Positions 1 through 64,000 of a stretch of 64,000 nucleotides of DNA are shown here, in pieces. Below the pieces are notes generated by a model that did no database searches, was not told the DNA's origin, and saw only the letters and a list, made by a program, of their open reading frames with translations. The translations under genes and the position numbers were made by a program. Each line of letters starts with the position of its first letter. Positions within the stretch are counted from its first letter, which is position 1. The stretch lies in the NCBI RefSeq assembly GCF_008039615.1, contig NZ_VDUZ01000004.1, positions 1 through 64,000 of the forward strand, given 5' to 3'. The stretch comes from Vineibacter terrae. Its GTDB lineage: Bacteria > Pseudomonadota > Alphaproteobacteria > Reyranellales > Reyranellaceae.

Positions 1-108
1 GACCACTTCACTCGCCGCTCCAAGCAGAGTCGCACCAACCGCCTCGTCAAACAGCTCGCAAGCCTCGGATATCATGTCGAAATCACACCCATGGCTACGA
101 CCGCGTGA
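1..108 (+). CDS. C-terminal fragment, possibly transposase tail
   Basis: An open frame enters from the left edge and ends at a TGA at 106-108, giving about 35 residues that begin DHFTRRSKQSRTNRLVKQ and end ITPMATTA. The basic stretch followed by a LGYHVEI-type ending resembles the extreme C-termini of transposases in alphaproteobacterial genomes, but the family cannot be named from so little. The non-coding DNA that follows is rich in inverted repeats, which fits a mobile-element boundary. The rest of the gene lies outside the window. Confidence 0.4.
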   Translation, partial: DHFTRRSKQSRTNRLVKQLASLGYHVEITPMATTA

Positions 109-118
109 GTTCTGTTTC

Positions 119-361
119 CTTTCAGGCACAGAGACACAGAGGCACACAGAGAATGATTTTTCGCGCGCCGAAGGCGCGCAAGCTCTTGGTAGCCTTCATG
201 GTGAGCACAGGTGAATGCTTCGCATTCACCGAGTCGAACCATGAAGGCGCCGCACGGGCTGTGGTGCGGCGCTTCATGGTTCGACAAGCTCACCATGAAG
301 CGCTTCCCTCCATTTCCATTGCGGCCCAAAGTTGCTCTGTGTCTCTGTGTCTCTGCGGTGA
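119..361. repeat. Composite inverted-repeat region before livH
   Basis: The outer arms are an imperfect inverted pair built on CAGAGACACAGAGG (about 119-151) and CTCTGTGTCTCTGTGTCTCTG (about 335-356). Inside them, around 195-305, are two further dyads built on CTTCATGGT/ACCATGAAG, one of them around GTGAATGCTTCGCATTCAC. Short open frames through here have no coding character. The region holds no recognisable gene and ends just upstream of livH. Confidence 0.6.
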
Positions 362-397
362 ATTCTTCTCTTCTTCTCTTCGCCCCCAGGATATGAC

Positions 398-1270
398 GTG
401 CCCGATCCCGCGATCATCCTCGCCGGCGTGCTGAACGGATTGCTGGCCGGTGGCATCTACGTACTGGTCGCGGTCGGGCTGACGCTGATCTACGGCGTGC
501 TGCACATCATCAACTTCGCCCATGGCAGCCTCCTGATGCTGGCCATGTACGCGGTGTTCTTCCTCTGGCGCCTGCTGGGCATCGATCCCTACATGGCGCT
601 GCCCATCGTGATCGCCGGCAGCTTCGCCTTCGGCTACGTGCTCTACCGCGGCCTGATCGGCCGCTTCAGCCATGGCCGCGACGAGAACATCCTGCTGATC
701 ACCCTGGGCCTGGCGATCGTCTTCGACAACGTCGCGCTGCTGCTGTTCGGCGGCGACACGCAGACCGTCGACGTCGCCTGGGCCGGCAGCATCGTGCAGG
801 TCGGGGCCGCGTTCCTGCCGCTGCCCAAGCTGCTCTCGTTCCTGGCCGCGATCGTGATCTGCGCCGCCTTGGGCCTGCTGATGACCGGCTCCGACCTGGG
901 CAGGGCGATCCGCGCCGTGGCGCGCGAGCGGCAGGGCGCGCGGCTGGTGGGCATCGACGTCGAGCAGGTGTTCGCGATCGCCTACGGCATCGGCATCGCC
1001 TGCCTGGGCGCGGCGGCCTGCCTGCTGATGCCGACCTTCTACGTCTCGCCGACCTCGGGCCATGCCTTCGTGCTGATCGCCTTCACCATCGTCGTCCTGG
1101 GCGGCATGGGCAGCTTCGTGGGCGCGGCCGTGGGCGGCCTGATCATCGGCGTCACCGAGTCGCTGGGCGGGCTGCTGCTGGGCGAGCAGCTGGGCCAGAT
1201 CGGCATCTCGCTGACCTTCATCCTCATTCTGCTGCTGCGGCCCACCGGCCTGTTCGGGAGCGCGCGATGA
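398..1270 (+). CDS. livH: Branched-chain amino acid ABC transporter permease, LivH family
   Basis: This 290-residue inner-membrane permease belongs to the LivH family, which forms the transmembrane channel for branched-chain amino acids or related substrates together with LivM. The protein is hydrophobic throughout, with about eight membrane segments. It contains the family hallmark YGVLHIINFAHGS near residues 32-44 and a GGMGSFVGAAVGG loop near residue 240. It starts at GTG 398; the upstream pyrimidine-rich DNA offers only a weak ribosome site. Its stop overlaps the next start as ATGA. The linked permease and two ATPase genes form a transport operon, but no periplasmic binding protein is encoded in the window, so the substrate is unknown. 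Confidence 0.93.
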   Translation: MPDPAIILAGVLNGLLAGGIYVLVAVGLTLIYGVLHIINFAHGSLLMLAMYAVFFLWRLLGIDPYMALPIVIAGSFAFGYVLYRGLIGRFSHGRDENILLITLGLAIVFDNVALLLFGGDTQTVDVAWAGSIVQVGAAFLPLPKLLSFLAAIVICAALGLLMTGSDLGRAIRAVARERQGARLVGIDVEQVFAIAYGIGIACLGAAACLLMPTFYVSPTSGHAFVLIAFTIVVLGGMGSFVGAAVGGLIIGVTESLGGLLLGEQLGQIGISLTFILILLLRPTGLFGSAR

Positions 1271-2403
1271 GCCGGCGCGGGCAGGCGCTGCTGGCTGCCG
1301 GGCTGGTACTGGCGCTGCTCTATCCGCTGCTGGTGCGTGCCGCCGGCGCGGCCGGGCTGCCGCTCTCGCCCAACTACCTGATCAACACGGGCATGCTGAT
1401 CTGCTTCACGGCGTTCCTCGGCCAGTCGTGGAACGTCGCCGGCGGCTTCGCCGGCCTCACGTCCTTCGGCCATGTCGTGTTCTTCGGCACCGGCGCCTAC
1501 GCCATGGCCATCCTGCAGGTCTCGCACGGCTGGAACCCGTGGCTGGCCTGGCCGGTGGCGGCGGTGGCCGGCGCCGGCGTCGGGTGGCTGATCGGGGCGC
1601 TGGCCTTCCGCGCCGGCCTCAAGGGCTCGTATTTCGCGCTCATCACGTTGGCATTTGCGGAGGTCTTCCGTATCCTGGCCAACTCGGTGCCGTTCACGCG
1701 CGGCGGGCTGGGCCTGCTGGTGAAGGCCGATCCGCGGCCCGCGAACCTGCAGTTCCGCGACCCGATCTGGTTCTACTACCTGGCGCTGGGCCTGTGCGTG
1801 CTGGCGCTGCTGATCGCCTGGCGGCTCACGCGCACGCGCTTCGGCGCGCGCCTGGTGGCGATCCGCGAGAACGAGGACGCCGCCCGCGCGCTGGGCATCG
1901 ACGTCTATGCCGAGAAGGTCAAGGTGCTGGTGCTGTCGGGTGCGATGGCCGGCGCCGGCGGTGCCTTCTATGTGCAGAAGTATCTCTATGTCGATCCCTG
2001 GATCGCCTTCGGCGTCGACAAGTCGGTGGAGATGCTGCTGGTCAGCATGGTGGGCGGCGCCGGCACCATCGCCGGGCCGCTGATCGGTGCGGCGGCCCTG
2101 ACGGCGATCAACGAGGTCACGCGCATGCTGGCCAGCGTCGTGCCGGCCCTGAAGAACGTGCAGCCGCTGAGCCTGATCGTCTACGGCGCCATGCTGATCC
2201 TGATCGTGGCGCGCCTGCCGCACGGCCTGGCCAGCCTGTTCGGCCGAAGGCACGACCACCCCGTCATCCCGAGCGCAGCGAGGGATCTCCCGCGAACGAC
2301 GCACCGTGCGTCCGGCCGCGGGAGATCCCTCGCTGCGCTCGGGATGACAGAAGGTGCGGCAGGAGATCGGCCGCATGATCCTGGGGAGGCGGGACGTGCT
2401 TGA
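1267..2403 (+). CDS. livM: Branched-chain amino acid ABC transporter permease, LivM family, with repeat-derived tail
   Basis: LivM-type second permease of the operon, 378 residues as read. Residues 1 to about 332 are a normal LivM with many membrane segments, the motif GGFAGLTSFGHVVFFG near residue 60 and SMVGGAGTIAGPLIGA near residue 260. At 2263 the frame runs into an 86-bp palindromic repeat, so the last 46 or so residues (starting HPVIPSAARDL) are repeat-encoded and unlikely to be part of the fold. The stop at 2401-2403 lies inside the start of livG in an 8-base overlap. The same overlap geometry is seen between livG and livF, which argues that translational coupling survived the insertion. 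Confidence 0.9.
   Translation: MSRRGQALLAAGLVLALLYPLLVRAAGAAGLPLSPNYLINTGMLICFTAFLGQSWNVAGGFAGLTSFGHVVFFGTGAYAMAILQVSHGWNPWLAWPVAAVAGAGVGWLIGALAFRAGLKGSYFALITLAFAEVFRILANSVPFTRGGLGLLVKADPRPANLQFRDPIWFYYLALGLCVLALLIAWRLTRTRFGARLVAIRENEDAARALGIDVYAEKVKVLVLSGAMAGAGGAFYVQKYLYVDPWIAFGVDKSVEMLLVSMVGGAGTIAGPLIGAAALTAINEVTRMLASVVPALKNVQPLSLIVYGAMLILIVARLPHGLASLFGRRHDHPVIPSAARDLPRTTHRASGRGRSLAALGMTEGAAGDRPHDPGEAGRA
2263..2348. repeat. 86-bp palindromic repeat, family A, inside livM
   Basis: Two perfect 32-bp arms (2263-2294 and 2317-2348), beginning GTCATCCCGAGCGCAGCGAG, flank a 22-base centre that itself holds GCACCGTGCGT. Near-identical copies lie at 22824, 28781, 32057, 41734, 51033 and 55342, with a collapsed one at 45368 and a divergent one at 7602. 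This copy is in frame with livM and adds about 29 codons plus the downstream extension. Confidence 0.95.
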
Positions 2404-3125
2404 GGTGCGCCGCCTGTGCAAGGCGTTCAGCGGCCTGAAGGCGGTCGACGATGCCGCGCTCGACGTGCGGGCCGGCGAGATCGTGGCGCTGATCGGCCCC
2501 AACGGCGCCGGCAAGACGACGCTGTTCGCCTGCATCGCGGGCTTCCACAAGCCCGATTCGGGCGTCGTGCGCCTCGACGGCGCCGACATCACCGGACGCG
2601 CGCCGCATCGCATCTGCGCCGCCGGCATGGTGCGCACGTTCCAGATCACGCAGCCCTTCGCCACCATCAGCGTGCGCGAGAACATCATGGTCGGCGCCTA
2701 TGCCCGCACGTCCGACCGCGATGCGGCGGCGGCGCGGGCCGAGGCGATCGCGCGCCAGGTCGGCATGGGCGCGCAACTCGACCGGCGCGGCGCCGACCTC
2801 ACGGTGGCCGGGCGCAAGCGCCTGGAGCTGGCCCGCGCGCTGGCCACCGGTCCGCGGCTCTTGCTGCTGGACGAGGTGATGGCCGGCCTCAACCCGACGG
2901 AGATCGGCGAGATCGTCGAGGTGATCCGCGCGATCCGCACCGGCGGCGTCACCATCCTGCTGATCGAGCACGTGATGCAGGCCGTCACCAGCCTCGCCGA
3001 GCGCGTCTACGTGCTCAACCAGGGCCGCGTGATCGCCGAGGGCACGCCGGCCCAGGTCGCGGCCGATGCCGGCGTGGTCGAGGCCTATCTCGGGCATGGC
3101 GCCGCCGCGCGCCTGGGCGGGGCGC

Positions 3126-3133
<8 letters not shown>
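2396..3133 (+). CDS. livG: Branched-chain amino acid ABC transporter ATPase, LivG family
   Basis: Cytoplasmic ATPase of the Liv transporter, 245 residues from GTG 2396. That start is chosen because GGGGAGG sits six bases upstream and the protein then begins directly at the first ABC strand (LEVRRLCKAF). Walker A is GPNGAGKTT and Walker B is LLLLDEVMAGLNP, where MAG replaces the commoner PAAG. The signature region reads LTVAGRKRLELARAL, a degenerate form of the usual LSGGQ-type motif. The start overlaps the livM stop by GTGCTTGA, and its own stop overlaps livF by ATGCTTGA. An earlier GTG at 2354 would begin inside the repeat-flanking DNA and is less likely. Confidence 0.93.
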
Positions 3134-3827
<694 letters not shown>

Positions 3828-3838
3828 CCTGAATTCTT

Positions 3839-4032
3839 CCTCCCCAGCTTTGCTGGGGAGGTGCCCCGATACGACGTTTCGACGCGAAGCGTCGAAACGT
3901 CGGTGGGCGGAGGGGAGCCGACGGGGGCTATATAACCGGGACCACGTCGGCTCCCCCTCCGGCACAGGTATTTCGACGCAACGCGTCGAAATACCGAATC
4001 GGCCACCTCCCCCACGCTGCGCGTGGGGGAGG
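3839..4032. repeat. Multi-hairpin repeat, family C, long version
   Basis: A chain of hairpins opens with CTCCCCAGCTTTGCTGGGGAG and closes with the inverted partner CTCCCCCACGCTGCGCGTGGGGGAG. Compared with the copy at 4532-4660, two extra perfect hairpins are present, one around TTTCGACGCGAAGCGTCGAAA and one around TTTCGACGCAACGCGTCGAAA, each inserted at the tip of an existing stem. It directly follows livF and could act as a transcript terminator or stabiliser. Confidence 0.85.
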
Positions 4033-4458
4033 CAGGAATCAACCCCGCCGCCCGGCCCTGAAGTGGCGGTGAAATTTCTTGTTCGTAGAACGAGAATGGT
4101 GTAGATTTGACATTGTTGGAGCATGCGTAAACCCGCCGCCGGGGTAACGGGCGCTTCGTAGGTCCCACGACACGGGCAGAGCCGCCGCCGGGCTTCGAAA
4201 CGGGCGCCTGCGAAGGCAGGATCGCCGGTTGCCGCCGTCAGGCAACGTCCTTCTCTCCCGTGATCGAGGGCCGTCATGACCACGGTCGCTTTGCCATGCC
4301 GCCACCTGGACATTGCGCGACGGGGCTTCGCGCTGATCGCGCCGTCGGCGATGCCGATTTCCGACGCCGCGGGAGCCCTTGGCAGGACTGGAGAATTTCC
4401 TTTCGCGATCTTCCCGATCTTCGCGCAGGCGGATTGCCCTGTGCATCCCGGGATAGGG
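4033..4458. other. Non-coding stretch with no recognised gene
   Basis: An AT-richer section at about 4070-4125 gives way to GC-rich DNA with several possible stems (4130-4260). A frame running from ATG 4276 (MTTVALPCRHLDIARRG...) to 4521 shows no recognisable protein in its first 60 codons and then joins the livF remnant. I see no riboswitch, tRNA or promoter I can name. The frame may be the debris of a deleted gene. Confidence 0.4.
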
Positions 4459-4521
4459 CGCCTCAATGGCGACGGCCTGGCTCGGGACCCCGGCCTGCGA
4501 AGGAGCTACCTTGAGCATTGA
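4459..4521 (+). pseudogene. Remnant of a second livF 3' end
   Basis: Read in the frame that begins at 4276, this piece gives GRLNGDGLA directly followed by RDPGLRRSYLEH and a stop. LivF has GRLNADGLA near residue 180 and QDPGLRKSYLGH at its C-terminus. The remnant therefore looks like a livF paralogue with about 40 internal codons deleted and nothing recognisable upstream. The DNA beyond the stop also matches the DNA beyond livF, including the family C repeat, so a segment with gene end plus repeat was duplicated. Confidence 0.7.
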
Positions 4522-4531
4522 CGTGAATTCT

Positions 4532-4660
4532 TCCTCCCCAGCTTTGCTGGGGAGGTGCCCCGAAGGGGCGGAGGGGAGCCGACGTGGTCTTGGTTACGAA
4601 GACCACGTCGGCTCCCCCTCCGGCCTTCGGCCACCTCCCCCACGCTGCGCGTGGGGGAGG
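4532..4660. repeat. Multi-hairpin repeat, family C, short version
   Basis: Same hairpin chain as 3839-4032 without the two extra stems: CTCCCCAGCTTTGCTGGGGAG, then CCCCGAAGGGG, a central arm pair GACGTGGTCTT/AAGACCACGTC, GGCCTTCGGCC and the closing CCCCCACGCTGCGCGTGGGGG. It lies between the livF remnant and the end of trkH, so it may serve as a bidirectional terminator. Confidence 0.85.
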
Positions 4661-4666
4661 CAGGAG

Positions 4667-6157
4667 TCACCCCCGCCAGAAGCTGGGCATGAACAGGACC
4701 AGCACGGCGAACAGCTCCAGGCGGCCCAGCAGCATGGCGAAGCACAGCAGCCACTTCGCCGCGTCGGGCAGGGAGGCGAAGTTGCCGTGCGGGCCGATCG
4801 CCGGGCCCAGGCCCGGCCCGACATTGGAGAGGCTGGCCACGGCGGCGCTGGCGCTGGTGAGGAAGTCGAGGTCGAACGCCATCAGTGCGATGGTGAGCCC
4901 GCCGTAGCACAGGAAGTAGACCGTGAAGAACGCGACCACCGAGGCCACGACCTCGTCCGGGAGCTGCTTGCCGCCATAGGTGCGGGGGAAGACGCCGCGC
5001 GGGTAGAGCAGCTGCAGGAAGTAGCTGCGCAGCACGCGCGCCATCACCTCGAAGCGGAAGATCTTGATGCCGCCCGTGGTCGAGCCGGTGCAGCCGCCTA
5101 CGAACAGCAGGCCGAAGAAGATGCCGACCGCCATGTTGCCCCACAGCGTGTAGTCGACGGTGACGAAGCCGGCCGTGGTGACGATGGAGACGACGTTGAA
5201 CATCGCGTGGCGGATGGCGTCGGCGATGCCGTAGCGGCCCGACAGCGCCAGCCACGCCGCCAGCAGCACGCTCATCGCGGCAATGAAGAGCAGGAAGGTG
5301 ACGGCCTGGCTGTTGCGCAGCATGCGGCGGTTGCCGCGCGCCAGGCCGACATAGGCCACGAACGGCAGCGCGCCCAGGATCATGAACACGACCGCGATCC
5401 ACTCGACCGCGGCGCTCCGCCAGTGGCCCAGCGAGGCGTCGGACGTCGAGTAGCCGCCGGTGGCGACGGTGCTGAGCGCATGGGCCACGGCATCGAACGG
5501 CGCCATGCCGGCCAGCCAGTAGGCCAGCGCGCAGGCCACGGTCAGCCCGAGATAGATGGCGCCGATCGCGGCCGCGATCTCGCGCACCCGCGGCAGCACC
5601 TTCTCCGAGCGGTCCGAGGATTCGGTGCGGAACAGCTGCATGCCGCCGACGCCCAGGGTCGGCAGGATCGCGATCGCGACCGCGATGATGCCGATGCCGC
5701 CCATCCATTGCAGCAGCGACCGCCACAGCAGGACCCCGGGCGGCGCCTGGTCGAGGCCGGTGATCACGGTGGCGCCCGTGGTCGTCAGGCCCGACATCGC
5801 CTCGAAGACGGCGTCGGTGACGCTGCCGCGCAGCGCGGCGTGGTCGGAAAGGTAGAGCGGCAGGGCGCTGAACAGCGCGATCACGAGCCAGGCCATCGGC
5901 GTCAGCATGAAGGCCTGGCGCAGGGTGAGGCCGTCGGAGAGATCGCAGCGCGCCACGCCGAGCAGCAGCAAGCCGCAGACCAGGGTGACCGAAGCCGACA
6001 GCGCGAAGCCCTGCCAGTCGGGGTGGCCGGCGCTGGCATCGACGGCCGCCGGCACCAGCATGGCGACGGCCAGCACCGCCAGCATGCCGCCGATCAGGTA
6101 GAAGACCGGCCGCAGATAGGCCGGCGACCAGGTGCGCACGGGAGGCTGCACGCGCAT
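4667..6157 (-). CDS. trkH: Trk potassium uptake channel subunit TrkH
   Basis: Inner-membrane K+ translocating subunit of the Trk system, 496 residues, the usual length for TrkH. The four pore-loop motifs of the family are visible: SGLTTTGATVI near residue 120, STVATGGYS near 230, IVTTAGFVTVD near 320 and GGCTGSTTGGIKIFR near 400. Each has the conserved glycine of the selectivity filter. It lies 36 bp downstream of trkA on the same strand, so the two are probably co-transcribed, with TrkA as the nucleotide-sensing partner on the cytoplasmic face. Confidence 0.95.
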   Translation of the reverse strand: MRVQPPVRTWSPAYLRPVFYLIGGMLAVLAVAMLVPAAVDASAGHPDWQGFALSASVTLVCGLLLLGVARCDLSDGLTLRQAFMLTPMAWLVIALFSALPLYLSDHAALRGSVTDAVFEAMSGLTTTGATVITGLDQAPPGVLLWRSLLQWMGGIGIIAVAIAILPTLGVGGMQLFRTESSDRSEKVLPRVREIAAAIGAIYLGLTVACALAYWLAGMAPFDAVAHALSTVATGGYSTSDASLGHWRSAAVEWIAVVFMILGALPFVAYVGLARGNRRMLRNSQAVTFLLFIAAMSVLLAAWLALSGRYGIADAIRHAMFNVVSIVTTAGFVTVDYTLWGNMAVGIFFGLLFVGGCTGSTTGGIKIFRFEVMARVLRSYFLQLLYPRGVFPRTYGGKQLPDEVVASVVAFFTVYFLCYGGLTIALMAFDLDFLTSASAAVASLSNVGPGLGPAIGPHGNFASLPDAAKWLLCFAMLLGRLELFAVLVLFMPSFWRG

Positions 6158-6193
6158 CGTCTAGGACACCGGTGCCAACGCCATGTCCATGCC

Positions 6194-7564
6194 CTACGCC
6201 CCCTCCAGGATGTCTTCCGCCTTGCGCAGGGCGTCGTAGGTGACGGTGGCGATCACGCGGTCGCCGGGCTCGACCTGGAAGGCGCCCGTGGGAATGAAGA
6301 CCTGCTCGCCGCGCACCACGGCGCCGATCATCATGCCCTTGGGCAGGCGCAGCTTGTCGAGGCTGCTGCGCACCAGGCGGGAGCCGGGCAGGGCCTGGGT
6401 CTCGATCACCTCGCCGAAATCCTCGCGCAGGGCATAGAGCGCCGACACCGCGCGCGGCCGCACGTAGCGCAGGATGGTCGAGATGGTGATGGCGTTGGGG
6501 TTCACCACGACGTCGACCCCCAGCACCGGCATGATCGGCTCGTAGGTGCTCTTGTTGACCAGGGCGATGGCCCGGCTGCAGCCCTCGCGCTTGGCCAGCA
6601 CCGAGGCGAAGATGTTGGTCTCGTCGTCGTCGGTGACGGCGACGATGGTCTGGGCGGCGCCGGCATTGGCCTCGCGCAGCACGTCGCGGTCGAGCGCGTC
6701 GCCGTGCAGCACCACGACGGCGTCCTTCAGCTCGCCCGAGACGAATTCGGCGCGCTCGCGGTTGCGCTCGACCATCATGATCGAGACCGCGGGCGCGGCC
6801 TGCGTGAGCTGCCTGGCCAGGCTGAAGCCGACATTGCCGCCGCCGACGATGACGATGCGGCTGGCCTGCCGGTCCTGATGGCCGAAGAAGGCGATGACGC
6901 CGTCGACCCGCTGCGGCTGCGTGATCAGGTAGACTTGGTCGTTGAGCTCGATCACGGTGCTTGCGTCGGGCACGAAGGCCTTGCCCTGGCGGATGACGGC
7001 CATCACCATCAGCCCGGAATCGGGCCACAACTGCGGCAGCTCGCCCAGCCGCCGGCCGATCAGGGCGCAGGCATCGGAGCTGCACTGGACGCCCAGCAGC
7101 TGCACGCGGCCGTCGGCCAGGGGCACGGTGTCGAACGCCCCGGGCGTGCGCAGGCGGCGGGCGATGCCGCCGGCGACCTCGACCTCGGGCGAGATGATGA
7201 CGTCGATCGGCAGCTGGTCGGCGGCATAGAGGCCGCGCCAGTCGGGCCCGAGGTAGCCGGCATGGCGGACACGGGCGATGCGGCGGCGCACCTTGAAGAG
7301 CGAGTAGGCGACCTGGCAGGCCACCATGTTGACCTCGTCCGACTGCGTGACCGCGATCAGCATGTCGGCGTCCTGCGCCCCGGCGCGCTGCAGCACCTCG
7401 GGATGCGAGGCGTGGCCCTGCATGCCGCGCACGTCATAGGTCTCGTCGACGAGGCGGGCCTGCTCGGGCGATATGTCCACGACCGTCACGTCGATGCCTT
7501 CGCCCGCCAGCTGCCGCGCGATCGCGGTGCCGACCTGGCCCGCCCCGCATACGATGACCCGCAT
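6194..7564 (-). CDS. trkA: Trk system potassium transport regulator TrkA
   Basis: Peripheral NAD(H)-binding regulator of TrkH, 456 residues, with the typical duplicated RCK layout. The first Rossmann fold starts at residue 1 (VIVCGAGQVGTAIARQL), the second at about residue 230 (RIVIVGGGNVGFSLARQL), and each is followed by a small RCK_C domain. The second nucleotide site ends in the acidic patch VAVTDDDETNIFAS. It is the first gene of the trkA-trkH pair; its start is ATG 7564. Confidence 0.95.
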   Translation of the reverse strand: MRVIVCGAGQVGTAIARQLAGEGIDVTVVDISPEQARLVDETYDVRGMQGHASHPEVLQRAGAQDADMLIAVTQSDEVNMVACQVAYSLFKVRRRIARVRHAGYLGPDWRGLYAADQLPIDVIISPEVEVAGGIARRLRTPGAFDTVPLADGRVQLLGVQCSSDACALIGRRLGELPQLWPDSGLMVMAVIRQGKAFVPDASTVIELNDQVYLITQPQRVDGVIAFFGHQDRQASRIVIVGGGNVGFSLARQLTQAAPAVSIMMVERNRERAEFVSGELKDAVVVLHGDALDRDVLREANAGAAQTIVAVTDDDETNIFASVLAKREGCSRAIALVNKSTYEPIMPVLGVDVVVNPNAITISTILRYVRPRAVSALYALREDFGEVIETQALPGSRLVRSSLDKLRLPKGMMIGAVVRGEQVFIPTGAFQVEPGDRVIATVTYDALRKAEDILEGA

Positions 7565-7601
7565 TTGCCTTGCCCTCTATCCGTCCCACCTTACGCACAT
7601 T

Positions 7602-7790
7602 GTCGTCCTGAGCGAAGCGAAGGACCTTGCGGTGGTATGTGCTGCACGGACGTTGCTGGCGACGGGCCGGACCGCGTCGCTCCAGCGACGCTCATGATGC
7701 GCCGCTGGAGCGGCGCGGTCCCAGCCGTCATCAGAGCCGCCCTTGACCGGTATCCACCACCGCAAGGTCCTTCGCTCCGCTCAGGGCGAC
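7602..7790. repeat. Divergent family A palindrome with a family B palindrome nested inside
   Basis: The outer arms (GTCGTCCTGAGCGAAGCGAA at 7602 and its near-complement ending at 7790) are a variant of the family A palindrome. The usual 22-base centre is replaced by about 120 bases containing an inner inverted pair, GGACCGCG...CGCTCCAGCG against CGCTGGAGCG...CGCGGTCC, with the layout of the family B repeat at 39312-39401. It lies between divergent trkA and the end of the acyl-CoA dehydrogenase gene. Confidence 0.8.
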
Positions 7791-7795
7791 AGAAA

Positions 7796-9031
7796 TCAAA
7801 GCTCCGTGTCGCCGGCCAGCAGGCGCTGGGCGATGGTGCGGCGCAGGATCTCGTTGGTGCCGTCGGCGACGTTGATCACGCGCAGGTCGTGCCAAGCGTG
7901 GGTCAGGTGCAGCTCGTTGGTGAAGCCCATGGCGCCGTGGGTCTGCATGGCGCGGTCGACGGCGCGGAAGCCGGCCTCCACGGCATAGGCCTTGGCCATC
8001 GACAGCTCCTTGATCGCGCGCTCGCCGCGGTCGAGCAGGGTGGCGACGTTCAGCCCCATCAGGTGGGCGGCGTGCAGCTCCATGGCCGATTCGGCGAGCG
8101 GGAAGCTCACGCCCTGGTACTCGGCGATCTTCTGGCCGAAGGCCTCGCGCTGCTTGGCGTAGTCCAGCGCCTTCTCCAGCGCCCAGCGGCCCAGGCCGAC
8201 GGCGCGCGCGGTGTTGTAGATGCGGCCCAGCGACACGCCCAGCAGGCCGATCTTGAAGCCGTCATGCAGGGTGCCCACGAGCTGGTCGGGCTCGACCCGC
8301 ACGCCGTCGAAGACGAGCTGGCCCTCGTTGCCGCCGGCATGGCCGAAGAGACGGATCACGCTCTCGACCTGGAAGCCCGGCGCGTCGGTCGGCACCAGGA
8401 AGGCGCTGATGCCGCCGGCCTTGCGCTTCGCCCGCTCCGGATCGGTGACCGCGAACACGATCACCCAGTCGGCCTGCGGCGCGTTGGTGGTCCAGATCTT
8501 GCGGCCGTGGATGCGCCAGCCGTTGCCGTCGGGCTCGGCCCGGGTCCTGATCATGGCCGCGTCGGAGCCGGCGCCGGGCTCCGACAGGCCGAAGCACATC
8601 GAGGTGCGGCCGGCCATCATGTCGGCCAGGATGGTCTGGCGTGCCGTGTCGGTGACCTCGCGCAGCACGACGCTGGGACCGAACGCCCAGTGGCTGAGCG
8701 TGTAGGCGCCCAGCCAGTGGTGCATGCCGCACTGGCGGTAGATGCGCTCCCAGGCCGTGAAATAGGCCAGCAGCCCCATGCCGCCGCCGCCCAGCGCCTC
8801 GGGCACGCACATCTGGTAGTAGCCGGCCTGCGACGCGGCCATGCGCACCTCGCGCATCAGCTGCACGACCTGCGGCACGTAGCGGCCGTCCCTGGCGTAG
8901 AGCTGGTGCGGATCGGTCAGCAGGTCGTGGTGCCTGTCGTGCCGCGGCACGACCTCGGCGCGGATGAAGCGCGCAATGCCGTCGCAGACGGCCTCGATCT
9001 CGTCCGGTATGTCGAATGCCAACGCCGCCAT
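7796..9031 (-). CDS. Acyl-CoA dehydrogenase family protein
   Basis: FAD-dependent acyl-CoA dehydrogenase, 411 residues. Features are the helical N-terminal domain, the flavin-binding CFGLSEPGAGSDAAMIRTRA near residue 150, ITTNAP-type W-I-T loop (KIWTTNAPQADW), and the C-terminal FGQKIAEYQG and QTHGAMGFTNE motifs. Where classical medium-chain enzymes have the catalytic Glu in a YEGTNEI motif, this protein has VADGTNEI, so aspartate stands at or near the base position. That is common in the broader ACAD10/11-like branches. Substrate unknown; it stands alone between a repeat and a divergent DUF1080 gene. Confidence 0.9.
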   Translation of the reverse strand: MAALAFDIPDEIEAVCDGIARFIRAEVVPRHDRHHDLLTDPHQLYARDGRYVPQVVQLMREVRMAASQAGYYQMCVPEALGGGGMGLLAYFTAWERIYRQCGMHHWLGAYTLSHWAFGPSVVLREVTDTARQTILADMMAGRTSMCFGLSEPGAGSDAAMIRTRAEPDGNGWRIHGRKIWTTNAPQADWVIVFAVTDPERAKRKAGGISAFLVPTDAPGFQVESVIRLFGHAGGNEGQLVFDGVRVEPDQLVGTLHDGFKIGLLGVSLGRIYNTARAVGLGRWALEKALDYAKQREAFGQKIAEYQGVSFPLAESAMELHAAHLMGLNVATLLDRGERAIKELSMAKAYAVEAGFRAVDRAMQTHGAMGFTNELHLTHAWHDLRVINVADGTNEILRRTIAQRLLAGDTEL

Positions 9032-9158
9032 GACCCTCTACCTTCTCCGCACGCGCAAAACGGCAGGTTATCGGGGTTGCCGGCCCGGCTGCAACGCTTG
9101 CCGCATCGGCGCGTTGGCTGCAGAGCAGTGGAACGGCGAGCCGAGGAGGCCAGGCCAT

Positions 9159-9758
9159 ATGACCGTAGCACCGCCCCCGTCACCGGCCGCGGCGCCGCCG
9201 CCGGCCGGGTTTCGCGACCTGCTGACGCCGGAGCTGATCGGCTGGCGCGTGGCCGGCAAGGGCGGCTTCCGCTGGATGCCGCCCGGCGTGCTCGAGAGCT
9301 TCGGCGGCCCCGGCCTGTTCTGGTACGCCAACGAGACCTTCGACGACTTCATCCTCGACGTGTCCTGGCGGACGCTGCATCCGGACGACAATTCAGGCGT
9401 CTTCCTGCGCTGTCCGCCGCTGCAGGACACGCCGGCGCTGGCCATCGCGCAGGGCTACGAGGTGCAGATCGACGACCGCGGCTTCGATCCGAAGACCCGA
9501 TGCACCGGCAGCGCCCTGCATCTGACGGGCGCGGTCTACAGGCTGGCGCCGGCAGCGGCGGGGCTTTCGCATCCGGTCGGCGAATGGAACCGGTTCGTGA
9601 TCACGGCCTGCGCGCAGACCATCAGCGTCGTGCTCAACGGCGCGCCGGCCGCACGGCTGGAGCATGGGGACCGCGCCCGTTCAGGGCATGTGGCGCTGCA
9701 ATGCCACCACGAAGGCTCCGCCGTGCAGTTCAGGCACGTCGCCATCAAGCCGCTGTAG
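9159..9758 (+). CDS. DUF1080 (concanavalin-like) domain protein
   Basis: 199-residue protein of the DUF1080 family, whose members adopt a lectin-like beta-sandwich and include glycoside-hydrolase-like proteins. After a proline/alanine-rich N-terminus (residues 1-18) come the family strands GWRVAGKGGFRW, FDDFILDVSWRT, DNSGVFLRC, GYEVQIDDRG, EWNRFVITACAQTISVVLNG and the closing GHVALQCHHEGSAVQFRHVAIKPL. Start ATG 9159 is preceded by GAGGAGG. No signal peptide is evident. It is divergent from the acyl-CoA dehydrogenase gene; the substrate cannot be inferred. Confidence 0.85.
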   Translation: MTVAPPPSPAAAPPPAGFRDLLTPELIGWRVAGKGGFRWMPPGVLESFGGPGLFWYANETFDDFILDVSWRTLHPDDNSGVFLRCPPLQDTPALAIAQGYEVQIDDRGFDPKTRCTGSALHLTGAVYRLAPAAAGLSHPVGEWNRFVITACAQTISVVLNGAPAARLEHGDRARSGHVALQCHHEGSAVQFRHVAIKPL

Positions 9759-9766
9759 GCACGACT

Positions 9767-9813
9767 GTCATCCCGAGCGTGATCCTGCGCCTCCGGGCGA
9801 AGGATCAGGCGCC
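9767..9813. repeat. Partial family A derivative
   Basis: The element begins with the family A head GTCATCCCGAGCG but then turns into a short hairpin built on TGATCCTGCGCC/GGCGAAGGATCA. It lies between the convergent ends of the DUF1080 and Rieske genes and may act as a terminator. Confidence 0.5.
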
Positions 9814-9818
9814 GCCAC

Positions 9819-10646
9819 TCAGCCGTGGATCGCTGCCACGCGCGACTGGAACTGCCGGCCGAGAGGGGTTGTCGGCGGCATCGGGCTGCCGGCGGCGAGC
9901 GCCTGCTGGCGCGCCTCGGCGCCTGATCGGGTTGTCGCGATCCCGTCCTCCAGCCGCGCAGGGGTGTCGTCCGCGCACAGCAGGTGCAGGACGAGGCGGG
10001 TGCGCAGATGCGTGCGCGGGATCACCTGGTGGATGATGCGTGCATCGGCGGCATGGTCGATCACCAGGGTCGGCCACAGCCAGTGCCGCCCGGCCTGTGG
10101 TGCTTCATCCAGCAGGTGCTCGACCACGGCCTTCCAGTTGGCATCGATGTCGACCGTCGCGTCGCCGCGCGGGCGCAGCGCCTCGACGCCGGCCAGCGCA
10201 GGGGCGTCGTCGAACGGGGCCGCATCGGCCTCGACGTGGATGAACAGCAGGCCGTGGCGGCGCTCGATGCGCACCGTCGGCAGGTTGCATTCCGGGCCAT
10301 GTGGTTGCGACGGCGCGACCTTGGGCGGCGCCTGCACGAAGCGGCCGGCAAGGTCGTAGGTCCAGCCATGGTAACGGCAGCGCAGCTCCGTGCGGCGTCC
10401 GGCGCCGGCATCGACCACCGGCAGCCCCTGGTGCCGGCACTGGTTGTGGAACGCTGCGATGCCGGCGTCGCTGCGCGCGGCGAAGACCGGCCAGCCGCCG
10501 AGGATCTGGCACACGTAGTCGCCGGTGGCGGCCAGCGCATCCGCGCGCCCGAGCATCTGCCAGGCATGCGCGAACAGCGCCTGGCGCTCGTGCGTGAAGG
10601 CGTCCGGCTCGAGATAGAGCCGCGCCGGGAGGAGGCCGCTCGCCAT
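9819..10646 (-). CDS. Rieske [2Fe-2S] oxygenase-like protein
   Basis: 275-residue protein with a complete Rieske domain: C70-x-H72 and C90-x2-H93 in NQCRHQG and RCRYHGW. The rest resembles the catalytic domain of ring-hydroxylating oxygenase alpha subunits (NWKAVVEHLLDEA at residues 170-182), but is shorter than most (usually 350-450). In the canonical iron-site pattern D-x2-H-x4-H the first histidine is proline here (D180, P183, H188), so the mononuclear iron centre may be altered or absent. Last gene of a four-gene minus-strand run with the GlcG-like, haem-oxygenase-like and gntR genes. It may act in catabolism of an aromatic or amine compound, which is inference. Confidence 0.85.
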   Translation of the reverse strand: MASGLLPARLYLEPDAFTHERQALFAHAWQMLGRADALAATGDYVCQILGGWPVFAARSDAGIAAFHNQCRHQGLPVVDAGAGRRTELRCRYHGWTYDLAGRFVQAPPKVAPSQPHGPECNLPTVRIERRHGLLFIHVEADAAPFDDAPALAGVEALRPRGDATVDIDANWKAVVEHLLDEAPQAGRHWLWPTLVIDHAADARIIHQVIPRTHLRTRLVLHLLCADDTPARLEDGIATTRSGAEARQQALAAGSPMPPTTPLGRQFQSRVAAIHG

Positions 10647-10652
10647 GGGCCC

Positions 10653-11078
10653 CTAGCGGCCGAGATGGCGCCGGAAGGCGTCGATGCCGGCCTGGCAGAC
10701 GGCGGTGTCCTGCTCGCCGTTGCCGCCCGAGGCGGCGATGCTGCCCACCACCTTGCCGTCGACCTCGACGGGGAAGCCGCCGACAAAGACGGTGAAGCGG
10801 CCCTCGTGCTGGGTGAAGATGCCGAAGGCCTCCTCGCCGGGCAGGGCGTTCCTGTAGTTGTGCGTCGGCTTGCGGTGGCCGGCGGCGGTGAACGCCTTGT
10901 TCATGGCGATCTGCACGCTGGTCACCTTGCCGCCGTCGAGCCGGCGCAGCGCGATCGGGTAGCCGGCCGCATCGGCGACGCACAGCACCTCGGGGATGCC
11001 GAGCTCCTCGGCCTTCCTCTGCGCCGCGTCGAGCATCAGGTTGGCCTCGGCCAGCGAGAAGGTCTGGTAGGTGATCAC
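10653..11078 (-). CDS. GlcG/HbpS-type (DUF336) protein
   Basis: 141-residue member of the haem-degrading/GlcG family (DUF336), which occurs in glycolate, propanediol and aromatic-degradation clusters. The N-terminal helix LAEANLMLDAAQRKAEELG, the strand ALRRLDGGK and the C-terminal VVGSIAASGGNGEQDTAVC match the family. It lies 6 bp before the Rieske gene and 21 bp after the haem-oxygenase-like gene on the same strand, so it is probably co-transcribed. Its biochemical role is poorly defined in the family, and is unknown here. Confidence 0.85.
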   Translation of the reverse strand: MITYQTFSLAEANLMLDAAQRKAEELGIPEVLCVADAAGYPIALRRLDGGKVTSVQIAMNKAFTAAGHRKPTHNYRNALPGEEAFGIFTQHEGRFTVFVGGFPVEVDGKVVGSIAASGGNGEQDTAVCQAGIDAFRRHLGR

Positions 11079-11099
11079 GCGACGTATCTCCGGCGCGCC

Positions 11100-11828
11100 C
11101 TATGCGGCGGCCTGGGCCTGCGGCTGGGCCAGGAACTTGGCGTAGAGCCCGTCGAGATAGAGCCGGCGCATCAGCGTCGCCTCGCGCACCAGGCGCAGGC
11201 AGGCGCTCCTGAGCTCCGGCGTCGTGGCGTGCCTCTCCAGGATCTCGAAGCCGCGTTCGCCATGCTCGGCGTCGGCGACGATGTGCAGGGTGAAGAACAC
11301 GACCTCGTCCTGGGTGAAGCCGTACTTCTCCAGCAGCGGCGGCGTGGTGCGGCTGTAGATCTGCGGCACCTGCGACTCGAGCCCGACCAGCAGGGCGGCC
11401 ATGGCCTCGACATAGTGGCGCTGCGACTGGCGATAGCACCAGCTCTGCAGGCCCAGCGTCTCGGGCAGCAGCTCGCCGTTGAGCTGGGCGTTCCTGATCT
11501 CGTCGCGGCCCATGCCGCAATGCTCGCCGAAATCGAGCAGCAGCTCGGTGTGCTTGATCGCCGGGAAGCCTTCCTGGCCGACCATGCCTTCCTCTTCCAT
11601 GATGTTCTCGGCGATGAAGGCGCGCACATCCTCGGCCGGGCAGTCGCCATAGACCGTGGCGCACCATTGCGGGAACAGGCTGACATAGTGGAAGTGCTGC
11701 TTGGTCCATTCGCCCAGCAGGCGGCGATTGAGCCGGCCGCTCACCCAGGCGTCGCTCCAGGGGTGGGTCTTGGAGTGGCGCTGCTGGATCACCTCTTCGA
11801 TCTGCGTGCGGAACTCGCTCTTGGCCAT
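11100..11828 (-). CDS. TenA/PqqC-like haem-oxygenase-fold metal enzyme
   Basis: 242 residues from ATG 11828, chosen because AGGAGG lies seven bases upstream; a longer frame would include the operator. The all-helical fold resembles PqqC and the CADD-type diiron oxidases. The third metal helix is clear as H182-x3-D186-x2-H189 (LHIVADAEHGERG), the same spacing as the H-x3-D-x2-H of CADD/HDO enzymes. Acidic and histidine residues in NIMEEEGMVGQEGF and AIKHTELL (about 76-100) could supply the other ligands. A diiron or non-haem oxygenase role is therefore plausible, more so than thiaminase (TenA) activity. Preceded by a GntR operator. Confidence 0.8.
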   Translation of the reverse strand: MAKSEFRTQIEEVIQQRHSKTHPWSDAWVSGRLNRRLLGEWTKQHFHYVSLFPQWCATVYGDCPAEDVRAFIAENIMEEEGMVGQEGFPAIKHTELLLDFGEHCGMGRDEIRNAQLNGELLPETLGLQSWCYRQSQRHYVEAMAALLVGLESQVPQIYSRTTPPLLEKYGFTQDEVVFFTLHIVADAEHGERGFEILERHATTPELRSACLRLVREATLMRRLYLDGLYAKFLAQPQAQAAA

Positions 11829-11856
11829 GGCATTCCTCCTGGTCTCATCCAGGATA

Positions 11857-11866
11857 CTGTATACAG
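11857..11866. promoter_or_regulatory. GntR operator CTGTATACAG between gntR and the metal-enzyme gene
   Basis: A perfect 10-bp palindrome CTGTATACAG lies 29 bases before the metal-enzyme start codon. The identical core occurs once more, in front of gntR and the ABC operon (12661-12674). The shared sequence at two control points of one gene block makes it the likely binding site of the GntR protein encoded between them. Confidence 0.75.
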
Positions 11867-11878
11867 AATGGCTGCGAG

Positions 11879-12637
11879 TCAAGAGGAAGCCTTCACGGCC
11901 GACAGGGCGGCGCTCGCCTGCTCCGGCGCCGGCTCGCGCTCGGCCAGGAACGTGCGCCCGGCGTGGAGCACGTGGCGCGAGGCGAGCAGCGCGGCCATCT
12001 CCTCGTCGCCGGCGACGATCGCCTCGAGGATGTCGGCGTGCTCCTCCCAGTTGGTCACCGCCTGCTTGAGGCTGCGCGGCGCGAAGAGATGGGCGGTGCG
12101 CTCGCGCAGGGTACGCATGATGTCGCCCAGCACGCGGTTGTTGCCGGCCTCCGCCAGGAGGTCATGGAAGCGGTTGTTGAACTCGACGAACTCCTCGGGC
12201 GTGCCGGTCGCCGCCTTGGCGCGGCCCTCGGAAAGCACCGATTTTATCCGATCTATCACGCCCGGCTGGTGCCGGCGGGCGGCAAGGCGGGCATTGAGCC
12301 CTTCGAGGTTGGCGCGCACCTCGACCATCTCCCAGGCGTCGGCGTTGGAGAGCGATGCGACCACGGCGCTGCGCCGCGGCGTGACCTCGATGAAGCCCTC
12401 CGATGCCAGCGCCCGGATCGCCTCGCGCACGGGATTGCGCGACACGCCGAGCTCGGCCGCGATCCGCTCCTCGATCAGCCGCTCGCCGGGCCGGTAGCGG
12501 CCGCGCACGATGGCCTGGCGGAGCGACTGCGTGACGAGATCGCGCAAGGGCGAATAGGTGTCGCCCAGGCGGGCGGCATCGGGCGCGGGCGCGGAAGCGG
12601 TGTCGGGCGGCATGGCAGGCTTGGGATCGCGGGGCAT
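11879..12637 (-). CDS. GntR-family (FCD) transcriptional regulator
   Basis: 252 residues from ATG 12637. The N-terminal winged helix (IVRGRYRPGERLIEERIAAELGVSRNPVREAIRAL at about residues 37-72, read in parts) is followed by a helical FCD effector domain with the usual metal-binding-type histidines (FNNRFHDLL, WEEHADIL, RHVLHAG). A longer open frame upstream runs through the operator and is rejected. It is divergent from the ABC transporter operon and upstream of the metal-enzyme, GlcG and Rieske genes. Its probable operators at 12661 and 11857 imply autoregulation and control of both sides, in response to an unknown ligand. Confidence 0.88.
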   Translation of the reverse strand: MPRDPKPAMPPDTASAPAPDAARLGDTYSPLRDLVTQSLRQAIVRGRYRPGERLIEERIAAELGVSRNPVREAIRALASEGFIEVTPRRSAVVASLSNADAWEMVEVRANLEGLNARLAARRHQPGVIDRIKSVLSEGRAKAATGTPEEFVEFNNRFHDLLAEAGNNRVLGDIMRTLRERTAHLFAPRSLKQAVTNWEEHADILEAIVAGDEEMAALLASRHVLHAGRTFLAEREPAPEQASAALSAVKASS

Positions 12638-12660
12638 TTGACGGTCTTGACACTCCTCAT

Positions 12661-12674
12661 TCCTGTATACAGGA
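12661..12674. promoter_or_regulatory. GntR operator, divergent control region
   Basis: TCCTGTATACAGGA is a perfect 14-bp palindrome sharing its CTGTATACAG core with the site at 11857. It lies 24 bases before gntR and 68 bases before the ABC operon. On the plus strand a TTGACA at 12647-12652 could be a -35 box, so a bound repressor would cover the promoter. Confidence 0.8.
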
Positions 12675-12741
12675 TACAGGCTACGATCAGGAAAGGTAGT
12701 GGGGCGCAAGACACAGATCAAGCTTATCGGGGAGGACGACG

Positions 12742-14241
12742 ATGAAGGTTGGCTTGCGCATGGCCCGTCGGGCCGTGGTCCTCGCATGTGCAGGGGCGTC
12801 GATGTGGGCGCTGGCGGCGGGCGCCACCCGCGCCCAGGAGATCGTCATCGCGCTCGGCTCGGAACCGACGACGCTCGACCCGCAGATCCGCCAGGACGGC
12901 GGCGAGCGGGCGGTCAACGACAACATCTACGAGGCGCTCATCTTCCGCACGCCCAAGGGCGAGCTGGTGCCGGGTCTGGCGGCCGAGATGCCCAGGCTGC
13001 TGGACCCCACGACGTGGCAGTTCAGGCTGCGCGCCGGCGTCAAGTTCCACAACGGCGAGCCGTTCACCGCCGATGCGGTCGTGGCCAGCATCGCACGCAT
13101 GCTCGACCCGGCGGTGCGCTCGGAGAACCTGTCCTACTTCAGCACGCTGGTGCGCGCCGAGAAGGTCGACGACCTGACGGTCAACGTCGTGACCAAGGCG
13201 CCGGACTCGGTGTTCCTCTCGCGCATGTACTGGCTGAAGATCATCCCGCCGCAGCACGCCAGGAGCCCGGGCTTCGCGACCCAGCCGGTCGGCACCGGCC
13301 CCTATCGCCTTGTCGAGTGGGTGCGCGGCGAGCGCGTGGTGCTGGCCGCCAACCCGGACTACTGGGGCGCCAAGCCCGGCGTGCAGCGGGTGACGTACCG
13401 CTTCGTGTCGGAGATCGGCACCCGTCTGTCGGGCCTGCTGGCGCGTGAGTTCGACATCATCTCGAACCTGCAGCCCGAGTATGTGAAGCGGGCACCGAAG
13501 ATCGGGCGCGTGCCGGCGCTGGAGGTGCCCGTCGTCATCCCCAACGCCATCAGCGGCGTGACGGCCGATGCGCGCGTGCGCCTGGCGCTCAACCTCGCGG
13601 TCGACAAGAAGGCGATCGCGGAGAAGCTGTTCGGCGGCTTCGCCTCGGTGTCCGACGGCCAGTTCATCAGCGCGACCTGGTTCGGCCATGACCCGACGAT
13701 CAACGCCTATCCCTACGACCCCGCCAAGGCGCGGGCGCTGCTGAAGGAGGCCGGCGCCGGGGGCGCCGCGATCGAGCTGGTGGGCACCGCCGGCCGCTGG
13801 CTCAAGGACCGCGAGACCGTCGAGGCGATCGCCGCATACTGGCAGGCGGTGGGACTGAAGGTCGACGTGAAGATCCTGGAGTTCGACGGCTACCTCAAGC
13901 GCCTGTTCGACCGCCAGTCGCGGCCGCAGGCGATCTATGTCAGCCACGCCAACCCGCTGCTGCACGCCGACCGCACGCTGTCGGACTACTACCATGAGAA
14001 GGGCCGCGGCTCGTCCAACAAGGACGCCGAGCTGGCGGCGCTCATCGAGCGCGCCCGTTCCGAGACCGATCCGGCGAAGCAGGCCGAGATCTATCACATG
14101 GTCATGAAACGCGCTCACGAGCAGGCCTATTTCGTGACCCTGGTCGGCATCGACGTGCTCTACGGGCTGAGCCAGCGCATGGACTGGACACCGGGCGTCG
14201 ACGGCAAGTTCCTGGCCAAGGACATGAAGGTCACCCGCTGA
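12742..14241 (+). CDS. Peptide/nickel-type ABC transporter substrate-binding protein
   Basis: 499-residue periplasmic binding protein of the SBP_bac_5 family (DppA/OppA/NikA-like). A signal peptide is visible: basic start MKVGLRMARR, hydrophobic core, and cleavage after ATRA near residue 31. The mature part opens EIVIALGSEPTTLDPQ, followed by the family stretches VKFHNGEPFTADAVVASI and PVGTGPYRLVEWVRGERVVLAANPDYWG. ATG 12742 has GGGGAGGA upstream. First gene of a five-gene importer operon under the GntR operator; the substrate may be a peptide, sugar oligomer or small amine and is not given by sequence. Confidence 0.93.
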   Translation: MKVGLRMARRAVVLACAGASMWALAAGATRAQEIVIALGSEPTTLDPQIRQDGGERAVNDNIYEALIFRTPKGELVPGLAAEMPRLLDPTTWQFRLRAGVKFHNGEPFTADAVVASIARMLDPAVRSENLSYFSTLVRAEKVDDLTVNVVTKAPDSVFLSRMYWLKIIPPQHARSPGFATQPVGTGPYRLVEWVRGERVVLAANPDYWGAKPGVQRVTYRFVSEIGTRLSGLLAREFDIISNLQPEYVKRAPKIGRVPALEVPVVIPNAISGVTADARVRLALNLAVDKKAIAEKLFGGFASVSDGQFISATWFGHDPTINAYPYDPAKARALLKEAGAGGAAIELVGTAGRWLKDRETVEAIAAYWQAVGLKVDVKILEFDGYLKRLFDRQSRPQAIYVSHANPLLHADRTLSDYYHEKGRGSSNKDAELAALIERARSETDPAKQAEIYHMVMKRAHEQAYFVTLVGIDVLYGLSQRMDWTPGVDGKFLAKDMKVTR

Positions 14242-14266
14242 CCTCAAACGTCGGGAGCAAAGCGTC

Positions 14267-15190
14267 ATGAGCGCCGGCTTCCTGCTTCGCCGCCTCGGCC
14301 ATGGCATCGTCGTCGTGCTCGGCGTGACGATCGTGGTCTTCATCGTGACGCGCATGGTGGGCGATCCCGTGCGCGTCATGCTGCCCATCGACGCCAGCGA
14401 CGAGCAGCGCCAGGCGTTCGCGCACCATCTCGGCCTCGACCGGCCGCTGCCGGCGCAGTTCGCCGACTTCTTCGCGAAGCTGGCACGCTTCGACTTCGGC
14501 GAGTCGCTGTGGCAGCGCCGGCCGGCCATCGACATCGTGCTGGAGCGCCTGCCGGCGACGCTCGAGCTGGTGCTGGTGGGCATGGCCCTGGCCCTGCTGC
14601 TGGCCATCCCGCTCGGCGTCATCGCGGCGCTGCGGCCGGGGCGGGGCTGGGATCGCGCCACGGTGAGCCTGAGCCTGCTGGGCCTGTCGCTGCCCCAGTT
14701 CTGGCTCGGGCTGCTGCTCATCATCCTGTTCGCCGTGGAGTGGGGGCTGCTGCCGACGTCGGGGCGCGGCACGCCGGGGCACCTGATCCTGCCGGCGCTG
14801 ACCCTGGCGCTGCCGGCCACCGGCCGGCTGGCCATGATCGCGCGCTCCTCGATGATCGACGAGCTCAACCAGCCCTATGTGCAGACCGCGATCGCCAAGG
14901 GCCTGCCGTTGCGGCGCGTCGTCGGCCTGCATGCGCTGCGCAACGCCGCGAACCCGGTGCTGACGCTGGCCGGCTGGGAGCTCATCCGCTCGCTCGCGGG
15001 CTATGCCGTCGTGGTCGAGACGGTCTTCGCCTGGCCGGGGCTGGGCTATGTCGCGATCCAGGCCATCCAGCGCCAGGATCTCGTGCTGCTGCAGACCGTG
15101 GTGTTCGTGGTCGCGATCATGGTGGTCGCGATCAACCTCGCCATGGACCTCGTCTACAAGGCGATCGATCCGCGCATCCAACTCGAGTGA
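14267..15190 (+). CDS. ABC transporter permease, DppB/OppB family
   Basis: 307-residue inner-membrane permease. It has the DppB hallmark N-terminus (GFLLRRLGHGIVVVLGVTIVVFIVTRMVGDP) with the first membrane helix, about six helices in all, and the EAA-type loop with ARSSMIDELNQPYVQTAIAKGLP near residue 205. Start is ATG 14267, 25 bp after the binding-protein stop. Partners are the next permease and two ATPases. Confidence 0.93.
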   Translation: MSAGFLLRRLGHGIVVVLGVTIVVFIVTRMVGDPVRVMLPIDASDEQRQAFAHHLGLDRPLPAQFADFFAKLARFDFGESLWQRRPAIDIVLERLPATLELVLVGMALALLLAIPLGVIAALRPGRGWDRATVSLSLLGLSLPQFWLGLLLIILFAVEWGLLPTSGRGTPGHLILPALTLALPATGRLAMIARSSMIDELNQPYVQTAIAKGLPLRRVVGLHALRNAANPVLTLAGWELIRSLAGYAVVVETVFAWPGLGYVAIQAIQRQDLVLLQTVVFVVAIMVVAINLAMDLVYKAIDPRIQLE

Positions 15191-15193
15191 GCC

Positions 15194-16165
15194 ATGGCAA
15201 TGACCAAGTCGACCGCCGGCACGCTCGCCCACGCCGCACCGCTGCACGGCCGGCCGCATGAGCTGTTCAACGCGCTGCGCGGCATCGCGCGCGAGCTGCG
15301 CGCCGACAAGCTGGGCGCCTTCGGCACGATGATCCTGCTGGTGCTGGTCATCGTGGCGATCGCCGCGCCGGCGCTGGCGCCCTACGATCCCGCCGCGCAG
15401 TCGCTGGCCGACCGCCTGCTGCCGCCGGCCTGGCTTGCCGGCGGCAGCCCGGCGCATTGGCTGGGCACCGATCATCTGGGCCGCGATGTGCTCTCGCGCA
15501 CGATCCACGGCGCGCGCGTGTCGCTGCTGGTGGGCGTCGCCGTGGTGGCGCTGGCCGGCACGTTCGGGACCGTGCTGGGGCTGGTCGCCGGCTATTTCGG
15601 CGGGCGGGCCGACACCATCATCATGCGCGCCGTCGACATCCAGGTCGCGTTCCCGGCGCTGCTGCTGGCCCTCATCATCCTGACCGTGGTGAAGCCGACG
15701 CCCGGCACGCTCGTGATCGTGCTCGCGGCCAATGGCTGGATGGTCTATGCGCGCCTGGTGCGCGGCGTCGTGCTGTCCAGCCGCCAGTCGCTCTACGTCG
15801 AGGCGGCCGAGATCGTGGGCTGCCGGCCGCTGCGCGTGATCTTCCGCCACGTCCTGCCCAACCTCACGTCGCCGCTGGTGACGCTCGCGACCCTGGAGTT
15901 CGCGCGCATCGTGCTCGCCGAGGCGGCGCTGTCGTTCCTCGGGCTGGGCGTGCAGCCGCCGGCGACGTCGTGGGGCCTCGATGTTGCCGCCGGCAAGAAC
16001 TACATCTTCGACGCTTGGTGGCTGGTCACCGTGCCTGGCACCGCGATCGCGCTCACCGTGCTCAGCATCAACCTGGTCGCGAGCTGGATCCGGATCGCCA
16101 CCGATCCGCGCGAGCGGCAGAAGCGCTTCGCGCGCGGCGCGGCCGTGTCGGAGATGGGCGCATGA
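15194..16165 (+). CDS. ABC transporter permease, DppC/OppC family
   Basis: 323-residue second permease. It has the DppC-type opening after about 45 residues (ADKLGAFGTMILLVLVIVAIAAP), the motif HWLGTDHLGRDVLSRTIHGARVSLLVG near residue 90, and an EAA loop with SLYVEAAEIVGCRPLRVIFRHVLPN near residue 215. The start lies 3 bp after the DppB-like stop, and its own stop overlaps the following ATPase start (ATGA). Confidence 0.93.
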   Translation: MAMTKSTAGTLAHAAPLHGRPHELFNALRGIARELRADKLGAFGTMILLVLVIVAIAAPALAPYDPAAQSLADRLLPPAWLAGGSPAHWLGTDHLGRDVLSRTIHGARVSLLVGVAVVALAGTFGTVLGLVAGYFGGRADTIIMRAVDIQVAFPALLLALIILTVVKPTPGTLVIVLAANGWMVYARLVRGVVLSSRQSLYVEAAEIVGCRPLRVIFRHVLPNLTSPLVTLATLEFARIVLAEAALSFLGLGVQPPATSWGLDVAAGKNYIFDAWWLVTVPGTAIALTVLSINLVASWIRIATDPRERQKRFARGAAVSEMGA

Positions 16166-17190
16166 GCGCCGCCGCTGCCGAGGGGCCGCTGCTGCAGGTC
16201 AAGGGCCTGCAGGTGCGGTATTTCACCGAGCGCGGCACCATCGAGGCCTCGCGGGGCGTGACGCTGCATCTGGACCGCGGCGAGACTCTGGGGCTGGTGG
16301 GCGAATCGGGCTCGGGCAAGAGCGTGACGTCGCAGGCCATCCTGGGCCTGATCCGCGAGCCGGGCCGCATCGTGGCCGGCGACATCGTGTGGAAGGGACG
16401 CTCGCTGCTGGCGGCCGACGGCGCGGCCTATGCCCGGCGGGTGCGCGGCAAGGAGATCGCGCTCGTCTTCCAGGACCCGATGACGTCGCTCAATCCGGTG
16501 TTCACCATCGGCCTGCAGATCACCGAGGTGCTGCGCCATCACCTCAAGCTCGGCCGGCGCGCCGCAAGCGACCGCGCCGCCGAGCTGCTGGACCTGGTCG
16601 GCATCTCCGCGCCGCGGCAGCGGCTGGCGCAGTACCCGCATGAGCTCTCGGGCGGCATGCGCCAGCGCGCGCTGATCGCGATGGCGCTGTCGTGCGAGCC
16701 GGAGCTGCTGGTCGCCGACGAGCCGACCACGGCGCTGGATGTCACCATCCAGGCCCAGATCCTGGAGCTGCTCGGCAGCCTGCAGCAGCGGCTGGGGCTC
16801 TCGATCCTGCTCATCACCCACGACCTCGGCGTCGTGGCGGCGCTGTGCCACCGGGTTGCCGTGATCTATGCCGGCCGCATCGTCGAGACCGGGCGCGCCG
16901 CCGACCTGTTCGCACGCCCGGCCCACCCCTACACGATGGGCCTGCTGCGCTCGACGCCACGGATCGACGTGGTGCGGCCGCGGCTGGTCGCGATCGACGG
17001 CACGCCGCCCGATCTGTCGCATCCGCCCGCGGGATGCGCCTTCCACACGCGCTGCCCGATCGCGACCGATGCCTGCATGGCCGAGGCGCCGAGCCTGGTT
17101 CCGCAAGCCGGCGGCCGCACCGTGGCCTGCTGGCGGGCCTTCACGCCCGCCTGGCCCGGCGAGGCCGCCAACCGTCGTGCCCGGGGATGA
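16162..17190 (+). CDS. ABC transporter ATPase, DppD/OppD family
   Basis: 342-residue ATPase. Walker A is [11 protein letters not shown], the Q-loop segment is [12 protein letters not shown], the signature is [15 protein letters not shown], and Walker B is [12 protein letters not shown]. The C-terminal oligopeptide-transporter extension with cysteines ([16 protein letters not shown], then VACW) is present; in this family it binds an iron-sulfur cluster or serves a structural role. Overlaps its neighbours at both ends by 4 bases. Confidence 0.93.
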
Positions 17191-18179
17191 CGATGATGAC
17201 CACGACCACCGCGCCCCTGGTCGAGGTGCAGAACCTCTCCGTCCATTACGCGGCCCGGGGCGGCGGCTGGCTCGGGCGCCGCATCCGCCCGATCACTGCC
17301 GTCGAGGACGTGTCGTTCGCCATCTTCCCCGGCGAGACGCTGGGGCTCGTGGGCGAATCGGGGTCCGGCAAGTCGACCACCGGCCGTGCCATCCTGCGCC
17401 GCATCGACAGCATCACCGGCCGCATCCTGTTCCGCGGCCGCGATATCACGCAGGTCCGGGGCGAGGCGCTGCGGCGGCTGCGCCGGCATGTGCAGATGAT
17501 CTTCCAGGACCCCTATGCCAGCCTCAACCCGCGCATGACGGTGCTCGAGCTGGTGGCCGAGCCGCTCGTCGTTCATGGCCTGGCGCGGGGCGAGGCGGCA
17601 GAGCCGCGCGTCGCATCGCTGCTGGCGCTGGTCGGCCTGCCCGAGAGCGCGATGGAGCGCTACCCGCACGAGTTCAGCGGCGGCCAGCGCCAGCGCATCG
17701 GCATCGCGCGGGCGCTGGCGCTGGAGCCGGATTTCATCGTCGCCGACGAGGCGGTCTCGGCGCTCGACGTCTCGATCCGCGCCCAGATCGTCAATCTGCT
17801 GGGCGACCTGCAGGCCAGGCTCAATCTTGCCTACCTCTTCATCGCGCACGACCTGTCGGTGGTGCGCCACATCTCGCACCGCATCGCCATCATGTACGCG
17901 GGCAAGCTCGTCGAGCTGGCCGACCGCGACGCGATCTTCCGCCAGCCGCTGCATCCCTATACCCGCGCGCTCTTGTCGGCGATCCTGATCCCCGATCCGC
18001 AGATCCAGCAGCAGCGCCGCCGCATCGTGCTCACGGGCGAGATCCCAAGCCCGGCCGCGCCACCGAGCGGCTGCCGGTTCCACACGCGCTGCGCACACGC
18101 GACCGCGAAATGCCGTGCCGAGGCCCCGCCGTTCGAGGAAAAGACGCCCGGCCACTTCGCCGCCTGCTGGGCGGCATGA
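17187..18179 (+). CDS. ABC transporter ATPase, DppF/OppF family
   Basis: 330 residues from ATG 17187, which overlaps the previous stop; two further ATG codons follow within four codons, so the exact start is open. Walker A is [11 protein letters not shown], the signature is [15 protein letters not shown], and Walker B is [12 protein letters not shown]. The C-terminus has the same cysteine pattern ([20 protein letters not shown]). It ends the importer operon and converges on the HAD gene 15 bp downstream. Confidence 0.93.
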
Positions 18180-18194
18180 CGGGGACGCGAAGGA

Positions 18195-19001
18195 TCACGT
18201 GCGGCCGACGAATGTCACGAGGTCGGCCAAGGTGTCACCAATCGCATCCGGCTTCGCATCGAGCCCTTCAGCGGGCAGCTTCAGCCGGTTGGCCCAGAAG
18301 GTCCGGTAGCCGAAGGACCTGGCGCCGGCCGCATCCCAGCCGCCAAAGGCCGCAAAGACGATCTCTTCACGCCGCAGGCCGAACGCATCGATCGCCATCT
18401 GGTAGGCGCGTGGGTCGGGCTTGTAGGTGCGCAGCGTGTCTGTGGACAGCACGTGCTCGAACAGGCCCTCCAGGCCGGCGCTGTGGATGGCAGCCTGCAG
18501 CATGCGCTCCGTCATGTTCGACAGGAAGGCGAGCCGGATGCCGGCGCCGCGCAGCGCCTGCAGGCCGGGCAGCACGTCCGGATGCGCCTTCAGCGCGAGG
18601 AAGCCACCCATGAGCTCGTCGCGCTTGTCGGCGGTCAGATCCACCTTGGCCGCGGCAGCGGCGAAGCGCAGCGCATCCTCGGTCACCGTCCAGAAGTCGG
18701 CGTAGCGCTGCGACACGACGCGCAGCCAGGTGTATTCGAACTGCCGGATGCGCCAGAGATTGCTCAGCTCGGCGCCCTTGCCGGGGAAGAGCTGCTCGGC
18801 GCGGGCAAAGACCGGCCGTGGATCGAAGGTGACGAAGGCATCGAAGGCGACGGCCTTCACAGATCCGCCATCGGCTTGCGCGCGGGCGCTGGATGCGAAA
18901 AGGCCGGCAGCGAGGCCGCTGCCCGTGAGCTGGAGGAGGTGCCGGCGCCTCGGGCCGGCGGCATCGATGGCATGGGCGTCAAGGGTCATGACGGAACCCA
19001 T
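18195..19001 (-). CDS. Haloacid dehalogenase type II-like protein with Tat signal
   Basis: 268-residue HAD-superfamily protein. The N-terminus carries a twin-arginine export signal (GPRRRHLLQLTGSGLAAGLFA, cleavage near ARA at about 40), unusual for this normally cytoplasmic family. Core motifs: I is AVAFDAFVTFD with the nucleophile Asp near 53, II is LAFLSNMTE, III is YKPDPRAYQ, and IV is FAAFGGWDAAGARSFG. The nearest known activities are 2-haloacid dehalogenases. Divergent from a LysR regulator with a dyad in the shared 69-bp gap, so probably LysR-controlled. Confidence 0.88.
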   Translation of the reverse strand: MGSVMTLDAHAIDAAGPRRRHLLQLTGSGLAAGLFASSARAQADGGSVKAVAFDAFVTFDPRPVFARAEQLFPGKGAELSNLWRIRQFEYTWLRVVSQRYADFWTVTEDALRFAAAAAKVDLTADKRDELMGGFLALKAHPDVLPGLQALRGAGIRLAFLSNMTERMLQAAIHSAGLEGLFEHVLSTDTLRTYKPDPRAYQMAIDAFGLRREEIVFAAFGGWDAAGARSFGYRTFWANRLKLPAEGLDAKPDAIGDTLADLVTFVGRT

Positions 19002-19032
19002 ATCCCTTGCCAGACCCGTGTAGAATTGGGGA

Positions 19033-19056
19033 AATCAGCAACAGATCATGCTGATT
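19033..19056. promoter_or_regulatory. LysR-type dyad between the HAD and lysR genes
   Basis: Perfect 8-bp inverted arms AATCAGCA (19033-19040) and TGCTGATT (19049-19056) are separated by 8 bases. They sit in the only intergenic space between the divergent HAD and LysR genes, the position and form expected for a LysR-type recognition site. Confidence 0.6.
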
Positions 19057-19070
19057 CCTGGAAGAATGGG

Positions 19071-19985
19071 ATGGACCGGCTCGACCGCCTGACGCTGTTC
19101 CTCGCCATCGCCGACGCCGGCAGCCTGGTGGCGGCGGCGCGGCGCACCGGCCGCTCGCCGCCCGTGGTGACGCGCGTCCTGGGCGAGCTCGAGGCCGAGC
19201 TGGGCGTGCGCCTGGCGGAGCGCACGACGCGGCGCCTGGCGCTGACGGATGCCGGCATGCGGCTGGCCGAGCATGCGCGCCGCCTGACGGCCGATTTCGA
19301 CGGCGCGATGCACGAGGTCGCGGGCGAAGGCGCCGCGCCACGGGGGCGCTTGCGCATCTCAGCGCCGCTGACCTTCGGCCGCCTCCACGTGATGCCGATC
19401 GTCACGGCGTTCCTGGAGAGCAATCCTCACGTCACGGCCGAGCTGTCGCTCGATGATCGTCCGGTCGATCTGATCGAGGAGGGGATCGATGTCGCCCTGC
19501 GCATCGCCCATCTCGACAGCGGCACGCTGGTGGCGCGCCGCGTGGGCGCGGTGCGCCGCATCGTCGTGGCCAGTCCGCGCTATCTGAAGCAGCGCGGCCG
19601 GCCGGCGGCTCCTGACGAGCTCGCGGCGCACGACATCGTGCTGTTCGTCAACCAGGCGAACGGCCCGGACTGGCGCTTCCAGGCCCTCGACGGCTCCGAG
19701 CGCGAGGTGCGCGTGAGCGCGCGGTTCCAGGTCAACCGGGCCGAAGCCGCCATCGATGCCGCGCGCGACGGCAGGGGCATCGCCCATGTGCTGTCGTACC
19801 AGGTGGCCGACGATATGGCGCGCGGCCGGCTGGTGCGCCTGCTGCGGCCGTTCGAGCGGCCACCGATTCCTGTTCACATCGTTTTTCCGACGGCCCGGCT
19901 CATGGCGCCGCGGGTCCGCGCGTTCCTCGATTTTGCCGTGCCGCGTTTGAGCTGCCTCAAGGTGCTGCGCTCGGAAGGGACGTAG
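19071..19985 (+). CDS. LysR-family transcriptional regulator
   Basis: 304 residues from ATG 19071. The N-terminal winged helix (LTLFLAIADAGSLVAAARRTGRSPPVVTRVLGELEAELG in overview) is followed by RLAERTTRRLALTDAG and a LysR substrate-binding domain that begins near residue 90 (PRGRLRISAPLTFG). A longer open frame extends upstream on this strand through the HAD gene and is a shadow. It probably controls the divergent HAD gene through the dyad at 19033. Confidence 0.92.
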   Translation: MDRLDRLTLFLAIADAGSLVAAARRTGRSPPVVTRVLGELEAELGVRLAERTTRRLALTDAGMRLAEHARRLTADFDGAMHEVAGEGAAPRGRLRISAPLTFGRLHVMPIVTAFLESNPHVTAELSLDDRPVDLIEEGIDVALRIAHLDSGTLVARRVGAVRRIVVASPRYLKQRGRPAAPDELAAHDIVLFVNQANGPDWRFQALDGSEREVRVSARFQVNRAEAAIDAARDGRGIAHVLSYQVADDMARGRLVRLLRPFERPPIPVHIVFPTARLMAPRVRAFLDFAVPRLSCLKVLRSEGT

Positions 19986-20091
19986 CCGGTGGGTGTTTGC
20001 ACCGTCGCGCCAATGCAGCGCTGTCACAAAACGGGCGAACATGCCTTGATACGAAGGGTCGGCTCCCCTCCGGCCGCGTGGAGATTTCGCA

Positions 20092-22764
20092 ATGTCCATC
20101 CGCAACCTCGATGCTCTCTTCGCGCCGTCCTCCGTGGCGTTGATCGGCGCCGGAGCCCGGCCCGGCTCGGTCGGCGCCGTGATCGCCCGCAACCTGTTCC
20201 GGTCGGGCTTCGCCGGGCCGGTGATGCCGGTCAACCGGCGTCCCCAGACCGTCGAGGGCGTCGAGGTCCATCCCGATATCGCCAGCCTGCCGCAGGCGCC
20301 CGACCTGGCCGTGATCGCGACGCCGCCGGCCACGGTGCCAGGCGTGATCGCCGAGCTGGGCGCGCGCGGCACCCGCGGCGCCGTGGTGATCACCGCCGGC
20401 CTGGGCGCGGCCGCGCCGGACGGCGGCAAGAGCCTGCGCCAGCAGATGCTCGACGCGGCGCGGCCGCACCTGATGCGCATCGTGGGGCCCAACTGCATCG
20501 GCATCATGGTGCCGGGCATCGGGCTGAACGGCAGCTTCGCCCATATCGCGCCACGCAAGGGCGACATCGCCTTCCTGACGCAGTCGGGCGCCATGGTGAC
20601 GGCGGTGCTGGACTGGGCCACGACGCGTGGCATCGGCTTCTCCCATTTCGTGTCGCTGGGCGACATGGCCGACGTCGATTTCGGCGACATGCTCGACTAC
20701 CTGGCGGCCGATCCCGACACGCACGCGGTGCTGCTCTACATCGAGGCCATCACCAACGCCCGCAAGTTCATGTCGGCTGCGCGTGCCTGCGCGCGGCTGA
20801 AGCCCGTGGTGGTGATCAAGGCCGGCCGCCACACCGAGGGCGCGCGCGCCGCGGCCTCGCATACCGGCGCCCTGGCCGGCGCCGACGCGGTCTATGACGC
20901 GGCCTTCCGGCGCGCCGGCGCCCTGCGCGTCTACCAGATGCACGAGCTGTTCAACGCCGTGGAGACGCTGGCGCTGTCGCGTCCGGTGGCGGGCGACCGG
21001 CTGGCGATCCTCACCAACGGCGGCGGCCCGGGCGTGCTGGCCACCGATGCGCTGATCGATTCAGGCGGCAGGCTCGCCGAGCTCAGCCCGCAGACACGCG
21101 CCCAGCTCGACAAGGTGCTGCCGCCGACCTGGTCGCGCAGCAATCCCGTGGACATCATCGGCGATGCACCCGGCAGCCGCTTCGCCGACGCCCTGCAGGC
21201 GATGCTGCAGGACAAGGGCATGGACGCGATCCTGGTGCTGAACTGCCCGACCGCGATCGCCTCGAGCAGCGAGGCGGCGGCCGCCGTCATCGACACCGTC
21301 AAGGGCAGCCGGCGGCCCGTGTTCACGAGCTGGCTGGGCGATTCGGCTGCCGCCGAGTCGCGGGCGATGTTCGGCGCGCACCGCATCCCGACCTTCTTCA
21401 CGCCCGAGCAGGCGATCGGCGGCTTCATGTACATGGTGCGGCACCGGCGCGCGCAGGAGCTGCTGATGGAGGTGCCGCCCTCGGTGCCCGAGGCGTTCAC
21501 GCCCGACACCGAGGCCGCCAATGCGGTGATCAGACGCGTCGTCGCCGAAGGCCGGCCGTGGCTGTCGGAAGCCGAGGCCAAGAGCGTGATCGCCGCCTAC
21601 GGCATCCCGATCGTGGAGACCCGCATCGTGGCGACGCCCGAGGCGGCAGCGCAAGCGGCGGCCGCGTTCAAGGTGCCGGTGGCGCTCAAGATCCTGTCGC
21701 GCGACATCACCCACAAGTCGGACATCGGCGGCGTCGTGCTCAACCTCGAGGGAGCCGACGCGGTGCGCGCGGCGGCCGACTCCATGCATCGTCACATCGG
21801 CACGGTGCGCCCCGAGGCCAGGCTCGAGGGCTTCACCGTGCAGCCCATGGTGAACCGCGCCGAGGCCTATGAGCTGATCGTCGGCATGGTGAACGACGTG
21901 CAGTTCGGCCCGGTCGTGCTGTTCGGCCATGGCGGCACCGGCGTCGAGGTGATCAACGACAAGGCCCTGGCCCTGCCGCCGCTCAACATGAAGCTGGCGC
22001 GCGAGATGATGGCCCAGACCCGCATCTTCAAGCTGATGCAGGGCTTCCGTGGCAAGCCGGCGGTGGCGCTCGACGACGTCGCGCTGTGCCTGATCAAGCT
22101 CGCCCAGCTCGTGGCCGACTGCCCCGAGATCGAGGAGCTCGACATCAACCCGCTGCTGGCCGACGAGCATGGCGTGGTCGCGCTCGACGCGCGCATCAAG
22201 GTGGCGCCGGCGGCCGGCGACGGCGCCTCGCGGCTGGCGATCCGGCCCTATCCGCGTGCGCTGGAGCAGGAGCTCCAGCTGCGCGACGGCACGCGCGTGC
22301 CGATCCGGCCGGTCCGTCCCGAGGACGGCCCGGGCATGCACCGACTGTTCGGCAAGATGGCGCCGGAGGACATCCGGCTGCGCTTCTTCACGCCGATGAA
22401 GACCCTGCCGGCGCCGCTGGCAGCGCGGCTGTCGCAGATCGACTATGACCGCGAGATGGCGCTGGTGGCCACCGAATCGACGGCGCACGACGCCGAGGCG
22501 CTGGGGGCGGTGCGCATCGCCGCCGATCCCGACAACGAGCGGGCGGAGTACGCGATACTGGTGCGCACGGACATGAAGGGCAGGGGCCTGGGCTACGCGC
22601 TGATGCGCCGGATGATCGACTACGCGCGCGAGCGCGGCATCGGCGAGATCTTCGGCGACGTGCTGCGCGAGAACCATCCCATGCTGAAGCTGTGCCGCGA
22701 CCTCGGCTTCACCGCCGCGCCCACCGAGGACCCGACGGTGGTGCGGATGAGCCTGCCGCTGTAG
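20092..22764 (+). CDS. ADP-forming acyl-CoA synthetase fused to a GNAT acetyltransferase
   Basis: 890-residue protein of the Pat/PatZ type. Residues 1-130 form a CoA-binding Rossmann domain (SSVALIGAGARPGSVG). About 150-460 are the succinyl-CoA-ligase-like domains, with the phospho-histidine region around ASHTGALAGADAVYDAAFRRAG. About 480-700 form an ATP-grasp domain (VALKILSRDITHKSDIGGV). About 725-890 are a GNAT domain with the acetyl-CoA loop TDMKGRGLGYALM. In E. coli such a protein acetylates lysines; here the retained ligase motifs leave either role, or both, open. Stands alone, flanked by repeats. Confidence 0.92.
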   Translation: MSIRNLDALFAPSSVALIGAGARPGSVGAVIARNLFRSGFAGPVMPVNRRPQTVEGVEVHPDIASLPQAPDLAVIATPPATVPGVIAELGARGTRGAVVITAGLGAAAPDGGKSLRQQMLDAARPHLMRIVGPNCIGIMVPGIGLNGSFAHIAPRKGDIAFLTQSGAMVTAVLDWATTRGIGFSHFVSLGDMADVDFGDMLDYLAADPDTHAVLLYIEAITNARKFMSAARACARLKPVVVIKAGRHTEGARAAASHTGALAGADAVYDAAFRRAGALRVYQMHELFNAVETLALSRPVAGDRLAILTNGGGPGVLATDALIDSGGRLAELSPQTRAQLDKVLPPTWSRSNPVDIIGDAPGSRFADALQAMLQDKGMDAILVLNCPTAIASSSEAAAAVIDTVKGSRRPVFTSWLGDSAAAESRAMFGAHRIPTFFTPEQAIGGFMYMVRHRRAQELLMEVPPSVPEAFTPDTEAANAVIRRVVAEGRPWLSEAEAKSVIAAYGIPIVETRIVATPEAAAQAAAAFKVPVALKILSRDITHKSDIGGVVLNLEGADAVRAAADSMHRHIGTVRPEARLEGFTVQPMVNRAEAYELIVGMVNDVQFGPVVLFGHGGTGVEVINDKALALPPLNMKLAREMMAQTRIFKLMQGFRGKPAVALDDVALCLIKLAQLVADCPEIEELDINPLLADEHGVVALDARIKVAPAAGDGASRLAIRPYPRALEQELQLRDGTRVPIRPVRPEDGPGMHRLFGKMAPEDIRLRFFTPMKTLPAPLAARLSQIDYDREMALVATESTAHDAEALGAVRIAADPDNERAEYAILVRTDMKGRGLGYALMRRMIDYARERGIGEIFGDVLRENHPMLKLCRDLGFTAAPTEDPTVVRMSLPL

Positions 22765-22823
22765 GCACCATCGCGGTCATAGGCCTTCGTCATCGCCGGC
22801 GTTGCGTCGTCCCGAACCTCTCC

Positions 22824-22909
22824 GTCATCCCGAGCGCAGCGAGGGATCTCCTGCGGCAAGACGCACCGTGCGTCATTCGCGGGAGATCCCTCGCTGCGCT
22901 CGGGATGAC
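22824..22909. repeat. 86-bp palindromic repeat, family A
   Basis: Near-perfect arms beginning GTCATCCCGAGCGCAGCGAG, with a centre containing ACGCACCGTGCGT. It lies between the convergent ends of the acyl-CoA synthetase and Lin0512 genes. Confidence 0.95.
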
Positions 22910-22956
22910 GATAGGGGATGCTGCGGATGACGGTAGGAGATGTCGGGGATGACAGC

Positions 22957-23322
22957 TCAAGGCAGGTCGAGGCTGACGGCGATGCCGGCGCTGGCGATCA
23001 CGGCCACGTCGCCGATCTCCTCGTCGGGCACGTCGAGCCCGCCCTTGACCACACGCACCGTGACGATGCCGTGGGGCAGGGAGGCCTTGACCGCGTCGGC
23101 ATCGACACGCTCCGGCTTCTGCACGCCGATGGTGACGTCGACATGCATCGCCGTCCTGGGGTCGACCTTAAGCGTGCGCAGCAGGGTGAGCGAGCTGTGA
23201 TGCAGCGCGTCCTGCACCGCGCGCAGCGCCGCCTTGGTGTAGTCGCCGCCATGCAGGTCGTTGCCCGTGCCCAGCTCGAGGATCACGCGCCGGCGCGTTA
23301 TTGGCTTGGTCGTCGTCGTCAT
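22957..23322 (-). CDS. Lin0512 family protein, second copy
   Basis: 121-residue protein homologous to its upstream neighbour. The family pattern is ILELGTGNDLHGGDYTKAALRAVQDAL...MHVDVTIGVQKPERVD, ending in a glycine-rich TVRVVKGGLDVPDEE stretch. The start ATG 23322 lies 8 bp after the stop of the first copy, without a clear ribosome site, so translation may be coupled. Family members are small proteins often in pairs, distantly like ring-opening amidohydrolase pieces; the function is not established. Confidence 0.85.
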   Translation of the reverse strand: MTTTTKPITRRRVILELGTGNDLHGGDYTKAALRAVQDALHHSSLTLLRTLKVDPRTAMHVDVTIGVQKPERVDADAVKASLPHGIVTVRVVKGGLDVPDEEIGDVAVIASAGIAVSLDLP

Positions 23323-23330
23323 GGTGCGGT

Positions 23331-23678
23331 TCACGGCACATCCAGCCGCACCACGGCGGCGGCGTTGGCGATCAAGGTGACATCGGTGCCCGACTCGTTG
23401 GGCAGCGACAGCCCGCCCTCGACCACGGTGATCGTGCCGCCGCCATGCGGCAGCTCGGCGAGCACAGCCTGCTTGTCGACACGCTCGGGCATGGGCACGC
23501 CGATGGTGACGTCGACATGCATGGCGTCGGCCGGCTTGCCCAGCGCGCCCGCCACGGTGAGCGCATTGTGCCAGAGCGCATCGCGCAGGGCACGGATGGC
23601 GGCCTTGGTCGGATCGCCGCCGCGGATGTCGGTGCCCATGCCGATCTCGAGCACCATGCGCCTCAACGCCACGCCCAC
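23331..23678 (-). CDS. Lin0512 family protein, first copy
   Basis: 115-residue protein. VLEIGMGTDIRGGDPTKAAIRALRDAL and MHVDVTIGVPMPERVDKQ match the second copy nearly residue for residue, marking a tandem duplication with clear divergence. Start ATG 23678 has AGGAGGTG a few bases upstream. The pair probably forms a heteromer; no enzymatic role can be given. Confidence 0.85.
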   Translation of the reverse strand: MGVALRRMVLEIGMGTDIRGGDPTKAAIRALRDALWHNALTVAGALGKPADAMHVDVTIGVPMPERVDKQAVLAELPHGGGTITVVEGGLSLPNESGTDVTLIANAAAVVRLDVP

Positions 23679-23816
23679 CTCCTTGTGTCGACACGATGGC
23701 TTCGCATCACATCAATTGCCGGGTGGGTCAAGCCGGGCAGGGCCTCAAAAAAGCCCTGGCCGCTCCCTACATAGGGTCCGAGTTCACGCGGTCACAGCGA
23801 ACAGGAGAGGCTGCCA

Positions 23817-24638
23817 ATGACCCCGCAGGAGAAGGAACTCATCACCCAGCTGCTCGACCGCCTGAAGCAGGCTCCGGCCCAGCCCAAGGACGAGGAGGCC
23901 GCGGCCCTGATCAGGTCAGGCATGGCGGCGCAACCCGATGCGCCCTACCTGCTGATCCAGACCGTGCTGATCCAGAACATGGCGCTCGACAACGCCCAGG
24001 CCCGGCTGGTCGAGCTGGAACGGCAGCTGGCCGAGGCCCGCCAGGCCGCGGCGGCCAAGCCGACCAGCTTCCTGGGCGGCCTGCTGGGGCGCGATGCGCC
24101 ACCGCAGCAGCAGCCCGCCGCGCCACCGCAACCCGTGCCACCGCCGCAGGCCACGCCACCGGCGCCGGGCGGACCCTGGGGGCAGCGGCCGCTGGCATCG
24201 GCGATGCCGGGCTATCAGCAGGGTTTCGGTCAGCCCATGGGCGGCGGCCCGATGGGCGGCGGCGCCGGCGGCTTCCTGCGCACGGCGGCGGCGGCAGCGG
24301 TCGGCGTGGCCGGCGGCGCGCTTCTGTACCAGGGCATCTCGTCGATGTTCGGTGGCCACGGCGGCACCGCGCCGGCCAATGCCGCCGGCCTGGGCGGCGA
24401 GAACCTGCTGGGTGGCAGCAGCAGCAGCCCGGCGACGCCGGGTGATGCCGGCGCCAGCAGCGCCGCCAGCCTGCCCGACACGCAGACCGCCTCGCTGCCC
24501 GATCCCCAGGCCCCCGATCCCCAGGCTGACGACCAGTGGGAGTCCAACGACCAGGCCAGCGACTGGAACGGCAGCGACGACAACGCCGATTGGGGCGGTG
24601 ACGGCGGCGGCTTCGACAGCGACAACAGTGATTTCTGA
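23817..24638 (+). CDS. DUF2076 domain protein
   Basis: 273-residue protein of the DUF2076 family. The N-terminal helical region (MTPQEKELITQLLDRLKQ and PYLLIQTVLIQNMALDNAQARL, residues 1-75) is followed by a proline/glutamine-rich linker, a glycine-rich hydrophobic segment (AAAAVGVAGGALLYQGIS, about residues 160-180) and a strongly acidic, Asp/Asn/Gly-rich tail rich in tryptophan (WNGSDDNADWGGDGGG). Family members are membrane-associated proteins of unknown function. ATG 23817 has AGGAGAGG upstream. Confidence 0.88.
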   Translation: MTPQEKELITQLLDRLKQAPAQPKDEEAAALIRSGMAAQPDAPYLLIQTVLIQNMALDNAQARLVELERQLAEARQAAAAKPTSFLGGLLGRDAPPQQQPAAPPQPVPPPQATPPAPGGPWGQRPLASAMPGYQQGFGQPMGGGPMGGGAGGFLRTAAAAAVGVAGGALLYQGISSMFGGHGGTAPANAAGLGGENLLGGSSSSPATPGDAGASSAASLPDTQTASLPDPQAPDPQADDQWESNDQASDWNGSDDNADWGGDGGGFDSDNSDF

Positions 24639-24652
24639 TCCGGCAGCCGACC

Positions 24653-24865
24653 TCAGCCGTCGCCGGGACGCAGCCCCGGCGGCGGCGCGGCCGGGTTGAG
24701 CTGGGCGTAGTGATAGCTGCCGATGCAGCCGTTGCGCGCGCCCTGGTCGGTCGTGCTGTAGACGTCCAGCCGCTCGCCTTCCTCGAGGATCACGCGCACC
24801 CCGGGGCCGTGCCACACGCCGCGATGAAGAGCGTCATGGCCGGGCTCGACGCGGAACGTCTTCAT
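24653..24865 (-). CDS. Small hypothetical protein
   Basis: 70 residues from ATG 24865, with AGGAGAC upstream at good spacing. The sequence MKTFRVEPGHDALHRG, then GVRVILEEGERLDVYS and YHYAQLNP, looks like a short beta-rich soluble protein. No family is recognised. It converges on the DUF2076 gene with a 14-bp gap. Confidence 0.6.
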   Translation of the reverse strand: MKTFRVEPGHDALHRGVWHGPGVRVILEEGERLDVYSTTDQGARNGCIGSYHYAQLNPAAPPPGLRPGDG

Positions 24866-25127
24866 GGGGACAGTCTCCTGCTTTTCTTAGGCTTTTCCGG
24901 GCAATCAGCATGCCAATTGCAACCCGCTGCGCCTGACACTGCAGTTTATGTTACCCGTCGCCGGCGTCCAGCATATTTAAAAAATATTAATACATCGCAG
25001 CGCTCTAGGGTCGGTTCTTCATCTCATATTCTGGATTTGGAATGCCTTCGAACTCCCTGAAATGACAGGGTTGGCAGCAGGCGAGGGATGGTGCCGTCGC
25101 CGCGGTTGACAGCACCCGCAATCTTTA
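24866..25127. other. Intergenic region, AT-rich, promoter-like
   Basis: Unusually AT-rich for this window, especially 24970-25000 (TATTTAAAAAATATTAATAC). It separates the small hypothetical gene from the CoA-transferase operon. No gene or structured RNA is recognised. A TTGACA at 25106-25111 is a candidate -35 box for the operon. Confidence 0.5.
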
Positions 25128-25146
25128 TTATTGGTCGGACCAATAA
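25128..25146. promoter_or_regulatory. FadR/GntR-type operator TTATTGGTCGGACCAATAA
   Basis: A 19-bp palindrome, perfect around a single central G, with the TGGTC-GACCA core typical of FadR-subfamily GntR sites. It lies 36 bases before the first gene of an operon whose last gene encodes a FadR-type regulator, and overlaps the expected -10 region downstream of TTGACA (25106). Confidence 0.8.
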
Positions 25147-25181
25147 AACAATGAACCAGACGGACGAAAGGGAAGGGATCC

Positions 25182-25994
25182 GTGCCGGCCACATCCAACG
25201 ACTATGCTTTGGGCGAGATGCTGGCGGTGCTGCTCGCCCGCGATCTCGGCGACGGCGAGAAGGCGATCGTCGGCACCAACTCCGACATCCAGGTCGCGGC
25301 CTGCAACCTCGCGCGCCAGCGCCAGGCGCCCCGCCTGTGGTGGGTGTCGGGGCCCGGCGGGATGACCAACCCGACCGAGGGGATCGTGCGGCCGGCGGCC
25401 GACGCCGAGAACATCGCCGTGGCGCAGGCCGTCATGGACCTGCCGCTGATGATCGACTTCATCGACTGGCGCATCCACTTCTTCGATTTCGCGATCCTGG
25501 GCGCGCTGCAGACCGACCGCTTCGGCAACATCAACACGGTCTGCATCGGCGATCATGCGCGGCCCCGGCTGCGCGGGCCGGGCACCGTCGGCATCAGCGC
25601 GCTCACCGGGCTGTCGCGGCGCTTCTACATCATGATGACCCGGCACGATCGCGGCGCCTTCGTGCCCAGGGTCGACTTCATCTGCGGCGCAGGCCATCTC
25701 GACGGCGGCACCTCGCGCACCGACAGGGGCCTGCCCGAGGGCGGCCCCAGGCTCGTGGTGACGCCGCTGGGCGTCTTCGACTTCGCGCCCAACAGCAAGG
25801 CCATGCGCATCCGCTCCCTGCACGAAGGCGTCAGCCTGGAGGAGGCGCGCGACAACACCGGCTTCGACCTGCTGGTGCCCGACCAGGTGGCGCGCACCGC
25901 GCCGCCGCAAGCCGAGGAGCTCTTCCTGCTGCGCCGCACCGTCGACACCACCGGCGTGCTGGCCCGCAAGTTTCCGTGGCCCAGGGCCGCCTGA
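25182..25994 (+). CDS. CoA-transferase family I, beta-type subunit
   Basis: 270-residue protein like glutaconate CoA-transferase subunit B or IpdB. It carries EKAIVGTNSDIQVAACNLARQ, the glycine loop VSGPGGMTNPTEGIVRP and LQTDRFGNINTVCIG. I do not see an unambiguous catalytic glutamate of the CoA-transferase type, so an IpdAB-like CoA-ring hydrolase activity is possible. Its partner is the alpha-type subunit at 27162, separated by an acyl-CoA dehydrogenase gene in the same operon, which is controlled by the operator at 25128. Confidence 0.88.
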   Translation: MPATSNDYALGEMLAVLLARDLGDGEKAIVGTNSDIQVAACNLARQRQAPRLWWVSGPGGMTNPTEGIVRPAADAENIAVAQAVMDLPLMIDFIDWRIHFFDFAILGALQTDRFGNINTVCIGDHARPRLRGPGTVGISALTGLSRRFYIMMTRHDRGAFVPRVDFICGAGHLDGGTSRTDRGLPEGGPRLVVTPLGVFDFAPNSKAMRIRSLHEGVSLEEARDNTGFDLLVPDQVARTAPPQAEELFLLRRTVDTTGVLARKFPWPRAA

Positions 25995-26005
25995 GGGAGC
26001 CGCTC

Positions 26006-27157
26006 ATGAACGACTATCATTTCGAGGACCATCACAAGCTGCTGCGCGACCAGGTGCGGCGCATGGTCGAGCGGCATGTCGCGCCCATCGCCTCGGAGAT
26101 CGACGAGAACAACCGCTTCCCGCAGGAGCTGGTCGAGGTCTTCGGCGACATGGGCCTGCTGCAGCTCTGGGTGCCGGAGGAGTATGGCGGCCCGGGCGGC
26201 GATCTCACCTCGGTCTGCCTGGTGAAGGAGGAGATCGCCAAGGTGTCCGAATCGGCCGCCCTGCTGGCGGCCAACAACTCCTTCGGCCTGATCCTGCCGA
26301 TCCTCAATTTCGGCAGCGAGGCGCAGAAGCGCCACTACCTCGGCCTGTCGGCCAAGGGGCGCACCTTGACCGCGGTGGCGATCACCGAGGCCGGCACCGG
26401 CTCGGACGTCTCCTCGATGAAGACGCGCGCGCACCGCGACGGCGAGAGCTGGGTGATCAACGGCGCAAAGATCTACATCACGTTCGGCTCGGTGGCGCAC
26501 TTCATCCTGGTCTTCGCGCGCACCAGCGAAGGCAAGGGCGCCAACGGCATCTCGGCGTTCCTGGTCGACACCAAGACCAAGGGCTTCTCGCACGGCCCCG
26601 AGGACCGCAAGATGGGCATCCGCGGCGTGCCCAACGTGCCGATCTATCTCGACAACGTGCGGGTGCCGGCCGAGAACATGATCGGGCCTGAGGGACAGGC
26701 CTTCAAGACCTGCATGCGCATCCTCGACCTCAACCGGCCGACCGTGGGCGCCACCGCCGTGGGCCTGGCGCAGGGCGCGATCGACCTGGCCACCGCCTAT
26801 GCCCGCGAGCGCATCCAGTTCGGGCGGCCGATCGCGGAGTTCCAGGGCATCCAGTTCATGCTGGCCGACATGCAGATGCAGACGGAAGCGGCGCGCTGCA
26901 TGCTGTACGATTGCACGCGCATGGCCGACCGCCAGGAATGGGGCGGCTTCTCGGCCAAGGCCTCGATGGTGAAGTGCTTCGCCAGCGACACGGCGATGAA
27001 GGTGGCCACCGATGCCGTGCAGATCTTCGGCGGCGCCGGCTACATGCGCGACTTCCCGGTCGAGCGCTTCATGCGCGACGCCAAGATCAACCAGATCTTC
27101 GAAGGCACCAACCAGATCCAGCGCCTGGTGATCGCGCGCCACATGCTGCGGGGGTGA
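26006..27157 (+). CDS. Acyl-CoA dehydrogenase
   Basis: 383-residue FAD enzyme of normal length, starting at ATG 26006 with GAGGGAG upstream. It contains AITEAGTGSDVSSMKTRA, KIYITFGSVAHF, FGRPIAEFQGIQFMLADM, FGGAGYMRDFPVERFMRDAKI and the catalytic glutamate in IFEGTNQIQ. It is enclosed by the two CoA-transferase-type subunits, so it probably oxidises the acyl-CoA that they activate or process. Electrons would go to ETF, which is not encoded nearby. Confidence 0.93.
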   Translation: MNDYHFEDHHKLLRDQVRRMVERHVAPIASEIDENNRFPQELVEVFGDMGLLQLWVPEEYGGPGGDLTSVCLVKEEIAKVSESAALLAANNSFGLILPILNFGSEAQKRHYLGLSAKGRTLTAVAITEAGTGSDVSSMKTRAHRDGESWVINGAKIYITFGSVAHFILVFARTSEGKGANGISAFLVDTKTKGFSHGPEDRKMGIRGVPNVPIYLDNVRVPAENMIGPEGQAFKTCMRILDLNRPTVGATAVGLAQGAIDLATAYARERIQFGRPIAEFQGIQFMLADMQMQTEAARCMLYDCTRMADRQEWGGFSAKASMVKCFASDTAMKVATDAVQIFGGAGYMRDFPVERFMRDAKINQIFEGTNQIQRLVIARHMLRG

Positions 27158-27161
27158 TGAC

Positions 27162-28058
27162 ATGAGCGGGACCAAGGCAGCCGACAAGGTGATGTCGCTG
27201 GACGCGGCATTGAGCGTGGTCAAGGACGGCATGACGGTGGGCATCGGCGGCTGGATCTTCAGCGGCCAGCCGATGGCGCTGGTGCGCGGCCTGATCCGCA
27301 AGGGCGTGCGCGACCTGCATCTGGTGCCGGCGCCCGGCAGCGTGGCGCCCGACATGCTGATCGGCGCCGGCTGCGCGGCGAAGACGGCCTGCGTCTTCAT
27401 CAGCTTCGAGCACCTGGGGCTGGCGCCCAACTTCCGGCGCGCCGCGCAGTCGGGCGCGGTCGAGGTGCTGGAGATGGACGGTCCCGGCATCGCCGGCGGC
27501 CTGCGCGCCGGCGCCTGCGACCTGCCGTACATGCTGATCCCCGACCTCGGCACCGACCTGCCCAAGGTCAATCCCGCCGGCTACCGCAAGGCGCGCATCC
27601 AGGAGGGGGGCCGGAAGCTGCTGGAAGTGCCGGCCATCAAGCCCGATGTCGTGCTGCTGCACGGCCAGCAGGCCGATGAAGAGGGCAATGTGCAGTATTT
27701 CGGCCCGTCCTTCTTCGACATCCTGCTGGCGCAGGCGGCGAGACACGTGATCTGCAGCGTCGATCGCATCGTGCCGGCCAGCACGGTGCGCCAGGATGCC
27801 CGGCTGACCAAGATTCCGGCGGCGCTGGTCGATGCCGTCGTCGTGGCGCCGTTCGGCGCGCATCCCGGCGCCAGCCCCGGCCTCTACGGCCAGGACGAGG
27901 CGCATCTGAAAGCCTATGTCGCGGCCAGCCGCGACGCGGCGGCCTTCGGCGCGTATCTCAAGGACTATGTGCTGGAGGCCGGGGCGGAGGGCGCCTATCA
28001 CGAACGGATCGGCGCGTGCACGCTGGCGGCGCTGTCGGCCGGCGTGGCCGCGCCCTGA
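27162..28058 (+). CDS. CoA-transferase family I, alpha-type subunit
   Basis: 298-residue protein like glutaconate CoA-transferase subunit A or IpdA. It has GMTVGIGGWIFSGQPMALVRGLIRKG near the N-terminus, the PAPGSVAPDMLIGAGC segment and LLHGQQADEEGNVQYFG. The start lies 4 bp after the acyl-CoA dehydrogenase stop. With the beta-type subunit it should form an alpha/beta CoA-transferase or IpdAB-like hydrolase; the substrate is unknown. Confidence 0.88.
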   Translation: MSGTKAADKVMSLDAALSVVKDGMTVGIGGWIFSGQPMALVRGLIRKGVRDLHLVPAPGSVAPDMLIGAGCAAKTACVFISFEHLGLAPNFRRAAQSGAVEVLEMDGPGIAGGLRAGACDLPYMLIPDLGTDLPKVNPAGYRKARIQEGGRKLLEVPAIKPDVVLLHGQQADEEGNVQYFGPSFFDILLAQAARHVICSVDRIVPASTVRQDARLTKIPAALVDAVVVAPFGAHPGASPGLYGQDEAHLKAYVAASRDAAAFGAYLKDYVLEAGAEGAYHERIGACTLAALSAGVAAP

Positions 28059-28064
28059 GCTGCC

Positions 28065-28796
28065 ATGCCGCGCGACTTCGCCCCCATCAAGCGGCGCCGG
28101 CTCTCGGATGCGGTGTCGGCGCAGATCCAGGACCGCATCGCGGCCGGCGAGCTGCGCGCCGGCGACAAGCTGCCGCCGGAACGCGAGCTGGCCGAGCGCT
28201 TCGGCGTCAGCCGCGGCGCGGTGCGCGAGGCGCTGCGCAACCTGGAGCGCACCGGCGTGGTGGCGCTGCAGGCCGGCGCCCGCGGCGGCGCCTTCATCGG
28301 GCAGGGCGATCCCAGCCTGATCGGCGACAGCTTCCGCAACCTCTACCAGCTCGGCGGCGTCTCGCTGGACGACCTGACCGAGGCGCGGATCTGGCTCGAG
28401 TCGACGGTGGTCCGGATTGCCTGCGAGCGGGCCACCGAGGCGGACCTGGCGGCGCTCGCCGCCAATGTCGACGAAGCCGAGCGCCTGCTGCTGGCCGAGC
28501 GCTACGAGGACAAGATCGACATCCAGGTCGAGTTCCACAACCTGCTGGCCAAGGCGACGCACAATGTTGTCATGGTGATGCTGATGGCGGCGCTGATGGA
28601 TGTGATGCGCGACTTCGCCCATGCGGTGGGCGGCGAGCGCACCGACCTCACGATCAGGGCGCGGCGACGGTTCCTGGCGGCGCTGCGCCAGCGCGATGCC
28701 GCCGCCGCGGTGGCCGAGATGACCGAGCACCTGGAGAGCCTGCAGGTCCGCTACCGCGAGCGCATGCGCGACCGGCGCGGGTCGTCCCGAGCGTAG
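28065..28796 (+). CDS. FadR-subfamily GntR transcriptional regulator
   Basis: 243-residue regulator: winged helix GDKLPPERELAERFGVSRGAVREALRNLERTG (residues 32-65, in parts), a beta wing GARGGAFIG, and a C-terminal FCD helical domain. It ends the CoA-transferase operon (6-bp gap) and probably binds the TGGTC-GACCA palindrome at 25128, which would make it self-regulating. The last codons (RGSSRA) and the stop are supplied by the family A repeat starting at 28781, so the native C-terminus may have been replaced. Confidence 0.92.
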   Translation: MPRDFAPIKRRRLSDAVSAQIQDRIAAGELRAGDKLPPERELAERFGVSRGAVREALRNLERTGVVALQAGARGGAFIGQGDPSLIGDSFRNLYQLGGVSLDDLTEARIWLESTVVRIACERATEADLAALAANVDEAERLLLAERYEDKIDIQVEFHNLLAKATHNVVMVMLMAALMDVMRDFAHAVGGERTDLTIRARRRFLAALRQRDAAAAVAEMTEHLESLQVRYRERMRDRRGSSRA

Positions 28797-28865
28797 CGAG
28801 GGATCTCCCGCGAACAGCGCACGTGCGCCTTGCCGCGGGAGATCCCTCGCTTCGCTCGGGATGAC
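28781..28865. repeat. 85-bp palindromic repeat, family A, overlapping a gene end
   Basis: Arms begin GTCGTCCCGAGCGTAGCGAG and end in GGGATGAC. The first 16 bases encode the C-terminus and TAG stop of the GntR gene. It lies 20 bp before the next gene start. Confidence 0.93.
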
Positions 28866-28885
28866 GGGAAGAACGAACGAAGGGG

Positions 28886-29863
28886 ATGGAGATGCTGAGA
28901 CGATGGCTGGGCCGGAGGGTCCTGGCGGGCGTGCTGGGCGTGCTGCCGCTGGCGGCGATGGCGCAGTATCCGGACAAGCCGATCCGGCTGGTGGTGCCGT
29001 ACGCGCCGGGTGGCACCACCGACATCATGGCCCGCACGCTGCAGGAGCCGTTGTCCCGGGTGCTGGGCCAGCCGGTCGTGATCGACAACAAGGCCGGCGC
29101 TGCCGGCGCGATCGGCACCGCCCAGGTCGCACGCGCCGCGCCCGACGGCTACACGCTCGTCTTCGGCAACAACGGGCCCAGCGCCATCGTGCCGCTGATC
29201 CAGGCCGACGTCGGCTATGACCCGATCAAGGATTTCGTGCCCGTGTCGCTGGTCTCGCTGGCGCCGCTGGTGCTGGTGACGCATGCCAGCGTGCCTGCCA
29301 CCGACGTCAAGGGCCTGATCGATTTCGCCAAGTCCCAGGCCGGCAGCGTCGAATACGCGACGGCCGGGGCAGGGTCCCTGGGCCATCTCGCGACGGAGCT
29401 GTTCGCCAAGACGGCCGGCATCAAGCTGGTGCACGTGCCTTACAAGGGCCAGGCGCCGTCGACCATGGCGGTGATCGGCGGCGAGGTGAAGATGCTGCTG
29501 ACGACGTCGTCGGACACGATGGCGGCGGCCGTGACGTCGGGAAAGCTGAAGCTGCTGGGCGTGTCCAGCGCGCAGCCCTCGCCGCTGGCGCCCGGCGTGC
29601 CGCCGATCGGCATGACGCTGCCCGGCTTCGCCGTCGATGTCTGGTTCGGCATCCTGGCGCCGGCGGGGACGCCGCCGGCAATCGTGGCGCGGCTGAACGC
29701 GGCGATCCGCGAGGTGGTGGCGCTGCCCGAGATACAGAAGCGCTTCGTCGGCTATGGCTGCGTCGCCACCGCCAGCACGCCGGACGCGTTCGCCGCCATG
29801 ATCGCGGCCGAGGTCCCGAAGTGGCGCAGCATCGTCGACGCAGCCCAGATCCGCGCGCAGTGA
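28886..29863 (+). CDS. TctC/Bug-family periplasmic solute-binding protein
   Basis: 325-residue extracytoplasmic receptor of the tripartite tricarboxylate transporter type. The signal peptide is at about residues 1-27 (RRWLGRRVLAGVLGVLPLAAMAQ), then YPDKPIRLVVPYAPGGTTDIMART, PVVIDNKAGAAGAIG and VPYKGQAPSTMAVIGGEV. No TctA or TctB membrane genes are nearby, which is common for Bug proteins. A piece related to its C-terminal third recurs at 30136. Confidence 0.93.
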   Translation: MEMLRRWLGRRVLAGVLGVLPLAAMAQYPDKPIRLVVPYAPGGTTDIMARTLQEPLSRVLGQPVVIDNKAGAAGAIGTAQVARAAPDGYTLVFGNNGPSAIVPLIQADVGYDPIKDFVPVSLVSLAPLVLVTHASVPATDVKGLIDFAKSQAGSVEYATAGAGSLGHLATELFAKTAGIKLVHVPYKGQAPSTMAVIGGEVKMLLTTSSDTMAAAVTSGKLKLLGVSSAQPSPLAPGVPPIGMTLPGFAVDVWFGILAPAGTPPAIVARLNAAIREVVALPEIQKRFVGYGCVATASTPDAFAAMIAAEVPKWRSIVDAAQIRAQ

Positions 29864-29896
29864 ACGTCTTGCGCGCGGCATTGTTGCTGCCGAGGC

Positions 29897-30049
29897 TCAG
29901 CCGCGGCGCTTGAAGAACTGCACCGCGCGCTCATGCTTCTCGGCGGCGGCGCGGGTCGAAAAGGTGCCGAGGTTGCGCCGCCTGCCAGTCTTCGGGTCCT
30001 TGCTGCGCGCATAGAGGCGGTATCCGCCTGATTTGAGCTTGCGGATCAT
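29897..30049 (-). CDS. Small basic protein (50 residues)
   Basis: MIRKLKSGGYRLYARSKD, then GRRRNLGTFSTRAAAEKHER and ending QFFKRRG. This short Lys/Arg-rich sequence resembles small conserved proteins seen in alphaproteobacteria whose function is unknown; the basic beta-hairpin character would suit nucleic-acid binding. It is too short for many gene finders. AAGGGAA upstream is a modest ribosome site. It sits between a tctC gene and a tctC remnant. Confidence 0.65.
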   Translation of the reverse strand: MIRKLKSGGYRLYARSKDPKTGRRRNLGTFSTRAAAEKHERAVQFFKRRG

Positions 30050-30135
30050 CGGCCGTTCCCTTCGTCGCCTGGCGCCGTGAAGATGCTGCGCACACCGCTC
30101 GAGAAACGGACACGGCACGCCCATGTTCCATGCGT

Positions 30136-30315
30136 CGGATATCAGGTGACAGAAGGCTGAAGCTGCTCGGTGTATCGAGCACGCAGCCCTCACCGCTGCT
30201 GCCCGGCGCGCTGCCGATCGGCACGACGCTGCCCGGCTTCGCGCTCGATGTCTCGTTCGGGATCCTGGCGCGGGGGGGACCGGCGACGATCGTGGCGCTG
30301 CGCCGTAGCGGCTAG
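30136..30315 (+). pseudogene. Remnant of a TctC/Bug gene
   Basis: The frame reads LKLLGVSSTQPSPLLPG, then TLPGFALDVSFGILA, matching LKLLGVSSAQPSPLAPG and TLPGFAVDVWFGILA of the intact receptor at 28886. It covers only about 50 codons, loses the match after VALRRSG through a small deletion, and has no upstream portion. It is a leftover of a second receptor copy. Confidence 0.75.
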
Positions 30316-30758
30316 GGTTCGCGGAAGATCGTGTCGATCTCCGAGGGTGTGGCAGCGAAAGGATTGACAGCACGCATGCCGTCGAGGCGCAATCCGTTCT
30401 GCAGATCCTCGGAGCAGAGGATATCCGCGCCCGCGCTCCGGGCGGCGCACCAGATGACGGCGTCCCAGACCTGGAAATTGTGATCCCGAACGAGCGCTTG
30501 CGCGCGCTCGGCGACGAGACGGGTGGTTGGAACGGTCTCGAATACGGCTGACCAGACGCTTACCTTCGTGAGCGCGCTGGGCAGGCTTGCCGGGCGCTTC
30601 CGCCGAACGATCGCGACGAATTCAAGCAACGTCTGCACCGTCAGAATGCCGCGCGGCGCAGCGCTTCTTATCACCTGTTGGGCACGCGCGCCTTTGGCGC
30701 TTTCCGGTTCGAGCTCGGCATGGACGAGGATGTTGCTGTCGAGCGCCACGCGGGTCAT
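30312..30758 (-). CDS. PIN-domain toxin (VapC-like)
   Basis: 148-residue PIN-domain ribonuclease. Acidic residues expected at the active site are seen in VALDSNILVHAE (Asp7), TLLEFVAIV (Glu), VWDAVIWCAA (Asp) and ILCSEDLQNG (Glu-Asp). Its start overlaps the antitoxin stop by ATGA, the usual order for a toxin-antitoxin pair. Likely an RNase inhibiting translation when free; the target is unknown. Confidence 0.88.
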   Translation of the reverse strand: MTRVALDSNILVHAELEPESAKGARAQQVIRSAAPRGILTVQTLLEFVAIVRRKRPASLPSALTKVSVWSAVFETVPTTRLVAERAQALVRDHNFQVWDAVIWCAARSAGADILCSEDLQNGLRLDGMRAVNPFAATPSEIDTIFREP

Positions 30759-31015
30759 GCCGGTGGATCACCGTATTTGTCATCCTCGGTGACCTTGCCG
30801 ACACGAAAGCCCGTGGCAGGCGTTTCGCGCATGAGCGTCACCATCCGCTCATATGCGGCTCGCCATTCGGGATCTTCGCGAGGGTCGTCGGACCTGGGAC
30901 GCAATTCGGCAACCGTGCGGCCGTTCTTCGTGATCAGCACGGTTTCGCCCTTCTCGACCTCGCTGAGGATCTTCGAGAAGTTCTGATTGGCGTCGCGAGC
31001 AGTCATTGAACGCAT
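30755..31015 (-). CDS. Phd/YefM-type antitoxin
   Basis: 86 residues from ATG 31015 (an in-frame ATG at 31006 is an alternative). The N-terminal fold TARDANQNFSKILSEVEKGETVLITKNGRTVAEL is the Phd/YefM DNA-binding and dimerisation domain; the C-terminal tail would bind the toxin. The open frame extends upstream without homology, so the short start is preferred. Probably autoregulates the pair. Confidence 0.85.
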   Translation of the reverse strand: MRSMTARDANQNFSKILSEVEKGETVLITKNGRTVAELRPRSDDPREDPEWRAAYERMVTLMRETPATGFRVGKVTEDDKYGDPPA

Positions 31016-31191
31016 CTGGAGGACCGGGTCTCTACGCTGCCGTAGCACATACGCGCCGCGTGCGCGCAAACTCAGGACGGGAGCGGCCGGAGGCGCAGGG
31101 CGGCGGTCGCAATGGCTGTCTGAGTCCAAATGCACCGTCATGTAGGTATCAGTCCCGCGTGGTGCCATGCAGCCCTGACCGGGGATCGTCC

Positions 31192-32025
31192 ATGAATAGC
31201 GCGTCTGTCCCGCAAGGCATGGACCTTGCCAATCGTCTTGCTTGGCAGACAACCGATGCGGTGCATCGCTTTCGACAGGAAGGGTGGACGGATCCGGGTG
31301 AAGCGGCAGCCGTGTCGCTGGTGGCGCCTGAAGCGCGTGGTGCGCCGATTCTCGACATCGGTATCGGCGCCGGCCGCACCGTGCCGCTGCTGACGGCGAT
31401 CAGCCAGGATTACACCGCCGTCGACTACACGCCGGCGCTCGTCGCCCTATGTCGCCAGCGTCATCCGACGCGGCGTGTCCTGCATATGGACGCGCGCGAC
31501 CTGTCGGCGTTTGCCGACGCGGCGTTCGGGCTGGTGGTGTTCAGCTACAACGGCATCGACGCGGTGGGCTATGACGATCGCATGACGGTGCTGCGCGAGG
31601 TCAACCGCGTGCTGCGGCCGGGCGGGCTGTTCATCGTCTCGACCCATAATCGCACCGGGCCCGGATTCGGCGAGCGGCCGCTGTCATGGTTCCGCTTCAC
31701 GCCCAACCCGCTGCGCATGGGATGGCGGGTGCTGAACGCGGTGCGGTCGCTGCCGGATGTCGTTCACTACCTGCACAACCGCCGTCTGCACTACGACGGC
31801 CCGGGCTACAGCGTGCGCACGGCCGCGGCGCATCATTTCGGCATCGTCATCGTCTACGCCACCATGCAGGAGCAGAAGCGCGAACTGGCCGAGACCGGGT
31901 TCCACTGCGAGGCCGTCTTCAGCAACGACGACGGCCGGCGCCTCACCGAGGGCGAGGATCTGAGCGGCACGTGGTGGTTCCACTTCGTCGCCCGCAAGAT
32001 GGCATCGCCGGCGACCGGAGCGTAG
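31192..32025 (+). CDS. Class I SAM-dependent methyltransferase
   Basis: 277 residues from ATG 31192. Motif I is ILDIGIGAGRTVPLL (residues 53-67); then DYTAVDYTPALVALCRQRHP, the acidic MDARDLSAFADAAFGLVVFSYNGID and VLREVNRVLRPGGLFIVSTHNR follow. The C-terminal half (YLHNRRLHYDGPGYSVRT) may shape the substrate pocket. No ribosome site is strong. Substrate unknown; stands alone. Confidence 0.88.
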   Translation: MNSASVPQGMDLANRLAWQTTDAVHRFRQEGWTDPGEAAAVSLVAPEARGAPILDIGIGAGRTVPLLTAISQDYTAVDYTPALVALCRQRHPTRRVLHMDARDLSAFADAAFGLVVFSYNGIDAVGYDDRMTVLREVNRVLRPGGLFIVSTHNRTGPGFGERPLSWFRFTPNPLRMGWRVLNAVRSLPDVVHYLHNRRLHYDGPGYSVRTAAAHHFGIVIVYATMQEQKRELAETGFHCEAVFSNDDGRRLTEGEDLSGTWWFHFVARKMASPATGA

Positions 32026-32056
32026 CTGCCCCGAAGGATACTCGTTTGGCCCCACT

Positions 32057-32142
32057 GTCATCCCGAGCGCAGCGAGGGATCTCCTGCGGCGGGGCGCACG
32101 GTGCGCCATTCGCGGAAGATCCCTCGCTGCGCTCGGGATGAC
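32057..32142. repeat. 86-bp palindromic repeat, family A
   Basis: Arms begin GTCATCCCGAGCGCAGCGAG; the centre holds GGCGCACGGTGCGCC. One mismatch in the right arm (GGAAGATCC). It lies between the convergent ends of the methyltransferase and corA genes. Confidence 0.95.
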
Positions 32143-32171
32143 AGTAGGAACGGGGCCGCGCGCCCACGCGG

Positions 32172-33188
32172 CTACAGCCAGTCGTAGCGCCGGAACAGGG
32201 TGAAGAGCCCGCCGCAGAGCAGGGCGATGGTGCCGAGCACGATGAAGTAGCCATATTCCCATTTCAGCTCGGGCATCTGCTCGAAGTTCATGCCGTAGAT
32301 GCCGGCGATGGCCGTGGGCACGGCCAGGATCGCGGCCCAGGCCGCCAGCCGGCGCATGGTCGTGTTCTGCTCGGCCTGGCTCCACATGATGCTGGCCTCG
32401 AAGGTGAAGGCGAGCACCTCGCGCAGCGTGTCGATCTCCTCCTCGACGCGGCGTACATGGTCGGTGACGTCGCGGAACAGCGGCTGCATGCTGGGCTCGA
32501 TCGCCAGAACCTCGGCGTGCTCCAGTCGGCGGCAGACATCGACCAGGGGCGCGGCGGCGTTGCGCAGGCGCAACAGGTCGCGGCGCAGCGAATAGACCTC
32601 CTCGATGTCCTCGCGCCGCACATTGGTGGCCAGCACGCTGTCCTCGATCGCATCGACCCGCTCGTGGATCGCCTCGGCCACGAGCATGTAGTTGTCGACG
32701 ATGAAGTCGAGGATGCCGTAGAGCACGTAGTGCTCGCCATGCGCCAGCACCGTGGGGCAGGCCTCCAGCCGCTGGCGCACGGTGGTATAGGAGGCCGACG
32801 CGCCGTGCCGCACCGAGATGACATAGCCGCGGCCGATGAACAGGTGGGTCTCGCCGAAGGCGACATGGCCATCGGCCAGCTGCGCGGTGCGCGCGACAAC
32901 GAAGACGGCGGCGCCGTATTGCTCGAGCTTGGGCCGCTGGTGCGCCTGCTCGGCATCCTCGATCGCCATCGCATGCAGATCGAACTGGCGCTGCACGCGG
33001 GCCAGCAGCGCCGGGTTCGGCTCGTGCAGGCCGATCCACACGAAGTGCCCCGGGCGCTTGGCCCAATCGCGCGCCTGGTCGATCGGGATGTCGCACACGC
33101 GCGCGCCGCCGGCATAGGCCACGGATGCGACCAGGCCGGGCTCATGCGGCGCATCGAGGTGATCCGGCAGAAGTGCAGGCTGGGCCAT
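32172..33188 (-). CDS. corA: CorA-family Mg2+/Co2+ transporter
   Basis: 338-residue divalent cation channel. It has a large cytoplasmic N-terminal funnel domain and two C-terminal helices, with the signature YGMNFEQMPELKWEYGYF between them near residue 300. The C-terminus RRYDWL is basic as usual. No other transport gene is nearby. Confidence 0.93.
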   Translation of the reverse strand: MAQPALLPDHLDAPHEPGLVASVAYAGGARVCDIPIDQARDWAKRPGHFVWIGLHEPNPALLARVQRQFDLHAMAIEDAEQAHQRPKLEQYGAAVFVVARTAQLADGHVAFGETHLFIGRGYVISVRHGASASYTTVRQRLEACPTVLAHGEHYVLYGILDFIVDNYMLVAEAIHERVDAIEDSVLATNVRREDIEEVYSLRRDLLRLRNAAAPLVDVCRRLEHAEVLAIEPSMQPLFRDVTDHVRRVEEEIDTLREVLAFTFEASIMWSQAEQNTTMRRLAAWAAILAVPTAIAGIYGMNFEQMPELKWEYGYFIVLGTIALLCGGLFTLFRRYDWL

Positions 33189-33369
33189 GGGCTTGCTCCC
33201 CGTCCATTGGCGCGATGGTGCGCCCCGCGGCGCGCCGCTTCAATGACCCTGTACCGGACGGGATGTTGCTGACATCCCTCTGACCGCCGATCTCCGAGTT
33301 GTGACTTGGCGTGGGCCGATGGCCGGCGCAGGACTGCAGCCGCAGCAGCCGGGGACCAGGGAGGGACCG

Positions 33370-33633
33370 ATGCGGTTGCAGGCCACGACCTTGCTCGCAG
33401 CCATCGCCGTGCTGGGTGCCGGCGGCGCGCGCGCCCAGACGCCGGCCGCCGATCTGGAACGTTGCGAGAAGCTCTATGCGACCTACGAGCGCCATCTTGG
33501 CAAGAAGAGCGAGGGGCAGCCGGGCCCCAGCCTGGAGGTCAAGACGGCGATCGAGCAATGCCGCCGCGGCAACACCGCCGACGGCATCCGCACATTGGAG
33601 CGCACGCTGCGCGCCAATGGGTTCAAGGTCTGA
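33370..33633 (+). CDS. Small secreted protein
   Basis: 87 residues from ATG 33370 with AGGGAGGGA upstream. A signal peptide is clear (MRLQATTLLAAIAVLGAGGARAQ, cleavage near residue 23). The mature part has two cysteines (DLERCEKLYATYERHLG and AIEQCRRGNTADGIRTLE) that could form a disulfide. No family is recognised beyond similar short exported proteins of alphaproteobacteria. Divergent from corA. Confidence 0.75.
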   Translation: MRLQATTLLAAIAVLGAGGARAQTPAADLERCEKLYATYERHLGKKSEGQPGPSLEVKTAIEQCRRGNTADGIRTLERTLRANGFKV

Positions 33634-33636
33634 ACG

Positions 33637-34839
33637 TCAGTCGTCGTCGTGCGGAGCCGGGGCGGTGTCGGCGTGCAGCGGCATGATCGCGGCGAGCCCG
33701 GCCAGCCCCATGGCGAGGGCAAAAGCGATGCCCCAGCGGTAGCCCTCGCTCTGGTCGAGGATCGCGCCGGTGACAACGGCGCCCAGCAGCGTGGAGATGC
33801 CGGATCCCGTGAAGAACAGGCCGAGGATCGCGCCCTGCTGACGCAGGCCGAAGAACGCGATCAGCACACCCGGCAGCACCGCGATGCGCACGCCGTAGCC
33901 CAGCCCCAGGATGATCGTGAACAGCGCCAGCGCCGCAAGGTCGGTGGATACCAGCCAGAGCGCATAGCTGACCGCCATGGCCGCGGTCGCGACCTTGAAC
34001 AGCCGCACGGTGCCGATCCGGTCGACCAGAGTGCCGATGCCGGCACGGCCCACGACGCTGGCGCCGCCGAGCAGCGACAGCAGCGCCGATGCCGCGACCG
34101 GATCGGCACCCTGCGCCTGCGCGAAGGCCGGCAGGAAGACGAACGGCACGAACAAGGCGGTCGTGGCCAGCACCCATGACAGGTAGAGCAGCGCGAATTG
34201 CCGCGAGCGCACGCGATGGCGCGGAGCGACGGCCTGCGGTGCCAGCGGCGGCGGCTTCACGGTCAGCGCGCACAGCGCCAGCAGCAGGGTGCAGCCGATG
34301 CCCAGGATGATGTCGGCCAGGCGCCAGCCATGGGCCTCGATCAGGGCGGCGCTGAGCGGTGGCACGACCAGCATGCCGCAGCCGGTGCCGGCCGCCGCGA
34401 TGCCCAGCGCCGTGGCGCGGCGGCGCTCGAACCAGCCGCCCACGACCGCCAGCGTCGGCACGTAGGCGCAGGCGGCGCCCAGGCCCATGCCCAGCCCGTA
34501 GGTCAGGTAGGCCAGCCATAGCTGCTCGACCCAGGCCGTCGCGATCAGGCTGCCTCCCATCACGACCGCGCCCGTGGCGACGACCCGGCGCGGGCCGTGC
34601 CGGTCGGCGAGGCGGCCGGCGACCGCGCCGAGGAAATAGAAGGCGCAGCCGGTCGCCGAGAAGAACGCCGCCGCGGCAGTGCGGCCGACGTCGAACTCCG
34701 ATGCCATCGCCGTGAAGAAGGCGCCGAAGCTGTACATGACCCCGAAGACGACAAAGCCGCCGATGAAGGCGGCCATCACCACCAGCCAGGCGTGCCGGGA
34801 CTCGACGGCAGGCGACGCCCCGGATGCAACGACGCTCAA
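33637..34839 (-). CDS. Major facilitator superfamily transporter
   Basis: 400 residues from a TTG at 34839, chosen because GGAGG lies five bases upstream and the open frame beyond it is only intergenic repeat. About twelve membrane helices; loop motifs GRLADRHGPRRVVATG (between helices 2 and 3) and VDRIGTVRLFKVAT (between 8 and 9) are typical of the OFA/monocarboxylate-like MFS branch. Substrate unknown. Converges on the small secreted protein gene. Confidence 0.88.
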   Translation of the reverse strand: MSVVASGASPAVESRHAWLVVMAAFIGGFVVFGVMYSFGAFFTAMASEFDVGRTAAAAFFSATGCAFYFLGAVAGRLADRHGPRRVVATGAVVMGGSLIATAWVEQLWLAYLTYGLGMGLGAACAYVPTLAVVGGWFERRRATALGIAAAGTGCGMLVVPPLSAALIEAHGWRLADIILGIGCTLLLALCALTVKPPPLAPQAVAPRHRVRSRQFALLYLSWVLATTALFVPFVFLPAFAQAQGADPVAASALLSLLGGASVVGRAGIGTLVDRIGTVRLFKVATAAMAVSYALWLVSTDLAALALFTIILGLGYGVRIAVLPGVLIAFFGLRQQGAILGLFFTGSGISTLLGAVVTGAILDQSEGYRWGIAFALAMGLAGLAAIMPLHADTAPAPHDDD

Positions 34840-34925
34840 CGCTTCCTCCGCGCTCGAATCCGGCGCACGATGATGCGCGCGCCTGGCGGCAACACTCCGT
34901 TTTCTGGCGGTGAATTCGGCCAATT

Positions 34926-35137
34926 CACCTCTCCCCGCGGGAGCGGGGAGAGGGAGGGGCCCATCGCGCGCGGCGCGATGGGAGGGTGAGGGGTAGGAAC
35001 GATCAAAGCAGGCGCATGGGCGGATATGCTTCGCCGCTGCCACGCCCCGAGACAGCGAGATTGGACGTTCGTACCCCTCACCTTCCCATGCCTTCGGCAT
35101 GGGCCCCTTCCTCTCCCCGCTCGCGCGGGGAGAGGTG
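34926..35137. repeat. Palindromic repeat, family D, long version
   Basis: The left part holds CCTCTCCCCGCGGGAGCGGG, then CCATCGCGCGCGGCGCGATGG and GGTGAGGGGT. The right part is the inverted set (ACCCCTCACC, CCATGCCTTCGGCATGG, CCTCTCCCCGCTCGCGCGGGGAGAGG in two pieces) about 80 bases away. It fills the gap between the MFS and ABC-2 permease genes; no gene is seen in it. Confidence 0.8.
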
Positions 35138-35146
35138 ATCCGGACT

Positions 35147-35904
35147 TCAAGCCTTGAGCCGGTAGCCGGTCTTGAAGATCCAGGTCACGATGGCGAGGCA
35201 GATGCCCAGGAACGCGAAGGTCATGGCGAGGCTGTGGCCGACATGGACGTCGGCGATGCCGAAGAAGCTCCAGCGGAAGCCGTTCACCAGGTAGACGACC
35301 GGGTTGAACAGCGTCACCGTCTGCCAGAACGGCGGCAGGACCTGGATGGAGTAGAAGCTGCCACCCAGGAACGTGAGCGGCATCACGATCAGCATCGGCA
35401 CCACCATCAGCTTCTCGAAGCCGTCAGCCCAGATGCCGATGATGAAGCCGAACAGGCTGAACGTCACCGAGGTCAGCACAAGGAACAGCACCATCACCAG
35501 CGGATGGGCGATGTGCAGCGGCACGAACAGGTTGGCGGTCAGCAGGACGATCAGGCCCAGGATGATCGACTTGGTGGCGGCCGCGCCGACGAAGCCGAGC
35601 ACGATCTCGAGCGCGGAGACCGGCGCCGACAGCAGCTCGTAGATGGTGCCCACGAACTTGGGGAAATAGATGCCGAAGGAGGCGTTGGAGATGCTCTCCG
35701 TCAGCAGCAGCAGCATCACCAGGCCGGGCACGATGAAGGCGCCGTAGGCGACGCCGTCGATCTCCGGCATGCGCGAGCCGATGGCGCCGCCGAAGACCAC
35801 GAAATAGAGCGACGTGGAGATCACGGGCGAGGCGATGCTCTGCAACAGGGTGCGGAACGTGCGCGCCATCTCGCTCACATAGATGGCGCGAACGGCATGC
35901 AGGT

Positions 35905-35908
<4 letters not shown>
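35147..35908 (-). CDS. ABC-2 type exporter permease (YadH-like)
   Basis: 253-residue ABC-2 permease with about six membrane helices: [18 protein letters not shown] near residue 30, then the conserved [14 protein letters not shown] and [20 protein letters not shown] regions. Its start overlaps the ATPase stop by ATGA. The pair resembles YadG/YadH and daunorubicin-type exporters; the exported substrate is unknown. Confidence 0.9.
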
Positions 35909-36864
<956 letters not shown>

Positions 36865-36962
36865 GGTCAGAGGCGATCTCCGGCCCGTACGGGCGGCTGG
36901 GTTTGGCGAGGGGGCCCGAACCTACAATCTCAAGCGCGGTCGAGGTCAAGGGATTCAGAATC

Positions 36963-37106
36963 TCCTCTCCCGCGCGCGGGAGAGGAAGGGGCCCATCGGG
37001 CGTAGCACGATGGGAAGGTGAGGGACCAAGGACGAGGTGCTGTGCGTGGGGGCCCTCACCCGCCGGCCGCCTTCGCGCCCGTCGACCTCTCCCGCCCGCG
37101 GGAGTG
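36963..37106. repeat. Palindromic repeat, family D
   Basis: Contains CCTCTCCCGCGCGCGGGAGAGG, CCCATCG...CGATGGG and GGTGAGGG, then after about 30 bases CCCTCACCC and CCTCTCCCGCCCGCGGGAG. It lies between the divergent exporter and ku genes. The following 37107-37190 is AT-rich and probably contains the ku promoter; I cannot assign -35/-10 boxes with confidence. Confidence 0.75.
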
Positions 37107-37241
37107 GTCAAGATTGTGAACATCGGCTCAGATGTTATTGAAAATGCTTGTGAATAGTGGACTTTTGGGAATTGATTCGCTAGCTTGTCGGAGGGACAGG
37201 CTGCCCGCCGGGCGGGCCTGGTTCAGTGACCGGAGCTTCCG

Positions 37242-38135
37242 ATGCCGCGCTCGTCCTGGAAGGGCTATCTCAGGCTGTCGCTCGTGTCCTGCGCCGTTGC
37301 GCTCTACAACGCGACGTCGACCGCAGAGCGTGTGTCGTTCAACACGCTGAGCCGGAAAACAGGCAATCGCCTCAAGCAGTTGATGATCGATTCTGTGACG
37401 GAGGAACCGGTCGACACCAGCGACCGCGTGAAGGGCTACCAGGTCAGCAAGGGCCAGTACGTGCTGGTCGAGGACGCCGACCTGGAAGCGCTCAAGATCG
37501 AGAGCACCAGGCTGATCGAGATCGAGACCTTCGTGCCGCAGGCCGAGGTCGACCAGATCTACCTCGACGGCGCCTACTACCTGGCGCCGGACGACAAGGT
37601 GGCGGAGGAGGCGTTCGCCGTCATCCGCGATGCCATGGCGCGCAAGAAGGTCGTCGGCGTCGGGCGCGTCGTGCTGAACCGGCGCGAGCGCATGCTGATG
37701 CTGCAGCCGCGCGGCCAGGGCATCCTGGCCACGACCCTGCGCTATCCCTACGAGGTGCGGCAGGACAGCGAATATTTCGCCGGCATCACCGACGTGAAGC
37801 TGCCGGCCGAGATGCTCGAGATCGCCGAGGTGATCATCGACCGCAAGTCGGGCCATTTCGAGCCGGACAAGTTCGCCGACCGCTACGAGGAGGCGGTCGT
37901 GGGCCTGCTGCGGGCCAAGCAGGCGGGCCAGGCCTTTGCGGTGCCCGAGACGCCGGCGCCCAGCAATGTCGTCAACATCATGGACGCGCTGAAACGCAGC
38001 CTGGAGGCCGAAGGCGCCGAGGCGACGGCCACGCGCCGCCCGCGCGCGCCGAGCAAGAAGCCGGCGGCGGCCGAGAAGAAGCCGGCCGAAGCCGCCGAGG
38101 CGCCGCGCAAGCCCAAGGCCCGCAAGGCGCGCTGA
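37242..38135 (+). CDS. ku: Bacterial Ku, DNA end-binding protein
   Basis: 297-residue Ku of the non-homologous end-joining pathway; a homodimer would thread onto DNA ends and recruit LigD. The opening SWKGYLRLSLVSCAVALYNAT and the central LKIESTRLIEIETFVPQAEVD and AREGVGRVVL-like MARKKVVGVGRVVLNRRERM match the Ku core. After the core (to about residue 240) comes a long Lys/Ala/Pro-rich basic tail (APSKKPAAAEKKPAEAAEAP), as in many Ku proteins with DNA-binding extensions. A TPR/BRCT-like gene follows after 43 bp; ligD lies at 51205. Confidence 0.95.
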   Translation: MPRSSWKGYLRLSLVSCAVALYNATSTAERVSFNTLSRKTGNRLKQLMIDSVTEEPVDTSDRVKGYQVSKGQYVLVEDADLEALKIESTRLIEIETFVPQAEVDQIYLDGAYYLAPDDKVAEEAFAVIRDAMARKKVVGVGRVVLNRRERMLMLQPRGQGILATTLRYPYEVRQDSEYFAGITDVKLPAEMLEIAEVIIDRKSGHFEPDKFADRYEEAVVGLLRAKQAGQAFAVPETPAPSNVVNIMDALKRSLEAEGAEATATRRPRAPSKKPAAAEKKPAEAAEAPRKPKARKAR

Positions 38136-38178
38136 GATGGTCGCGCCGCCATAGGTGGCGCGGCAGGGAGCAGGGCGC

Positions 38179-39306
38179 ATGGCACCCAGCGACGACTCGA
38201 GCGAGGCCGGCAAGCCCCTGGCCGGACAGACCCTGTTCCTGGTCGGGCGCGTGCAGGGCCTGACGCGCCAGCGGCTCGACCAGCTGGTGCGCCTGCGCGG
38301 CGGCAAGCTGGCGGGCAAGCCCGCGGCGCGCGTCAGCGTCATCGCCGTCGGGCATTCGGCGACGTCGAACGTCGATGCCGACGGGCGTGTGCGGCTGCCG
38401 ACCGGGCTGCCGCCGGCGGCGGCCATGATCAGCGAGCGCGAGCTGCGCCGCCGGCTGGGCCTGCTGCGGCCGCCGGATGAGGTCGACCGCAGCCTCGGCC
38501 TGGCGGACCTGCAGCGGCTGTCCGGCCTGACGCCGACGGTGCTGTCGTGCCTGGCTCTGTTCGATGTGCTCGAGCCGGTCGAGGCGCGCTATGCCTATCG
38601 CGACGTCGTGGCGGCGCGCGAGGCCGGCCGGCTGCTGGCCCGCGGCATCGAGCTGCGCCAGGTGCTGGCCGCCTCGGTGGCGCTGGGCCGGCGCGGCAGC
38701 CATCTGGCGGAGGCCCGGCTCACCGAAGGACCATCGGGCGAGCTGGTGCGCGAGCTGGGCGGACAGCTGGCGGAGCTCAGCGGCCAGCTCACCATGCGGC
38801 TGGAGCAGGATGTCCGCGGCGTCGACGAGCTGGTGGCGGCGGCCGAGGCGGCCGAGGACGACAACGACCTCGCTTCCGCCGAGAGCCTGTACACGACGGC
38901 CATGCGCGCCGACGCCAGCGATCCGGTGCTGCCGTTCAACCTCGGCAACGTGTTCGACGCGCAGGGCCGCGCGGCCGAGGCCAAGATCGCCTGGCAGATC
39001 GCGGTGGCGCGCGACCCGGCCTTCGCCGAGGCCTGGTACAATCTCGCCACGGCGGCGGAGGACGAGGACCATGCCGATCTCGCCATCGCCGAATACCGCC
39101 GCGCCGTGCAGGCGCAGCCCGATTACGCCGATGCGTATTTCAACCTGGCGCTGCTCCTGACCAAGCTCGACCGCTGCGAGGAAGCGCTGGCGACGTGGGA
39201 GCGGTTCCTGCAGCTCGAGCCGCCGGCCGCGCAAGCCGGCACAGCCCGCCGCGCCGCCACCCTCTGCCGCATGCGCATCAAGCAGCAGCAGGCGCAGACG
39301 GGATGA
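38179..39306 (+). CDS. BRCT-like, HTH-like and TPR multidomain protein
   Basis: 375 residues from ATG 38179. Residues 12-60 (PLAGQTLFLVGRVQGLTRQR, then LVRLRGGKLAGKPAARVSVIAVG) look like a BRCT domain, with the hydrophobic strand, GG turn and final VAVG-type strand. About 95-160 (LGLADLQRLSGLTPTVLSCL) resemble a MerR-like helix-turn-helix. Residues 230-350 hold three TPR units (AESLYTTAMRADASDPVLPFNLGNVFDAQGR and following). It is 43 bp downstream of ku on the same strand, so co-transcription is likely and a role in DNA-end handling is possible. That role is inference. Confidence 0.8.
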   Translation: MAPSDDSSEAGKPLAGQTLFLVGRVQGLTRQRLDQLVRLRGGKLAGKPAARVSVIAVGHSATSNVDADGRVRLPTGLPPAAAMISERELRRRLGLLRPPDEVDRSLGLADLQRLSGLTPTVLSCLALFDVLEPVEARYAYRDVVAAREAGRLLARGIELRQVLAASVALGRRGSHLAEARLTEGPSGELVRELGGQLAELSGQLTMRLEQDVRGVDELVAAAEAAEDDNDLASAESLYTTAMRADASDPVLPFNLGNVFDAQGRAAEAKIAWQIAVARDPAFAEAWYNLATAAEDEDHADLAIAEYRRAVQAQPDYADAYFNLALLLTKLDRCEEALATWERFLQLEPPAAQAGTARRAATLCRMRIKQQQAQTG

Positions 39307-39311
39307 GTTTT

Positions 39312-39401
39312 GGACCGCGCGCGTCCACGCGCGCATAGCGAAGCGAAGAGCGAAGTTTGTCGGCGCTGACGCGCCGATGCGCGCGTGGACGCGCGCGGTC
39401 C
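39312..39401. repeat. 90-bp palindromic repeat, family B
   Basis: Perfect 25-bp arms, opening GGACCGCGCGCGTCCACGCG (39312-39336) and its complement at 39377-39401, enclose a 40-base centre with GGCGCTGACGCGCC. It lies between the convergent ends of the TPR gene and the GntR gene and could terminate both. Confidence 0.93.
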
Positions 39402-39407
39402 GAAAAT

Positions 39408-40058
39408 TTATCGCTCGTCCGCCGGCACCGCGATCAGGCGCTCCATCGAGAGGATGTGGCGCCGCAGCAGGGACGAAGCCTGCTCCAGGTCGCGGCGCTT
39501 CAGCGCGTCGAGGATGATCCGGTGGTCCTGGTTGGAGCGGGGGCGCCAGCCGGCGGGGTAGGCGGTGACGAACAGGTAGCGCGAGCTGGCAAGCTGCAGC
39601 TCATCGATGCTGGCCAGCAGGCGTGGCATGCCGCAAGGCGCCACCAGCGCGCGATGGAAAGCCCGGTTTGCCGTTTCCCAGGCGAAGATGTCGTCGTCGT
39701 CGTCGCCTGCCTGCAGCATCGCCTCGATCTGCGCGACATGGCGCGGCGTCAGCTTCGGCGCGGCATGGCGTAGCGCCAGCACTTCCAGCGCGGCGCGCAT
39801 GGCGGCGATCTCGCGCACCGAGGCGGGGTCCAGCGATGTGACGCGCACGCCGCGCCGCGGCGTGCTTGCCAGCAGGCCGCGCGCTTCCAGGCGCTGGAAC
39901 GCCTCCCGCACCGGGACATGGCTCGAGCCGAACTCCAGCGCCACCCGGTCCTGGCGCAGGCGGGTGCCCGGCGCGATCTCGCCCTTGATGATGCGCTCGC
40001 CCAGGCTGCGCGCGATGCGCTCGGCGAGGGTGTCGCTCTCGGCAGCCGGAATGGTCAT
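39408..40058 (-). CDS. GntR-family regulator, probable BioR-like biotin regulator
   Basis: 216-residue GntR protein with winged helix (IIKGEIAPGTRLRQDRVALEF, then [15 protein letters not shown]) and an FCD C-terminal domain (ANRAFHRALVAPCG, QDHRIILDAL). It is divergent from bioY-bioB, and the shared 113-bp gap has two palindromes with the same ATAGAT-ATCTAT core. In alphaproteobacteria the GntR regulator BioR controls biotin genes through TTATCTATAA-like sites, so this is likely BioR or a close relative. The palindrome here differs somewhat from the published consensus. Confidence 0.82.
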   Translation of the reverse strand: MTIPAAESDTLAERIARSLGERIIKGEIAPGTRLRQDRVALEFGSSHVPVREAFQRLEARGLLASTPRRGVRVTSLDPASVREIAAMRAALEVLALRHAAPKLTPRHVAQIEAMLQAGDDDDDIFAWETANRAFHRALVAPCGMPRLLASIDELQLASSRYLFVTAYPAGWRPRSNQDHRIILDALKRRDLEQASSLLRRHILSMERLIAVPADER

Positions 40059-40064
40059 ATCTCA

Positions 40065-40075
40065 TAGATAATCTA
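40065..40075. promoter_or_regulatory. BioR-like operator next to the regulator gene
   Basis: TAGATAATCTA, a palindrome around a single central A, starts seven bases before the regulator's start codon. It shares its core with the longer site at 40131, pointing to autoregulation. Confidence 0.7.
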
Positions 40076-40130
40076 GGATATTTGTGGATGCAACGCGGTG
40101 AGTGGCGGTGTTACGGTTACTTTGAGCGGT

Positions 40131-40153
40131 AAATCATAGATAATCTATGATTT
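40131..40153. promoter_or_regulatory. BioR-like operator before bioY
   Basis: A perfect 23-bp palindrome: arm AAATCATAGAT (40131-40141), central A, and the complementary arm at 40143-40153. It ends 18 bases before the bioY start and just before the AGGAG ribosome site, so a bound repressor would block transcription of bioY-bioB. Confidence 0.8.
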
Positions 40154-40171
40154 GAGTTGTAGGAGTGTACT

Positions 40172-40750
40172 TTGACCGAGCTTCTCGCCGCGCCGACCGA
40201 TCAGCCGCGCCCTTCCCTGGCCCGGGCAGCACGCACCATCGGGCTCGTGGTTGGCGGCAGCCTGGTGCTGGCGGCCAGCGCCAGGATCCAGCTTCCGTTC
40301 TGGCCGGTGCCGATGACCTTGCAGGTGCTGGCCTGCCTCGGCCTGGCCGGCATCTTCGGCGGCAGGCTCGCCGCCGGCATGGTCGGCCTCTACCTCCTCG
40401 AGGGTGCGCTGGGGCTGCCGGTACTGGCCAATGCGCCCGTCCGTGGCGCCGGCCTGGCCTACATGGCCGGCCCGACCGGTGGCTACCTCATGGGCTTCCT
40501 GGTCGCGGCGCTCGTCGTCGGCGGCTGGGTGCGAAGCGGGGTGCTGTCGCCGCTGCCCGTCGTGTTGAAGATGCTGGCGGGGCTCGCGATCATCTACGGC
40601 CTGGGCGTGCTGTGGCTGGCGCAGTTCACCGGCTTTCCCGGCGCCGTCACGTCGGGCGTGCTGCCGTTCGTGGCCGGCGATATTGTCAAGGCGCTGCTGG
40701 CCGCCTGCCTCGTGCTCGCCGTGCAGCGCCTGCGGAGGGCCGGCTGGTGA
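40172..40750 (+). CDS. bioY: Biotin transporter BioY
   Basis: 192-residue membrane S-component for biotin uptake, with about six helices. Family motifs are [29 protein letters not shown] (residues 42-70, in parts), [14 protein letters not shown] and [15 protein letters not shown]. It starts at TTG 40172, with AGGAG at 40161-40165. No BioM/BioN energising subunits are nearby, so it may act alone or with a shared ECF module. Its stop overlaps the bioB start as GTGA. Confidence 0.93.
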
Positions 40751-41706
40751 CCGACCTGCGGCACGATTGGACCCGGGCCGAGGTCGAGGCGCTGCACGCC
40801 CTGCCGTTCCCCGAGCTGCTGTTCCAGGCGCAGAGCCTGCATCGGCGCTTCTTCGACCCGACGCGGGTCGAGACCGCGAGCCTGCTCAGCATCAAGACCG
40901 GCGGCTGTCCGGAGGATTGCGGCTACTGCTCCCAGACCGCGCATTTCAAGACCGGCGTCGAGCCGACGCCGCTGATGGACCAGGCGGCGGTGGTGGACAC
41001 GGCCCGCCAGGCCAAGGCGGCCGGCGCCACGCGCTTCTGCATGGGCGCCGCCTGGCGCAATCCCAAGTCGCGTCATCTCGATCGCATCTGCGCCATGGTC
41101 ACGGCGGTGAAGGGCCTGGGGATGCAGACCTGCGCCACGCTCGGCATGCTGACGCCGGCGCAGGCGCGGCAGCTTCACGACGCCGGCCTCGACTTCTACA
41201 GCCACAACGTCGACACCTCGCCGGAATATTACGGCGAGATCATCACCACGCGCACGCTGCAGGACCGCCTGGATACGCTCGACCATGTGCGCGCGGCCGG
41301 CATCAAGGTCTGCTGCGGCGGCATCGTGGGCATGGGCGAGCGGGTCGAGGACCGCATCGGCATGCTGTTGCTGCTGGCGCGCATGCAGCCGCATCCCGAG
41401 AGCGTGCCGCTCAACATCTGGAACGAGGTCGCCGGCACGCCGGTGCAGGCGCGCGCCGAGCGTCCCGATCCGATCGGGTTCGCGCGCCTGGTGGCGCTGG
41501 CGCGCATCCTGATGCCCGGCAGCATCGTGCGCCTGGCGGCCGGGCGCCAGTACATGAGCGACGAGCTGCAGGCGCTGTGCCTGCTGGCGGGCGCCAACTC
41601 GATCTTCATCGGCAACGTGCTGCTGACGACCCGCAACCCGCAGCGCGACCGCGATGCGACGCTGCTGCAGCGCCTGGGCATGACCGCCATGGCGCTCGGC
41701 GCGTAG
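40747..41706 (+). CDS. bioB: Biotin synthase BioB
   Basis: 319-residue radical SAM enzyme that inserts sulfur into dethiobiotin. The SAM cluster motif is [13 protein letters not shown] near residues 52-64 (C-x3-C-x2-C). Other hallmarks are [33 protein letters not shown] and [14 protein letters not shown]. Starts at GTG 40747, translationally coupled to bioY. No bioA, bioD or bioF is in the window. Confidence 0.97.
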
Positions 41707-41733
41707 GCGCGCTCGCACCGTCATAAGTTCACC

Positions 41734-41819
41734 GTCATCCCGGGCGCAGCGAGGGATCTCCCGCGGCAAGACGCACGGTGCGCCATTCGCGGGAGATCCC
41801 TCGCTGCGCCCGGGATGAC
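41734..41819. repeat. 86-bp palindromic repeat, family A
   Basis: Near-perfect arms starting GTCATCCCGGGCGCAGCGAG (one G-for-A change mirrored in both arms), with a centre holding ACGCACGGTGCGCC. The matched change in both arms suggests pairing is under selection or gene conversion. It lies between bioB and the convergent hydrolase gene. Confidence 0.95.
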
Positions 41820-41821
41820 GA

Positions 41822-42505
41822 TCACACGAGCGCATCGACCCACGCCGCCAGCGCGTCCAGCATCTCGCGCCTGACGTCGGGATCCCTGCGGCCGGAGCGT
41901 GCCGGCACGTGGAAGGCGTGGTCGGCATCCTGGAGTAGATGCAGGGTGGCGCGCATGCCCAGCCGCTCGATCAGCGGCTGGAGCCTGTCGAGCTCGGCCA
42001 GCGCGTCGCGCGTGCCTTGCAGGAAGAGCATCGGGACCTGCACGTCGAACAGGTGCCGGGCGCGCTCGTCCGACGGGCGTTTCGCGGGGTGCAACGGAAA
42101 GCCGAGGAAGGCCAGGCCGCGCACGCCGGGCAGCGGCGCTGCCGCCTGCGCCTGCGAGGTCATGCGGCCGCCGAAGGAGCGGCCGCCGGCGATCAAGGGC
42201 AGCGACGGGACGAGGCGGGCCGCCTCGGCGACGGCGGCACGGACCGCGGCATGCGCCACGGCCGGCGGGTCGGGCCGCTTCGCGCCTTGCTCCATGTACG
42301 GGAACTGGAAGCGCAAGGTGGCGATGCCGCGCACGCCCAGCTCCGTTGCGGTGGCTTCAAGGGAGGGGTGCGTCATGCCGGCGCCCGCGCCATGCGCCAG
42401 CACGTAGCAGGCGCGCGCCCGCGGCGGCAGAAGCAACAAGGCAGAGACGCGAAGGGCGTCATCAACGGACAGCGTCACGCTCCGGGCATCTGCAGCTGCA
42501 GCCAT
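41822..42505 (-). CDS. Alpha/beta hydrolase, KANL3/Tex30-like
   Basis: 227-residue alpha/beta hydrolase of the short dienelactone-hydrolase/Tex30-like type. The oxyanion loop is YVLAHGAGAGMTHPSLE; the nucleophile serine is in AGGRSFGGRMTSQ; a possible acid is in LQGTRDALAELD and the histidine in DADHAFHVP. Cytoplasmic, no signal. Substrate unknown. Confidence 0.85.
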   Translation of the reverse strand: MAAAADARSVTLSVDDALRVSALLLLPPRARACYVLAHGAGAGMTHPSLEATATELGVRGIATLRFQFPYMEQGAKRPDPPAVAHAAVRAAVAEAARLVPSLPLIAGGRSFGGRMTSQAQAAAPLPGVRGLAFLGFPLHPAKRPSDERARHLFDVQVPMLFLQGTRDALAELDRLQPLIERLGMRATLHLLQDADHAFHVPARSGRRDPDVRREMLDALAAWVDALV

Positions 42506-42736
42506 GCTTGAAATCCTGCTCTGACCTCTCGGGACGCAATCGAAACGCGTCTCTGGCTGCAGGTCAAAGCGCGTTGTGCCCGGCGCGTGTCAGCGCGGCA
42601 GGCCGCGGGGCGGGACGGCTGTGGTCGCCCTGGATCATCGGCGCCGGCAATGCGATAGTGACGCACACAGCACAGGCGGCGTTGAGAGCGTGTCGGTAGT
42701 GGGGGCGTTGCAAGCACCTGCGATCGGGGGAGCGAC

Positions 42737-45358
42737 ATGCCTGACTTGAGCCTCTGGACAGCCGGCAGCACCGCCGTGTGGCGGGAGCAGCTTGGCAACG
42801 AGACGATTGCCCTGCGTCATGCGACCTATCCCGGCGAAGCGGACTGGACGGACGGAGATCCCGACACGCTGAAGGGGATCATGGCGCAGTACCTCGGCAA
42901 GGTTGCGCCGATCCTCGGCTTGCCAAACCTGCTCACCGGCGTGGACTTTACGGCCGGGCTGACCTGGCTTCCTTTCGACCTGGGAGCGAGCGACGGCGCC
43001 GACCCTCGCGCATCATTCGCGCTCAGCCGGGACACCGACCGAACGGTCGTGTTCCTGGCTGTTGAAGCAAGCGGCGAGAAAGAGCCGAGGATGGTGCTGG
43101 GCAGCCGTCTGGGGATAAGGATCGTCGCGCATCTGACAAGCCTCCAGCCGGCGCCGAGCTTTCACGTCCGGATCACCAGCGCCGCGCGCTCGATCGAGCT
43201 TCGCCCGCCAGCGGGCCTGCATGACCTGACGGCCCGATCCTTCTTCGACTTCGTCTTTGCGCCAGGCACATTCAACACGTTCAGGACGCTCATCCGCGAT
43301 GCCGTGCGAATCGCGGCCACGGCACCAGTCGGGATCGACGGTGTGCGACTGCTGGAGGCGTCCGACAAGGCCGCGCTTGCCGAGCTCTACGGCACGCTGC
43401 CGCGGCCCGACAATGACCCCAATGGTCTCGCCTACGCCGTGACGGCGACGCTGATCTACGATCCGAAGAGCAAGTCACTGCAGGCCACCGTGGAAACATG
43501 CCCGCTCGTGGCGCACGCCCTGCCGGTGCGCACGCGGCTGCTCACGCGTGATCCGGCCTCGAAGGCGGGGATCGGCGGCCTGGTCAGCGCCCGTCCCAAT
43601 AGATCGCCGGACCGCCTCGACGACTTCCGCGATGAGGTGACCTTGGAAGGCCTCACGCCCGGCTATGGGGGCAATACCGAGCTTCACGACAACTTGGATC
43701 TGGTCAAGGTCACCAAGTCGCGTCTTGTCCAGCGTGGGAGCGATGAAACGCAGACCGAGATCGTGCAACCCGCCGGCGTGCGGCATGCGCGGACCAATGC
43801 GTTCTCGGCGCTCAGCGGCTACGAACGCGCCAGGGCAAGGTTCGACGAGCACGACGCCCGGCCGCTGTTCGAGACGCTGATCGCGTTCGGGTTGCCGCTA
43901 TATCATTACCGGGTCTTCACCGTACCACCACTGCTGATCCGCTATCGTGCTCCCATACGACCGGGGCCGGGCAAGGACGGCAAGACGGTGAACGCCCAGG
44001 TCGACTTCTATCCGCCGGATTGCGATCTTGTCGGTCGAGATGCATGGAGTCCTGCGGCACGCAAGCCGCTGCAGGTCCGTTTTGCACTGGCTGACCTCAA
44101 GCGCTCGACCTCGGACCGCGAGCCGGGCGGCGAGCCGCTGGGCCTTGCAGCGGACCCGCGCTGGAGCTGGCACGAATATTGTCATGTCCTCCTCGCCGGT
44201 CGGACCGGGGCCTTGGAGCTGCGGTTCGCCCACAGCATGGGCGATGCGCTTGCGGCCATCACCGGTGATCCGTGGTCGAAGCTCGTGGATCCCTGCCAGC
44301 CTTGGCTGCGCGGCTGCACGTTCCCCTGGGTGTATCTCCATCGGCGGCACGATCGCTCCGTCCACGACGGCTGGAGCTGGTGCGGGCGGTATCACAGGCC
44401 GGCCCAGTTCCCGCCGCGGCGGAGCAACTGTCTACGCAAGGGCTATCAGTCGGAGCAGATCCTGTCGACGTCGCTGTTCCGCCTCTACCAGGCGCTGGGT
44501 GGCGACACCGTGGACGACGGCGGCGCGCCGAACCGACCCGCGCGACAATACGCTGCGGATTACACGGTGTACCTGATCCTGAGGGCGATCGGCTTGCTCT
44601 CGCCGGCCTTCCTCCACCAGTGCGAAACGGCCGATCAGCTCGTGACGACGCTGATCGACGCCGATATCGGCACCTTGCCGAGCGGACCAGGGCCGCTTCA
44701 CGACCGGGTGGGCGGCTGGGCGCACAAGGTCGTGCGCTGGGCGTTCGAGGCGCAAGGCTTGTACGCGACGGCAGATCCCCTGGACATCATCGATGCGCCC
44801 GGAAGGCCGCCGCTGGTCGACATCTTCATCGACGACCGCCGCCCGGACTCTGCGGGCGACTATCCGCGTGGCGGCTACATGCCGGTTTCGCTCGATTGGC
44901 ATGCCGTGCCGGGGCCGCCACGCTGGCACGCAAGCCGCGACGCCATCCAGGTCAGCGGCGACGAGGTACGGGTGCAGGTATGCAACCGCGGCAGCTTGCC
45001 GGCCACCTATGTGACCGTGGCGGTCTGGTGCGCCGACTGGACGCCATCAGCCCCGCCGAAATGGAACGAGGCAGGACGGTGGACGCGATTGTCGCCAGCC
45101 GGTGAAAATCCGCCACGGACGGTCCCGGCATGGCCGACGACACCACCGGTGACGTTCGGTCCGTTTACCTTGCCGCCACCGTCCGGCAGCGCGCAGCGCC
45201 TCATTCTTGCAATGGCAAGCTGCGAGGCCGACCCCGCGAACATCGACCGCTCGACGGGCCTGCCTTGCGCCACTTTGGAAACACCGATCATCGACCTGGT
45301 CGCGGGCGACAACAACCTCGGGCTGTGCCTCCATCCCGTGACTATCACTACAAGGTGA
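42737..45358 (+). CDS. Large hypothetical protein with HExxH motif and CARDB-like domain
   Basis: 873 residues from ATG 42737, with CGGGGGAG upstream and no signal peptide. In the middle is H479-E-Y-C-H483 within WHEYCHVLLAG, followed by RFAHSMGDALAAI (H499, D503), a layout like HExxH zinc peptidases whose third ligand lies about 15-20 residues on. The last 140 residues (VRVQVCNRGSLPATYVTVAVW) look like a CARDB-type Ig domain used for binding or adhesion. The first 450 residues match no family I recognise. The stop at 45358 converges on the haloperoxidase-like gene. A peptidase role is inference. Confidence 0.8.
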   Translation: MPDLSLWTAGSTAVWREQLGNETIALRHATYPGEADWTDGDPDTLKGIMAQYLGKVAPILGLPNLLTGVDFTAGLTWLPFDLGASDGADPRASFALSRDTDRTVVFLAVEASGEKEPRMVLGSRLGIRIVAHLTSLQPAPSFHVRITSAARSIELRPPAGLHDLTARSFFDFVFAPGTFNTFRTLIRDAVRIAATAPVGIDGVRLLEASDKAALAELYGTLPRPDNDPNGLAYAVTATLIYDPKSKSLQATVETCPLVAHALPVRTRLLTRDPASKAGIGGLVSARPNRSPDRLDDFRDEVTLEGLTPGYGGNTELHDNLDLVKVTKSRLVQRGSDETQTEIVQPAGVRHARTNAFSALSGYERARARFDEHDARPLFETLIAFGLPLYHYRVFTVPPLLIRYRAPIRPGPGKDGKTVNAQVDFYPPDCDLVGRDAWSPAARKPLQVRFALADLKRSTSDREPGGEPLGLAADPRWSWHEYCHVLLAGRTGALELRFAHSMGDALAAITGDPWSKLVDPCQPWLRGCTFPWVYLHRRHDRSVHDGWSWCGRYHRPAQFPPRRSNCLRKGYQSEQILSTSLFRLYQALGGDTVDDGGAPNRPARQYAADYTVYLILRAIGLLSPAFLHQCETADQLVTTLIDADIGTLPSGPGPLHDRVGGWAHKVVRWAFEAQGLYATADPLDIIDAPGRPPLVDIFIDDRRPDSAGDYPRGGYMPVSLDWHAVPGPPRWHASRDAIQVSGDEVRVQVCNRGSLPATYVTVAVWCADWTPSAPPKWNEAGRWTRLSPAGENPPRTVPAWPTTPPVTFGPFTLPPPSGSAQRLILAMASCEADPANIDRSTGLPCATLETPIIDLVAGDNNLGLCLHPVTITTR

Positions 45359-45367
45359 GTCGCGACT

Positions 45368-45394
45368 GTCATCCCGAGCGAAGCGAGGGATGAC
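45368..45394. repeat. Collapsed family A repeat (27 bp)
   Basis: Only the outer ends of the palindrome remain: GTCATCCC, an 11-base loop GAGCGAAGCGA, and GGGATGAC. It looks like a family A copy whose inner arms and centre were deleted at the symmetric axis. It lies 10 bp past the HExxH gene. Confidence 0.8.
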
Positions 45395-45474
45395 GGGTGT
45401 GTCAGCGACCAGCGATTCCGCGTCCTGGGCTGCGAGTGGCCGATCGCATCGATCGGCCACGCCAAGATGCGGCG

Positions 45475-48623
<3,149 letters not shown>

Positions 48624-48874
48624 CCTTCTCTCGCGTTCGTTCGAACGTCTCTGGCAGACACGGAATCTGGTCAGGGCTTGACTTGCCCCCGGTCAAGCCG
48701 TCGAGCACCGCGCCACACGAAATGACGGTATGCTGTCCTTATGGCTACGTAATTTGCCAAGCATATCAGAGCACGGAAAAAGATACCAGCACCGGCTCGC
48801 AAGATACAGGCGCCGGATGCTGCCCGCAGCTTGGCGAGCCCGAAGCTGCGCCACTGCGTTTCTCTTGCGGCCGC

Positions 48875-49141
48875 CTAGCCGAACCGCTCGGCTGATTTCG
48901 CCCGTGCCTTGGCCGCTTCGATCTCGCGGTCGCGCGGCGGCGCGGTGGTGACGAGCGCATCGAGCAGCTCATGCGCTGCCTGCGTCACCTGGGCGACGGC
49001 CCGGTTGAAGGCCGCCTCGTTCGCCTTGGACGGTTGGTTGAAGCCGCTCAGCTTGCGCACGAACTGCAGCGACGAGGCGTGGATCTCCTCGGCCGTGGCC
49101 GGCGGTTCGAAATTGAACAGGTTCCTGATGTTTCGGCACAT
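48875..49141 (-). CDS. DUF2277 domain protein
   Basis: 88 residues from ATG 49141 with AAGGAG upstream; a longer frame exists but lacks homology. The opening MCRNIRNLFNFEPPATAEEI and QFVRKLSGFNQPSKANE are the DUF2277 hallmark. Function unknown in the family. The 251 bp between this gene and the cyclase start hold nothing I recognise. Confidence 0.88.
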   Translation of the reverse strand: MCRNIRNLFNFEPPATAEEIHASSLQFVRKLSGFNQPSKANEAAFNRAVAQVTQAAHELLDALVTTAPPRDREIEAAKARAKSAERFG

Positions 49142-49240
49142 GATGGGCTCCTTGGCGGCAGAGGGGTATCCCGGCGCTCGTGATCCTATCCTTCCCGCAG
49201 GAGCAGGGCGATCGCGCATGGCTTCGCCGGGACGACCGCG

Positions 49241-49777
49241 CTACTTCTCGGCCAGCGTCTTCAGGGCGGCGAGGCCGGTCTCGAAATCCTTGCCGACCAG
49301 GGTGTCGGTGTCCATGAAGACGCTCATCACCTTGAACATGTAGGGGCTGCGGCCGCGCATCGACCATGTCACGGTGGTGGCGTCGCCCGCAGGCTGCAGC
49401 GTGAAGGCGACGACGTTGTGGGCTTCGATCGGCTTCACGAAGTCGAGGTTGATCATCACCTGCGACGACGGCGTCGACTCGATGATCTCCATGCGCCCGA
49501 TGCCGGCCTTGGCGTCGCTCACCCAGGCATAGGCCGCGCCCTTGCCGCTGGGCGCGCCGGTGTGGGTCCGCTTCATCCCGGGATCCAGATTCTCGTACGG
49601 CGACCACTCGGCGAAGCGGTGGAAGTCGTTGAGGTAGGGAAAGATCTTCTCGGGCGGCGCCTTGATGCTGGCCGAACGTTGGACCTCGAACGCATCGGGC
49701 CTGGTCGCCGCGTAGACGAGCACGCCGGCGACCGCGACCACGATGACGCCGCCGATGATCGCGATTGCCTTGAGCAT
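49241..49777 (-). CDS. SRPBCC-family protein with N-terminal membrane anchor
   Basis: 178 residues. Residues 5-26 (IAIIGGVIVVAVAGVLVYAA) form one membrane segment; the remainder is a START/SRPBCC-type ligand-binding fold (RSASIKAPPEKIFPYLNDFHRFAEWSPYE, ending in a long C-terminal helix TLVGKDFETGLAALKTLAEK). These bind hydrophobic ligands, often lipids or polyketides. It lies just downstream of the VOC and YceI genes on the same strand, possibly as one operon. Confidence 0.88.
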   Translation of the reverse strand: MLKAIAIIGGVIVVAVAGVLVYAATRPDAFEVQRSASIKAPPEKIFPYLNDFHRFAEWSPYENLDPGMKRTHTGAPSGKGAAYAWVSDAKAGIGRMEIIESTPSSQVMINLDFVKPIEAHNVVAFTLQPAGDATTVTWSMRGRSPYMFKVMSVFMDTDTLVGKDFETGLAALKTLAEK

Positions 49778-49792
49778 GGATCCCTCCAGGTG

Positions 49793-50218
49793 TCAGTGCC
49801 CGCCTTCCGGCTGCGCGATGACGGCCCACGACACGCCGAAGCGGTCGGTGACCATGCCGAAGCTCGGCGAGAAGAAGGTCTTGCCCAGCGCCATCTCGAC
49901 GTGGCCGCCATCACCCAGCGCGGCGAACCTGCGGTCGGCCTCGGCCTCGTCGGCGACCGACAGCGACAGCATGAAGCCGCCGAACCTGGTCGCTCCCGTG
50001 CACATGCCGTCGCTCAGCATCACCGTGGTGTCGCCGATGCGCAGCTCGGCATGCATCACCTTGTCCTCGCTGCCCGGTGGGACCATGCCGGGCGGCGGCG
50101 GATCGGGGTTTTCCTTGAAGCGCATGAGCATGACCACCTCGGCGCCCAGGGCCTTGCGGTAGAACGCGATCGCTTCCTCGCAGCGACCCTCGAAGATCAG
50201 GTAGGACTGGACTTGCAT
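49793..50218 (-). CDS. VOC-family (PhnB/glyoxalase-like) protein
   Basis: 141-residue vicinal oxygen chelate protein of the PhnB type: SYLIFEGRCEEAIAFYRKALGAEV at the start, GDTTVMLSD in the middle and MALGKTFFSPSFGMVTDRFGVSW at the end. Members include dioxygenases, glyoxalases and resistance proteins, and metal ligands are often incomplete in PhnB-like ones. Function here is not assignable. 15 bp upstream of the SRPBCC gene. Confidence 0.88.
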   Translation of the reverse strand: MQVQSYLIFEGRCEEAIAFYRKALGAEVVMLMRFKENPDPPPPGMVPPGSEDKVMHAELRIGDTTVMLSDGMCTGATRFGGFMLSLSVADEAEADRRFAALGDGGHVEMALGKTFFSPSFGMVTDRFGVSWAVIAQPEGGH

Positions 50219-50259
50219 CTGCAGCTCCTCTGCTGTGCTTCAATGCCAACGCAACGCAC

Positions 50260-50910
50260 TCACGGTGCTCTTTCAAACTCGGTGTCGATGACGATCTCGA
50301 TCGGGTCGGTGAAGAACGGCGGCAGGCCGTGGTCCTGCGGATTGATGGCGGCACGCGCGTTCACGCCGATCCGCGGCCGGCCCATGAAGCCCTTGCCGGC
50401 GCCGACCAGCGTGACGTCGAATGTCAGCGGCCGGGTCTTGCCCAGCAGCGTGAACTGTCCGTCCACCTTGCCGTGCATGGCGTCGGTCTGGCGGAAGGCG
50501 CTCGAGACGAAGGTCGCGTCCGGAAAGCTCGCCGACTTCAGGTAACCGTCACCGGCCAGCTCCTTGGCGAAGCCGTCGACATTGGTGGTGATCGAGGCCG
50601 TCGGCACCGACACCGACAGCTTCGACTGCGCGACCGCGGCAGGATCCCAGGTCAGCGTGCCTTGCGCCTTGTCGAAGCGGAAGATGCTGTAGGAGTAGCC
50701 GAGATGCGAGACGCGTACGACCACCCCGGTATGCATCGGATCCAGCGCGTAGCTGCCGGCGGTCGCCAGCCTGATGTCGCGCTCGGCGGCGAAGACACCG
50801 TCGGGCAGCGGCGGTGGTGCGGTCGTCTGCGCGCCGGCGGCGCCGATCAGCGTCTGGGTCAAGGCCATGCCCAGGACCAGCGTGCGGATGCTCTTCGTTG
50901 CCTTGAACAC
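50260..50910 (-). CDS. YceI-family periplasmic protein
   Basis: 216 residues with a signal peptide (residues 1-27, cleavage after GAAGAQ). The lipocalin-like YceI fold is marked by YALDPMHTGVVVRVSHLGYSY, FRFDKAQGTLTWDP and FTLLGKTRPLTFDVTL. Members bind polyisoprenoid lipids. First gene of a possible YceI-VOC-SRPBCC run; starts at ATG 50910. Confidence 0.92.
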   Translation of the reverse strand: MFKATKSIRTLVLGMALTQTLIGAAGAQTTAPPPLPDGVFAAERDIRLATAGSYALDPMHTGVVVRVSHLGYSYSIFRFDKAQGTLTWDPAAVAQSKLSVSVPTASITTNVDGFAKELAGDGYLKSASFPDATFVSSAFRQTDAMHGKVDGQFTLLGKTRPLTFDVTLVGAGKGFMGRPRIGVNARAAINPQDHGLPPFFTDPIEIVIDTEFERAP

Positions 50911-51032
50911 AGGTGAACCTCATGCGGATTGTCGAACGTCACGGCCCAAGGACGCTGCGGGCGCTGCCGATCCGACAACGGGGACGATCTTTTTTCCCGC
51001 CGGGTTCGTGGCGCCGAGCGCGTGGTCCTTCT

Positions 51033-51118
51033 GTCGTCCCGAGCGCAGCGAGGGATCTCCTGCGGCGGGGCGCACGGTGCGCTGTTCGCAGGAGATCCCT
51101 CGCTGCGCTCAGGACGAC
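51033..51118. repeat. 86-bp palindromic repeat, family A
   Basis: Arms begin GTCGTCCCGAGCGCAGCGAG; the centre holds GGCGCACGGTGCGC. It lies between the divergent yceI and ligD genes, so a promoter for ligD must lie within or after it. Confidence 0.95.
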
Positions 51119-51204
51119 GGGGAAGATCGCGATGGCGTGCATGACGCAGCTCGCGATCGCTTGCGCAGTGGAAACCGCGCGTCGTTTCGCCTAGGCTCTT
51201 GCCG

Positions 51205-54200
51205 GTGAACAAACCCCTGGACGCCTACAGGGCGAAGCGTGATTTCTCCAAGACGCCGGAACCCGACGGCCAGGGCCGCGCGGCGCCGGCCGGCAATGCC
51301 TATGTCATCCAGAAGCATGCGGCGCGCCGGTTGCACTACGATTTCCGCCTCGAGCTCGACGGCGTGCTGAAGAGCTGGGCGGTACCTGAAGGGCCGAGCC
51401 TCGTTCCCGACGTCAAGCGCCTGGCCGTCCATGTCGAGGACCACCCGCTCGAGTATGGCGGCTTCGAGGGCGTGATCCCGCAAGGCGCGTATGGCGCCGG
51501 CACGGTGATGGTGTGGGACCGCGGCACCTGGACGCCCGAGTTCGATGCCGATTTCGGCTACCGCAAGGGGCATCTGAAGTTCCGGCTCGATGGCCAGAAG
51601 CTGAAGGGCGTGTGGCATCTCGTGCGCATGGCGCGCAAGCCGCGCGAGAAGCAGGACGCCTGGCTGCTGATCAAGTCCAAGGACGAGGCCGCGCGCACGG
51701 CCGATGAACCCGACATCCTGGCGCAGATGCCGAGCTCGGCGCTGACGGGCCGTGATATCGACGCCATCGCGCGCGCCCGGGACAGGGTGTGGACATCCGG
51801 CCAGGGCGAGATCGCCGCGCCGGCACAGCACGCGCAACCGCGCAAGCCGGTCGTGAAGCCCGCCGCCATCGCCAAGGCGAAGAAGGCTGCCTTGCCCGAC
51901 TGGGTCGAGCCCTGCCTGCCGTCGCCGGCCGAGAAGGCGCCATCGGCCGCCGGCTGGGTGCACGAGATCAAGCATGACGGCTATCGCGTGCAGGCCCGCA
52001 TCGAGAACGGCAAGGCGGCGCTGCTGACGCGCCAGGGCCTCGACTGGACCGAGCGGTTCCCGGGCATCGGCCCGGCGCTGGCCGCCCTGCCTGTCAAGAC
52101 CGCATTGATCGACGGCGAGATCGTGGTGCAGACGGAGGCCGGCGTCGCGAGCTTCACGGCGCTGGTCGAGGCGCTCAAGAGCGGTTCAGGCAATTTCGTC
52201 TTCTACGGCTTCGACCTGCTGCACCTCGACGGCTACGATTTGCGCGAGGCGACTCTGGTGGCGCGCAAGGCGGCGCTGACAAAGATCATCGCCGCCGGCG
52301 CCGACAATGGCCGCGTGCGCTTCAGCGAGCACATCGCGGGCGACGGCGGCACGATCTTCACGCACGCCAGCCGCCTGGGCCTGGAGGGCATCGTCTCCAA
52401 GATGGCGTCGGCGCCCTACCGGTCCGGGCGCGTCAAGACGTGGCTCAAGGTGAAGACGACGCAGAGCGGGCCGTTCGTGGTCGCGGGCTTCATACCGTCC
52501 TCGGTCGACAGCCGGTCGGTCGGCGCGCTCGTGCTGGGCGAGCATGTCGGCGGCAAGCTGGTGCCGTCCGGACATGTCGGCAGCGGCTTCAGCGCAAGCA
52601 ACGCGCACGCGCTGTGGCAGGCGCTCGATCCGTTGCGCACCAAGACGGCGCCGCTCAAGGACGAGACCGCGACGGCCAAGGGCGTGAAGTGGGTCGAGCC
52701 GCGCGTCGTGGTCGAGATCGAGTATCGCAGTCGCACCGCCAGCGGCCTCATCCGGCATGCGGTGTTCCGTGAGCGTGTCGACAACAAGAACGCAGCCGAT
52801 GTGGCGCGCGATGCCGCTGCCGCGCCGGTGGCCGCGAAGCGACGGCGTGAGATGGTGCCGCTGGTGCGGCTGACCAATCCCGGCCGGCTGCTGTGGCCGG
52901 AACAGGGCATCACCAAGCAGGGGCTGGCGGATTTCTACACCGAGATCGCCGACTGGATCCTGCCGCATGTCGCCGGCCGTCCGCTCAGCCTGCTGCGCTG
53001 CCCCGGCGGCATCGCCGAGCAATGCTTCTTCCAGAAGCATCCCTGGGCCGGGCTGGAGGGCGCGGTGCGCCAGGTGAAGGTCCCGGACGACGACGAGCCG
53101 ATGCTGGCCGTCGACGACCTTGCCGGCCTGCTGCAACTCGTGCAGGCCAGCGTGCTGGAGATCCATCCCTGGGGCTCGACGGCCGAACGGCCGCTGCTGC
53201 CCGACCGCATCACCTTCGACCTCGATCCCGGCGACGGCGTGCCATGGCAACGCGTGGTCGAAGCCGCCTTCGACGTGCGCCTCCGGCTGCAGAAGCATGA
53301 CCTGCAGAGCTTCGTGAAGACGACCGGCGGCAAGGGCCTGCATGTGGTCATGCCGCTGCAGCCCGGTCCCGATTGGGACGCGGTGAAGCGCTTTGCCCAG
53401 ATGACCGCCGAGAGCATGGCTGCCGAGCGGCCGGACCGCTACGTGGCCAACATGGCCAAGCGGGTGCGGCAGGGCCGCATCTATATCGACTACGTGCGCA
53501 ACGGCATGGGCGCGACGGCCGTGGGCGCGTACTCGACGCGCGCCCGCGCCGGCGCCGCGGTGTCGACGCCGCTGTCCTGGGACGAGATCGGCCCCGGCAT
53601 CCGCTCCAATCACTTCACGGTCGCCAACCTGCCCAAGCGGCTGGCGTATCTCGAGCGCGATCCCTGGGACGGCTTCCTGTCGCTGCAGCAGCATCTGCCG
53701 TCTGCCGGCACGCATGCCGACCCCGCCGTGCCGTCGAAGGACGACCTTGCCGCCTACTGGACGTCGGTGGCGGGCGCGGCGCTGGCGCATCTCGGTCGCC
53801 GGCCGCTCGTGCTGGTGCGGCATGAGAACGGCGAGACGTTCTACCATCAAGGCCGGACGCTGCCGCCCATTCCGCCTGGCGTGCACCAGCTGCCGATCAC
53901 CAGGCGCGACGGCGCCGAAGGCGTCCGCCTGTGGATCGACAGCGTCGAGGGCCTGCTCGGCCTCGTCGAGATGAACGTCATCGAGATCCATCCCTGGGGC
54001 GCCACGATCGACCATATCGAGCGGCCCGACATGCTCGTGCTGGGCCTCGATCCCGGCGACGGCGTCGAGTGGACGTTCGTGATCGAGACCGCGCTCAGGA
54101 TGCGGGCGCTGCTGCGCGACGAGGAGCTGGACAGCTGGCCCAAGCTGACCGGCGGCAAGGGCGTGCACATCATGGCGCCGATCGAGCCCGACCTCGACTG

Positions 54201-54480
54201 GGACGAGCTGCGCCGCTACGGCCAGTCTCTCGCCGAGCGGCTGGCGGCGACGGCGCTGCAGCGCTACGTGACCGTCGCGGCGCGGGACAGGCGCCACGGC
54301 AAGCTGTACCTCGATTGGCAGCCCAACGGACGCGGCAGGACGGCCGTCGGCGCCTACTCGCCGCGCGCGCGGCCGGGCTTTCCGGTCGCCGCGCCGATCA
54401 CCTGGGCCGAGCTGGAGCGCGGCATGCGCTCAAACGCCTACACGATCTTCCGGCCGCCGCCGCCGCCCAAGATGAGGTAG
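51205..54480 (+). CDS. ligD: LigD, ATP-dependent DNA end-joining ligase, with a second polymerase-like domain
   Basis: 1091 residues from GTG 51205 (TTG 51199 is an alternative). Residues 20-190 are the 3'-phosphoesterase domain (H38, H44, D46, R48, H80 at the expected spacing). About 235-540 are the ligase, with adenylation Lys256 in IKHDGYR. About 553-835 are the primase-polymerase domain with D672-L-D674, H713 and D762 intact. About 843-1091 repeat that fold: IHPWGATIDHIE, LTGGKGVHIMAPI and YLDWQPNGRGRTAVGAYS align with the first copy. In it G947 replaces the first metal aspartate; D949, H988 and D1037 remain. Typical LigD is about 840-900 residues. The extra domain is probably non-catalytic; that conclusion is inference. 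Confidence 0.95.
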   Translation: MNKPLDAYRAKRDFSKTPEPDGQGRAAPAGNAYVIQKHAARRLHYDFRLELDGVLKSWAVPEGPSLVPDVKRLAVHVEDHPLEYGGFEGVIPQGAYGAGTVMVWDRGTWTPEFDADFGYRKGHLKFRLDGQKLKGVWHLVRMARKPREKQDAWLLIKSKDEAARTADEPDILAQMPSSALTGRDIDAIARARDRVWTSGQGEIAAPAQHAQPRKPVVKPAAIAKAKKAALPDWVEPCLPSPAEKAPSAAGWVHEIKHDGYRVQARIENGKAALLTRQGLDWTERFPGIGPALAALPVKTALIDGEIVVQTEAGVASFTALVEALKSGSGNFVFYGFDLLHLDGYDLREATLVARKAALTKIIAAGADNGRVRFSEHIAGDGGTIFTHASRLGLEGIVSKMASAPYRSGRVKTWLKVKTTQSGPFVVAGFIPSSVDSRSVGALVLGEHVGGKLVPSGHVGSGFSASNAHALWQALDPLRTKTAPLKDETATAKGVKWVEPRVVVEIEYRSRTASGLIRHAVFRERVDNKNAADVARDAAAAPVAAKRRREMVPLVRLTNPGRLLWPEQGITKQGLADFYTEIADWILPHVAGRPLSLLRCPGGIAEQCFFQKHPWAGLEGAVRQVKVPDDDEPMLAVDDLAGLLQLVQASVLEIHPWGSTAERPLLPDRITFDLDPGDGVPWQRVVEAAFDVRLRLQKHDLQSFVKTTGGKGLHVVMPLQPGPDWDAVKRFAQMTAESMAAERPDRYVANMAKRVRQGRIYIDYVRNGMGATAVGAYSTRARAGAAVSTPLSWDEIGPGIRSNHFTVANLPKRLAYLERDPWDGFLSLQQHLPSAGTHADPAVPSKDDLAAYWTSVAGAALAHLGRRPLVLVRHENGETFYHQGRTLPPIPPGVHQLPITRRDGAEGVRLWIDSVEGLLGLVEMNVIEIHPWGATIDHIERPDMLVLGLDPGDGVEWTFVIETALRMRALLRDEELDSWPKLTGGKGVHIMAPIEPDLDWDELRRYGQSLAERLAATALQRYVTVAARDRRHGKLYLDWQPNGRGRTAVGAYSPRARPGFPVAAPITWAELERGMRSNAYTIFRPPPPPKMR

Positions 54481-54519
54481 GATCGCCTGGTGCAGTCATC
54501 AGAAGGATATCGGACGGCA

Positions 54520-55287
54520 ATGATCGAGTATGACGTCAAGGACAGCGTGGCCGAGATCAGGCTCAACAACCCGCCGATCAACGGCATCACCGGCGATTTC
54601 ATGGAACGGCTCATGGATGCGCTGCGGCGCGCCGACGCCGATCCCGAGGTCCGGGCGGTGATCATCGGCAGCGCCATCGCGCGGCGCTTCTGCGGCGGGC
54701 TCGATATCCCGGAATTCCTGCGCAACACGCCGGAGCAGGTGCACGCCGCCATCAGCAAGCTCTATGTCGAGCTGCACGAGTTGCAGGCCAATCTCGGCAA
54801 GCCGACGATCGCGGCCATAACAGGCGCGGTGCGCGGCGGCGGCATCTCCATCGCCATCACCTGCGACATGATCGTGGCCGCCGAGGACGCCACGTTCGGG
54901 TATCCGGAGATGGAGGTGGGGCTGCTGCCGGCGATCCACTACACCCACCTGCCGCGCATCGTCGGCCGCTACCGTGCGTTCGACCTGCTGTTCACCGGCC
55001 GCACCTTCGATGCCCGCGAGGCGATGGCGCTGGGCCTGGTCAGCCGCCTGGCGCCCGAAGCGCAGGTGCAGGACGAGGCGCGCGCGCTCGCCCGCGTGCT
55101 GGCGGCGAAGTCGCCGACCCTGATGCGCATGGGCAAGCGCGCCTTCACCCGCGCCACGGACAACGGCTACCGGCAGGGCGCCAGCACCGCCGTCGACCTG
55201 ATCACCGCCGTGTTCGCCACGCGCGACGGCCAGGAAGGGCTCGCGGCCTTCGCCGAGAAGCGCAAGCCCAGCTGGCGGACGGACTGA
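54520..55287 (+). CDS. Enoyl-CoA hydratase/isomerase family protein
   Basis: 255-residue crotonase-fold protein from ATG 54520. The CoA-binding and oxyanion elements are AIARRFCGGLDIPEFL (residues 50-65) and AAITGAVRGGGISIAITCDM (95-115); FGYPEMEVGLLPAIHYTHLPRIVG follows. At the usual catalytic glutamate positions, E134 in YPEMEVG is plausible, while the first (commonly E in a GGG-x-E-L motif) is not obvious. Hydratase, isomerase or another crotonase activity is possible. 40 bp after ligD. Confidence 0.88.
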   Translation: MIEYDVKDSVAEIRLNNPPINGITGDFMERLMDALRRADADPEVRAVIIGSAIARRFCGGLDIPEFLRNTPEQVHAAISKLYVELHELQANLGKPTIAAITGAVRGGGISIAITCDMIVAAEDATFGYPEMEVGLLPAIHYTHLPRIVGRYRAFDLLFTGRTFDAREAMALGLVSRLAPEAQVQDEARALARVLAAKSPTLMRMGKRAFTRATDNGYRQGASTAVDLITAVFATRDGQEGLAAFAEKRKPSWRTD

Positions 55288-55300
55288 GCCACGGCTGTCT

Positions 55301-55490
55301 CCTCTCCCCGCGAGCGGCAGGGCATTCGCATATGCCCTACCGTCATCCCGAGCGTAGCGAGGGATCCCCCGCGAATTGCGCACCGTGCGCCTTGCCGCAG
55401 GAGATCCCTCTCCTGAGCCTGTCGAAGGGGGCGCTCGGGATGACAGCGAGGTCATATGCGAATGCCCTGCCGCTCCCGCGGGGCGAGGGA
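55301..55490. repeat. Nested palindromes: family D-like outer arms around a family A copy
   Basis: Outer arms: CCCCGCGAGCGGCAGGGCAT then TCGCATATG (to about 55334), and the inverted CATATGCGAATGCCCTGCCGCTC from 55454. Inside lies a family A copy (55342-55444) that is 103 bp, because its right arm is interrupted by about 19 extra bases (TCCTGAGCCTGTCGAAGGG). This is three levels of insertion. Confidence 0.85.
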
Positions 55491-55511
55491 ACGTTGAGAA
55501 AGGGAGGGGCG

Positions 55512-56084
55512 ATGACCACGGTGTCTCTGTTCCGCCTGGCCTGGGGCCTGTGGCTGCTGTCATGGCTGCTGGCGACGCCGTGGTCGGCGCCGACGCTGAA
55601 GCGCGTGGTGAGCGGCGCCACGACGCTCGTGCGTCTGGTGATCCTCGCCGGCGTCGTGCTGCTGCTCGGTGGCGTGTCGTGGCTGGATGTCCGCCACCTG
55701 TGGCATGTCGGCAGCCAGGGCGTCTGGCTGCTGGCGGCGCTGACCGTCGCTTCGTTCCTGTTCGCATGGTGGGCGCGCATCCATCTCGGCCGGCTATGGT
55801 CGGGCGCCATCACCCGCAAGCCGGCGCATCGGCTGATCGACAGCGGCCCGTATGCCCTGGTCCGGCATCCGATCTATAGCGGCCTGATCGCCGCGGCGCT
55901 GGTGACCGCCGTCGCCGAGGAGACGCCGCAGGCCGTGATCGGCGCCGCGCTGATCACGCTCGGATTGTGGGGCAAGGCCGCGCTCGAGGAACGCTTCTTG
56001 CGCCACGAGCTCGGAGCGGCGCTCTACGATGCCTACTGCCGCCGCGTGCCCATGCTGGTTCCCTTCCTGCCGAGATCCGGCTAG
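55512..56084 (+). CDS. Isoprenylcysteine carboxyl methyltransferase-like (PEMT/ICMT) membrane protein
   Basis: 190 residues from ATG 55512, preceded by GGGAGG. About five membrane helices; the C-terminal catalytic-type motif IDSGPYALVRHPIYSGLIAAALVTA and the ELRFLRHELGAALYDAYCRRV-type EERFLRHE segment match the ICMT/PEMT family. The likely role is methylation of a lipid or membrane-bound substrate; family members in bacteria are mostly uncharacterised. Confidence 0.88.
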   Translation: MTTVSLFRLAWGLWLLSWLLATPWSAPTLKRVVSGATTLVRLVILAGVVLLLGGVSWLDVRHLWHVGSQGVWLLAALTVASFLFAWWARIHLGRLWSGAITRKPAHRLIDSGPYALVRHPIYSGLIAAALVTAVAEETPQAVIGAALITLGLWGKAALEERFLRHELGAALYDAYCRRVPMLVPFLPRSG

Positions 56085-56098
56085 CGCGGGCCGGGCCG

Positions 56099-56584
56099 TC
56101 ATTCCGCCGCCTGCAGCAGCGGCACGGCCACCGGCGCGGGCACGACAGGCGGCGCCAGCGATCGGCGCACGCCGTCGAGCTGCGTCGCGAAGGTGCGCAT
56201 GCCGCGCCGGTAGCGGGCCCAGCGCCCGATCAGCTCGCGCCGCGCCAGGTCGGCCTGGCGGGCATCGCCGCTGGATCGCCAGTGGCGCACGGTGCCGACG
56301 GCGACGCGCACATCCTCGCGGTCATGGCGCAGCCCTTGCCAGCGGTTGCAGACGCCCAAGGCGCGCGGCCCGATCCAGCGCCAGATCTCGGCCTCGTGCT
56401 CGGTCGCGAACCGATGGCGCTGGCCGAACTGGGCGCAGACGGCAACGGCCAGCGGCGCGTCGAGCGGCAGCATGTCGGCACGGCGGGGCGGCAGCTCGCC
56501 GCGATGGTCGGGCAGCTGGCGGCGGCGGACATGGGCGCACAGCGCAGGCCAGTCGAGCGGCAAGGTGCTGGGGCAGGTCGGCAT
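56099..56584 (-). CDS. Hypothetical protein (161 residues)
   Basis: No family recognised. The protein is soluble, rich in Arg and Trp: LPLDWPALCAHVRRRQLPDH, FGQRHRFATEHEAEIWRWIG, LRHDREDVRVAVGTVRHWRS. Its start is ATG 56584 and its codon use fits the window (GC-rich third positions). Overlapping plus-strand frames are longer but repetitive in composition and look like shadows. The stop converges on the methyltransferase gene. Confidence 0.6.
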   Translation of the reverse strand: MPTCPSTLPLDWPALCAHVRRRQLPDHRGELPPRRADMLPLDAPLAVAVCAQFGQRHRFATEHEAEIWRWIGPRALGVCNRWQGLRHDREDVRVAVGTVRHWRSSGDARQADLARRELIGRWARYRRGMRTFATQLDGVRRSLAPPVVPAPVAVPLLQAAE

Positions 56585-56826
56585 CGCTGGCGGGGAAAAT
56601 TAGGGATGGTTGATCTTCTCAAAAAAAGAAATTACTGTCAATGGTAAATTCACATTCAGAGAACTAAACTCCTTATGGGCCGGGATGGCTGCTCCGGATA
56701 GACGGAATAGGCCATCTCTGCTGTCCGAATCGGACCGGTTTTGATTCACTCTCAACCTCGATTTCTGACATCCAGAAGCAGGAGCGGTGGCCGGCTGAAT
56801 TGCCGGGGTGGGGCTAGGGAAAGGTC

Positions 56827-58812
56827 ATGTCAGAGGCCGAGCGGCTGGCCGCACTAGGTCGATACGATATCCTCGATAGCGCCCCCGAGCCGCAATTCGA
56901 CCGCATCGTCGAGCTGGCTGCGCGCATGTTCGACGCGCCGCGGGCCACGATCTCGTTCCTGGACGGCGCCCGCATCTGGTTCAAGGCCCGCTACGGGGTG
57001 TCCGTCACCGCCGTGCCGCGCGCATGGAACCTGTACGACGAGGCGGCATTGCAGGGCCGGGTGCTCGTCATCCGCGACCTGGCGAACGACCCGCGATTTG
57101 CCGGACATCCCTACGCCAGGGTGGCGCGGATGCACTTCTATGCCGTGGCGCCGCTGCACGCCAGCGACGGCACCTGCATCGGCGCGATCGCGGTGATCGA
57201 CCATGGGCCGCGGCCCGACCTGATGGAAGACCGCGTCGCCGGCCTGCAGGCGCTGGCACGGCTGGTCGAGTCGGAGCTCGAGCGGCGGCTGCTCACGACC
57301 GAGCTGGAGAAGAGCGCCGCCCGTTTCCGCGACCTGGCGCAGATGTCGTCGGACTGGATGTGGGAAACCGATGCCGAGCACCGGATGACGGAGCTGTTCT
57401 TCGACGGCCCGAAGCTGTCCAACCTGGTGCCGACCAGCCTGGGCATGCGGCGTTGGGAGTATCGCTACTCGCGGCCCTTGCAGGCGACATGGGCCGACTA
57501 CCGGGCGATGATCGAGGCACGGCAGGAGTTCCGCGGCTTCGAGTACGAGGTGATGCTGCCGGCCGGCGACCATCACGTGTTCCGCGTCAGCGGCCGGCCG
57601 CGCTTCGATGCGAAGGGTGCCTTCCTGGGCTACCGGGGCGTTGGCACGGACATCACCGCGCAACGGCTGGCCGAGCAGCGCCTCAAGGACAGCGAGACCA
57701 GCTTCCGCTTCCTGTTCGAGAAGAACCCCAACCCGATGTACCTGTTCGAGCAGGATAGGCTGCGCATCGTGGCCGTCAACGAGGCGGCATGCCAGCTTTA
57801 TGGCTACAGCCTGGCGGAATTCGAGGCGCTGACCCTGTTCGACCTGCGGCCCGAGGCGGACAAGGAGCTGCTGCGCCAGCACCTGGCGACGGTCGACTGG
57901 ACAAAGCGCCGCGCGGCGCGGCGCTGGCGTCATCAGAGGAGGGACGGCGCGGTGATGGAGGTTGTCGCCAACACCGAGCCGACGCGCTTCAACGGGCGGG
58001 CCTGCCATCTCGTGCAGATTCGCGACCTCACCCAGCAGCTGCGTGCCGAGGCGCGCCTGGCCGAGGCCGAAGCGACGCTGCACCAGAAGCAGAAGCTGGA
58101 GGCCCTGGGCCAGCTCACGGGCGGCATCGCGCACGACTTCAACAACATCCTGGCCGTCGTGGTCGGCAACATCGAGCTCGCTGCCGACGACCTGCCGGCG
58201 GACGCGCCGCAGCACCGGCCGCTGGCGGCGGCGGTGGCGGCATGCGAGCGCGGCGCCGATCTGGTCACGCGCCTGCTGACATTCGCGCGCCGCCGTCCCC
58301 TGGAGCCGCGGGAGATGGAGGTCGGGCCGCTGCTCGACGAGATCGGCGAGCTGGTGCGCACGGCCGTCTCGCCGCATGTGTTCCTCAGCCTGGAAAAGAG
58401 CGATGCGCTCGGCCTGTGCCGGATCGATCGCAGCGGCCTGGAGACGGCGATCCTGAACCTGGCGGTCAACGCCCGCGACGCCATGCCCGACGGCGGCCAG
58501 CTGCGCCTGGCTGCCCGGGTCGTGCGCGTCAGCGACGAGGATGCGCGCGCCCGGCCGATGCTGAAGGCGGGCGACTGGATCGAGATCGCCATCAGCGACA
58601 CCGGCGCCGGCATGGCATCCGACGTGCGCTCCAAGGTGTTCGAGCCGTTCTTCACGACAAAGTCGGAAGGCAAGGGGACCGGGCTGGGGCTGCCCATGGT
58701 GCACGGCTTCGTGCACCAGTCGGGCGGCTTCCTGACCCTGGACACGGCGCCGGGACGCGGCACGACCTTCAAGCTGTACCTGCCCGCGGAGAGGTCCGCG
58801 GGCGAGGGATGA
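56827..58812 (+). CDS. Sensor histidine kinase with GAF and two PAS domains
   Basis: 661 residues, soluble. Residues 1-160 are a GAF domain (FDRIVELAARMFDAPRATISFLDG, GAIAVIDHGPRP). About 165-285 are the first PAS (WMWETDAEHRM, GYRGVGTDITAQRLAE) and about 290-410 the second PAS (LFEKNPNPMYLFEQDRLRIVAVNEAACQLYGYS). The H-box is LGQLTGGIAHDFNNILAVVVGN near residue 430, and the ATPase has NLAVNARDAM, GTGLGLPMVHGF. The HDFNN form is typical of the HWE/NtrB-like HisKA branch. No response regulator or REC domain is nearby. The 242 bp upstream are AT-rich and promoter-like. Confidence 0.93.
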   Translation: MSEAERLAALGRYDILDSAPEPQFDRIVELAARMFDAPRATISFLDGARIWFKARYGVSVTAVPRAWNLYDEAALQGRVLVIRDLANDPRFAGHPYARVARMHFYAVAPLHASDGTCIGAIAVIDHGPRPDLMEDRVAGLQALARLVESELERRLLTTELEKSAARFRDLAQMSSDWMWETDAEHRMTELFFDGPKLSNLVPTSLGMRRWEYRYSRPLQATWADYRAMIEARQEFRGFEYEVMLPAGDHHVFRVSGRPRFDAKGAFLGYRGVGTDITAQRLAEQRLKDSETSFRFLFEKNPNPMYLFEQDRLRIVAVNEAACQLYGYSLAEFEALTLFDLRPEADKELLRQHLATVDWTKRRAARRWRHQRRDGAVMEVVANTEPTRFNGRACHLVQIRDLTQQLRAEARLAEAEATLHQKQKLEALGQLTGGIAHDFNNILAVVVGNIELAADDLPADAPQHRPLAAAVAACERGADLVTRLLTFARRRPLEPREMEVGPLLDEIGELVRTAVSPHVFLSLEKSDALGLCRIDRSGLETAILNLAVNARDAMPDGGQLRLAARVVRVSDEDARARPMLKAGDWIEIAISDTGAGMASDVRSKVFEPFFTTKSEGKGTGLGLPMVHGFVHQSGGFLTLDTAPGRGTTFKLYLPAERSAGEG

Positions 58813-58820
58813 CGACGGAT

Positions 58821-58928
58821 CCCGGAGCGCGGGCGTCCTCGCCCGCATCGGCGCGAAGCGCCGACCGTCATGATGTCGCCCGCCGCTTCCGCTGCGGGCG
58901 AATGCGGGCGAGACGTCCGCGCTCCGGG
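58821..58928. repeat. Family B palindromic repeat
   Basis: Arms CCCGGAGCGCGGGCGTCCTC and the inverted GCGGGCGAGACGTCCGCGCTCCGGG (58904-58928, in two pieces) flank a centre with GGCGCGAAGCGCC and CGCTTCCGCTGCGGGC. Layout (GGA-CGCG-GCGTCC-CGC-CAT) matches the repeat at 39312. It sits between the convergent kinase and metal-efflux accessory genes. Confidence 0.85.
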
Positions 58929-58933
58929 CTGCC

Positions 58934-63498
<4,565 letters not shown>

Positions 63499-63502
<4 letters not shown>

Positions 63503-64000
63503 GGGGTCCTCCCGCCACCCAGGGTCAGCGGACTCCCGGTCAGGCCTTCGATGGTCGCGACGGCAGTGTGGAAGCTCACCAGCGTCTCCTGCTCGCGCAG
63601 CTCGGCTTCGGCGAGCGCCTTGTAGGCTTCGAGAAGCTCCAGCACGGTGAAACGTCCCTGCGCATAGCCGCTGTTGATGGCGTCGAACGCGGCGCGGGCA
63701 TTGGGCAGCACGGCACGGCGCAGCACGCCGATCTCCTGCAGCGCGCCGGTGGCGGCGTCGTAGGCGCGGCCGACGGTGGAGGTCAGCGCCTGCTTGTTGG
63801 CGGCGCGCTCGGCCTCGGTCCTGCCGATCGCCTCCTGCGCCTCGTAGATCGCGCCGCGGTTGCGGTCCCACACCGGGATCGGGATGGACACGCCGAAGCG
63901 CACCGCGTTGTCGCGCGTGTCGCGGTAGTGGCGCCAGCCGACGCTGGCCTGCACGTCGGGCACCACCTTGAGCCGGGCGGTCAGCAGCTCGGCCTCCTTC
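63499..64000 (-). CDS. czcC: Outer-membrane TolC-family channel, CzcC family (partial)
   Basis: C-terminal 166 residues of a TolC-like outer-membrane factor; the gene begins beyond the right edge. Visible are VSIPIPVWDRNRGAIYEAQE (the conserved hairpin loop), helical coiled regions, and the SGYAQGRFTVLELLEAYKALAEAELREQE repeat, typical of CzcC/CusC. It completes the CzcCBA order and shows that the operon starts outside the window. Confidence 0.92.

What the first reader, a model, noticed from the sequence alone, without database searches (positions are those of the whole stretch)
53731..54480. LigD carries a second, degenerate polymerase domain
In the sequence, residues 843-1091 of LigD align along their full length with the first polymerase domain (553-835): both share IHPWG, DPGDG, GGKG-H and Y-D-W/Y followed by A-VGAYS-RAR. 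Known LigD enzymes have one such domain. In the second copy the first of the paired metal aspartates (D672-L-D674 in copy one) is G947, while D949, H988 and D1037 remain. In known LigD-POL structures both aspartates are needed for nucleotidyl transfer, so copy two is probably a non-catalytic or specialised domain for end binding, synapsis, or control of copy one. I know of no description of this layout, but cannot search.
Basis: partly seen in the sequence, partly recalled or inferred. Interest (0 to 1): 0.78.

Follow-up and report, generated by a model that had tools for sequence, protein, structure and literature searches.

The report
LigD with a captured, dead polymerase
A soil bacterium's DNA-break-repair enzyme carries a second polymerase domain that came from another kind of ligase and has lost its catalytic metal site, yet is kept in frame in all twelve genomes found to have the enzyme, so it probably serves as a structural or docking part rather than as a polymerase.

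Summary
Window 51199-54480 (+) encodes one uninterrupted 1093-aa LigD: PE-LIG-POL1-POL2. POL2 matches LigD_Prim-Pol at 220 bits, is 41% identical to POL1, is predicted to have the LigD-POL fold (pLDDT 93.7; TM 0.87 to 2fao) and has Gly for the first metal Asp.

It is not a duplicate of POL1: all 12 POL2s group with POLs of separate LIG-POL ligases (100/100), and a POL1+POL2 clade is rejected (p-AU 7.5e-9). So a LigD gained a LIG-POL-type polymerase domain at its C-terminus.

Twelve of 76 order genomes have this LigD lineage; all 12 carry POL2. None was seen outside the family in samples of 385 and 398 genomes. The first Asp is lost in 12 of 12 POL2s, kept in 18 of 18 LIG-POLs aligned. In nine, template wedge and loop 2 are gone too. 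dN/dS stays under 1 in all 66 pairs (median 0.44), though POL2 is usually the least constrained domain.

Best reading: POL1 polymerises; POL2 is a non-catalytic pseudopolymerase, scaffold or docking surface. Its role is unproven.

The parts
51199..54480 (+). ligD, PE-LIG-POL1-POL2, 1093 aa (TTG start; GTG at 51205 also possible)
51310..51627 (+). PE domain (LigD_N, residues 38-143)
   Evidence: Pfam PF13298, 146.6 bits
51949..52455 (+). LIG nucleotidyltransferase domain (residues 251-419)
   Evidence: Pfam PF01068
52513..52773 (+). LIG C-terminal (OB) domain (residues 439-525)
   Evidence: Pfam PF04679
52912..53667 (+). POL1 with metal ligands and motif II/III residues intact (D674, D676, H715, D764)
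   Evidence: PF21686 304.6 bits; residue map
53677..53730 (+). fusion junction: POL1 ends as unfused LigDs end (LxQxLP), then the start of a LIG-POL-type POL (cf. DAVVPSKEEL)
   Evidence: comparison with unfused LigDs and LIG-POLs
53737..54447 (+). POL2, LIG-POL-type polymerase domain, probably non-catalytic
   Evidence: PF21686 220.3 bits; tree; model
54043..54045 (+). G949 codon (GGC) in place of the first metal Asp of motif I
54166..54168 (+). H990, motif II His (Mtb H178), invariant in 12 of 12 POL2
54364..54366 (+). R1056 (Mtb R244, triphosphate contact), invariant in 12 of 12 POL2
37230..38132 (+). ku (stop-to-stop frame; Ku domain 37275-37766), of the Ku clade found in tandem genomes

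Best explanation
A conventional NHEJ LigD (PE-LIG-POL) of an ancestor in the Reyranella family was fused, at its natural C-terminus, to a polymerase domain of the kind carried by LIG-POL ligases of rhizobia and others (shown by domain make-up, tree and junction; the direction of transfer is inferred). POL1 keeps the metal ligands and the motif II and III residues and does the nucleotide addition (inferred). POL2 lacks the first metal aspartate in all twelve known members, and in most of them the second one, the template wedge and loop 2, so it should not be able to use the two-metal mechanism (strong inference). It has nevertheless been kept in frame, with dN/dS below 1, and with the fold core, the motif II Ser/Thr and His and the triphosphate-contact Arg preserved. 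It therefore most likely acts as a pseudopolymerase: a folded scaffold or docking domain that holds LigD at the break, through Ku, through POL1 or the ligase domain, or through a phosphate or nucleotide held in the old triphosphate pocket. Which partner it touches is not shown.
For: Domain order and scores. POL2 clade 95/88, joined with 18 LIG-POL POLs at 100/100, POL1 with conventional LigDs; forced POL1+POL2 clade rejected, delta lnL 177.5, p-AU 7.5e-9, on a quick tree. Junction at the LigD end. First Asp lost in 12 of 12 POL2, kept in 18 of 18 LIG-POL and 12 of 12 POL1 aligned. All 12 LigDs of the POL1 lineage (71-100% identity; next LigD 47%) carry POL2 among 76 order genomes. POL2 frame open to its usual end in 11 of 12, to 17 residues short in G035; a crude neutral simulation gives a stop in 85% of runs at 0.1 and 99% at 0.3 changes per site. 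POL2 omega under 1 in all 66 pairs (0.17-0.86, median 0.44; 0.29 in 30 close pairs); in six chosen close pairs 0.17-0.27, upper bootstrap limits at most 0.49. Models of POL2 of the window (pLDDT 93.7) and of a relative lacking motif I (93.3) both match LigD POL structures. Four tandem genomes (G028, G035, G051, G061) showed no other LigD, and one Ku each.
Against: No experiment, and no partner is known. POL2 is the least constrained domain: omega above POL1 in 66 of 66 pairs and above LIG in 57 of 66, and over the 36 pairs of the second genus its pN/pS (0.448) equals that of the 13-codon linker (0.430). G035 has lost the last residues of POL2 to an early stop. Conserved core residues could reflect only the need not to misfold. 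The model of the decayed POL2 used an alignment rich in intact homologues, and the nine most decayed POL2s were not modelled. In the tree POL2 is sister to the sampled LIG-POLs (92/84 for those), not nested in them, so the donor and the direction are inferred. The window's POL2 retains D951, H990 and D1039, so weak or altered activity is not excluded there. Of the four genomes without another LigD, three are incomplete or contaminated (60%, 82%, 7% contamination).
Confidence: 0.57

Rival explanations
1. POL2 is a neutral leftover of a fusion accident and is simply decaying.
For: Step-wise loss of motif I, wedge and loop 2; faster protein change than POL1 in 66 of 66 pairs and than LIG in 57 of 66, with pN/pS like the linker over the 36 pairs of the second genus; early stop in G035.
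Against: Omega below 1 in 66 of 66 pairs, bootstrap limits under 0.5 in six close pairs; no member of the lineage without POL2 in 76 genomes; 51 positions invariant in 12 of 12; stops expected soon under neutrality (crude).
Confidence: 0.2
2. POL2 works as the in-cis partner of POL1 in DNA-end synapsis, each POL holding one break end as two PolDoms do in the Mtb synaptic structures.
For: Mtb PolDoms pair across a break through loops 1 and 2 (PMC3898472, passages); POL2 of the window keeps F/Y wedge residues and the R220 equivalent.
Against: No POL2 has N13 or a basic residue at K16 of the 5'-phosphate pocket (though K26 is kept in 11 of 12); wedge residues are deleted in nine and loop 2 in ten.
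Confidence: 0.17
3. POL2 still catalyses a limited reaction with one or altered metal sites, or another chemistry such as AP lyase.
For: The window and G002 keep the second Asp, motif II and motif III; B. subtilis PolDom also has AP lyase activity (PMC13201618, passages).
Against: First Asp lost in 12 of 12, second in all but two or three by alignment; AP incision by that PolDom is reported to need Mn and nucleotide at the site.
Confidence: 0.08
4. POL2 was kept to recruit the Ku that works with LIG-POL ligases, so the fusion lets one ligase serve two Kus.
For: POL is reported as the Ku-contacting part of LigD (PMC7719229 and PMC5124664, passages); several LIG-POL genes lie next to ku genes.
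Against: The six ku genes of tandem genomes put in a tree form one clade (97/94) next to the ku of a Methylobacteriaceae record whose LigD POL is sister to POL1; ku genes near LIG-POLs fall elsewhere (several long branches, and one row, L137, was labelled LIG-POL-linked although it lies beside a POL1-type gene).
Confidence: 0.1

Closest known systems
LigD of Pseudomonas aeruginosa type (PE-LIG-POL, order recalled; PDB 2fao POL)
   Same: Domain order of the first 830 residues; POL1 residues; POL fold predicted for POL2
   Different: A second POL of other ancestry at the C-terminus, metal site lost
LIG-POL ligases of Sinorhizobium, Mesorhizobium, Bradyrhizobium, Steroidobacter and others (open frames mostly about 590-660 aa)
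   Same: POL2 groups with their POLs, lacks the same N-terminal strand, starts at the same place
   Different: They carry their own LIG domain and, in the 18 aligned, intact motif I; POL2 has neither
Eukaryotic DNA polymerase epsilon catalytic subunit
   Same: Two distantly related polymerase modules in tandem in one chain, N-terminal active, C-terminal inactivated with a presumed structural role (PMC4142720, one passage)
   Different: B-family replicative polymerase; no relation by descent; analogy only
Stand-alone PolDoms of Streptomyces (polK, polR)
   Same: Proposed there to act as linker or adapter to recruit a ligase (PMC5124664, passage)
   Different: Separate genes, no fusion to a full LigD

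Membership tests
LigD (bacterial NHEJ ligase) | PE, LIG and POL domains in one chain | tested here: met
   Pfam domains and NCBIfam TIGR02776/02777/02778/02779 above cut-off for the whole protein
LigD (bacterial NHEJ ligase) | accompanied by Ku | tested here: met
   ku frame at 37230-38132; 10 of 12 tandem genomes have ku on the contig of the tandem ligD, the other two on another contig
LigD POL domain (PF21686) | sequence profile and fold, for POL2 | tested here: met
   220.3 bits; Foldseek 2fao TMq 0.87
LigD POL domain (PF21686) | NCBIfam ligD_pol TIGR02778 cut-off for POL2 alone | tested here: not met
   207.2 against 214.7 bits
Active LigD polymerase | motif I DxD metal ligands in POL2 | tested here: not met
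   Gly at the first Asp; first Asp lost in 12 of 12
Active LigD polymerase | polymerase activity of POL2 | not testable with these tools
   needs purified protein
POL of LIG-POL ligases | POL2 in one group with them, apart from POL1 and conventional LigDs | tested here: met
   100/100 for the joint group; within it POL2 (95/88) is sister to the 18 LIG-POLs (92/84)
POL of LIG-POL ligases | preceded by its own LIG domain | tested here: not met
   POL2 follows POL1 directly
Internal duplication of POL1 | POL1 and POL2 of the tandem proteins form one clade | tested here: not met
   p-AU 7.5e-9
Mtb-type synapsing PolDom | 5'-phosphate pocket N13, K16, K26 and loop 2 in POL2 | tested here: not met
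   N13 and K16 not found in 12 of 12 (K26 kept in 11); loop 2 absent in 10 of 12

The most novel reading that the evidence does not exclude
A bacterial end-joining ligase has evolved a dedicated pseudopolymerase: a polymerase domain captured from another NHEJ enzyme, catalytically killed, trimmed of its DNA-handling loops and given a newly conserved surface (for example the EPDLxxxE stretch, residues 996-1003), which now docks or allosterically controls the active polymerase or ligase, a bacterial counterpart of the inactive half of Pol epsilon.
Probability: 0.37. Interest if true: 0.66.

Novelty: new variant of a known kind. Interest (0 to 1): 0.5.

Why it matters
LigD is usually described as one PE, one LIG and one POL domain. 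This lineage is a natural experiment in which a POL domain is kept after losing its catalytic site, which could separate the non-catalytic jobs of POL (Ku contact, end holding, control of ligation) from nucleotide addition. Relatives at different stages of decay show which surfaces the retained job needs. In a few relatives this LigD appears to be the only one, so the effect of POL2 on end joining could be tested directly.

Tried and rejected
Internal duplication: rejected by tree and AU test. Frameshift or assembly join: very unlikely, 12 genomes. Neutral remnant: disfavoured, not excluded (the simulation has no codon or GC-bias model; Nei-Gojobori rates only). Link of POL2 to LIG-POL-type Ku: not supported. 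Net charge of the domains gave no clear sign: means POL1 -2.8, POL2 +1.4, LIG-POL +4.8. Other tandem LigDs: none seen outside the family in class (385 genomes, 59 with POL) and phylum (398 genomes, 97 with POL) samples, which overlap each other and hold a few family members; at most six candidates a genome were scored there, and I read the lists by eye for two hits in one frame. One search kept the best 80 of 224 loci: 2 tandem (both family members), 55 with LIG and a POL2-type POL in one frame, 8 split or cut, 15 with a POL1-type POL (counted). Left out of the POL tree: G039 pseudogene fragment, G057 partial gene, most single-POL LigDs of the family, and most LIG-POL loci (18 used). Paper searches for two POL domains in LigD, for Reyranella with ligase and for point mutants of the POL Asps gave nothing usable; one paper on S. 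meliloti Ku is not held. That both Asps are essential rests on recall and on their role as metal ligands in PMC8656161 (section 7, part 1), not on a mutant study that I saw. On re-checking I added the omega over all 66 pairs and the early stop in G035; this lowered the best explanation from 0.62 to 0.57 and raised the neutral rival from 0.15 to 0.2, with small changes to the synapsis rival (0.2 to 0.17) and the novel case (0.4 to 0.37).
Full report
What is there. The open frame 51199-54480 (+) encodes a 1093-aa LigD with PE (38-143), LIG (251-525), POL1 (572-823) and a second POL (about 843-1087). POL2 scores 220.3 bits against LigD_Prim-Pol, POL1 304.6, cut-off 27.4. NCBIfam's ligD_pol model gives POL2 alone 207.2 bits, just below its cut-off of 214.7, as fits a diverged domain. 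The two POLs are 41% identical over 244 positions.

Fold. An AlphaFold2 model of POL2 made with 44 aligned sequences has mean pLDDT 93.7 and pTM 0.90. Its best solved matches are POLs of this kind: 2fao (P. aeruginosa LigD) with TM 0.87, then the Methanocella NHEJ polymerase, M. smegmatis Prim-PolC and the Mtb LigD POL.

Where it occurs. A POL1 search of 76 genomes of the order found 12 LigDs of this lineage (71-100% identity, this one included) with a clear gap to the next LigD at 47%; all 12 have POL2. They are 3 of the 4 genomes of the window's genus and 9 genomes of one other genus of the family. In class and phylum samples (385 and 398 genomes, overlapping, at most six candidates scored a genome) no LigD outside the family had two POLs in one frame. 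Eight of the 12 genomes also have a single-POL LigD, though that of G049 lies in a frame of only 397 aa and that of the window's genome lacks part of LIG. G028, G035, G051 and G061 showed only the tandem one and one Ku (G035 is 60% and G051 82% complete, G061 7% contaminated).

Origin. A scan of the genome collection found 224 loci related to POL2, of which the best 80 were returned: 2 tandem LigDs, both of this family; 55 with LIG and a POL2-type POL in one frame, in Sinorhizobium, Mesorhizobium, Bradyrhizobium, Steroidobacter, metagenome-assembled genomes and others; 8 split or cut; and 15 with a POL1-type POL. G060 of the same family has both the tandem LigD and two LIG-POLs. In a tree of 64 POL domains the 12 POL2s form one clade (95/88), joined at 100/100 with 18 LIG-POL POLs (themselves 92/84); the 12 POL1s form another (100/99) next to conventional LigDs. 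Holding POL1 and POL2 together costs 177.5 log-likelihood units, p-AU 7.5e-9, on a quick tree of 65 rows. POL1 ends where unfused LigDs of its kind end (LxQxLP or similar) and POL2 begins where the LIG-POL polymerase begins (DAVVPSKEEL). So this is a joining of two kinds of NHEJ enzyme, not a duplication. That the domain moved from a LIG-POL into LigD is inferred: POL2 is sister to the LIG-POLs sampled, not nested in them.

State of the active site. The first motif I Asp is absent in 12 of 12 POL2s and present in 18 of 18 LIG-POL and 12 of 12 POL1 domains aligned. Mapped to Mtb PolDom numbers named in PMC8656161 (section 7, part 1 read) and PMC3898472 (passages), POL2 of the window keeps F63 (F), F64 (Y), H111, D139, S172 (T), K175, H178, R220, D227 and R244 and lacks D137, N13, K16 and K217 (Arg instead). 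N13 and K16 are missing in the LIG-POLs too. In the nine POL2s of the other genus the wedge and loop 2 are deleted, the mapped loop 1 residue is gone and the motif I aspartates are lost, with the loop after them shortened in eight; one relative (L061) has an Asp at the second position by alignment. Retained in all twelve are the three residues described as contacting the triphosphate: Ser or Thr 172, His 178 and Arg 244; D227 is kept in 11. The decayed POL2 of G001 (L132), which lacks motif I aspartates and loop 2, still gives a confident POL-like model (pLDDT 93.3, TM 0.84 to 2fao), with the caveat that its alignment holds intact homologues.

Selection. Nei-Gojobori omega for POL2 is under 1 in all 66 pairs of the 12 genes: 0.17-0.86, median 0.44, and 0.29 in the 30 pairs with LIG dS under 0.5. 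It is above POL1 in 66 of 66 and above LIG in 57 of 66 (medians POL1 0.21, LIG 0.32), so POL2 is usually the least constrained of the domains. In six close pairs chosen for bootstrapping it is 0.17-0.27 with upper limits of 0.25-0.49. Over the 36 pairs of the second genus its pN/pS of 0.448 equals that of the 13-codon linker, 0.430, which speaks against strong constraint. Pairs share history and are not independent. The frame runs to the usual end in 11 of 12; in G035 it stops early, so that its alignment ends 17 columns before that of the window. In a simple neutral simulation 85% of runs have a stop at 0.1 and 99% at 0.3 changes per site. Fifty-one positions are invariant in all 12. Eight positions are conserved in at least 11 of 12 POL2s but rare in LIG-POLs, five of them in E996-P997-D998-L999 and E1003, which may mark a gained surface, although the nearest LIG-POL by tree path (L076) has a partly similar stretch (IKPDM).

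Ku. A ku lies 13 kb upstream in the window, and 10 of 12 tandem genomes have ku on the contig of the tandem ligD. The six Kus of tandem genomes of that kind put in a tree form one clade (97/94) next to the ku of a Methylobacteriaceae record whose LigD POL is sister to POL1; the ku genes near LIG-POLs fall elsewhere (several long branches). The tandem LigD and its Ku thus look like a set inherited with the POL1 parent.

Mechanism. Shown: fusion, predicted fold, loss of metal ligands, retention in frame, omega below 1. Inferred: POL1 does the polymerisation; POL2 is a pseudopolymerase. In print, POL mediates the contact of LigD with Ku (PMC7719229, passage), and its role has been put as recruitment more than synthesis (PMC5124664, passage), so a dead POL with a conserved core could serve as a docking part. 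Pol epsilon gives a precedent: tandem modules, distantly related, the C-terminal one inactivated with a presumed structural role (PMC4142720, one passage). Which partner POL2 meets is open, and slow decay of a dispensable domain is the main rival.

Novelty. Searches of the held library for two or tandem POL domains in LigD found no description (listings only). PMC7719229 counts genomes with multiple POL copies (37% of NHEJ-positive bacteria), in the passages I saw without a two-POL protein; its supplementary tables were not read. Most subscription literature was not searchable. I file it as a new variant of LigD.

Noticed in passing
L054:10661-12931 (G000:C56): The genome's other LigD (single POL) lacks the C-terminal OB part of its ligase domain by an in-frame gap of about 145 residues compared with the two same-genus relatives; the tandem LigD may then be the only complete LigD of this genome, if the draft assembly is right.
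   Followed up: partly
window 51033-51120, with an inverted copy of part of it at 55340-55410: An 88-nt palindromic repeat just upstream of ligD has 40 places in the genome at 91% identity or more, the number that the search scored out of 675 candidates: a REP-like family.
   Followed up: partly
L047, L048 (G060:C14, C59): One family member carries the tandem LigD, an ordinary LigD and two LIG-POL ligases, with four ku genes.
   Followed up: partly
L049 (G039:C42:9378-10034): Broken remnant of a POL2-type polymerase gene in a genome without the tandem LigD.
   Followed up: no
L074, L075, L082, probably L117: LIG-POL genes are followed directly by two ku frames; the two of L117 overlap and sit on very long branches.
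   Followed up: no
LIG-POL loci and POL2: The 18 LIG-POL polymerases aligned lack the N-terminal strand with the 5'-phosphate pocket residues N13/K16; the six linkers printed have a conserved ENILQLLPDAVVPSK-like stretch instead. How they hold the 5' end is open.
   Followed up: no
G161:C274:3600-3764: A fragment scoring as LigD POL on the strand opposite to an intact POL 0.4 kb away.
   Followed up: no
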